From an uncultured Bacteroidota bacterium (GTDB lineage: Bacteria; Bacteroidota; Bacteroidia; Bacteroidales; 4484-276): 36,031 bases of DNA. The stretch is taken from contig CAJATL010000421.1 of assembly GCA_903944895.1 (NCBI GenBank), positions 1-36,031 on the forward strand. The letters run 5' to 3'. The notes beneath the pieces are model-generated. The model worked only from the letters and a program-made list of their open reading frames with translations, was not told the origin of the DNA and made no database searches. The position numbers and the translations under genes are program-made. Below, one piece after another: positions 1 to 36,031 of the stretch (positions are counted from its first letter, which is position 1; each line of letters opens with the position of its first letter).

Positions 1-183
1 CAATGTTATTTCTTTAGCATCCTATCTGTTGCCAACCATTGCCAAAATTAGTGCGAAAAATATTTATTGCAACAAATTTTATCTGTATCATTTGCAAGGG
101 GTTATCTTCGGTTGTTTTTTCATGCGGAATCGCTGAATTTCCTTCGCACAAAATTCAAGAAAATCCAACTCCGATTTTATTTT

Positions 184-191
184 TACTTTTA
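184..191 (+). promoter_or_regulatory. possible -7 element of rmuC
   Basis: TACTTTTA lies 15 nt before the chosen ATG and differs by one base from the Bacteroidota -7 consensus TAnnTTTG. No convincing -33 TTTG is present at the usual spacing. If used, it would exclude the upstream TTG start, supporting ATG 207. Confidence 0.3.
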
Positions 192-206
192 TTGCAAAAT
201 TTAACG

Positions 207-1565
207 ATGGAATTTGCATTTTTAATTGCCGGGATATTTGTTGGTGCGCTGCTGGCGTTGCTTTTGGCACGCATCGTTTTTTCATCAAAAACCAGGTTAT
301 CAGTTACCGAAATTCAAAACCTTCAGACCGAACTCAACGCTTTGCGAATCAGCACAAAGGTTTCTGAAGAAAGGATTAAAATGATTTCGGCAGAACTTGA
401 AAAACGTGTACTTCAAATTGCTGAAAAGGAAAACACCATCCTTACCCTGACTTCAAAATTTACGTCAAAATCATCTGATTTCGAGCATTTATCCGAAAAA
501 TTGAACGAACAGAAATCGGAACTCGAACAGATCAGAGAAAAATTCAACCTGGAATTCCGCAACCTGGCCAACGAAATTTTTGAAGAAAAAAGCCTGAAGT
601 TTACCGAGCAAAACAAAGATAATATCGCTCAGATCCTGAAGCCTTTAGGCGAAAAAATCAAAGAGTTCGAGCAAAAGGTTGACGATGTTTATGTTAAAGA
701 AGCCCAGCAACGTTTTTCGCTCAAGGAAGAGGTAAAAAAACTTGCCGAACTTAACCAGCAGGTGGGTAAAGAAGCCCAGAATCTCACCCGCGCGCTCAAA
801 GGCGAGGCTAAAACTCAGGGCAATTGGGGCGAAATCATCCTCGAAAATATTCTCGAAAAATCAGGATTGACCAGGGACCGTGAGTATTTTATCCGGAAAT
901 CATTTGCCGGTGATGATGGTAAAAGACTTCAGCCCGATGTGGTTGTCACGTATCCCGGAGAAAAAAATGTGGTGATTGATGCCAAAGTTTCGCTGACTGC
1001 TTACGAGCGTTTTGTTGCATCAGATAATAAAAACGAACAGGATGCCGCTTTGCGAGATCATCTTTTCTCGGTAAGAAAACACATTGATGAGCTTAGCGCG
1101 AAAAAATACCAGCAGATTTACCAGCTCAACAGCCTCGATTTTGTGATGCTTTTTATGCCTGTTGAACCTGCGTTTTTGCTGGCTATTCAACACGATCCGA
1201 ATTTGTGGTTGTATGCTTACGAAAAAAGCATTTTGCTCATCAGTCCGACCAACCTTTTTGCTGCTTTAAAAATGGTCTCCAGCCTGTGGCAACAGGAGTA
1301 TCAAAGCCGTAATGTGATCGAAATCGCCCGTCAGAGCGGGAATTTGTATGATAAATTTGTGAGCCTTCTTGATGATCTCCTCGACGTTGGCAACAAACTG
1401 CGTGCAACCCAAAAAAGCTACGACGACTCGATGAATAAATTGCAGACCGGTCGTGGAAACCTGCTTTCGAGGGTTGAAAACATCCGGAAATTAGGCGCCA
1501 AAACGACCAGGGAATTACCCAAAAAATTACTCGAAAATAATGATATTGATGAAAATACTGATTAA
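207..1565 (+). CDS. rmuC: RmuC family protein
   Basis: The RmuC family is predicted to be nuclease-like, is DNA-recombination associated and limits inversions at inverted repeats in E. coli. The 452-aa product starts with one membrane anchor (residues 1-25, MEFAFLIAGIFVGALLALLL), then a long coiled coil (about 30-190), then the conserved RmuC core with TQGNWGE, LQPDVVV and VVIDAKVSL, the last typical of a PD-(D/E)XK-like fold. The reading frame stays open upstream to a TTG at 39, but I chose ATG 207 because it places the usual RmuC membrane anchor at the N-terminus and the upstream 56 residues resemble no conserved extension. The 3' end overlaps the next gene, so the two are probably co-transcribed. 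Family assignment is firm; biochemical role is by family only. Confidence 0.93.
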   Translation: MEFAFLIAGIFVGALLALLLARIVFSSKTRLSVTEIQNLQTELNALRISTKVSEERIKMISAELEKRVLQIAEKENTILTLTSKFTSKSSDFEHLSEKLNEQKSELEQIREKFNLEFRNLANEIFEEKSLKFTEQNKDNIAQILKPLGEKIKEFEQKVDDVYVKEAQQRFSLKEEVKKLAELNQQVGKEAQNLTRALKGEAKTQGNWGEIILENILEKSGLTRDREYFIRKSFAGDDGKRLQPDVVVTYPGEKNVVIDAKVSLTAYERFVASDNKNEQDAALRDHLFSVRKHIDELSAKKYQQIYQLNSLDFVMLFMPVEPAFLLAIQHDPNLWLYAYEKSILLISPTNLFAALKMVSSLWQQEYQSRNVIEIARQSGNLYDKFVSLLDDLLDVGNKLRATQKSYDDSMNKLQTGRGNLLSRVENIRKLGAKTTRELPKKLLENNDIDENTD

Positions 1566-2805
1566 CCGGTTAACACCATTTTTGTTGCTGTTCCTGCTGA
1601 TTTCCGGCTGCAAAATGGCCAATAAAATTACTTACATAAACCTTGCGCCGCTTTATCAGGCTGAGAAAAAGCCTGAAATTACTGGTGTGAGGGTTTTACA
1701 CGAAAACGACAGCATGTCGAACACCTTCGTCAAGTATAAACTGGCCAATCTCATGTACCAGCCAACAAAAAGCCTGACAACACGAAAAGCCTTTTACAGC
1801 ATTGCTTTCGCGCTTTATCCTTCATACGAAAGTAACCTGGTTCTCGACAGCGCCACCTTTTTCCTGAGCGATTCGCTCAATTACGGCAAAAACACCGAAC
1901 AGGTTTTCAGCTTTCCAGTTAAGGCCAGGTTTCCCGGAAATTTTCTTCTGGAGATTCAGCTAACCGATTTAAATGCCGGAACTACAACACTTTTGCCTCA
2001 CAACATTTTGAAAGGGACTAAAAATGTTGCTCAGACCTTTTTACCCATCGACAACAACAATACGATCATTTTTGAAGACTGGATCGACAGCCAGACCAAT
2101 TTCCACCTTCACACCAAAAATGATTCGATCAGAGAAATCGTGGTCCGATATTATCATCGCGATTTCCCGATTGCTTTACCGCCGTTTTCATCGGCAAATC
2201 AGGAAGCTTATAATTATGATGCCGATGAAATCTACACCTTTAAAGCCGAAAATCGTAAAAGCGAATTACTGGTGTTTCCAAATGAAGGCTTTTACCACTT
2301 TCAGACTGATTCGACGTCGCGGGGAGGTTTAACACTGTTCAGGTTTTACGACGGTTATCCAAATGTTACCGAACCAGCCCAGTTGATCCCGCCGCTGAGG
2401 TATCTCACTTCAAATAAAGAATTTAAGCAATTGATGACAGCCCCTGACCAGAAAATGGCTGCCGACTCATTTTGGATTTCGTTTAGCGGAAATGAGGAGC
2501 GGGCACTCGAAATCCTTAAACAATATTATGGCCGCGTGGAGCTGGCAAACAGGTTTTTTACTTCCTTTAAAGAAGGCTGGAAAACCGATCGCGGGATGAT
2601 CTACATTATTTTTGGGCTGCCAAAGACCGTTTACCGCCGCGACAATATCGAAACCTGGGTTTATGGCGAAAAAGGAAACCGCGTTTCGCTCACTTTCGAC
2701 TTTATTAAAGCCATCAATCCTTTTACCGAAAACGACTATGTGCTTCAACGACAAACAGATTATAAAACTGCCTGGTTTATTGCGGTGGATTATTGGAGAA
2801 GGTAA
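1549..2805 (+). CDS. GWxTD domain lipoprotein
   Basis: Predicted outer-envelope lipoprotein: the N-terminus MKILINRLTPFLLLFLL is followed by the lipobox ISGC. The C-terminus carries the GWxTD signature (GWKTDRGMIYIIFGLP, about 75 residues from the end), which defines a Bacteroidota family of unknown function. The middle part looks like beta-sandwich domains. The frame allows ATG 1540 or ATG 1549; the latter gives the cleaner signal peptide. Either start lies inside the end of rmuC (stop at 1565), so translation is probably coupled. Length (418-421 aa) is typical. The precise role is not known; a structural or secretion-related envelope role is inference. Confidence 0.88.
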   Translation: MKILINRLTPFLLLFLLISGCKMANKITYINLAPLYQAEKKPEITGVRVLHENDSMSNTFVKYKLANLMYQPTKSLTTRKAFYSIAFALYPSYESNLVLDSATFFLSDSLNYGKNTEQVFSFPVKARFPGNFLLEIQLTDLNAGTTTLLPHNILKGTKNVAQTFLPIDNNNTIIFEDWIDSQTNFHLHTKNDSIREIVVRYYHRDFPIALPPFSSANQEAYNYDADEIYTFKAENRKSELLVFPNEGFYHFQTDSTSRGGLTLFRFYDGYPNVTEPAQLIPPLRYLTSNKEFKQLMTAPDQKMAADSFWISFSGNEERALEILKQYYGRVELANRFFTSFKEGWKTDRGMIYIIFGLPKTVYRRDNIETWVYGEKGNRVSLTFDFIKAINPFTENDYVLQRQTDYKTAWFIAVDYWRR

Positions 2806-2821
2806 AGAAGGGGAAGAATGT

Positions 2822-2977
2822 GACAATTTGATAATTCGACAATTCGATAATGGAAGAATGGAATGTTGGAAAGATGGAATAATGGAATGTTGGAGCGAAA
2901 CCTACCAGGTTTGCAAAACCTGTGAGGTTTATGGAAGGATGAAAGATTGGAATGTTGGAATAATGCAATGTTGATGC
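2822..2977 (+). repeat. octamer-phased degenerate repeat array (first half of gap 2806-3214)
   Basis: Starting 16 nt after the GWxTD gene stop, the sequence reads as consecutive 8-bp words: GACAATTT (2822), GATAATTC (2830), GACAATTC (2838), GATAATGG (2846), then AATGTTGG at 2862 and again at 2886 with AAAGATGG and AATAATGG between. After an interrupting hairpin (2898-2930) the same phase resumes, with words such as GAATGTTG at 2950 and CAATGTTG at 2966. Open frames across it are by-products of the repeat. No gene is supported here. Confidence 0.75.
2898..2930. repeat. interrupted palindrome inside the octamer array
   Basis: AAACCTACCAGGTTT (2898-2912) and AAACCTGTGAGGTTT (2916-2930) flank a 3-nt loop. 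The second arm is the reverse complement of the first except at two positions, and each arm is itself an AAACCT...AGGTTT inverted repeat, so single or double hairpins can form. It resembles a REP-type intergenic palindrome. No U-tract follows, so terminator function is doubtful. Confidence 0.6.
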
Positions 2978-3003
2978 GTTAGCCAAAATCCCGCTTCGGC
3001 TGG

Positions 3004-3110
3004 AGAAGATTGGAATGTTGGAGGAGTTGAAGGTTGGAATAAAACCTAGTGACTAAAGTTCTTGGCTCTTGGCATTTTGCCCTCTGCGCTCTGCTCTTTG
3101 CGCTCAGCAC
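3004..3110 (+). repeat. second octamer block followed by a heptamer block
   Basis: Positions 3004-3048 hold a further GATTGGAA/TGTTGGAG/GGTTGGAA octamer stretch. From 3062 the unit becomes 7 bp: TTGGCTC (3062), TTGGCAT (3069), TTTGCCC (3076), TCTGCGC (3083), TCTGCTC (3090), TTTGCGC (3097), TCAGCAC (3104). The GC-rich words share GCTCAGC- and GCTCTGC-like strings with the array at 24530. The rest of the gap (3111-3200) shows no gene. Confidence 0.65.
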
Positions 3111-3200
3111 GATTGAAATTTTAAACCCCGGATCAACATATTTCTTAATAGCCGATAGGTCGGATTTGATAAGATAAAGGCGCAATGACAATATTTTTTC

Positions 3201-3208
3201 TACTTTTG
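3201..3208 (+). promoter_or_regulatory. -7 promoter element of rlmB
   Basis: TACTTTTG is a full match to the Bacteroidota -7 consensus TAnnTTTG and ends only 6 nt before the rlmB ATG at 3215. The transcript would therefore have almost no leader. No clear -33 TTTG is seen. Confidence 0.5.
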
Positions 3209-3214
3209 TGACCC

Positions 3215-3979
3215 ATGAATGAGACTACAAAAAATAGCAGTACCGAAAATCATATTTACGGCATACGCCCGCTGATTGAGAGCATTAAAGCGGGTAAAGA
3301 AATCGACAGGGTGTTAATCCAAAAAGGGCTTAAAGGCGAGCTTTTTCCTGAGCTTTTCGACTTGATCAGGCGATTTCAGATCCCTTTTCAAAATGTCCCC
3401 ATCGAAAAACTGAACCGCCTCACCCGGAAAAATCATCAGGGAGTTGTGGCTTTTGTTTCTTCGATAACTTATCAGCCTATCACCGAAATTGTGCCGGCAA
3501 TTTATGAATTGGGCGAGGTGCCGCTCATCCTCATTCTCGACGGAGTTACCGATGTCCGGAATTTTGGTGCTGTTGCCCGCACCGCCGAATGCGCAGGCGT
3601 TCATGCCATCGTCATTCCCGAACAGGGCGCTGCACAAATCAATGCCGACGCGATGAAAACTTCGGCTGGTGCTTTGAATAATATCCCGGTTTCGAGGGTG
3701 AAAAATCTCAACGAAACCATCGATTTTCTTAAAAACAGCGGATTACAAATGGTCGCTGCCACCGAAAAGGCAGACCTCTTTTATAACGACATCAACCTGA
3801 CTGTTCCCACAGCAATTATTATGGGTGCCGAAGATACCGGCGTTTCGCCAGCCTACATCAAAAAATCGGATGTGTCGGTAAAAATCCCTATTCTCGGGAA
3901 AACCGATTCGCTCAATGTTTCGGTAGCCACGGCAATTCTTGTTTATGAGGCTGTCAGGCAGCGCCGGACAGTGATCTAA
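3215..3979 (+). CDS. rlmB: 23S rRNA (guanosine-2'-O-)-methyltransferase RlmB
   Basis: SpoU/TrmH-type SAM-dependent methyltransferase that methylates the ribose 2'-O of a guanosine in 23S rRNA (G2251 in E. coli). The 254-aa product has the N-terminal substrate-binding domain (IYGIRPLIESIKAGKEIDRVLIQKG) and the C-terminal trefoil-knot domain with all three motifs: ILDGVTDVRNFGAVARTAE (motif 1), IIMGAEDTGVSP (motif 2) and LGKTDSLNVSVATAILVYE (motif 3). Length is normal for RlmB. ATG 3215 follows directly on a good -7 element. It stands alone between a repeat-filled gap and pepD. The exact target base is assumed from the family; related TrmH-family members cannot be wholly excluded. Confidence 0.93.
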   Translation: MNETTKNSSTENHIYGIRPLIESIKAGKEIDRVLIQKGLKGELFPELFDLIRRFQIPFQNVPIEKLNRLTRKNHQGVVAFVSSITYQPITEIVPAIYELGEVPLILILDGVTDVRNFGAVARTAECAGVHAIVIPEQGAAQINADAMKTSAGALNNIPVSRVKNLNETIDFLKNSGLQMVAATEKADLFYNDINLTVPTAIIMGAEDTGVSPAYIKKSDVSVKIPILGKTDSLNVSVATAILVYEAVRQRRTVI

Positions 3980-4029
3980 TTCTGAAAATACTAAACAATT
4001 TATTTATAAATCATCAAAATCTAAATCTT

Positions 4030-5490
4030 ATGAGTACTGATTTAAGCGGTTTGAAGCCCGAAGCATTATGGAAAAATTTTGAAGAACTAACCAAAATCCC
4101 ACGCCCTTCGCGTAAAGAGGAAAAGGTTATTCAATACATGAAAGAATTTGGCGAGAAGCTGGGTTTAAAAACCATCGTTGATGGTTGTGGCAATGTGATT
4201 ATTAAAAAACCAGCTACTCCTGGCATGGAAAACCTCAAAGGTGTTATCATGCAGGGGCATCTCGACATGGTTCCTCAGGCTAACAGCGACAGAAATTTCA
4301 ATTTCGAAACCGACCCTATCGAAGCTTATGTTGACGGCGAATGGGTTACCGCCAATGGCACAACGCTTGGTGCAGATAATGGCATAGGCGTTGCCGCTGC
4401 AATGGCTGTTCTCCAGGCTAAAGATATGGTTCATGGCCCTCTGGAGGCACTTTTTACCATTGATGAAGAAACCGGTATGACAGGAGCTTTCGAATTAAAA
4501 CCTGGCGTTTTGGATGGAGATATTCTTTTAAATATGGATTCGGAGGACGAAGGAGAGCTTTACATTGGCTGCGCCGGAGGAACTAATGCTAATTCGAAAC
4601 TTAACTATGCCGAAAAACCTGTTCCGGCAGATGCTGTTGCTTGTAAAATCAAAATCAGCGGCCTTAAAGGCGGACATTCAGGAATTGATATTCCGCTTTA
4701 TCGCGGAAACGCCAACAAAATCCTTTTCAGGTTATTAAAAAAGGCAGCAAAAGATCATGGTTTATTGATTTCAGAAATTGAAGGCGGTAGTTTGAGAAAT
4801 GCAATTCCACGCGAAGCCTTCGCCCTCGTAACGGTCAATAAAGCCAGCGAAACTGCATTTTTAGCTGATGTAAAAGAATTCGAAAAAACTGTCAAAAGCG
4901 AATATTCAACTTCCGATCCTGATTTAAGCGTAAAAGCAGAATCTGCTGCTTTGCCGGGAAATGTGATGGATTCGAACGCTCAGCAGGTCTTCATCAATGC
5001 AATTTATGCCTGCCCGAATGGTGTTGTACGAATGAGCAGCGACATTGACGGCCTTGTTGAAACTTCGACAAATCTGGCCATCGTGAAAGTGAAAAATGGT
5101 GTAGCTGAATCGTTGAGTTTATTAAGAAGTTCGGTTGACTCAGCGACAAAAGACCTTGGCGAAACCGTTTGCAGCGTATTCGATTTGGCTGGTGCCACTA
5201 CAGTTTTAGAAGGCGATTATCCAGGCTGGAAGCCAAATCCTGATTCAGCCATTCTTAAAGAAATGAAAGAAATTTACTATCAGAAGTTTGGTAAGATTCC
5301 TGAAATCAAAGCCATTCACGCCGGTCTGGAATGTGGTTTACTTGGAGGTGTTTATCCAAACTGGGATATGATTTCGTTTGGCCCGACCATTCGTTATCCG
5401 CACTCGCCCGACGAAAAAGTAAACATCGCATCAGTGCAAAAATTCTGGGATTTTTTGGTTGAAACACTCAAACAAGTCCCTGTAAAATAA
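4030..5490 (+). CDS. pepD: aminoacyl-histidine dipeptidase (peptidase M20C)
   Basis: Cytosolic metallo-dipeptidase that cleaves Xaa-His and other dipeptides. The 486-aa protein has the di-zinc M20 ligand set: GHLDMVPQ (H77, D79), TLGADNGIG (bridging D116), IDEETG (catalytic E146, ligand E147), LLNMDSED (D170) and a C-terminal YPHSPDE His. A lid/dimerisation domain lies between about 180 and 390 (GLKGGHSGIDI, EGGSLRNAIPREA). Length matches PepD (about 485). It starts 50 nt after rlmB in AT-rich DNA and ends in a strong terminator, so it is likely a monocistronic unit or the end of an rlmB-pepD transcript. Confidence 0.94.
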   Translation: MSTDLSGLKPEALWKNFEELTKIPRPSRKEEKVIQYMKEFGEKLGLKTIVDGCGNVIIKKPATPGMENLKGVIMQGHLDMVPQANSDRNFNFETDPIEAYVDGEWVTANGTTLGADNGIGVAAAMAVLQAKDMVHGPLEALFTIDEETGMTGAFELKPGVLDGDILLNMDSEDEGELYIGCAGGTNANSKLNYAEKPVPADAVACKIKISGLKGGHSGIDIPLYRGNANKILFRLLKKAAKDHGLLISEIEGGSLRNAIPREAFALVTVNKASETAFLADVKEFEKTVKSEYSTSDPDLSVKAESAALPGNVMDSNAQQVFINAIYACPNGVVRMSSDIDGLVETSTNLAIVKVKNGVAESLSLLRSSVDSATKDLGETVCSVFDLAGATTVLEGDYPGWKPNPDSAILKEMKEIYYQKFGKIPEIKAIHAGLECGLLGGVYPNWDMISFGPTIRYPHSPDEKVNIASVQKFWDFLVETLKQVPVK

Positions 5491-5501
5491 TGAAAATCAC
5501 G

Positions 5502-5543
5502 AAAAAACTGTCAGGATAAAATCCGACCTGACAGTTTTTTTCG
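5502..5543 (+). terminator. intrinsic terminator after pepD
   Basis: AAAAAACTGTCAGG (5502-5515) pairs perfectly with CCTGACAGTTTTTT (5527-5540) around an 11-nt loop, ending in a T-run. It sits 12 nt after the pepD stop. Confidence 0.85.
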
Positions 5544-5560
5544 TTTTTATTGAAAATAAT

Positions 5561-5591
5561 TTTGGTTATTACTAAAAAGCATTTACTTTTG
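5561..5591 (+). promoter_or_regulatory. -33/-7 promoter of rpmH
   Basis: TTTG (5561-5564) and TACTTTTG (5584-5591) are separated by 19 bp, an ideal match to the Bacteroidota sigma-ABfr promoter TTTG-N19-TAnnTTTG. The start codon of rpmH is 22 nt downstream of the -7 element. Confidence 0.8.
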
Positions 5592-5613
5592 CACCCCTAA
5601 AAATGACAGTACA

Positions 5614-5775
5614 ATGAGCAAAAGAACATACCAACCTTCGAAGAGAAAACGCGTCAATAAACACGGTTTCAGATCACGCATGGCAACTGCAAACGGCAGA
5701 CGAGTATTGGCGAGCAGAAGAGCTAAAGGACGTAAACGGCTTACCGTTTCAGACGAAAAACGCGATAAGCGATAA
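5614..5775 (+). CDS. rpmH: 50S ribosomal protein L34
   Basis: 53-aa, very basic ribosomal protein of the large subunit. The product opens [19 protein letters not shown] and continues with [21 protein letters not shown], the L34 signature, followed by a short C-terminal tail ending DKR. The length is slightly longer than the 44-46 aa of E. coli L34 but normal for Bacteroidota. It has its own promoter (5561-5591) and a hairpin terminator downstream, so it is expressed as a separate, strongly transcribed unit. No rnpA or dnaA lies beside it, unlike in many other phyla. Confidence 0.96.
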
Positions 5776-5805
5776 AATATTCATTCAAACTTTGTTTGAT
5801 TAAAG

Positions 5806-5840
5806 AAGAAGATAATTCATGAAATTGTCTTCTTTTTTTT
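5806..5840 (+). terminator. intrinsic terminator after rpmH
   Basis: AAGAAGATAATT (5806-5817) pairs with AATTGTCTTCTT (5823-5834) with one G-T pair and a 5-nt loop, followed by a T-run. It lies 30 nt after the rpmH stop. Confidence 0.75.
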
Positions 5841-5922
5841 GTTTTCTGTAATTCACCCGCTTTTCGATCCCATTAATACGAATATCAGCCGGCAACCATC
5901 CTTTTAAATTTAAAAAAATCCC

Positions 5923-5930
5923 TAACTTCG
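5923..5930 (+). promoter_or_regulatory. possible -7 element of the DUF4834-yfhO transcript
   Basis: TAACTTCG differs by one base from TAnnTTTG and lies 46 nt before ATG 5977. No good -33 element is visible. It is the best promoter candidate in the region after the rpmH terminator. Confidence 0.3.
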
Positions 5931-5976
5931 CGGCCTTTTAAACGAATAATTGAATTATTAAGATATTCTAAGGAAA

Positions 5977-6234
5977 ATGAAACTTTTACAAATCATCCTC
6001 CTCATTGTGTTGCTTTATTACCTGCTCACAAAATATGTTTTCCCCTATCTTCTATCAAGACTGATCCGAAAAGTCCAGCAAAATTTTCAAAATTTTGAAC
6101 ACCCGAACTACCAGCCACCTCAGCGCAGAGAAGGCGAAATTAAGGTTGATTATGTGCCGCCCGCTGCCAAAAAAACCGAATTCAATCCAACAGATGCCGA
6201 GGATATTGATTTTGTAGAAATTAAAGATAAATAG
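5977..6234 (+). CDS. DUF4834 family membrane protein
   Basis: 85-aa protein with a single N-terminal transmembrane helix (residues 3-28, LLQIILLIVLLYYLLTKYVF) followed by a basic stretch, a proline-rich linker (NYQPPQ, VPPAAKK) and an acidic end (DAEDIDFVEIKDK). This matches DUF4834, a small Bacteroidota-only family of unknown function. The start has a purine-rich AAGGAAA just upstream. It precedes the YfhO-type gene by 22 nt and is likely in the same transcript. An accessory role for the neighbouring membrane protein is inference. Confidence 0.8.
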   Translation: MKLLQIILLIVLLYYLLTKYVFPYLLSRLIRKVQQNFQNFEHPNYQPPQRREGEIKVDYVPPAAKKTEFNPTDAEDIDFVEIKDK

Positions 6235-6256
6235 TAATTCCTGATACTGAAATCAT

Positions 6257-8701
6257 ATGAAAATGGACAAATTTCCGATCAAAAAAATCTGGCCTTACCT
6301 CGCAGCAATTGCATTCTTCGTTGTTTTAGGGCTTCTTTATTTTTCGCCAATTCTTGAAGGTAAAAAATTATTTCAAAGTGATATCGTGCAGTGGCAGGGA
6401 ATGTCGAAAGAAATTGTTGACTATCGCGCCGCCACAGGAGAAGAAGCTCTTTGGTCGAATTCGATGTTTAGCGGAATGCCTGCTTACCAGATTTCGGTGG
6501 CGTATAAAAATGTTCTGGTCAAATACATCGACAAGATTTTCAAACTCGGGCTCCCCCACCCCATCAATTTAGTTTTTCTTTATTTCCTTGGCTTTTTCTT
6601 TTTGTTGCTAATTCTCAGGATGAACATCTGGCTGGCCGTGCTGGGATCGGTGGCATTTGCGTTTTCGTCGTACTTTTTCATTATTCTCGAAGCGGGTCAC
6701 AATTCCAAAGCCCACGCCATTGCCTATATGGCGCCTGTTATTGGTGGAATTATCCTCACCTATCGCGGAAAATTATTGTGGGGAGCTGCTGTAACGGCAT
6801 TATTCCTCAGTCTCGAAATTTACACCAATCACCTTCAGATTACCTATTACCTTTTGTTGACCGTGGTTGTTTTTGGAATCGCACAACTCATCGACAGTTA
6901 TCGTAAAAAGGAGCTGCCCGCTTTTATTAAATCAACGTTGGTTTTGGTTGTTGTAGCCATCTTTTCGGTTGGAGTCAATATTTCGAATATCTGGGCAACC
7001 TGGGAATACGGGAAATATACCATCCGAGGTAAAACCGAATTAACTTCGGAGCAACAAAACCGAACCTCCGGCCTCGACATCAATTATGTTACCCAATGGA
7101 GTTATGGCGTTCCGGAGACGTTTACACTGCTTATCCCGAATTTTATGGGCGGATCCTCCAATATTGCACTATCTGAAAACTCAAACGCTTACAAGGCTTT
7201 AATTAACAATGGAGTTCCTGCTGGTCAGGCAAAACAATATATTAAATCGATGCCCCTTTACTGGGGTGACCAACCCGGAACTTCAGGCCCGGTTTATGCC
7301 GGGGCTATTATGATTTTCCTGTTTTTTCTCGGGATTTTTGTTGTAAGAGGAAAAATGAAATGGTGGCTTGTTGCTGCAACTGTTTTATCGATTATGCTTG
7401 CCTGGGGACACAATTTCATGCCCTTTACCGAATTCTTTTTACATTATGTGCCTGGCTACAACAAATTCCGGGCTGTTACGATGATTTTGGTCATTGCCGC
7501 CTTTACAATTCCTCTGCTTGGAATACTTGCATTGCGGGAAATTTTTGATCCCGGCCAAAACAAAAATGAAGCCTTTAAAAACCTCAAATTCGCATTTTAT
7601 ATCACTGGCGGCATCACCTTGTTTTTTGCCATTTTCCCTGGAATATTTTTCAACTTTGTTTCTCCCACTGATGCCCAGTATGCCTCCTCGGGTTTTCCTG
7701 AATGGCTGATTGATGCTTTACGTGATGACCGTGAATCGGCGCTGCGCATGGATTCCCTGAGATCATTCATTTTTATTGCACTGGCAGCAGCAGCCATCTG
7801 GGCTGTACTTTTCGACAAGTTTAGAAAAGAATATGCTTTTGCAGCACTCATCTTGCTTGTAACTGTTGATATGTGGACCGTTAACCGAAGATTTTTGAAT
7901 GTTGACAGTTTTGAAACTGCCAAAAAAGTCGAAAATCCTTTTAGACCCTCAGCCGCCGACCAACAAATTCTTAATGATAAAAATCCCAATTTCAGAGTGC
8001 TAAACCTTACGGTTAATCCTTTTGCTGACGCCTCAACATCTTATTATCACAAAAGTCTTGGCGGATATCATGGTGCAAAACTTCGCAGGTATCAGGAACT
8101 TTACGACAATCATATTTCGAAAAACAATATGAGTGTCATTAACATGCTTAACACAAAATATTTTATCGTTTCCGGCGATGATAAACAACCCCAGGCCCGG
8201 TTAAACCCCGGCGCACTCGGAAATGCATGGACAGTTGATGAGTTTGATCTGGTGAACAATGCTGATGAAGAAATTGCTGCACTCAAGGATTTCGACCCAT
8301 CAAAAACTGCAATCGTCGATAAACGGTTTTCGGCTATCCTCGATGGTTTCCAAAGCAAACCCGGCGAAAAAGGTTCCATTCAACTCAATTCGTACAAACC
8401 AAACGAACTCGTTTACAGGTATAATTCCAACAAAAACGAACTGGTGGTCTTTTCAGAGATTTACTATGATAAAGGCTGGAAAGCTTTCATCGACGGCAAA
8501 GAATCGCCTTACTTCAGGGCGAATTATGTGCTGAGATCCATGATCGTTCCGGCTGGTCAGCACGAAATAACCTGGAAATTTAAGCCAACAGTTTACTATA
8601 CCGGAGGCACCATTTCATTGATCAGTTCGTTGCTGGTGCTTTTATTCTTTTTTGGGGTGCTTTTTCTCGAACTTAAACAGAAACTCACCGTCAACAAATA
8701 A
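6257..8701 (+). CDS. YfhO family membrane protein
   Basis: 814-aa integral membrane protein with about 12-14 predicted helices. The N-terminal half carries the GT-C-like features of YfhO: a large first loop (FQSDIVQWQGMSKEIVDYR) with acidic residues, then GMPAYQI and FAFSSYFFIILEAGHNSKAHAIAYMA. The long extracytoplasmic C-terminal domain (about 540-780) ends with YYDKGWKAFIDGKESPYFRANYVLRSM, also typical of the family, before a last helix. In Firmicutes YfhO-type proteins glycosylate lipoteichoic acid; here a polyprenyl-sugar-dependent envelope glycosyltransferase is a family-based inference. It is tightly packed with the downstream glycosyltransferase (5-nt gap). ATG 6263 is an alternative start. 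Confidence 0.88.
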   Translation: MKMDKFPIKKIWPYLAAIAFFVVLGLLYFSPILEGKKLFQSDIVQWQGMSKEIVDYRAATGEEALWSNSMFSGMPAYQISVAYKNVLVKYIDKIFKLGLPHPINLVFLYFLGFFFLLLILRMNIWLAVLGSVAFAFSSYFFIILEAGHNSKAHAIAYMAPVIGGIILTYRGKLLWGAAVTALFLSLEIYTNHLQITYYLLLTVVVFGIAQLIDSYRKKELPAFIKSTLVLVVVAIFSVGVNISNIWATWEYGKYTIRGKTELTSEQQNRTSGLDINYVTQWSYGVPETFTLLIPNFMGGSSNIALSENSNAYKALINNGVPAGQAKQYIKSMPLYWGDQPGTSGPVYAGAIMIFLFFLGIFVVRGKMKWWLVAATVLSIMLAWGHNFMPFTEFFLHYVPGYNKFRAVTMILVIAAFTIPLLGILALREIFDPGQNKNEAFKNLKFAFYITGGITLFFAIFPGIFFNFVSPTDAQYASSGFPEWLIDALRDDRESALRMDSLRSFIFIALAAAAIWAVLFDKFRKEYAFAALILLVTVDMWTVNRRFLNVDSFETAKKVENPFRPSAADQQILNDKNPNFRVLNLTVNPFADASTSYYHKSLGGYHGAKLRRYQELYDNHISKNNMSVINMLNTKYFIVSGDDKQPQARLNPGALGNAWTVDEFDLVNNADEEIAALKDFDPSKTAIVDKRFSAILDGFQSKPGEKGSIQLNSYKPNELVYRYNSNKNELVVFSEIYYDKGWKAFIDGKESPYFRANYVLRSMIVPAGQHEITWKFKPTVYYTGGTISLISSLLVLLFFFGVLFLELKQKLTVNK

Positions 8702-8706
8702 CTGCA

Positions 8707-10008
8707 ATGCCACGACGGGTTTTAATCATCTCGTATTATTGGCCTCCAAGTGGCGGAGCAGGCGTGCAGCGATGGCTCAAGTTTGTCAAATACCTGCGCG
8801 ATTTTGATTGGGAACCTGTGATTTACACGCCTGAGAATCCCGAATATCCGGTTGCTGATTTGTCGCTGGGAAAAGACATCCCACAAAACCTTGAAGTACT
8901 GAAAACCAGTGTTTGGGAGCCTTATCAGCTTTATAAAAGATTTGTCGGTTTAAAGAAATCCGATAAAATCAATACTGCATTTTTAAGTGAGAAAAAGAAG
9001 ACAAACCTTACCGAAAAAATTGCAGTCTGGATTCGTGGTAACTTTTTCATTCCCGATGCCCGGAAATTCTGGATTAGGCCTTCGGTAAAATTCCTGTCGG
9101 AATATCTCAAAAATAATCCTGTCGATGCCATTGTTTCCACCGGCCCGCCGCACTCCATGCATCTGATTGCTCTCGGACTTAAAAAGAAGTTTAATATTCC
9201 CTGGATCGCCGATTTCCGCGACCCCTGGACAAAAATCGATTTTTACGGCGAACTTCACCTTGGCAAACGGGCTGATAATCTTCATAAACGGCTCGAATTG
9301 CAGGTCATTCGGCAAGCCGACAAAGTAATTGTTATTTCCGATGGGATGAAAAATGATTTCGATACAATCTTTCACCGGGACTACGTGGTAATTACCAATG
9401 GTTTTGATGAAGAAGATCTTTCAGATAAAACCATCATACCGGACAAAAAATTCTCGGTGGCCCACATTGGATCACTTGTCAAATCGAGAAATCCTGAAGT
9501 TTTATGGAGAGTTTTACAAGATTTGATAAAAACCCAACCCCGGTTTGCCAGTGATCTCGAGATAAAACTTGTTGGAAAAGTAGATTTTTTTGTGACAGAA
9601 TCCCTCGAAAAGGCTGGATTAGCATCGTTTGTAAAAAAAATTGATTATCTGCCTCACGATGAAGTGATCGAAGAACAAATGAAATCACAGGTTTTGCTGC
9701 TGCTCATCAACAACACACCAAATGCCGGGATGATTCTTACCGGAAAATTTTTCGAATACATGGCCACCCGCAGGCCAATTCTTTGCATCGGTCCCGAAAA
9801 TGGCGATGCTGCCAACATTATCCGGGAAACCAACTGTGGCCTGATTTCCGGTTTTGAAGATGATGAAACTTTGAAAAACAATGTTTTAAAATTGCACCAG
9901 GATTATAAAAAAGGCACAACAAAACTTAACTTTGGTAAAATTGATCAATACTCACGAAGGTCGTTAACACAAAAATTGTCAGAAATCCTGACCTCAGTTG
10001 CCGGTTAG
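8707..10008 (+). CDS. glycosyltransferase, GT4-like
   Basis: 433-aa GT-B glycosyltransferase, cytosolic, likely membrane-associated. The N-terminal domain begins VLIISYYWPPSGGAGVQRWLKFVKYL, the acceptor-domain signature of this group; STGPPHSMH and IADFRDPWTK follow around residues 145-180. The C-terminal nucleotide-sugar domain has VAHIGSLVKSRNPEVLW and an E-x7-E-like region GKFFEYMATRRPILCIGPENGDAA. Sugar donor and acceptor cannot be read from the sequence. It follows yfhO by 5 nt, so they probably act in one envelope-glycan pathway. It is convergent with the GpsA-like gene, only 18 bp apart. Confidence 0.9.
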   Translation: MPRRVLIISYYWPPSGGAGVQRWLKFVKYLRDFDWEPVIYTPENPEYPVADLSLGKDIPQNLEVLKTSVWEPYQLYKRFVGLKKSDKINTAFLSEKKKTNLTEKIAVWIRGNFFIPDARKFWIRPSVKFLSEYLKNNPVDAIVSTGPPHSMHLIALGLKKKFNIPWIADFRDPWTKIDFYGELHLGKRADNLHKRLELQVIRQADKVIVISDGMKNDFDTIFHRDYVVITNGFDEEDLSDKTIIPDKKFSVAHIGSLVKSRNPEVLWRVLQDLIKTQPRFASDLEIKLVGKVDFFVTESLEKAGLASFVKKIDYLPHDEVIEEQMKSQVLLLLINNTPNAGMILTGKFFEYMATRRPILCIGPENGDAANIIRETNCGLISGFEDDETLKNNVLKLHQDYKKGTTKLNFGKIDQYSRRSLTQKLSEILTSVAG

Positions 10009-10026
10009 CCTTGTCCTGATTAGCCG

Positions 10027-10992
10027 TTATCGGGATAAAATCTTTCCTACAAAACACGAAATGTCGTAATTATTATTAAACACTTTGTACAGCTCGGCCA
10101 TGATTGGAAATTCCTGCGTTTCGACTCCCATTTTTTCGAGTTCCCTATAAAAAACATTCACGGCTATTCTGCCTTCCAGCACAACTTTTTCAGAAATATA
10201 ATCCGTAAAAAATCCCTTCCCAATCAACAAGCCCAATGTACGGTTGCGGCTTAAATCGTTTAATGAGGTCAGTGCAAAATCGCCGATTCCACAATAATTA
10301 AACAGCGTTTTTTCGTTTCCACCAAAAATAATGAGCAAGCTTTTTAGCTCATTTAAGGCTTTCGTAAAGATGAGAAACTTCAGATTAGGCGACTCGAACT
10401 GCGCATCAACAATCCCGATGACGATGGCATAAATATTTTTGAGGATCGAAATGAGTTCTACGCTTCGGATATCTTCAGAATAATCGAGATAAATGCTTGA
10501 ATTTTCGAATATTTTGATGAACTTTTCAAAGATAAAAACATCTGAAACGCCCAAAGTCAGGGCAGTTGGCTGGTTGTTGATGATTTCGCGGGCAAATGAA
10601 GGGCCTTTAAGCGAACACACCGGATTGGGAACAATTTCCTGCAAGCACTCAATAATTGTCCGGCGTTCGTCGCCAAAACCTTTTGCCAGGTTTACCAGAA
10701 TTGAAGCAGGGTGAATATCCTGCTCCCGGATGAATTTTACCGTTGCACTCGAAGGAATGGCAATAAAAACCACAGCTTCCTGGCTTAATAGCGAATGATC
10801 GGTTGTAGCCTTCAACCGCTTTTCGAGTGGAATTGCCGGAAAATATCTGTTGTTAATATTTTCTTCGGTAATGGCCTTAGCCACATCACTTTCGATGGTA
10901 ATTAAAGTAACATCAAATTGTTCCTTTTTAGCCAATACATTGCCCAATGCCGTTGCAATTGCGCCCGCTCCTATGAAAAATATTTTCTGCAT
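10027..10992 (-). CDS. GpsA-like NAD(P)-dependent glycerol-3-phosphate dehydrogenase
   Basis: 321-aa member of the GpsA family, which reduces dihydroxyacetone phosphate to sn-glycerol-3-phosphate for phospholipids. Visible: Rossmann FFIGAGAIATALG (residues 5-17), NLAKGF, LKGPSFAREI, ILKNIYAIVIGI (catalytic Lys), CGIGDFALT and SRNRTLG (substrate contact). It departs from the standard protein: the usual GGSWGTA loop is GAGAIATA, and the VPSxxxR motif is IPSSATVKF, lacking the Arg. It may be a divergent paralogue or a related sugar-phosphate dehydrogenase. AAGGAG lies 2 nt before the ATG, a rare Shine-Dalgarno in this window. It is transcribed away from the glycan operon at 11422. Confidence 0.75.
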   Translation of the reverse strand: MQKIFFIGAGAIATALGNVLAKKEQFDVTLITIESDVAKAITEENINNRYFPAIPLEKRLKATTDHSLLSQEAVVFIAIPSSATVKFIREQDIHPASILVNLAKGFGDERRTIIECLQEIVPNPVCSLKGPSFAREIINNQPTALTLGVSDVFIFEKFIKIFENSSIYLDYSEDIRSVELISILKNIYAIVIGIVDAQFESPNLKFLIFTKALNELKSLLIIFGGNEKTLFNYCGIGDFALTSLNDLSRNRTLGLLIGKGFFTDYISEKVVLEGRIAVNVFYRELEKMGVETQEFPIMAELYKVFNNNYDISCFVGKILSR

Positions 10993-11421
10993 TACTCCTT
11001 GTTTTGTATTCGGGAATAAAATTATTTTGAACGAATTTGGTCGTAATAATACAAAAAAATCGATGAATGGTTGCAGCTTATTTTGTCGCTATCTCTCAAA
11101 AATACGGTTTTCAACTTTCCGTTTGCCTGAACAGTTCAATGAATTTTTATTTTAACTGCCTGATATTAGGCTTATCCAATCAACTATTAGTAAATAAAAG
11201 TTACATTCTTTATTACAAGTTCATTAAATGATTTTAAGAATTATTATTTCCGAACTAATGACAAAAACAGGGTTACCATTGGCAATTTGAGTTTTGATAC
11301 CCTTATGACCCGAACAAAATAATTTAACTTTGCAAACCTTTACAGTTTTATTTTTTATGGTTTTTAGTCAACCCCACTGGGTTTTTAATAATTTTGAAGG
11401 CTATTCGGGAAACTACTTGTT
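10993..11421. other. intergenic region between divergent gpsA-like and glycan operon
   Basis: 429 bp, AT-rich, with no supported gene. Short frames entering it are antisense to the gpsA-like gene. It must hold the promoters for both directions; only the one toward 11422 is recognisable (11325-11332). No tRNA, hairpin terminator or repeat array was seen. Confidence 0.6.
11325..11332 (+). promoter_or_regulatory. -7 element of the FkbM-flippase operon
   Basis: TAACTTTG matches TAnnTTTG exactly and is followed by GCAAACC, a common sequence at Bacteroidota start sites. It lies 89 nt before ATG 11422, giving a leader of about 80 nt. No -33 TTTG at 19-21 bp. Confidence 0.5.
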
Positions 11422-12234
11422 ATGATAAAGAGAATTATATTATTTTTTTTAAATCCATTTTTAGGCAAAAAAGCCTTTCAACCCTTTTTTCAGAAACTGC
11501 ACTACATTGCACTTTATGGCCAAAATTACGGACGTTCCGGGGAATATGAAGAAAGTGGCGAGAAAGTAACGATTGATCTGATTTTACAGAAAACGGAAAA
11601 TCAAACCAATTCTGTGATTTTTGATGTTGGAGCAAACATAGGAAAATACTCAATGTATGTTTTAGAAAGATGTAAATCCAATTGCCTGGTATATAGCTTT
11701 GAACCTTCTCCAACAACCTTTGTCCGGTTAAAGAAAAGTTTAGAACCTTTTAAAAATGCAGTCCCGGTTAACATCGGTTTTGGACGGTCAGATGAAAAAA
11801 CCATCCTGTATAACAATGAAATTAATACAACTCACGCATCTTTGTTTGCGCGGGACATGAGCCATTGGGGAACTCAATTTGCACTTGATAAGGCCGAAAC
11901 AGTTGAAATTCAAACGATTGACGAGTTTTGCATGAATAATAAAATCGAATGGATTGATTTTCTGAAAATTGATGTTGAAGGTTTTGAGTTCAATCTGCTA
12001 CAGGGAGCTGAAAAGATGCTTGAAAGCAGAAGGATCAGATTTATTCAGTTTGAAGTGGGGGTTTGTGCGGTTGATGCCAAATATTTCTTTAAAGATATTT
12101 ACCAGCTTTTGGCAAAAGAATATGACCTGTTCAGAATCCTCAAAGATGGTTTGTACCCTATTCAAAAATACAATGAGTTATTGGAAGTTTTTTTAACAAC
12201 CAATTATCTCGCAGTTCTCAAGAACAAGTTTTGA
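11422..12234 (+). CDS. FkbM family methyltransferase (first of two)
   Basis: 270-aa SAM-dependent O-methyltransferase of the FkbM type. SAM motif I is VIFDVGANIGKYS (residues 66-78); the acidic motif YSFEPSPTTFVRLKK and the family hallmark FLKIDVEGFEFNLLQGAEKML follow. In glycan loci such enzymes methylate sugar hydroxyls. A hydrophobic N-terminal stretch (IKRIILFFLNPFLG) may tether it to the membrane. First gene of a four-gene + operon (26 nt to the next). It shares only the catalytic core with the second FkbM protein at 13441, so the two probably have different targets. Confidence 0.9.
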   Translation: MIKRIILFFLNPFLGKKAFQPFFQKLHYIALYGQNYGRSGEYEESGEKVTIDLILQKTENQTNSVIFDVGANIGKYSMYVLERCKSNCLVYSFEPSPTTFVRLKKSLEPFKNAVPVNIGFGRSDEKTILYNNEINTTHASLFARDMSHWGTQFALDKAETVEIQTIDEFCMNNKIEWIDFLKIDVEGFEFNLLQGAEKMLESRRIRFIQFEVGVCAVDAKYFFKDIYQLLAKEYDLFRILKDGLYPIQKYNELLEVFLTTNYLAVLKNKF

Positions 12235-12259
12235 CAAAAATGATATTTCACTATAAATT

Positions 12260-13444
12260 ATGAAAATTTCCTTTATCGAACTCGATTTTCATTTTGATTC
12301 CGTTGATGGATTTTGCAAGATTTTTGAGCATACAAACCATGAATTATCTGTTTTTACTAAACCACAGATATTCGAAAAAATCAAACACAATGCTTACGTC
12401 AAAAAATACAAATGGTTTTTTTGCAATAACATTTCAAGAACTAAATTTCTCAGGGACCACATCGACGAGATAAACGCAGCTGATGTCATTTTTATCAACA
12501 CCATTGCGAATGAATTCGGTGCTTATGTTAAAGCAGATTTTCGACGTACGACTATTTCGAGAACACATAACGCCTTTAAATTGCTTGATCCCTGGCATCA
12601 CATTCGTATTTATCCTTCGCCACTATATTTCTGGAAGGCATTTTCCTATTTTATCCGTGAAATCATGTGGTTTGGTTTTTGGCATTATCGTCCTAAACTA
12701 TTAAAGAAAATTGATTACTTTATTTTTCCTGATAAAGGAATCACCGATTACATTTTATCCCGGAATTTGATAAATCCCAAAAAAGTACTGCCACCACTTT
12801 CGTTGAAAGTATTTGAGCCTGCAACAACCAGGGAACCCTCCAGGGAAGATTATTTCAGAATAACAATCATCGGTAGTGTTGATCAACGCCGGAGGCAATA
12901 TGAACCTGTTATTGATGCTTTTCGGCAGTTGACACCTTTGATAAACCGTCCTGTAAAACTTTCACTCCTCGGAAAAGCTTCCGGAAAGTATGCCAGAAAT
13001 GTTATTCATGAATTAAAAAACCTCGAATCGGATACATTTAATCTGGAGTATTTCGATGATCAGGTTAAACAGGATGTTTTTGATGATGTCATGTCGAAAA
13101 CACACATTGTCCTAAGCCCGGTAAATCTGCAAAACAGCACCGAAATATTTGGAGAAATTTATGGTAAAACCAAAATATCAGGTAGTCTTCTGGATGTTTT
13201 GCGCTTCCCAAAAACTATGATTATTCCTGCAGAATACAACCTTGACAGTGATTTTAAAACACTTTTCGATCAGTACAATGATGCCCTGGACCTAAAAAAC
13301 ATAATTTTGAAATATCTAAGTAATGAAAACTTTCTAACAAGTAAAAATGCTTTGATTAGAGGGATCATTCAGGAAAAATATAACGAATCGGCCCTGGCTG
13401 AACAATTTGTTTCAATGGTAACAAAAGTATTAACTCAAAAATGA
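12260..13444 (+). CDS. putative glycosyltransferase (GT-B fold)
   Basis: 394-aa soluble protein that I read as a divergent group-1 glycosyltransferase. The N-terminal part (MKISFIELDFHFDSVDGFCKIFE) looks like a Rossmann domain containing ADVIFINTIANEFG; a clear C-terminal domain starts near residue 205 with FRITIIGSVDQRRRQYEPVIDAF, then KLSLLGKASGKYA, THIVLSPVN and EIYGKTKISGSLLDVLRFPK, resembling the donor-binding half of GT4 enzymes. No single diagnostic motif is intact. It sits between two FkbM methyltransferases and overlaps the next gene by 4 nt (ATGA), indicating translational coupling. Function is inferred from fold-like features and context. Confidence 0.7.
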   Translation: MKISFIELDFHFDSVDGFCKIFEHTNHELSVFTKPQIFEKIKHNAYVKKYKWFFCNNISRTKFLRDHIDEINAADVIFINTIANEFGAYVKADFRRTTISRTHNAFKLLDPWHHIRIYPSPLYFWKAFSYFIREIMWFGFWHYRPKLLKKIDYFIFPDKGITDYILSRNLINPKKVLPPLSLKVFEPATTREPSREDYFRITIIGSVDQRRRQYEPVIDAFRQLTPLINRPVKLSLLGKASGKYARNVIHELKNLESDTFNLEYFDDQVKQDVFDDVMSKTHIVLSPVNLQNSTEIFGEIYGKTKISGSLLDVLRFPKTMIIPAEYNLDSDFKTLFDQYNDALDLKNIILKYLSNENFLTSKNALIRGIIQEKYNESALAEQFVSMVTKVLTQK

Positions 13445-14310
13445 TAAAAAAACAACATTTAATCAACTTCATCCGATTTTCTCAAAATTACCTGGCTATC
13501 TATTTCCCGAAGCTTTCTAAAAAGTTTGATTTCAGGACTTTAAACAAAATTAATGAAAAAAAACCGCGCCTTTCTGATTTTGCAGAGCCCGAACTTTTTT
13601 TCGTTAACTTATTACTGGATTCAGGTGCCACCGTGTTTGATATTGGATCTAATATCGGCCTTTATCTTTACAGATTTCAAAAAGCAGGGAAATTTGAACG
13701 AATTATTGGATTTGAACCAATTCCGTTACTTTACAAAAGATTGAAGAAATATTTTCCTGATATGGAGATTTATGATTTTGCAATATCAGACAAGACCGAA
13801 GATAAAACCTTTAAAATTCCCTATATCGACGGAAAAATTTATGAAACAAGGGGCACTCTGCACAACTATACCGAGGAAGGAGAAACAAAATCTGAGCAAA
13901 TCAATGTCAGGACAATTTCCCTGGATGATTTTGTAGCCACTCATCATATTGAAGATATTTCATTCATCAAGATAGATATCGAAGGTCATGAAATCGCTGC
14001 TCTCAGAGGAGCTAAAAACACGTTAGTACGATTTAAACCATTGCTTTTAATCGAAATCGAACAAAGGCATCATAAGGAACTTGAGATTAATGATATTTTC
14101 ACGCAAATCATCGAATTTGGCTATCAGGGGTTTTTCTTTGATAAGGCAGATAAAAGATTTAAACCTATTGAAGATTTTATCGTGAACAAACATCAGAATA
14201 TTCAGAATATGAATCATTACTACATCAATAATTTTCTTTTTGTAAGTGATTCAAATCAAGCAATTAAGGAAAATTTTGCGATGATCGAAAATCTCTTTAA
14301 AAACCAATAG
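13441..14310 (+). CDS. FkbM family methyltransferase (second of two)
   Basis: 289-aa SAM-dependent methyltransferase. Motif I is VFDIGSNIGLYLYRF (residues 65-79), followed by IGFEPIPLLYKRLKKYF and the FkbM hallmark FIKIDIEGHEIAALRGAKNTL. An insertion around 105-125 (IPYIDGKIYETRGTLHNY) corresponds to the region that differs among FkbM enzymes and may set acceptor choice. Start overlaps the preceding glycosyltransferase stop (ATGA), so the two are coupled. Likely methylates a sugar in the exported glycan; substrate unknown. Confidence 0.9.
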   Translation: MIKKQHLINFIRFSQNYLAIYFPKLSKKFDFRTLNKINEKKPRLSDFAEPELFFVNLLLDSGATVFDIGSNIGLYLYRFQKAGKFERIIGFEPIPLLYKRLKKYFPDMEIYDFAISDKTEDKTFKIPYIDGKIYETRGTLHNYTEEGETKSEQINVRTISLDDFVATHHIEDISFIKIDIEGHEIAALRGAKNTLVRFKPLLLIEIEQRHHKELEINDIFTQIIEFGYQGFFFDKADKRFKPIEDFIVNKHQNIQNMNHYYINNFLFVSDSNQAIKENFAMIENLFKNQ

Positions 14311-14342
14311 ATAAAATTATCTCAAACCGACAGGATGAATCC

Positions 14343-15794
14343 ATGATTACAAAACAATTTCTAAAGTCTTCCCTCATCTATTCAATTGTCGGAGCATTAC
14401 CTTATGCTTCAGGATTTTTACTTTTAATCTGGTTTACAGCCTACCTGACCCCTGCTCAATTCGGAATCAATGTTCTCTACATCAGCCTGATGTATTTTAT
14501 TCAGATAATTTCTACATTCGGTTTAGATGCCTCAGCTTCATTGATGTACATCGATTACAGGGATGACAAACTGAGGCTCAACGAATTTATGGGAACTATT
14601 CTTTCCGGATTAGTTGGTATTGGGGTAATAACATTTGTTGTATTCTCCTTTGGAGGATTCCGGTTGTTCAGTGCTTCTATTATCGGAAAGGATTTACTGG
14701 AACTGGTTCCTTTTGGGATAATTACAATACTTTCAGGGATTATGAATGGCATTTTCAAGACTTATTCGACTGTTTTAATTTATCAGCAACGACCAGAAAG
14801 ATTCCTTTTTCTGAATATCAGTAACTTCATTATAACAATCGGAGCTTCTTTAGCTATTCTATTTGCTTTTCCTTTCACACTTTATGGTCCGGTCATCGGA
14901 AGGTTTATTGCAATAGCCTTCACCGCAGTATTATCAATGGTTTTTCTGCTTAAAGAATATGGATTTAAAGGCAACCGTAATTTTATAAAACCGATATTTA
15001 TTTTCGCTTTCCCAATATTGATCTATGGCCTGCTTACCTGGGTGGTGAGTTACATCGACAGGTTTATTATTGTGCGATTCATGTCTGACCCCACTCAGGT
15101 AGCAATTTTTGATTTTGGCGTTAAAATAGTCTTAGGAATTGAATTACTGCTTATTGGACTTGTTAATGCGGTTAATCCAAAAGTGTTTAATATCTGGAAG
15201 GAGAAATCCTTAAATGAAAGTACTGTCGAAATTAATCGTTATTATAATGGGATGACTGCCCTTTTTCTTTTAATGATTCCTTTGTTTGTGATTTTTGCAC
15301 CAATTCTGATTCCCATTGTTATTCATAAAGAGGTTTATTACAAAGCTTTTGAATTCTTGGCAATTCTGGCTGCTGGTTATCTGATGCGAATATGGTTTTA
15401 CATGTATCTTGCCCCACTATTGTATTTCAAGAAAACAAAAGCATTGCCAAGGATTTTCGCGATTAGCGCCATAATTGATGTTATCCTGGGAATTTTCCTT
15501 ATTAAATATTTTGGTTTGATTGGTGCAGTGTGGACCAATTTCCTGATAAAACCTGTACAAGCTCTCTTACTTTATCTGGAATGCAGAAAGATTTACACTT
15601 TTAAAATAAATCCCTGGAAAATTTTCTATACCCCAATTATTTTTATTCTGACTGTTCTTCTGTCGGAAACTTTCGCTCCTCCACACCTGAAATTTCAGAT
15701 CGAACTTCTTCAGTTATTTGTTGCAGCCGGACTTGTTTATTTCGCGTACCGAAAAGAGCTGTGGCCAATGTTAATGAAGTTTACCGGCCGGTAA
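14343..15794 (+). CDS. polysaccharide flippase (MOP/Wzx-like)
   Basis: 483-aa integral membrane protein with about 12-14 helices, of the oligosaccharide flippase family that moves undecaprenyl-linked glycans across the inner membrane. It opens SLIYSIVGALPYASGFLLLIWFTAYLTPAQFG, the usual first helices with the conserved YLTPxxFG turn, and has SYIDRFIIVRFMS in the middle, another family landmark. Last gene of the 11422 operon (32 nt after FkbM 2). No polymerase, chain-length regulator or sugar-nucleotide genes are adjacent, so the locus is a partial glycan module. The stop codon lies in a perfect 14-bp palindrome (15781-15794). Confidence 0.88.
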   Translation: MITKQFLKSSLIYSIVGALPYASGFLLLIWFTAYLTPAQFGINVLYISLMYFIQIISTFGLDASASLMYIDYRDDKLRLNEFMGTILSGLVGIGVITFVVFSFGGFRLFSASIIGKDLLELVPFGIITILSGIMNGIFKTYSTVLIYQQRPERFLFLNISNFIITIGASLAILFAFPFTLYGPVIGRFIAIAFTAVLSMVFLLKEYGFKGNRNFIKPIFIFAFPILIYGLLTWVVSYIDRFIIVRFMSDPTQVAIFDFGVKIVLGIELLLIGLVNAVNPKVFNIWKEKSLNESTVEINRYYNGMTALFLLMIPLFVIFAPILIPIVIHKEVYYKAFEFLAILAAGYLMRIWFYMYLAPLLYFKKTKALPRIFAISAIIDVILGIFLIKYFGLIGAVWTNFLIKPVQALLLYLECRKIYTFKINPWKIFYTPIIFILTVLLSETFAPPHLKFQIELLQLFVAAGLVYFAYRKELWPMLMKFTGR

Positions 15795-15867
15795 TGCTTT
15801 AATTTCCTTCCTTATTATCCGCTATTTCGAGAATTATATCCGGGCTTTGGATGGCACAGAAGCCTGG

Positions 15868-16827
15868 TTACCTTAACGCCTTTTCCTTTTTCGCCCTGCT
15901 GATGCTTACATTGAGTTCAAATCCAATCAGCAGAATAAACGAATTGAACGAAATCCACAGCAAAAACACAAGCAAAGTTCCGATGGAGCCATAAAGTGCG
16001 TTGTACTTCGAAAAATGTTCGATGTAAAAATTAAAGCCATAGGTAGTAAGGATAAACAGAATCGTCGCCAAAGCTGAACCGGGTGAGACAAACTTGAAAG
16101 TTCCGCGTTTTGCCGGTGCAAAGTAATATAGAAACGAAAGCGAAAAAAGGAACAACGAGATAATCAGGAGCCAGCGTGTGACCTGAATGATGATGATTGT
16201 AAAATTATCGGTGAGTATGCCTTCGTCAACGAGAAAAATCATGACATAACCTCCGATGATCAGCAGGGATATCGCGACAATGATCATAATCGAGATTACT
16301 ATAACCAGAAAAACACAGATCAACCTTTGCTTAAACCATTGACGGGTTTCGGTGATGTGCTTTGATTGATTAAACCCTTCAATAATTGAGTTAATGCCAT
16401 TGGTTGAAAAATAAAGTGCAAGGATAAAACCCAGCGAAAGCAGATCGGAACGGGGCTTGGTAATAATATCTTCGAGCGTGGTAGAGACATAATTCCACAA
16501 TGTTGCCGGAATAACGTCTTCGAGCAATTTCAGCAAAGTTGGCTGAAAATTATCAACTGGGACAAAAGGAATAATGGTAAAGAAAAAGATGATGGTGGGA
16601 AAGAGTGCCAGGAAAAAATCAAATGAAATTGCTGAAGCCCTTATGGTAAGCTTTCCTTCAGAAAGTCCTCTAAAAAAAACTTTTAAAACATCATGTAATG
16701 AAAGGTTATCGAAACCCGTAAATTTTATCCGGCGCATCAACTTTAACCAATAAGCAACAAAATTTCGAAGGAAAAGAACAAAACCTTCTCCAAGCCTCGA
16801 CAAATATTTATTTTCCGGATCGAGCAA
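15868..16827 (-). CDS. YihY/virulence factor BrkB family membrane protein
   Basis: 319-aa protein with six predicted transmembrane segments. The family core is visible: RASAISFDFFLALFPTIIFFFTIIPF (about 63-88), a loop rich in amphipathic helices (LLKLLEDVIPATLW), FSTNGINSIIEGFN (SSxGxxxLxxxxN motif) and the closing YGSIGTLLVFLLWISFNSFILLIGFELN. Function is not established; an older link with RNase BN was wrong. The start is uncertain: TTG 16827 lies 10 nt after the nadC stop, while ATG 16737 would drop 30 residues. Third gene of a minus-strand unit DUF4783-nadC-yihY. Confidence 0.87.
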   Translation of the reverse strand: MLDPENKYLSRLGEGFVLFLRNFVAYWLKLMRRIKFTGFDNLSLHDVLKVFFRGLSEGKLTIRASAISFDFFLALFPTIIFFFTIIPFVPVDNFQPTLLKLLEDVIPATLWNYVSTTLEDIITKPRSDLLSLGFILALYFSTNGINSIIEGFNQSKHITETRQWFKQRLICVFLVIVISIMIIVAISLLIIGGYVMIFLVDEGILTDNFTIIIIQVTRWLLIISLFLFSLSFLYYFAPAKRGTFKFVSPGSALATILFILTTYGFNFYIEHFSKYNALYGSIGTLLVFLLWISFNSFILLIGFELNVSISRAKKEKALR

Positions 16828-16837
16828 AGTAGTGAAA

Positions 16838-17680
16838 TTAAAATTTACGCACTGCTTTCAGACTCATATCAAGACTTTTGATATGATGGGTTAAGGCGCC
16901 AACCGAGATGAAATCCACCCCGGTTTCGGCATATTGCCGCAAAGTATCGCTGGTGATGCCACCGGAAGCTTCGGTCTGATATTTCCGATCGATTAATTTT
17001 ATGGCCGAACGCAGGCCGTCAACGGTAAAATTATCCAGCATAATCCTGTCGATGCCGCCTACCTCAAGCACTTTCTTTAACTCATTAAAATCTCTGACCT
17101 CGATTTCGATTTTTAAATTCAATGCCTTTTCGTCAAGATATTTCCTTGCAGCCTCGATGGCTTGTCGGATGCCTCCTGCAAAATCGACATGGTTGTCCTT
17201 GATCAAAATCATGTCGTACAATCCAATTCGATGGTTCACTCCGCCACCAACAGCAACGGCATATTTCTCCAAAATCCTTAAATTGGGTGTGGTTTTCCGG
17301 GTATCGAGCAGTTTTGTTGAAAACCCTTCGAGCTGAGCAACCATTTTATTGGTGGTGGTTGCGATGCCACTCATCCGCTGTAAAAAATTCAGTGCCAGCC
17401 GCTCACCCGACAAAATTGAAATAGATTTTCCTTCGACGGTGAATGCAACATCACCTTTTCGCACTTTCTGGCCATCATCAATCAATCCAATAAATTTAAG
17501 AGATGGATCGAGATGGAAAAACACTTTTTTGGCGACATCAATTCCGGCAATCACACCATTTTCTTTTATCAGTAATTCGGCTTTCCCAATGGCAGTGCAA
17601 GGAATCGTAGCCTGTGAAGTATGGTCGCCATCGCCTAAATCCTCTTTTAGCGCCTGAATAATAATCTCATCAACGTTCAT
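16838..17680 (-). CDS. nadC: nicotinate-nucleotide pyrophosphorylase (carboxylating)
   Basis: Quinolinate phosphoribosyltransferase: quinolinate + PRPP to nicotinate mononucleotide + CO2 in de novo NAD synthesis. The 280-aa protein has all landmarks: EDLGDGDHTS near the N-terminus, LNFLQRMSGIATTT, DTRKTTPNLRILEKYAVAVGGGVNHR (substrate-binding Arg and Lys), LIKDNH, IEIEVRDFNEL, IMLDNF and EASGGIT. Length is standard. Partner genes nadA and nadB are not in the window. It follows the DUF4783 gene by 73 nt and precedes yihY by 10 nt. Confidence 0.97.
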   Translation of the reverse strand: MNVDEIIIQALKEDLGDGDHTSQATIPCTAIGKAELLIKENGVIAGIDVAKKVFFHLDPSLKFIGLIDDGQKVRKGDVAFTVEGKSISILSGERLALNFLQRMSGIATTTNKMVAQLEGFSTKLLDTRKTTPNLRILEKYAVAVGGGVNHRIGLYDMILIKDNHVDFAGGIRQAIEAARKYLDEKALNLKIEIEVRDFNELKKVLEVGGIDRIMLDNFTVDGLRSAIKLIDRKYQTEASGGITSDTLRQYAETGVDFISVGALTHHIKSLDMSLKAVRKF

Positions 17681-17753
17681 AATTTTTGTACTTTACATCT
17701 AGCTCAAAGGCATTCGTTAATTTGAAAAGATTGAACCGGGATAAATCTGAGGA

Positions 17754-18158
17754 TTATTCATCTTCAAACTGAAGTTGCTGAATCAGATTTTCGGTGGTTC
17801 CGGTTTTGATGAAAATATAAACCCTGAAAGTTTTTCCGGAAATGATTTTTAAGGTCCCGATCATGTATTGTGAGCCATCGTTGGAAGTCCCTTTTCGATC
17901 CAATGTGAAGGATTGAACAGGTTGGGCCACAAAAAAAGCTTTTACAATTTGTTCAGTCTGCTTTTTGCTATACGAACCTTCATTCCCGGGAATCATGAGA
18001 TCGACTGTAGAATTAAAATGTACTGCAAGTTTTGAAGCATCACCGGCATTTAAAACATTGCTGATTTTTGCAACAAGGTCAACTTCCTGTGGAGGGATGT
18101 TTCCTATAATTATTGCAGGAAAAAACAAAGTAATCATCAAAATAAATATCCGATACAT
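17754..18158 (-). CDS. DUF4783 domain protein, exported
   Basis: 134-aa protein with a hydrophobic N-terminal signal (MYRIFILMITLFFPAIIIGNI) and a compact domain of NTF2/SnoaL-like composition (VAKISNVLNAGDASKLAVHFNSTVDLMIPG ... ILKIISG-type strands). This fits DUF4783, a Bacteroidota family often encoded just before nadC, as here. It presumably folds in the periplasm. Function is unknown and the link with NAD synthesis is only positional. Its own promoter is visible upstream (18202-18231). Confidence 0.8.
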   Translation of the reverse strand: MYRIFILMITLFFPAIIIGNIPPQEVDLVAKISNVLNAGDASKLAVHFNSTVDLMIPGNEGSYSKKQTEQIVKAFFVAQPVQSFTLDRKGTSNDGSQYMIGTLKIISGKTFRVYIFIKTGTTENLIQQLQFEDE

Positions 18159-18201
18159 CGTTTCGATTTTTAAAGTAATTCAATTATTCATACTTGTTTT
18201 G

Positions 18202-18231
18202 CAAATGTATGCTTTTAGAACGAAAAAACAA
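18202..18231 (-). promoter_or_regulatory. -33/-7 promoter of the DUF4783-nadC-yihY unit
   Basis: On the minus strand TACATTTG (18209-18202) matches TAnnTTTG, and a TTG (18231-18229) lies 19 bp upstream. The leader before ATG 18158 would be about 40 nt. Confidence 0.65.
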
Positions 18232-18435
18232 GTTTGTAATATTTAGTCTCCGAAAATCATACCAGAGTTAGTGATGCTTTCATTTTACCAAAAAACTCCA
18301 TTTGCATGCTTTCCAATACTCTTTTTTTTCTGTTGAAACCTGATTCCAGGGCAGGCTTCTGGCATTCAACCTTTTGATTTTTTCGGCTGACCTAGTGCGA
18401 AAAAAGTTTTTTTTCCTGACCATTAATTCCAAAAT

Positions 18436-18475
18436 TTGATTATTTTACAATCAATAATTAGATTATATTTTAATC
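18436..18475. promoter_or_regulatory. paired inverted repeats before the 97-aa orphan gene
   Basis: TTGATT...AATCAA (18436-18454, 7-nt centre) is followed by GATTA...TAATC (18461-18475), ending one base before ATG 18477. The two dyads resemble operator half-sites with the core GATT/AATC. An autoregulatory or repressor site is inference; the region may equally be an AT-rich promoter. Confidence 0.35.
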
Positions 18476-18476
18476 A

Positions 18477-18770
18477 ATGAGGCCACAGGTAGGAAAAAGA
18501 GCAAATAAAACTCAGGATGCAGAAAAGGAGAAAACCCTTTCGAGGGAGTTTATCGAGAAAAATCTGAAAAAAAACTTAGCCATCCGTGAAGAATATCTTT
18601 CGCTTGAAGATATCAAAACCGCCATTAACATCAATGCCATCGAGCAACGGATTTATGCCAGGAATAAAATATTACACTGGCTCAAAGAAAATTATCCCAC
18701 TACCTCGATTATCGAAAAAATTGAAGAAGAAAATCATTTCGACCGGCACCGGATGAATAAAATGCTTTGA
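18477..18770 (+). CDS. hypothetical 97-aa charged helical protein
   Basis: I do not recognise this protein. It is highly charged and predicted all-helical, with a Lys/Glu-rich start (RPQVGKRANKTQDAEKEKTLSREFIEKNLKKNLAIREEY) and a C-terminal part (IEQRIYARNKILHWLKENYPTTSIIEKIEEENHFDRHRMNKML) that could form a short helical bundle. No signal peptide or membrane helix. The codon choice looks like that of the neighbours, and the ATG directly follows a pair of inverted repeats. It may be a small DNA- or protein-binding factor, but nothing in the sequence proves it. 131 nt separate it from xerD. Confidence 0.55.
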   Translation: MRPQVGKRANKTQDAEKEKTLSREFIEKNLKKNLAIREEYLSLEDIKTAININAIEQRIYARNKILHWLKENYPTTSIIEKIEEENHFDRHRMNKML

Positions 18771-18889
18771 AGGAAATCGCTTTTTAAAAAATGAGGAATT
18801 GCCTGATTTTGGACGAATAAAAGCCAGGTTATGTTTTACTGATGATGTACCGAATTCCAGATTTCTGATAAAAAACCCGGGCATAATAT

Positions 18890-18897
18890 TACTTTTA
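18890..18897 (+). promoter_or_regulatory. possible -7 element of xerD
   Basis: TACTTTTA resembles TAnnTTTG with one mismatch and matches the element before rmuC. It ends only 4 nt before the ATG at 18902, so the transcript would be leaderless or nearly so. Confidence 0.3.
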
Positions 18898-18901
18898 TGC
18901 C

Positions 18902-19807
18902 ATGAACTGGGAAATCTACCTCAAAGGTTTTAAGGCATTTTTGCAACTCGAAAAATCACTCTCACCCAACTCGGTTGAGGCTTATCTGCGGGATGTGACA
19001 AAACTGAAGGAATATCTTGAAATAAAGGGGCAAAATTTGTCGCCTGAACAAATCGACCTGAAACTTCTGGAAACCTTTGTTCGCTGGATTGCTGAGATAG
19101 GATTCAGCGCCACAAGCCAGGCAAGGATTATTTCGGGAATCCGTGCATTTTATAAATATTTGCTTATCGAGGACATCCAGAATAAAAATCCTGCCGAACT
19201 CCTCGAAGCACCCCGTACAGCAAGGATTCTTCCTGACACGCTTAATCAGGGTGATGTGATAAAACTGATCGAAGCAAACGATCTGTCGAAACCGGAAGGC
19301 GAACGCAACAAAGCCATTATTGAAACACTTTATGGTTGCGGATTGCGTGTTTCGGAATTGGTAAATCTCAGGATTTCGAACCTGCATTTCGATATTGGTT
19401 TTATTAAAATTCTTGGCAAGGGAAGCAAGGAAAGATGGGTTCCTGTTGGAGAAATGGCCATGACTCAAATAAACACCTACCTCAACTTTGTCAGAAATCA
19501 GCAGGAGGTTAAAAAAGGAAATGAAGACATCGTTTTTTTAAATCGGCGCGGCAGCAAGCTTTCCCGTGTCATGATTTTTAATGTGGTGAAACAGTTGGCC
19601 AAAACTGCAGGAATTCAAAAAACCATCAGCCCGCATACGTTGCGGCATTCGTTTGCCACCCATTTGGTCGAAGGTGGCGCTGATTTACGTGCTGTTCAGG
19701 AGATGCTGGGACACGAATCCATCACAACAACCGAAATTTACACCCACCTCGACAGGCGGTTTCTGCGTGAAACCATCGAAAAATATCATCCGTGGGGAGG
19801 AGGTTGA
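18902..19807 (+). CDS. xerD: tyrosine recombinase XerD
   Basis: Site-specific recombinase that with XerC resolves chromosome dimers at dif. The 301-aa protein has the N-terminal SAM-like core-binding domain (residues 1-100, SLSPNSVEAYLRDVTKLKEYL) and the catalytic domain with the full residue set: R149 (GCGLRVSELVNLR), K173 (LGKGSKERWVPVG), H245 and R248 (SPHTLRHSFATHL), H271 (MLGHESITTTEIYTH) and nucleophile Y280. Length and the lack of extra domains fit housekeeping XerD rather than a phage or transposon integrase. A heptamer repeat array starts 3 nt after the stop. Confidence 0.92.
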   Translation: MNWEIYLKGFKAFLQLEKSLSPNSVEAYLRDVTKLKEYLEIKGQNLSPEQIDLKLLETFVRWIAEIGFSATSQARIISGIRAFYKYLLIEDIQNKNPAELLEAPRTARILPDTLNQGDVIKLIEANDLSKPEGERNKAIIETLYGCGLRVSELVNLRISNLHFDIGFIKILGKGSKERWVPVGEMAMTQINTYLNFVRNQQEVKKGNEDIVFLNRRGSKLSRVMIFNVVKQLAKTAGIQKTISPHTLRHSFATHLVEGGADLRAVQEMLGHESITTTEIYTHLDRRFLRETIEKYHPWGGG

Positions 19808-19809
19808 AG

Positions 19810-20094
19810 AGTTGGCAGTGGGAAGTTGGCAGTCGCCAGTAGGCAGGCGTAAGGCGTAAGGCGTGAGTCAGCAGGCGGCAGTGGGCAGTGAGAAGTCGGA
19901 AGTCGGGAGTCCGAAGTGGGAAGTTGGCAGTCGCCAGTAGGCAGGCATAAGTCGTAAGGCGTGAGTCAGCAGGCGGAAGTGGGCAGTGAGAAGTCGGGAG
20001 TCGGGAGACAGAAGTCGGGAGTCCGAAGTGGGAAGTTGCCAGTCGGCAGTTGCCAGTCAGTCAGAAGTTGCCAGTCGGCAGTTGCCAGTCACCA
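19810..20094 (+). repeat. heptamer-phased repeat array with 98-bp super-repeat
   Basis: From 19810 to 20054 the sequence divides without slip into 35 consecutive 7-bp words of form AGNNNNN, mostly AGTNGGN; recurring examples are AGTTGGC, AGTCGGG, AGTGGGA and AGGCGTA. After an 11-bp irregular word (20055-20065) four more heptamers follow to 20093. Words 19817-19914 and 19915-20026 form a higher-order repeat: 14 words, 10 identical and 4 with one change, plus exactly two extra words in the second copy. Two + strand frames stay open through part of the array because 21 nt equals three words; I see no sign of real coding. The remaining 110 bp to 20203 hold nothing recognisable. Confidence 0.85.
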
Positions 20095-20203
20095 GAAACG
20101 GGAAGCCAAAAAAAACAGGAACGTCCGCACTAATTGGTTTATCAGCCTCAGTTACCCGAGGACAAAATGCGTCCGTCCCTGCAATACAATAAAATCTTAC
20201 GAA

Positions 20204-20671
20204 TTATTCTTCGTCTTCATCGAAATCTTCGAGGAAAACGCCCCAGCTTACTGCTGAAAGAACATTGTCTTCAAAGAAAAAGTCGATCATCGCATCATCA
20301 AACGAAACGCGTTTTTCGTTCTCAGCGTCTTCTGATTCCATCACTTCGGTGTCGATTTCATTAAACCCGTTGGCTTCCATAAGCTTAATCAATTCGTCCT
20401 CTTTTAGGCTAAAAACTTTTTTACCATAGAGTGTAGCTTCAGGATTATCAGTTTCGATGTTGATGAGACCGGGTTCCTCTTCATTTTCGAAAAATGCTGA
20501 AACCTGCAAATCCCAAAAATGATATACTGTGGTACTACCTTCGTCGTCATCTTCAAAAACCTCATCTTCGTCAGGTTGACCAAGATATCCGAATACTTCT
20601 TCGGGAGATGCTCCAAACTCAAGCGCTCCAAAACCTTCGAGTGGCTTGATTTCTAACTTCATTTCTTTCAT
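20204..20671 (-). CDS. hypothetical acidic protein
   Basis: 155-aa, strongly acidic cytosolic protein with no signal peptide or membrane helix; Asp/Glu make up roughly a third of residues and the end reads EDFDEDEE. The opening LEIKPLEGFGALEFGASPEEVFGYLGQPDEDE resembles the 'G.S.eeV...LG.P' turn found in many small alpha/beta domains, but I cannot name the family. Start could be ATG 20671 or ATG 20662 (MKEM). It lies 20 nt after the SDR stop on the same strand and is probably co-transcribed with it. Function unknown. Confidence 0.75.
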   Translation of the reverse strand: MKEMKLEIKPLEGFGALEFGASPEEVFGYLGQPDEDEVFEDDDEGSTTVYHFWDLQVSAFFENEEEPGLINIETDNPEATLYGKKVFSLKEDELIKLMEANGFNEIDTEVMESEDAENEKRVSFDDAMIDFFFEDNVLSAVSWGVFLEDFDEDEE

Positions 20672-20691
20672 AGTTTTAATTTGAAAAAGAA

Positions 20692-21504
20692 TTATTTAAA
20701 TGGTGAATTTGGTTCTTTTGCCATGTGGTTAAAAACCATTTTATCAATAAATTGTGGAAAAAATTTGTTCAGTAAAACGGTTAATTTGCCCTGCCCGGTG
20801 AGCACTAACCGATGTTTTCGCTTTTCGATGGCTGAGGCAATCTTAAAAGCCACTTTTTCAGCACTCATCATTTTATCTTCGTCACGGGGCGATTCGCCCT
20901 GCTGAGCGCCCGATGCTGAAAGCGCGGTGTTGCGTATGTTGGTGGCCGTAAATCCGGGACAAGCTATTAAAACATGCAGCCCTTTTTTCATGTTTTCGAT
21001 CCGGATAACTTCGAGTAAACCGTGCATTGCAAATTTTGACGCCGAATAACCGGTTCGTCCGGGCAGACCTTTGTAACCTGCAATGGACGAAACGCCAACC
21101 AACGAACCTTTGGTCTGCAATAAATGTTTTAACGCATATTTCGAGCAATAAACGGTACCCCAAAAATTTACATCCATCAATTTTTTTATAACTTCAAGGT
21201 CGAGATCTTCGAACAATGCCCGCATCGAAATGCCCGCATTGTTGATTAAAATATCAATTTTTCCGTATTTTCCGATGGCTTTTTCGATGAGATTTTTGCA
21301 GTCTTCTTCGCGGGTTACATCGGTTTCGACAACCAAAATGTCGCCACCATTTGCAATGATCCCTTGAGCAATATGCTGAAGTTTATCAACCGAACGGGCT
21401 GCTGCCACGACTTTAGCGCCTCTGCCGGTGTATTCATGCACCAACGCAAGCCCAATTCCTGACGAAGCTCCCGTTACAACAACTACTTTATCCTCTGAGG
21501 TCAT
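20692..21504 (-). CDS. short-chain dehydrogenase/reductase
   Basis: 270-aa classical SDR oxidoreductase using NAD(P)H. Cofactor motif TGASSGIG (residues 11-18), structural NNAG (88-91), and the catalytic Ser (VSSIAG, 139/140), Tyr153 and Lys157 (YSASK) are all present. The AARS after the second strand suggests NADP(H) preference. The C-terminal extension (TGQGKLTVLLNKFFPQFIDKMVFNHM) resembles lipid-linked SDRs that sit at membranes. Substrate unknown. It follows the AsmA-like gene by 104 nt on the same strand and precedes the acidic protein by 20 nt. Confidence 0.9.
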   Translation of the reverse strand: MTSEDKVVVVTGASSGIGLALVHEYTGRGAKVVAAARSVDKLQHIAQGIIANGGDILVVETDVTREEDCKNLIEKAIGKYGKIDILINNAGISMRALFEDLDLEVIKKLMDVNFWGTVYCSKYALKHLLQTKGSLVGVSSIAGYKGLPGRTGYSASKFAMHGLLEVIRIENMKKGLHVLIACPGFTATNIRNTALSASGAQQGESPRDEDKMMSAEKVAFKIASAIEKRKHRLVLTGQGKLTVLLNKFFPQFIDKMVFNHMAKEPNSPFK

Positions 21505-21608
21505 AAATTGCTTTACGAAATAAGCGGCAATACTAATTTAATTTTGGGAAACAGATGTAAATTTTTTGTTAAATGTTCCCGATAAATGCAAAACTCCTAA
21601 AATTAAGC

Positions 21609-24503
21609 CTATTTAAGATTTACATCATTGATGGATTTATCGGCTTTTGCTTTTGCATCGAGCCTGATTTTTTCGACCTGATTGCGGGCAGCCTGCATGA
21701 TATCGTCTGATTTTTTCTTCGCTTCAACCACCATCTTATCCGCGTTTTTATTGGCTTCTTTTTTTACGGCTTCGGCGCCTTTTTTTGCAGCCATCTCACC
21801 AAGTACTCCATTTTTCTTACCTTCATCAATCAGATTTTTGGCTTGTTTTTCGGCTTCCGTTTTAACCTGTTGTGCCGATTCGGCAGCAGTTTTATTGATT
21901 GCATCGGCCTGGGCCTGGGCTTCACGAAGTATTTTTTGCGCCTGTTGTTCCGCATCTGCGATGATGCGATCTGCTTCCCGGCTTGCATTCTGCTTCTGAT
22001 TTTCCAACTCTTTGCGGGCCTCTTCCTCAAGCTTTTGCTTTTGTTTCTCAAATTCCTCCTGAGCCATTTTTTTCAAGTCGTCCATCATACTTCCCGAACC
22101 TTTCCCCAAGGAAGTTTTGAGCTTTGGATCGGTGAGCGTTCCACCGATCAGCACCGTCAAATCAACATTTTCGCCAAGACTAAAATTTGTTCCCTGCTTG
22201 TTGGCCTCACTTACCAGGTTTTCGAGCACTGAATTGGCCGCACCACCAAACTTGGCCCGCGGAACCGTCAGTTTCATGACGTAATCGATGGTTTGATCCA
22301 GTGCTGTCCAACCGCCAATATTGGCTTTGATATCTTCGTACTTGATATCAAAAGGCTTTACAAAAACTTTACCTCCGATAATTTCAAACGACAAATCAAC
22401 CGGCGACAGAGAGAGTGTTTTAAGTTCGGGCATTTTTATCATGTCGGCAAGTTTGTTAAGCGAGTTTACATCTTTTACCACGATTGATGAAGTTTTAACG
22501 TTGCCACCGCCGTTCATGCTTTCATAAACAGGCATCATCTGGCTGCTGAGCAGGGTTTTCATGCTAAAACCAGTTGAAAATTTACCGTTGGTTTTTCCGG
22601 CAATTGGTGCAATTTTTTCCATCGAACCAAAAGTTTTATAAGCCTGCTGGATATCGATATTTGAGATGTCGATAGCAAAATCGACAAAAGGTTTTCCAGG
22701 ATTTTTTGTGTCGTAAATTCCTGAAAGGGCCATACCGCCATCCAAAACTTCCATCGCCAGGTCTTTCAGATTTACGGCTTTATCTTTAACTGATAATTTT
22801 CCGGCAACATTTTTCAAAGTCATATTATCATAAACAAGCTCTTTGAAGGTCGAATTCATCGAAAAATCAATATTTCCGGGAATTTCGATAACCGACATTG
22901 CTGCCGTGTCGGCAACCTGCGTGGTGTCACTGCTTTGGGGCATAAGTTCGGAAACATTAAAATAGCTGGAACTGGTTTGTAAACGCCCAAGTAAAACGCC
23001 ATCAGCTAGAGCATAAGGTAGGAAATTCTCGATTTTTCCGTTCGCCGCAAAATCGCTTCTTCCAAGTTTCATTTTTAAAGTGACAAGGTCGAGATATTCG
23101 GGTGAAAAATTAAGTTGAGCACGCTCAATATCAACGTTTCCGGGCAAAGCAGCCGATTTATAATTCATCCCTTCGACAAGCAGGGAGCCTAACGCTTTAA
23201 ACTGGTCGTATTTTTCGTTTTCGATAGCCGACATCCGGCCTTCAAATTCGAGTTTTGCAGTAATTTTTCCAGATAACTCGTCGCCCGCTTCAAGCGGATA
23301 AACTTCTTTAACCTGCGATAAATTAAGCTGCCCGTCGATCTTTCCTTTTATCTGCATGTCGGACATTGGAGTCTTGATCAATAACGAAGCTGCAAAAGGA
23401 TTTCCGGCCATCCTGAAACTAAAATTTGAAACATCCACCACCAGTTTGTCAAAATCGGTGCCTCCGGGAAAATCAATTTTCGTTTTGATGTTGATGTTAT
23501 CCACAGATTTTGGAAGGCTGGGATATTGAAATTGTCCGTTTTCGACAATCAGGTTCAGCAAAAATCCGGGATAGTTTGTGTCGTTGTAAGTTCCGATACA
23601 ATTGCCGTTCAAAGTTAACGATCCCGAAGTTTTGACATCTTTAAAATCCTTTGCATAAATGGCCGGAACAAGCGACAGGAAGTTTTTAAAATCCGACTTT
23701 TTCGACTGATAGGTTAACGAAATATTGATGTCGTCGTATGGCATGGCCACAGAACCATCAAAGCCAATAAAAAGCTGATTAATGCGAAGTTCGTTTTCTT
23801 TGAGCGTGTAAACCCAGTTCTTCAAATCCGCGTCGATCAAAGCATCCAACTCAGCGTCAACTTTATTAAAATACTTCACCCCATCATACAAAACTGTCAT
23901 TTCCCGGATGTACGTTTTGGTTTTTAAGGAGGTAAAATCCATTGTAAAATCGCCACTCAGATTGTGATCAACGCCGGTGAGCAAAACATAGGTTGTCAGG
24001 CTTTTATCGTCGTAAACAATTTTTCCATTGGTCATCGAAACATCTTTCAGTTTGATGAGGAAACTTCCTGATTCCTCGGTTTCTTCAACTCCTGCAGGGG
24101 TTTCAGATGGCATCGCAACATCCCAGTTCACGGTTCCATCAGCCTTGACCAATGCATTAATTATTGGATCACTAAGTGAGATTTTGTTGATCTCGTAAGG
24201 GCTGCCTTTAAAAACGCTCATCAAATCGAGGGTAAGGTCGAATTTTGGAATATAGGCCAAGGTATCGCCTTTAAACGGCTCTTTTCCAACCACCGATAAT
24301 CCCTCCAGTTCGAAACTGAAATCAGGAAAACTCCTGAAAAGTGACAGGCTGAAATCTTTAAAATCAACCTGAGCATTGACGTTTTTATTGATTTCTTCTT
24401 TTATTTTCTGAACAATCTGTCCACGAAAAAAATAAGGGATTGTCACAAGTCCTAAAATGATGACTGCAACAAGGATTCCAACGATTTTTAAAGCTAATTT
24501 CAT
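21609..24503 (-). CDS. AsmA-like envelope protein with long coiled-coil tail
   Basis: 964-aa protein anchored by one N-terminal helix (KIVGILVAVIILGLVTIPYFF, residues 6-26) and followed by an AsmA/DUF748-type periplasmic beta-strand body (VNAQVDFKDFSLSLFRSFPDFSFELEGLSVVG; ISLSDPIINALVKADGTVNWDVA; many VxGKLxxK strands). AsmA-family proteins form long grooves thought to carry phospholipid between membranes. From about residue 811 to the end the sequence becomes Ala/Lys/Glu/Gln-rich heptad-like coiled coil (EEFEKQKQKLEEEARKE ... AKKKSDDIMQAARNQVEKI). First gene of a minus unit with the SDR and the acidic protein. A divergent promoter region filled by a heptamer array lies upstream. Confidence 0.87.
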   Translation of the reverse strand: MKLALKIVGILVAVIILGLVTIPYFFRGQIVQKIKEEINKNVNAQVDFKDFSLSLFRSFPDFSFELEGLSVVGKEPFKGDTLAYIPKFDLTLDLMSVFKGSPYEINKISLSDPIINALVKADGTVNWDVAMPSETPAGVEETEESGSFLIKLKDVSMTNGKIVYDDKSLTTYVLLTGVDHNLSGDFTMDFTSLKTKTYIREMTVLYDGVKYFNKVDAELDALIDADLKNWVYTLKENELRINQLFIGFDGSVAMPYDDINISLTYQSKKSDFKNFLSLVPAIYAKDFKDVKTSGSLTLNGNCIGTYNDTNYPGFLLNLIVENGQFQYPSLPKSVDNINIKTKIDFPGGTDFDKLVVDVSNFSFRMAGNPFAASLLIKTPMSDMQIKGKIDGQLNLSQVKEVYPLEAGDELSGKITAKLEFEGRMSAIENEKYDQFKALGSLLVEGMNYKSAALPGNVDIERAQLNFSPEYLDLVTLKMKLGRSDFAANGKIENFLPYALADGVLLGRLQTSSSYFNVSELMPQSSDTTQVADTAAMSVIEIPGNIDFSMNSTFKELVYDNMTLKNVAGKLSVKDKAVNLKDLAMEVLDGGMALSGIYDTKNPGKPFVDFAIDISNIDIQQAYKTFGSMEKIAPIAGKTNGKFSTGFSMKTLLSSQMMPVYESMNGGGNVKTSSIVVKDVNSLNKLADMIKMPELKTLSLSPVDLSFEIIGGKVFVKPFDIKYEDIKANIGGWTALDQTIDYVMKLTVPRAKFGGAANSVLENLVSEANKQGTNFSLGENVDLTVLIGGTLTDPKLKTSLGKGSGSMMDDLKKMAQEEFEKQKQKLEEEARKELENQKQNASREADRIIADAEQQAQKILREAQAQADAINKTAAESAQQVKTEAEKQAKNLIDEGKKNGVLGEMAAKKGAEAVKKEANKNADKMVVEAKKKSDDIMQAARNQVEKIRLDAKAKADKSINDVNLK

Positions 24504-24529
24504 GTTATGATTTATTGTTAGTGAAAGGT

Positions 24530-24680
24530 GCTAAGCGCTCAGCGCTAAGCGCTCTGCCCTTTGTGATTTTATGATTTGTGATTTGAGTTTTGAGTTTTGT
24601 GATTTCAGATTTATGATTTATGATTTGAAAATTGATGTTTGATATTTGAGTTTTGAATTTTGAATTTTGATTCTTGTTGG
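24530..24680 (+). repeat. heptamer-phased array in a divergent promoter region
   Basis: Most of the 232-bp gap between the AsmA-like gene (minus) and the lipoprotein gene (plus) is a run of 7-bp words with a single 8-bp word at 24572: GCTAAGC (24530), GCTCAGC (24537), GCTAAGC (24544), GCTCTGC (24551), then GATTTGA, GTTTTGA, GATTTAT and ATTTTGA types to 24677. Composition shifts abruptly from GC-rich to AT-rich words at about 24558 without loss of phase. The minus-strand open frame through it is a by-product. Confidence 0.8.
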
Positions 24681-24735
24681 CAAAATTAACCAAGTAAAGT
24701 TTTTGAAAAAGTCTATTTTTGAAAAAATATAGTTT

Positions 24736-25227
24736 ATGAGAAACACAAATTTACTGTTCTTGTTGTCCTTTTTCACTTTTTTAGGATGCAGCCAAAGGTT
24801 AAATCATCCTGCTGAAGCCGGCCTGGAATTGCAGTTAAAGTTGCTGGAAGGCCGATGGATGGAAATGGATCAGGGGAATTATGCCGAAACATGGGCTAGT
24901 CATCCTGGAGATACGATACTAACCGGTGCCGGGTTTTCGGTGAAGTCGGGAGTTTTCACAAGAACCGAAAAACTGGCCATCGTAAAAAATGATACCTCCA
25001 TTTTCTATCAGGCTACCGTTGAAGGGCAAAACCAGGGAGCGACCATTCCGTTTAAACGGGTAAAAAAGGATAACGCCAAATTGGTTTTTGAAAATCCCGC
25101 ACACGATTTTCCCCAGCGGATTGAGTATTATTTTTTAACGGATTCAACTTTGGAAATCACGGTTGGCTCCATCACCGATACGAGTAATTATTTCAGGTTA
25201 AGGATGAAAAAAGAAAAACTGCATTAA
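24736..25227 (+). CDS. lipoprotein with DUF6265-like domain
   Basis: 163-aa predicted lipoprotein: signal MRNTNLLFLLSFFTF then lipobox FLGC. The mature part looks like a small lipocalin-like barrel, with LLEGRWMEMDQGNYAETWASHPGDTILTGAGF at the start and FENPAHDFPQRIEYYFLTDSTLEITV near the end; the xxNPxHDFPQRI string is typical of DUF6265. Function unknown. The last codons form one arm of a perfect inverted repeat (25216-25275). It is a single-gene unit, divergent from the AsmA-like gene. Confidence 0.8.
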   Translation: MRNTNLLFLLSFFTFLGCSQRLNHPAEAGLELQLKLLEGRWMEMDQGNYAETWASHPGDTILTGAGFSVKSGVFTRTEKLAIVKNDTSIFYQATVEGQNQGATIPFKRVKKDNAKLVFENPAHDFPQRIEYYFLTDSTLEITVGSITDTSNYFRLRMKKEKLH

Positions 25228-25275
25228 AAAACCGGATAACCCTGATGGTTTGAACCCGATTTTTTAATGCAGTTT
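25216..25275. terminator. bidirectional terminator between convergent genes
   Basis: AAACTGCATTAAAAAA (25216-25231) and TTTTTTAATGCAGTTT (25260-25275) are perfect 16-bp complements around 28 nt, which contains its own small AACC/GGTT stem (25238-25250). The left arm includes the lipoprotein stop codon. A-run and T-run occur for both strands, fitting termination of both the lipoprotein gene and the DUF349 gene. Confidence 0.7.
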
Positions 25276-25297
25276 CGATGATGAAACTTAAAACCCC

Positions 25298-27586
25298 TTA
25301 TTTATTGAGGATTTTCAGTTTCTTTTCGAGTGTTTCAACTTCCAGTTTTGCGCTTTCGATTTTCTTTTCAAATTCCTCTTTCAGCAAATTGGCTTTTTTA
25401 CTTGAAGCAAGGAATCCGATATTGTTTTCCCAAAGCATAATGTCTTCGCGCAACTTGGCAACTTTTGTCTGAAGCGTGGTGCGTTCGTGATAAACCTGGC
25501 GCTGCGAATCCGGTGAACTTTTTATGGTTTCAAACCTCGTTTTGTACGAGGCAATCGTCATTTCATTGTTGCTGATGTTCAACCTGTCGAGCTGTTTGTT
25601 GATAATATCGCGGAAAGCATTTTGAAGGCGGTCTTTCTCTTTGAAAGGCACATGGCCGATATCCATCCAGCGGCGCTGGAAATCCTTGAGAACGGTGAGA
25701 TTTGCTCCCTTATCGCCATCAAAATTATGTTCTTCAACCTCTTTGATCAAAATTTCTTTTGCCCTCAGATTGTCGCCTTCTTCGTCGCGGATGGTTGAGA
25801 AATATTCATTTTTCTTTTGGAAAAATTCATCACAGGCTGCCCTGAAACGTTTCCAGATTTTATCAGCATTTTTACGTGGTACCGGGCCGATTTCTTTCCA
25901 TTCGCGCTGCATATTAATGAGGTCACGTGAAGTATCGCGCCATTCGGTGCTGTCTTTGAGTGCTTCGGCCTGAACACAAAGGTCAAGTTTCAGGTTATAA
26001 TTATTGACTTGCTGATCTTTCAGTTTTCCAAAATAATCCTTTTTCTCAGCAAAAAATCCGTCGAGGGCAGCTTTAAAACGATCCCAGACTTCATCGTTGG
26101 CTTTTTTAGGAGCCGGACCAATGGTTTTCCAAACTTTAAATAAATCGGTAAACTGGGTGGTTTTTTCCTGCCACAGTTTAATCGAGTCAACTTCTTCGGC
26201 GAGAAGCGATTCAGCTTTTTCGCACAGAGCGGTTTTTGCCATCAGGTTAGTTTCCTGCTCATCCTGCAGTTTTTTATAATGGTCGCGACGACGTTGATTG
26301 ATTTTGTCGGTTGCGGTTTTGAAACGCTCCCAAATCTCATCTTTTTTGTCTTCCGGAACCGGGCCGGTTTCTTTCCACTGCTCGTGATAACGCTGTAATT
26401 GCTTGAAGGACTTCATGATCGAAGACTCCATCAGCAATTCTTCAGCTTTCTCGCAAAGTTCGATTTTCTGTTCAAGATTCTTTTTAAGGTCAAGATCTTT
26501 TAATTCTTTATTGATCTTTACTTTATCAAAAAATCTTTCGACCAGGAAGTGATAATTCTGCCAAAGGTTGTTAACCTCTGTTTTGGGAACCATTCCGATA
26601 TCTTTCCAGCGATCCTGCAGATCTCTGAAATCGTCGTAAGTTCTTTTGAGTGTTTCTTCTGAACCAATGAGTTCTTTTAAAGCTTCAAGGATTTCCTGTT
26701 TTTTACGGAGGTTTTCAACTTTCTCATTTTCGAGTGAATCAAGGAAAACTGCTCTTTTTTGCCTGTAGATGTCGAAAATCTCATTGAATTTAACTTCCTG
26801 CGGATCTTCGGAAGGATGATATTCTTCTTTATCGCCACCTTCGGTAAGAAAACTCTGGTATCTTTCTTCCTTTTCGGCTTTTGTTTTCTTTAGGAATGCT
26901 ACCTTGATAAGGGCAATCCTTGATTTTATAATATTGACGTCTTCTTCGTTTACAAATTTTTCGAGCGCTTCCAACAACTCATCACGCGTCATCTGCTCGT
27001 AACCAACCTTAACAGCCTCTTCATCTTCATGAAATTCGATGTCTTCATCTTCATCGTCTACCAAAACATGCTCTTCATCACTCACCGCTACAGTTTTGGC
27101 AACCGGTGTTTCGTCAATTTCTTCGACGGGCTGTTCTTCCTGCATATCTTGAACAATTTTTTCAGGCAGCGGGGCTTCGGCGACAACCATTTCATCACTC
27201 GCGGCTGGAGTTTCCGGTATTTCTACTTCGGTTTCAGCAATTGCCGCAATATCGGAATCTGTTTCTTCAGGAGCAGGAATTTCATCTTCGGGAGTTGATA
27301 ACTCCGGTGGTTCCGGCTCGTTGGATTCGGCAGGTTCTTCGATTTGAGTTTCTGTTTTGGCATCCTCGTCAGCTTGAGGTGGAGTTTGATCCTGAACAAT
27401 TTCAGGTGTTTCAGTAATAACTTCATCTATAATAGCCGGTGCGGCTTGCCCGTCCTGATTTTCATCAGGTTGTTGAGATGCATCTACATCAGCAGTTGCT
27501 GCTTTTGAAGAGTTCTCCTCCTGAAAAGTTTCTTTCGATTCTTCAGGAATCTGATTGTGTTGGTCTTTAATTTCCATTACGTACAT
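25298..27586 (-). CDS. DUF349 repeat protein
   Basis: 762-aa cytosolic protein. The first about 190 residues are low-complexity, rich in Glu, Pro, Ala and Val (EIQ/PEE/AET types), apparently disordered. The rest contains five DUF349 helical repeats, recognisable by W-x3-G-x-VP...W/F signatures: RWKDIGMVP, QWKETGPVP, VWKTIGPAP, EWKEIGPVP and RWMDIGHVP, and ends in a coiled coil (LLKEEFEKKIESAKLEVETLEKKLKIL). DUF349 proteins are common in Bacteroidota and of unclear function. Start ATG 27586 or 27577. It stands as its own unit with a promoter at 27673-27680. Confidence 0.9.
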   Translation of the reverse strand: MYVMEIKDQHNQIPEESKETFQEENSSKAATADVDASQQPDENQDGQAAPAIIDEVITETPEIVQDQTPPQADEDAKTETQIEEPAESNEPEPPELSTPEDEIPAPEETDSDIAAIAETEVEIPETPAASDEMVVAEAPLPEKIVQDMQEEQPVEEIDETPVAKTVAVSDEEHVLVDDEDEDIEFHEDEEAVKVGYEQMTRDELLEALEKFVNEEDVNIIKSRIALIKVAFLKKTKAEKEERYQSFLTEGGDKEEYHPSEDPQEVKFNEIFDIYRQKRAVFLDSLENEKVENLRKKQEILEALKELIGSEETLKRTYDDFRDLQDRWKDIGMVPKTEVNNLWQNYHFLVERFFDKVKINKELKDLDLKKNLEQKIELCEKAEELLMESSIMKSFKQLQRYHEQWKETGPVPEDKKDEIWERFKTATDKINQRRRDHYKKLQDEQETNLMAKTALCEKAESLLAEEVDSIKLWQEKTTQFTDLFKVWKTIGPAPKKANDEVWDRFKAALDGFFAEKKDYFGKLKDQQVNNYNLKLDLCVQAEALKDSTEWRDTSRDLINMQREWKEIGPVPRKNADKIWKRFRAACDEFFQKKNEYFSTIRDEEGDNLRAKEILIKEVEEHNFDGDKGANLTVLKDFQRRWMDIGHVPFKEKDRLQNAFRDIINKQLDRLNISNNEMTIASYKTRFETIKSSPDSQRQVYHERTTLQTKVAKLREDIMLWENNIGFLASSKKANLLKEEFEKKIESAKLEVETLEKKLKILNK

Positions 27587-27672
27587 TAATTTTAATCACA
27601 CATTGGATTTATTGCATTCAGGTTATTTTAGCTAAAAACCTGATAATTAGAATTTACCATTAAAAATGGGTG

Positions 27673-27680
27673 CAAAATTA
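27673..27680 (-). promoter_or_regulatory. -7 element of the DUF349 gene
   Basis: On the minus strand TAATTTTG matches TAnnTTTG and is followed by GCACCC, as at rpmH. It lies about 87 nt upstream of ATG 27586. No -33 TTTG at proper spacing. Confidence 0.5.
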
Positions 27681-27838
27681 GCAATTATTCATTCTAATAG
27701 GAATTTTTAACAAAAATTGATGAATAAATAAATGCTGGTAAAATGAGCTAAATAATGGCACATTCATCATTTGAAGGAGGATGATTTTTGCCGGGAATAT
27801 TGATGGGAAAATTGGCCTGTGAAACAAATTTGAAGTAA

Positions 27839-27877
27839 GTGTAAATGCTTTTACACCACTGATATTTCGGACATCAG
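27839..27877 (-). terminator. tandem hairpins at the 3' end of the AbiEii gene
   Basis: Two small dyads lie at the end of the gene: CTGAT...ATCAG (27859-27877, overlapping the stop codon) and GTGTAAA-TGCT-TTTACAC (27839-27856). No long U-run follows, so terminator activity is uncertain. Nothing else is seen in 27681-27838. Confidence 0.35.
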
Positions 27878-28488
27878 CTCAAATTAATGGATTTTTCGAT
27901 GAGAAAATCTTTGATGGTATCTTCTGGAATTTTATCCCCTAAAAAATCAATTGGTTCCGTAAAATCGATATCTTCAAAATAAGATAATTGCGCCCTGAAT
28001 AACTTTTCAGAAAACATATCACCGAAAATGGAATTTGCTTTAAGGGTAATCTGTTCAAGGTTGTAGTAATCCTTCAAAATGAAATACAAATCAACATAGT
28101 CTTTCCATTTTGATCGTCGGCCCAAAGCATAGGCTTTCATTGCTCCAAGTGTAAGCAGATCGGGCACTTTAATGATTTTATCAAAATGTAAGTTTGCATC
28201 CACTTTAAAGGGATAATCAAAAAAAGTAAATTTTACGTCATTTACAATAACATCCAGGTGCTCCTCGACATTTCTGGTAATAGTAAATTGATAATTAAAA
28301 GTTTGTATCTTATTTAAAATGCTCTTTCTTTTCAATCGTCCATTTTTAAATAAATCAAAATCAATTGATTGCCTGTGGCCCAGATGCAAAGCTATGGCAG
28401 TTCCCCCAACAAGGTAAAACTCCCTGCCAAATGATTTAACGATTGGCAATAATTCTTTTTGCCTGTTGCTTAATATGTTACTGTGCAT
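27874..28488 (-). CDS. AbiEii/AbiGii-type nucleotidyltransferase (putative toxin)
   Basis: 204-aa nucleotidyltransferase of the AbiEii/AbiGii toxin family, DUF1814-like. Motifs: YLVGGTAIALHLGHRQSIDFDLF (residues 26-47, GG/S plus the D-x-D metal pair) and MKAYALGRRSKWKDYVDLYFIL (118-137, K/D active-site helix). AbiEii toxins transfer nucleotides to tRNA acceptor stems; activity here is by family. The gene start overlaps the end of the upstream small gene by 11 nt, so the two are translationally coupled, which fits a type IV-like toxin-antitoxin or abortive infection pair. The partner is not a typical AbiEi. Confidence 0.85.
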   Translation of the reverse strand: MHSNILSNRQKELLPIVKSFGREFYLVGGTAIALHLGHRQSIDFDLFKNGRLKRKSILNKIQTFNYQFTITRNVEEHLDVIVNDVKFTFFDYPFKVDANLHFDKIIKVPDLLTLGAMKAYALGRRSKWKDYVDLYFILKDYYNLEQITLKANSIFGDMFSEKLFRAQLSYFEDIDFTEPIDFLGDKIPEDTIKDFLIEKSINLS

Positions 28489-28762
28489 ATTGTTTAAAAA
28501 CCAAGGTAAAAAAGTTATGAATTTCGGGGAAGTAATTTAATTTTTTACGGCCAGTGGCAGCAAAGAAAACTTTTGCAGTTTCGTTGATTCCCATAATTCC
28601 GAAAAGTTTTCTTACAGCATTCATATCACCATAATTCAAAATCGTTTCGACAAGAAGCTCGTGGCTGATCAGTTCCTTTTCTAATTCAGGAATGTACCAG
28701 AATAAATAGCGATGTTCGTTAATGAGAGCCTTAATTTCGGTGGAATTTTCAATTTTATCCAT
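28478..28762 (-). CDS. putative antitoxin partner of the AbiEii-like protein (DUF6922-like)
   Basis: 94-aa cytosolic protein. The segment EHRYLFWYIPELEKELISHELLVETILNYGDMNAVRKLFGIMG resembles the small helical domain (DUF6922-like) often encoded before AbiEii-type nucleotidyltransferases in Bacteroidota; assignment is from memory and not certain. I start it at ATG 28762 (MDKIENST) rather than the TTG at 28777, because the ATG is the first conventional start after the promoter. Overlap of 11 nt with the downstream gene indicates a tight two-gene unit. Antitoxin role is inferred from context. Confidence 0.65.
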   Translation of the reverse strand: MDKIENSTEIKALINEHRYLFWYIPELEKELISHELLVETILNYGDMNAVRKLFGIMGINETAKVFFAATGRKKLNYFPEIHNFFTLVFKQYAQ

Positions 28763-28788
28763 TTTCAAAACCAACAATATTTATTATC

Positions 28789-28796
28789 CAAAAATA
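28789..28796 (-). promoter_or_regulatory. -7 element of the toxin-antitoxin-like pair
   Basis: TATTTTTG on the minus strand matches TAnnTTTG and ends 26 nt before ATG 28762. No convincing -33 motif. Confidence 0.45.
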
Positions 28797-29100
28797 CTGA
28801 TTTTTCGCATGTCTGAGCTAAAATTCACACTTCAAATTGAATTTAGCCAAACTTACCTTTAAATCGAAAAACAAATAAATAAATAGTGGATGACCGTAAA
28901 ACACTGATACTAAATTTCGATCCGCCGGTTGGTGGAGAGGAATCCTGTTTCAAATAATCCCAAATTTTCTATTTTAATCAGGTAAATTTTGACTCTATCA
29001 ATTCTTTACAATTCCTCCGTTTCAACAACAATTTTAATCGGCCAGTAGTGAAATCTTATAATTTTGCCCAAAAATATTTGTTACTCAAAATTTCACCACA
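28797..29100. other. intergenic region between divergent TA-like pair and C1 peptidase
   Basis: About 300 bp of AT-rich DNA with no gene, tRNA or repeat array recognised. A + strand -7 element lies at 29059-29066. Confidence 0.5.
29059..29066 (+). promoter_or_regulatory. -7 element of the C1 peptidase gene
   Basis: TAATTTTG followed by CCC matches TAnnTTTG and lies 34 nt before ATG 29101. No -33 TTTG at 19-21 bp. Confidence 0.5.
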
Positions 29101-30276
29101 ATGAAAACAACATTCTACATCTCAGCAGCCGTATTATTTTTCTCAGCCGTATTAAACCTGACCGTAAGGGCGCAGGAAAATCCGGCAAAAACGGATGAAT
29201 CGGGCTATAAATTTACCGATGTAAAAATCATCCCCCACACACCGGTTAAAAACCAGAACCGTTCAGGCACCTGCTGGAGCTATGCAGGAACATCATTTTT
29301 AGAAGCCGAAATCCTGAAAAATGGTGGTAAAGAACTCGACCTTTCGGAGATGTTTGCTGTAAGAAATGCTTACAAAGTAAAAGCGGTAAATTATGTAAAA
29401 CTTCATGGTACGGCCAATATGGGACCTGGGGGTGAACCTCATCAGGTGCTTGAATCGATTGCTGCAAACGGCCTTTTACCCGAAACTGCTTACAACGGAC
29501 TAATCATTGGAACCGAATTACCCGTTCATAACGAAATGGATAATGCACTCGAAGCCAATGTTAAGGCCATTGTCGAAAATAAAAACGGAACCCTGACACC
29601 GGTCTGGAAAAGAGCTTTTGAAGGTCTGCTGGATGCCTACCTTGGTGAAGTATCTGCCGGATTTGGTTTTGATGGAAAACAGTATTCGGCAAAATCGTTT
29701 GCTGATGAAAATGGCAATCCTGACCCAAAAAACTATGTCGAGATTACTTCCTTCAACGATCAGGAAAATTATAAACCATTTCTTTTGCTCATGCCCGATA
29801 ACTGGGATTTTGAACCATATTACAATGTTCCGCTCGACGAAATGATCGAAACCATCGACTTTGCGCTCGACAACGGCTTTTCGGTAGCCTGGGCCGCCGA
29901 TGTAAGCGACAAAGGTTTTAACCATAAAAAAGGTGTAGCGCTGGTTCCCGAAAAAGACTGGAGCAAAATGTCGGCAGGCGAAAAAGACAGTGTTTTTATT
30001 GAGCCTGTAAAACAAAAAACCATCACTCCTGAATTAAGACTTCAGGCCTTTGAAGATTATTCAACCACCGACGACCACAGCATGCACATTATCGGTCTGG
30101 CCAAAGATCAGGATGGAAATACCTGGTACAAAGTAAAAAACTCCTGGGGCACCGAAAACAGCCGATACGACGGTTATTTTTATGCTTCCGTGACTTACAT
30201 CAAATACAAAACAATTGCGATTTATCTGAACAAAAAAGCAGTACCCAAAAATATTTCGAAGAATCTGGGACTTTAA
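29101..30276 (+). CDS. secreted C1 family cysteine peptidase (bleomycin hydrolase-like)
   Basis: 391-aa papain-fold peptidase of the PepC/bleomycin hydrolase branch. A Sec signal peptide (residues 1-25, ending VRAQ) exports it, unlike the cytosolic PepC of lactic bacteria. Catalytic set: Q52 oxyanion, C58 (NRSGTCWSYAGTSFLE), H329 (DDHSMHIIG) and N347 (YKVKNSWG). LSEMFAVRN is a family landmark. No type IX C-terminal sorting domain is present. Likely periplasmic or surface peptide degradation. It ends 10 nt before a short heptamer array and is convergent with the DUF5103 gene. Confidence 0.92.
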   Translation: MKTTFYISAAVLFFSAVLNLTVRAQENPAKTDESGYKFTDVKIIPHTPVKNQNRSGTCWSYAGTSFLEAEILKNGGKELDLSEMFAVRNAYKVKAVNYVKLHGTANMGPGGEPHQVLESIAANGLLPETAYNGLIIGTELPVHNEMDNALEANVKAIVENKNGTLTPVWKRAFEGLLDAYLGEVSAGFGFDGKQYSAKSFADENGNPDPKNYVEITSFNDQENYKPFLLLMPDNWDFEPYYNVPLDEMIETIDFALDNGFSVAWAADVSDKGFNHKKGVALVPEKDWSKMSAGEKDSVFIEPVKQKTITPELRLQAFEDYSTTDDHSMHIIGLAKDQDGNTWYKVKNSWGTENSRYDGYFYASVTYIKYKTIAIYLNKKAVPKNISKNLGL

Positions 30277-30286
30277 CCGAGGAAAA

Positions 30287-30346
30287 AGTTGGCAGTTGGC
30301 AGTTGGCAGTCGGAAGTCGGAAGTTTCCAGTTGGACAGTCTGCAGT
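30287..30346 (+). repeat. short heptamer array after the C1 peptidase gene
   Basis: Seven in-phase words starting 11 nt after the stop: AGTTGGC three times (30287, 30294, 30301), AGTCGGA twice (30308, 30315), AGTTTCC and AGTTGGA, then a decayed tail to 30346. The words AGTTGGC and AGTCGGA are identical to those in the array after xerD, 10 kb away, and in the same orientation relative to the upstream gene. Confidence 0.75.
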
Positions 30347-30380
30347 AATCAATAAATCTGACTAAATTATTACGTACAGA

Positions 30381-31697
30381 TCAATTGGGGTGGGCAAGCA
30401 AGGTTGTGATGTTGATCAGTTTGTCGTATCGTGTTCCCATCGGTCGGTGATACACATAAATGGTGTATTGGTTGTTAGTTTCGAAGAAATTCCCCTCAAT
30501 CAACGTAACATCGCCAACTTTTGAATTGTTGGGTAACATCACATATTGATAATTGTAAAAGCCTTGTTTTAACAACATCCGGCCAGTAAATCCTTTCCGT
30601 TCATAGTTGTAGGTGAGTTCGGCCTCCTGGAGAAATTGCCATTGCGTAAGTTCGCCGAAAACATACAACTTACCTTCGATCAATGGATTTGGGTAAGCGA
30701 GGAAGAAATTTACAGTCGCATAATCTCCTTCAGTCGAACTCGACTGCATATCTTCAGTTTTTATCAGAAACCTTCCATTGATGCTTTCCTGGGTATTGAC
30801 AGCCACGTGTTTCAGTTTAACCGCATCCGGATGAAGGTTCACCTGATAACCCGTTTCAAGGGAATATTCAAGGCTTTTCACCCTGAACGAATTGTACCGC
30901 AGGCTTTTCATATCAAAATACCTGAAATCGCTGCCTCCATCAAAAACATTGATGCCATCATAATCGTACCGAAGTTCATTGCCCATGATGTTTTTAGGTT
31001 TAAGATCGGTGATTGCATTATCCCACCTGCCGTTTTGCTGAACGGTGACCTTCAACTCACGGTTAGGATCGTTTATGGCATAACCCAAAGGCAAAATCGT
31101 GAAAACGATTTCCTGTTTTGAATATCGGTCATCAACGTTGGCTGGAACTCTTGCATTGGCTACCATGCTAACCATCGGCTCGAAAACTAAAAAACGACGG
31201 GTTAATACGATGTCATCAGGATTGCCTTCGGTGTAAACTTTAAGCACGTAATTTCCTGAAAGCGTGAAATTAACCACTTCGTTGGGAATTACCAGCTCGT
31301 AGTTGATGTAGCTTTGCATGGTATTCATCGAAAACTGATAACTCTTGATGTAATCATCGGCGTATGATTCGAGGTACTCATTCTGCATCAAATCGGAATT
31401 ATTCCAGTTGGCATCGCAATGAATAATCGTGTATTCGTATTTTTGGTACTCCGCATCCAGGTCATCAAACGAAAGGAGCAACTGTTCCCCGTTGTTTATT
31501 TGCATTACAGGCGACGACAATTCAAATCCCAACCGATGAAACAACACTGTTTTAATATTACTCTTGTAAATAAAATCGCTGTTGCGCAGGTAATCTTCCT
31601 GGTAATAGTCGTCGCCTTTTTTGGAGCGGTTTAACTGTGAAAAAGCACAATTGCTGATCATCAGTATGATAAAAAGGATAAGAATATTTCTTTTCAT
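30381..31697 (-). CDS. DUF5103 protein, type IX secretion system plug protein
   Basis: 438-aa exported protein: signal MKRNILILFIILMISNCAFSQ, possibly a lipoprotein with ISNC. The body matches DUF5103: an N-terminal beta domain (IKTVLFHRLGFELSSPVMQINNGEQLLLSFDDLDAEYQKYEYTIIHCDANW, where HCDANW is diagnostic) and a C-terminal part with PLIEGKLYVFGELTQWQF, YERKGFTGRMLLKQGFYNYQYVM and EGNFFETNNQYTIYVYHRP. The family includes the plug protein that closes the SprA translocon of the type IX secretion system, so the organism may have that system; no other component is in the window. Confidence 0.9.
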   Translation of the reverse strand: MKRNILILFIILMISNCAFSQLNRSKKGDDYYQEDYLRNSDFIYKSNIKTVLFHRLGFELSSPVMQINNGEQLLLSFDDLDAEYQKYEYTIIHCDANWNNSDLMQNEYLESYADDYIKSYQFSMNTMQSYINYELVIPNEVVNFTLSGNYVLKVYTEGNPDDIVLTRRFLVFEPMVSMVANARVPANVDDRYSKQEIVFTILPLGYAINDPNRELKVTVQQNGRWDNAITDLKPKNIMGNELRYDYDGINVFDGGSDFRYFDMKSLRYNSFRVKSLEYSLETGYQVNLHPDAVKLKHVAVNTQESINGRFLIKTEDMQSSSTEGDYATVNFFLAYPNPLIEGKLYVFGELTQWQFLQEAELTYNYERKGFTGRMLLKQGFYNYQYVMLPNNSKVGDVTLIEGNFFETNNQYTIYVYHRPMGTRYDKLINITTLLAHPN

Positions 31698-31721
31698 AAA
31701 ACAGGTTTAAAAACTTTTGCG

Positions 31722-31751
31722 CCAAAGTACAATAATTGTGCTGAATACAAA
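31722..31751 (-). promoter_or_regulatory. -33/-7 promoter of the DUF5103 gene
   Basis: On the minus strand TTTG (31751-31748) and TACTTTGG (31729-31722) are 18 bp apart. The -7 copy is one T short of the TAnnTTTG consensus. ATG 31697 is 24 nt downstream. Confidence 0.5.
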
Positions 31752-32060
31752 AACCGCCAGAAAAAAAGTTCGTAAAACTGTTAAAAAATTAACAACACAT
31801 CGAAATATTTAAATATTTTTGCGCCTTTAAAAATAAGGGTTTCAATACTGTTGCATCAACCGGCTTAAGTTCAACAATGTGAAATTCAAAACTAAAGATT
31901 CAGTCCTTTAAAAGCTGATATCATGCAGGTTGCGGAATTTCGGCCATCGGTAAAACAGAATGGAATTTAATTCATATTATTGCATCAGATTTTTAAAATA
32001 TTTCATCGAATAAAATACTGATCCTAATTTTTTTAGATATTATTTTTTTGATTTAAAAGT
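31752..32060. other. leader region of the nqr operon
   Basis: About 300 bp between the DUF5103 promoter and nqrA. It holds a -7 candidate (31814-31821) and, if that is used, a leader of about 235 nt for which I recognise no riboswitch, leader peptide or terminator. Confidence 0.45.
31814..31821 (+). promoter_or_regulatory. -7 element upstream of nqrA
   Basis: TATTTTTG followed by GCGCC matches TAnnTTTG. It is 239 nt before ATG 32061; no -33 TTTG at the right distance. A T-rich run ending in TTTG at 32041-32050 is a weaker, closer alternative. Confidence 0.4.
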
Positions 32061-33410
32061 ATGTCAGAAACAATTGTAATAAAACAGGGCCTTGACATCA
32101 AATTGCTTGGAGAAGCTGAAAAGAACATTACCGAAATCGAGGCTGGCTGTTATGCCTTGAAGCCAACCGATTTTCCGGGTGTTTTTCCAAAACTTCTTGT
32201 GGCTGAAGGTGATCAGGTGAAAGCGGGTACTTCGTTGTTCTTCGACAAGTATCGCGAAAATATTTATTTTAGCTCGCCGGTTAGCGGAACCATCAAAGAG
32301 ATCAGGCGTGGAGCCAAAAGGGTGGTTCTCGAAATCATGGTCACTGCTGATTCTCAAAATGCTTACGAGGATTTTGGGAAAGCTGACCCATCAACACTCG
32401 ATCGCGAAAAGATCATCGAAAAGCTTTTGAAAAGTGGCGTTTGGCCGATGATCAAGCAGCGTCCTTACTCAGTAATTGCGAATCCCACCGACAAACCTAA
32501 AGCAATTTTTATTTCGGCTTTCGACAGCAGTCCGCTGGCCCCGGATTATAATTTTATCGTCGAAAAATACAGTAAGGAATTTCAAACCGGAATTAATGCC
32601 CTTGTCAAACTCACTGCCGGCAAAATCCATCTCAATCTCAAAGCAGGAAATCAGGCCTCCAAAGTTTTTACGGCATGCACAAATGTGCAGGTCAATTATT
32701 TTAAAGGGCCTCATCCGGCAGGAAATGTCGGGATTCAGATTAACAAAATTGACCCGATAAACAAGGGAGAGACCGTCTGGGTTTTGCGTCCGCAGGAAGT
32801 TTTGACCATTGGACGATTGTTCCTCGAAGGCCGTTACAATGCCGAAAGAATTGTAGCTTTTACAGGATCTGAAGTCATCAAACCACGGTATTTCAAAACA
32901 AAAGTTGGCGCCTGTTTACATAAATTCAGCGAAGGAAATATCAAACCCGGCAAACTCAGGATTATCAGTGGCAACCCGCTCACAGGTACCAAAATCGACA
33001 GGGACGGCTACATTGGTTTTTACCACTCCCAGGTTACGGTTATCCCAGAAGGCGATTATTTTGAATTTTTAGGATGGGCCATGCCAAGTCTGAATAAATT
33101 CAGCTTCTCCAAAACTTTTTTCTCCTGGCTTACGCCAAAAAGAAAATACAGGCTCGACACCAATCTTAACGGCGGTCACAGGGCTTTTGTAATGACCGGC
33201 GAATACGAAAAAGTGTTCCCGATGAATATTTATCCCATGCAATTGCTCAAGGCAATTCTTGTTAAAGATATCGATCTGATGGAAAACCTTGGGATTTACG
33301 AAGTTGATGAAGAAGATTTCGCTTTGTGCGAATTCATTGATGCTTCTAAAACCGAAATGCAGGCCATCGTTCGTGAAGGCCTCGACTACATCAGAAAAGA
33401 AATGAATTAA
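32061..33410 (+). CDS. nqrA: Na+-translocating NADH:quinone reductase subunit A
   Basis: Peripheral cytosolic subunit of the six-subunit Na+-NQR, which oxidises NADH, reduces quinone and pumps Na+ out. The 449-aa protein begins IKQGLDIKLLGEAEKNI and contains ALKPTDFPGVFPKLLVAEGDQVKAGTSLFFDKY (barrel-sandwich domain), SAFDSSPLAPDYNFI, GPHPAGNVGIQINKIDPIN and YPMQLLKAILVKDIDLMENLGIYEVDEEDFALCEFIDASKTEMQ, all standard NqrA stretches. Length is typical. It heads the nqrABCDE cluster; nqrB follows after 16 nt. Confidence 0.97.
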   Translation: MSETIVIKQGLDIKLLGEAEKNITEIEAGCYALKPTDFPGVFPKLLVAEGDQVKAGTSLFFDKYRENIYFSSPVSGTIKEIRRGAKRVVLEIMVTADSQNAYEDFGKADPSTLDREKIIEKLLKSGVWPMIKQRPYSVIANPTDKPKAIFISAFDSSPLAPDYNFIVEKYSKEFQTGINALVKLTAGKIHLNLKAGNQASKVFTACTNVQVNYFKGPHPAGNVGIQINKIDPINKGETVWVLRPQEVLTIGRLFLEGRYNAERIVAFTGSEVIKPRYFKTKVGACLHKFSEGNIKPGKLRIISGNPLTGTKIDRDGYIGFYHSQVTVIPEGDYFEFLGWAMPSLNKFSFSKTFFSWLTPKRKYRLDTNLNGGHRAFVMTGEYEKVFPMNIYPMQLLKAILVKDIDLMENLGIYEVDEEDFALCEFIDASKTEMQAIVREGLDYIRKEMN

Positions 33411-33426
33411 TTTGAACGTATTACAG

Positions 33427-34596
33427 ATGAAGACATTAAGAAATTTTCTGGATAAAATAAAACCCCAGGTCGAAAAAGGGGGAAGATTTGAAAAGTTACG
33501 CTCAACCTTCGACGCGTTTGAAACCTTTTTATTTGTGCCCGACAAGGTCACCTTTAAAGGCAGCCATATCCGCGACGTGATGGACATGAAACGCACCATG
33601 ATTGTTGTTATTCTGGCACTTGTTCCAGCCCTCTTATTTGGGATGTGGAATGTTGGTTACCAGTACAATTTATCCATTGGTGAAACCGGCAGTTTAATGA
33701 ATAATTTCTGGTTTGGCTTTGGAAAAGTGCTGCCAATCATCATAGTTTCGTATGTTTCGGGGCTTGCTGTCGAATTTATTTTTGCGCAATATCGCGGCCA
33801 CGAAGTTAACGAAGGATTCCTTGTTTCCGGATTACTTATCCCGATGATTGTCCCGGTGACCATTCCACTCTGGATGGTAGCCGTTTCGACAATTTTTGCC
33901 GTTGTCATTGGCAAAGAAGCCTTTGGCGGTACCGGGATGAACATTTTTAACCCGGCACTTTTAACCCGCGCCTTTATGTTTTTTGCCTATCCTGCCGACA
34001 TGAGCGGTGACCAGGTCTGGGTTTGGGGTTTAAACAAAGGCTCACATGTGGTTGATGGTTTTTCAGGTGCCACACCGCTTGGAAATGCTGGCCTGGGTTT
34101 ATTTGATAAACTCCCCGAGCTGAGCGACATGATCATCGGAACCATCCCTGGTTCGATAGGTGAAACATCTAAAATTGCCATCCTGATTGGTGCGGCAATT
34201 CTACTTTTTACGGGTATTGGAAGCTGGAGAATTATGCTGGCAACGCTCATAGGAGGTGTTGGAATGACCTTGATTTTTAATGCTGCTGATGCCAACGAGT
34301 ACATGAAAATTGATCCTTTGACACACATCATGATGGGCGGGTTCCTCTTCGGACTGGTTTTTATGGCCACCGACCCGGTAACTTCAGCGCAAACTAACCG
34401 TGGAAAATGGATTTACGGCATTTTGGTTGGGATGTTTGCCATTATGATCAGGGTATTTAACCCGGCTTATCCCGAAGGCATGATGCTTGCCATCCTGCTG
34501 ATGAACACCTTTGCCCCGCTGATTGACCACTATGTTATCCAGTCGAACATCAGCAAGCGGCTTAAACGATCTAAACTTTTAGTACAGAACAAATAA
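33427..34596 (+). CDS. nqrB: Na+-translocating NADH:quinone reductase subunit B
   Basis: 389-aa membrane subunit with about ten helices, carrying covalent FMN, riboflavin and the Na+ path. Landmarks: LRNFLDKIKPQVEKGGRFEKL at the N-terminus, GGTGMNIFNPALLTRAFMFFAYP in the middle, and GFSGATPLG with T216 as the predicted phosphoester FMN attachment residue. Frame is open to a TTG at 33412, but ATG 33427 gives the conserved MKTLRNFLDKIKP start. 11 nt to nqrC. Confidence 0.96.
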   Translation: MKTLRNFLDKIKPQVEKGGRFEKLRSTFDAFETFLFVPDKVTFKGSHIRDVMDMKRTMIVVILALVPALLFGMWNVGYQYNLSIGETGSLMNNFWFGFGKVLPIIIVSYVSGLAVEFIFAQYRGHEVNEGFLVSGLLIPMIVPVTIPLWMVAVSTIFAVVIGKEAFGGTGMNIFNPALLTRAFMFFAYPADMSGDQVWVWGLNKGSHVVDGFSGATPLGNAGLGLFDKLPELSDMIIGTIPGSIGETSKIAILIGAAILLFTGIGSWRIMLATLIGGVGMTLIFNAADANEYMKIDPLTHIMMGGFLFGLVFMATDPVTSAQTNRGKWIYGILVGMFAIMIRVFNPAYPEGMMLAILLMNTFAPLIDHYVIQSNISKRLKRSKLLVQNK

Positions 34597-34607
34597 AACC
34601 AGTAAAG

Positions 34608-35309
34608 ATGCACAGCAATAAGTATATCGTTATTTACTCCACAGTGATGGTGATACTGGTAGCCGTTTCGCTCACCTTTGTCGCCGTGGGTTTAAAACCC
34701 CGCCAGGAAGACAACATCCGGATCGAAAAAATGCAGAATATCCTGGAATCTGTTCATATCGAAACCACGGTAAAAGATGCAATGGAAGCTTACAAAAAGT
34801 ATATCACCAAAACCCTTACCATCAACAATAAAGGTACGGAAATCGCTGGTGTTGATGCTTTTGGTGTTGACCTCGCCATCGAATTAAAGAAACCTGCCGA
34901 AGAGCAGCAACTACCCGTTTTTATCGCTACACTCGATGATGGTAAAAATTACACCATTGTTCCGGTGCGCGGTAAAGGATTATGGGGACCAGTGTGGGGA
35001 TATGTAGCTTTTAATGACGACTTTAACACCATTTACGGTGCTGTTTTCGATCATAAAGGCGAAACCCCCGGCCTAGGTGCTGAAATCAATACTCCAATGT
35101 TTGAGAGGCCTTTTGATGGGAAACAGATTTTTAATGCTGACGGGATATTTGTCTCTATCGGCGTGTTAAAAGGCGGTGCCAAACCTGACGACATTCACAA
35201 TGTTGATGCAATTTCAGGAGGAACCATCACCAGTAAAGGGCTTGAATACATGCTCAAAGATTGTCTGACAAATTATGAAGAATATTTTAAAAACAAAGGC
35301 AAAATATGA
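34608..35309 (+). CDS. nqrC: Na+-translocating NADH:quinone reductase subunit C
   Basis: 233-aa subunit with one N-terminal helix (residues 6-28, YIVIYSTVMVILVAVSLTFVAV) and a periplasmic FMN-binding domain. LWGPVWGYVAF, HKGETPGLGAEI and DAISGGTITSKGLEYML are the FMN domain signatures; T206 in SGGTIT is the predicted covalent flavin site, with Gly where many NqrC proteins have Ala (SGAT). Flavin attachment by ApbE is expected; no apbE is in the window. Ends in a 4-nt overlap (ATGA) with nqrD. Confidence 0.96.
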   Translation: MHSNKYIVIYSTVMVILVAVSLTFVAVGLKPRQEDNIRIEKMQNILESVHIETTVKDAMEAYKKYITKTLTINNKGTEIAGVDAFGVDLAIELKKPAEEQQLPVFIATLDDGKNYTIVPVRGKGLWGPVWGYVAFNDDFNTIYGAVFDHKGETPGLGAEINTPMFERPFDGKQIFNADGIFVSIGVLKGGAKPDDIHNVDAISGGTITSKGLEYMLKDCLTNYEEYFKNKGKI

Positions 35310-35965
35310 ACGACACTATTAAAAAGGAACGTGAATCTTTGTTCTCGGCCAAAAATATTAAGCTGCTAAATAATCCACTGAATTTCGAAAATCCAGTAAC
35401 TGTGCAGGTTTTGGGTATTTGTTCGGCACTTGCTGTAACGGTACAATTAAAACCGGCCATTGTCATGGCTTTGTCAGTGACCATTGTAACGGCATTTTCG
35501 AACCTCATCATTTCAGCATTGCGTGATACAATTCCATCGCGTATCAGAATCATTGTTCAACTTGTTGTAGTTGCAGCTTTGGTAATCATTGTTGACCAGC
35601 TTTTAAAAGCTTATGTGTATGATGTGAGTAAAAAACTGTCGGTTTTTGTGGGTCTGATTATCACCAACTGTATCCTGATGGGGCGTCTTGAAGCTTTTGC
35701 CATGGGGAATAAACCCTGGCCTTCATTTATTGATGGTATCGGAAACGGCCTGGGCTATGGTATCATTCTGGTTACCGTAGCTTTTATTCGTGAATTATTT
35801 GGTTCAGGAAAATTATACGGATTTCAGATAATCCCTCAGGCGGCTTTTGATGCTGGCTACGTTAATAACGGGATGATGATTCTTCCACCGATGGCACTTG
35901 TCATTATTGGTGTTATCATCTGGTTGCAGCGAAGTAAAAACCGTGAATTGATTGATAAATCTTAA
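35306..35965 (+). CDS. nqrD: Na+-translocating NADH:quinone reductase subunit D
   Basis: 219-aa membrane subunit with six helices, related to NqrE and RnfA/E, forming the Fe-S and Na+ path with NqrE. NNPLNFENPVTVQVLGICSALAVT, ISALRDTIPSRIRIIVQLVVVAALVIIVDQ, LIITNCILMGRLEAFAMGNKPWPSFIDG with the conserved iron-ligand Cys in TNCILMGR, and LVTVAFIRELFGSG are visible. Overlaps nqrC by 4 nt; 18 nt to nqrE. Confidence 0.96.
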   Translation: MNDTIKKERESLFSAKNIKLLNNPLNFENPVTVQVLGICSALAVTVQLKPAIVMALSVTIVTAFSNLIISALRDTIPSRIRIIVQLVVVAALVIIVDQLLKAYVYDVSKKLSVFVGLIITNCILMGRLEAFAMGNKPWPSFIDGIGNGLGYGIILVTVAFIRELFGSGKLYGFQIIPQAAFDAGYVNNGMMILPPMALVIIGVIIWLQRSKNRELIDKS

Positions 35966-35983
35966 TACAGCAGGAGGAATACG

Positions 35984-36031
35984 ATGGACAATTTATTTAA
36001 TCTTTTTGTTAGGTCAATCTTTATAGATAAC
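35984..36031 (+). CDS. nqrE: Na+-translocating NADH:quinone reductase subunit E, partial
   Basis: Only the first 16 codons are inside the window: MDNLFNLFVRSIFIDN, which matches the NqrE N-terminus (FVRSxFxDN). An AGGAGG sits 6 nt upstream of the ATG, one of the few strong Shine-Dalgarno sites here. The gene continues past the right edge; nqrF should follow. Confidence 0.9.
   Translation, partial: MDNLFNLFVRSIFIDN

Follow-up and report, generated by a model that had tools for sequence, protein, structure and literature searches.

Between a xerD-like gene and its convergent neighbour, the genome of an uncultured Bacteroidota bacterium carries an array of 7-bp words whose letters vary while their phase is kept, and this raises the question of what builds such an array. 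An earlier note on the locus had proposed either a copying mechanism that works in 7-bp steps or selection on spacing. We analyzed the array in the window, that is, the whole stretch of 36,031 nucleotides that represents contig C421 of the source draft genome (G000; 7.17 Mb in 424 contigs), elsewhere in the same genome, and in other genomes of the phylum. The named relatives of the XerD encoded here also point to the Bacteroidota.

The array and its site in relatives

The features of the window are collected in Table 1. As had been noted, the words stay in phase over 245 bp. The identity at lag 7 over positions 19810–20094 was 0.658, whereas 2000 mononucleotide shuffles gave 0.287 ± 0.025 and never exceeded 0.378; these shuffles, together with one dinucleotide shuffle of the genome sample described below (1.18 Mb), ruled out chance periodicity. 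The two blocks starting at 19817 and 19915, which had been described as 94/98 identical apart from two inserted heptamers, matched at 92 of 98 positions without gaps and at 95 of 98 when one 14-bp (two-word) insertion was allowed, and the description was essentially right. By contrast, the claim that length changes occur only in sevens was contradicted by a 4-bp step of the AGT phase at 20055–20059, inside the claimed range. The observation was therefore largely right for 245 bp, while its strictness was overstated. As a tendency, change in 7-bp steps is supported by the 98-bp duplication, the two-word insertion and the dominance of lag 7, but it does not hold as a strict rule.

Table 1. Features of the window, with positions counted from its first letter
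Feature	Position	Strand	Remarks
Heptamer array, 35 in-phase words, all AG-initial	19810..20054	+	G-rich strand in xerD sense
4-bp step (AGTC), then further words in new phase	20055..20094	+	
First 98-bp block, 14 words	19817..19914	+	
Second block, 112 bp (14 words and a 14-bp insertion at ~19997–20010)	19915..20026	+	
xerD-like tyrosine recombinase	18902..19807	+	Phage_integrase, E 9.7e-47; stop codon ends 2 bp before array
Conserved structured element with U-run, right boundary of array	~20105..20182 (approximate limits)	-	
Convergent gene, 155 aa	20204..20671	-	No Pfam match
Octamer array, G-rich strand on +	2817..2894	+	11 bp past stop codon of + ORF
Heptamer array, C-rich strand on +	3060..3104	-	Shares gap with octamer array 2817..2894
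AT-rich heptamer array with GCGCTTA-type words	24521..24676	+	
Short AGTTGGC array, one out-of-phase step	30286..30346	+	9 bp past a stop codon

The site was compared between species at this one locus. In G001, which belongs to the same genus, a 52-bp array of like style extends from the xerD stop codon to an A-run and the structured element, whereas the distance from stop codon to A-run is 300 bp in G000. The difference between these two species, 248 bp (35 × 7 + 3), is not a multiple of 7, at odds with the prediction that lengths at the locus would differ by sevens among relatives, and the orthologous array in G001, read by eye, also has a 4-bp step. The array is absent from G005, a member of another genus, where the xerD frame enters the A-run and its stop codon is directly followed by the structured element. 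This element ends in a U-run, lies 3′ of the 155-aa gene, is common to contigs of three genera-level relatives (G000, G001 and G005), and shows compensatory change in 4 of its 23 predicted pairs. No known RNA family in Rfam matched the window at gathering thresholds, nor positions 19700–20300 at E ≤ 1.

A genome-wide family of arrays

We searched a sample of G000 that comprised 87 stretches, 1,183,616 bases without N in total (contigs C1–C79 and further parts of five longer contigs). It contained 39 lag-7 arrays, 38 of which were intergenic, and 22 lag-8 arrays, 13 of them intergenic; genes were defined by an ORF rule (minimum length of 80, 90 or 150 aa) on a fragmented draft genome. Lag 7 prevailed over all lags other than its own multiples, with lag 8 second, lags that are multiples of neither gave 0 to 6 arrays, and one dinucleotide shuffle of the sample gave none at lags 7 and 8. 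A coding repeat was rejected for this sample, since 38 of the 39 arrays were intergenic by this simple rule. The 39 lag-7 arrays in 1.18 Mb correspond to approximately 240 per genome, and the array of the window is, by extrapolation, one locus of a few hundred. Scoring 40 of 130 candidates yielded at least 52 matches to it in G000. Words outside the AGTYGGM type were also found there (AGGCGTA, ATTTGTG, GCGCTTA, GAATGTA and AATTTGG, and the octamers TGGAAGAA and AATTCGAC). Matches to the window array were patchy across 59 genomes, being present in 11, its own included, at E ≤ 0.001; within the order, at least 36 of 393 genomes, again with its own, had matches at E ≤ 1e-6 when two candidates were scored per genome. 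An AGT-every-7 pattern occurred in 31 of 43 relatives that had been chosen for their IVP matches (see below), in a search whose reversed-pattern control also scored high because of the presence of other heptamer words.

AGT-type segments in G000 had 46 out-of-phase steps in 8980 bp, 13 of them in one array. The longest array (L061 7364–8854; G000 C168:27364–28854) covers 1.4 kb of one strand and has 13 steps out of phase, and its contig, C168, also bears many other arrays and an IVP gene. Two further motifs were seen by eye. A short inverted repeat, CCGATAGCTATCGG, lies inside or before octamer arrays (L068 17060–17407 and L214 850–900). A similar linker, GGCAGAGCGC, joins AT-rich heptamers (CAAATCA) to palindromic GCGCTTA-type words at L078, L087, L182, L058 and window positions 24521–24676, in contrast to the AGT family, whose word order is free.

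Searching with a profile built from the window array gave 68 segments containing 1209 words of 183 types, in which position 1 was A in 98% and position 2 was G in 97%. When 112 pairs of duplicated blocks within arrays were compared, differences at positions 1 to 7 numbered 16, 0, 188, 144, 179, 90 and 245. Because a trained profile favours AG, the core test was repeated without a profile. An adjacent pair of positions was conserved beyond chance (p < 0.01) in 20 of 46 lag-7 arrays of G000 (≥70 bp), including the window array, where both core positions were at 1.00, and in 5 of 20 lag-8 arrays. In other sets, the counts were 1/3 in G058, 1/6 in G003, 2/7 among the named loci and 0/3 among the phylum loci at lag 7, and 1/1 in G058 and 1/3 among the named loci at lag 8. 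The profile-free result was weaker than the profile-based one. Neutral mutation and slippage do not predict conservation of the AG core.

We also asked how words are distributed among loci. Word triples common to different loci numbered 115, compared to 43.2 in word shuffles, an excess due to homogeneous runs: triples of different words numbered 14 and 12.7, respectively, and spread by copying of multi-word blocks between loci was not supported. Shared pairs were fewer than in shuffles (377 versus 435 ± 30), and quadruples numbered 0 versus 0.2. The loci of one genome have a common vocabulary but no common word order. The vocabulary itself is genome-specific, the words of G003 ending mostly in A and those of G058 in C; 10 of the 20 stretches of G003 and 5 of the 20 of G058 had been chosen for having hits.

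The arrays share a tandem 7-bp period and many dispersed, mainly intergenic copies with intergenic heptanucleotide repeats (STRR/LSSR), STRR being a name used for such repeats. Units of that class are near-identical, whereas 183 word types occurred among 1209 words here and lag-7 identity within the window array is 0.66. Heptanucleotide repeats form a known bacterial class in the available text of two papers (PMC4679880 and PMC4692102, which cite Mrazek et al. 2007); among long simple repeats, heptamers are cited as the commonest type in many bacterial genomes, and the reason given for the number seven is only a proposal (available text of PMC4679880). The earlier statement that no named family like this exists in Bacteroidota went too far, as the same text, published in 2015, describes direct repeats of TAACTGA in Beggiatoaceae, Cyanobacteria and five Bacteroidetes, accompanied by other heptamers. 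Like the arrays here, these have a 7-bp unit, are intergenic, are long in Bacteroidetes and leave some orthologous gaps without repeats; as far as that text describes them, they consist of one exact word, unlike the set of related words built on an AG core here. None of 271 loci contained a tandem pair of TAACTGA, and single TAACTGA words in the window are at chance level. GGGNATC-type repeats of Xanthomonas and Nostoc are likewise dispersed heptamers with a non-coding excess and lengths that differ between relatives, but, in the parts of PMC4692102 at hand, they are near-uniform, G-quadruplex-capable and prefer four units, whereas the words here are degenerate and lack a G-run per word. BrickBuilt, a MITE of Porphyromonas gingivalis, is also from Bacteroidota, always intergenic and made of tandem units in a dispersed element; it differs in its 23-nt unit and its leader and tail inverted repeats (available text of PMC4596501).

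Strand polarity of the arrays

Where the edge of an AGT-type array lay within 12 bp of a stop codon, the G-rich strand was in sense, and thus ran into the gap, in 30 of 31 cases; restriction to ORFs of at least 150 aa gave 25 in sense and 1 opposite. For all word types within 10 bp of a stop, 26 were sense and 6 antisense, the exceptions being mostly AT-rich or GCGCTTA-type. Taking the nearest edge within 300 bp, lag-7 arrays at stops in G000 were 26:13 overall and 24:3 at ≤12 bp. In the count of AGT-type edges, the lean reversed at 13–120 bp, to 5 G-outward and 19 C-outward arrays (by difference between distance classes). Array-free gaps of G000 showed no strand lean after stops (87:91) but one before starts (149:73), so that only the stop side clearly exceeds background. 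Local composition was rejected as the cause of polarity at stops, and stands as a possible cause of the lean at starts.

In other genomes and sets, lag-7 arrays nearest a stop codon were 11:1 in G003, 2:1 in G058, 8:0 among the named loci and 2:0 among the phylum loci, the last without two loci of the source genome itself (L262 and L270). Lag-8 arrays were 2:0, 1:0 and 5:1 in G003, G058 and the named loci, respectively, and 12:3 in G000. These counts, like the nearest-edge counts of G000, leave out arrays whose tested stretch had a G–C difference under 3.

Opposite arrays within one gap were also ordered. In the G000 sample, the G-rich array preceded the C-rich one (G-then-C) in 10 gaps by profile and in 11 by a profile-free count that dropped skews under 0.2, and the reverse order was found in neither. 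In 8 of the 11 pairs, an octamer G arm was combined with a heptamer C arm of other words. Other genomes gave 5:1, the exception being a named locus (L133) with the C-then-G order. An exact-pattern search of 59 genomes found no C-then-G; G-then-C occurred at six places in G000 and at a single place in each of G001, G057 and G058. Among 395 genomes of the phylum, G-then-C was found in eight (G000, G441 at seven places, and six others at one each) and C-then-G in two; however, a reversed-pattern control, which is also an inverted repeat, matched in ~20 and ~14 genomes in this search. Single places are therefore at background level, and only G441 adds weight; several of the single-place matches are plain hairpins. 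Switches from C-type to G-type inside one array were seen by eye at L061 11429–11519 and L092 5508–5572.

Two observations stand beside these counts. G441, an unrelated genome of the same class and another family, has the words AGTAGTG, AGTGGTG and AGTCGTG, and no C-then-G beside its seven places. On the given contig strand, which should be arbitrary, all eight mixed gaps of the G000 sample (L061, L068, L094, L184, L207, L212, L214 and window 2817–3104) have a G-rich octamer array on the left and a C-rich heptamer array on the right.

Both the polarity and the constraint on the core are genuine properties of the arrays. A published system would fit the strand rule: in F. litoralis, 12 of 14 sets of TAACTGA point forward towards a start codon, and one follows a stop codon in reverse orientation (available text of PMC4679880), which would place the ACT strand into starts and the AGT strand after stops.

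Mechanisms that may underlie the arrays

With moderate confidence, we favour the view that the array belongs to a degenerate heptanucleotide satellite, present throughout the genome, in which duplication of whole words is the main source of change. Such a satellite would occupy the stretch that separates the stop codon of xerD from the convergent gene's structured element. Duplication and insertion of whole-word blocks can be seen directly; slipped-strand mispairing or unequal recombination, with words re-aligning in register, would account for changes in length, the enzymes being presumed, and loci would swap or re-seed short words with sufficient frequency to keep a common vocabulary. No cellular function would be needed. 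The absence of an array at the xerD site of another genus and the 52-bp array of the same-genus orthologue speak for this view, as do the many intergenic lag-7 arrays, the spread of block differences over the word positions, the lack of an excess of shared mixed triples and the known bacterial class of heptamer repeats. The orthologous length difference that is not a multiple of 7 speaks against it. Plain slippage, moreover, predicts neither the constant AG core nor the strand rule nor a common vocabulary without order, and some constraint is acting on the AG core and the strand. The association with IVP genes, considered next, also argues against the satellite and hints at an element.

One G000 gap (C24) contains a G array, an ORF and a C array, and the ORF matches PF05635 (23S_rRNA_IVP; E 4.7e-29). 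The same layout was found by sequence in G008 and G038 and by coordinates in G734. The arrays could thus be arms of an intergenic element related to the 23S rRNA intervening sequence (G arm, IVP gene, C arm), most of them now solo or decayed, although we regard this as unlikely. One-sided IVP neighbours of fitting strand (G483, G506, G663, G000 C121 and G000 C24:644–931) are consistent with it, whereas arrays beside IVP genes in G031 and G000 C168 have the opposite strand. Of the ten G000 IVP genes with listed coordinates (11 matches in all), at least four had an array within ~120 bp; another, on C21, had none within 400 bp. Among 30 further genomes chosen for having arrays, at least 5 of 48 array hits (at 4 loci) lay within 350 bp of an IVP gene, where ~0.1 were expected; that limit was set after the distances had been seen, and the expectation was computed with 235 IVP genes while the per-genome counts sum to 222. 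In the first 59 genomes, the figure was at least 3 of 45 array hits outside G000 (~3e-5 by hand with the same formula), namely 10 hits from seven genomes and 35 scored hits of G001, G003 and G058, none of the latter beside a listed IVP gene. Conversely, 43 of the 48 and 42 of the 45 hits had no listed IVP neighbour, and no IVP gene matched within the window. IVP genes were present in 41 of 41 array-bearing genomes and in 33 of 48 others, a co-occurrence that genome size may confound. The known intervening sequence likewise has an IVP-family (S23) ORF between inverted repeats, and the Coxiella element carries three tandem heptamers ahead of its ORF; as described in the available text of PMC4990558, it lies within 23S rRNA and has a stem of 28 bp, whereas heptamer arms are intergenic here and most hits lack an IVP gene. 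The window array lies between xerD and a protein-coding gene rather than in a 23S rRNA insertion site, and an IVP ORF between inverted repeats, absent from the window, was present at three loci by sequence and at one by coordinates. We found no paper on the pairing of heptamer arrays with IVP genes in the literature searched.

The enclosed IVP genes may instead take an active part. A strand-polar process of Bacteroidota would then add G-rich words of 7 or 8 nt, with a constant core, variable slots and a genome-specific vocabulary, from gene ends into gaps; the IVP-family four-helix-bundle genes would be its carriers or agents, and the arrays the footprint of a word-adding element, not products of slippage. 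We consider this quite improbable.

Selection for RNA or DNA hairpins, acting as REP-like 3′ elements or bidirectional terminators, appears more doubtful still. Arrays adjoin stop codons, and RNA folding of four G-then-C heptamer gaps is far stronger than that of shuffles (z of −4.2 to −7.1). The window array alone, however, folds no better than shuffles (z −1.0) and does not consist of palindromic, stable-hairpin units, and z was +0.98 for an octamer arm folded together with the initial bases of the heptamer arm paired with it. Since the octamer and heptamer arms are different words in 8 of 11 pairs, no word-by-word stem is possible there, and such a stem is not a general reason for the G-then-C order. 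Matching arms were only slightly more alike than mismatched ones (p = 0.034, 13 pairs), which, together with the unlike arms, weakens fold-back or stem selection as a general cause of polarity. REP elements prefer 3′ regions. They also resemble the arrays in their many extragenic copies and alternating orientation (available text of PMC2817692), but are short palindromes, unlike the non-palindromic window array.

It is very unlikely that the arrays stem from telomere-like addition of G-rich words to 3′ ends at gaps, where joined ends would produce the G-then-C order and a template the core with its variable slots. A polarity common to heptamers, octamers and gaps with unlike arms agrees with this mechanism, as do the constant core with variable slots, which suits a template, and the vocabulary without word order, which suits templated addition; the start side is not clearly above background. 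A reverse-transcriptase-templated origin is disfavoured because a PF00078 search found no RVT_1 gene in the array-rich genomes G000, G001, G002 and G003, whose assemblies are incomplete, while 28 of the 59 genomes have one. The reversal of the strand lean at 13–120 bp from the stop also speaks against word addition. Along 30 arms, neither a growth gradient in the share of vocabulary words (p = 0.32) nor a placement of TA-ending words nearer the gene (p = 0.15) was significant.

Least probable is the spacing selection raised in the earlier note, in which each word would be a putative protein site and every third word would face the same side of the helix. An AG core that stays constant between variable flanks does look like a repeated site, but octamer arrays, whose 8-bp spacing misses one face every third word, have the same polarity and partly conserved cores, 3–4-bp phase steps are tolerated, and the orthologous array in G001 is ~6 times shorter.

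In the parts of the open literature that were searched, we found no description of an AG core with variable slots, of the polarity, of the vocabulary without order or of the IVP link, and the arrays represent a variant, with these four features, of a kind of heptamer repeat that is already known. The strand rule shared by heptamers and octamers, the near-constant core and the orderless vocabulary narrow the mechanisms that can produce such arrays, as neither plain slippage nor hairpin selection alone fits them, and the IVP link points to a testable protein family.
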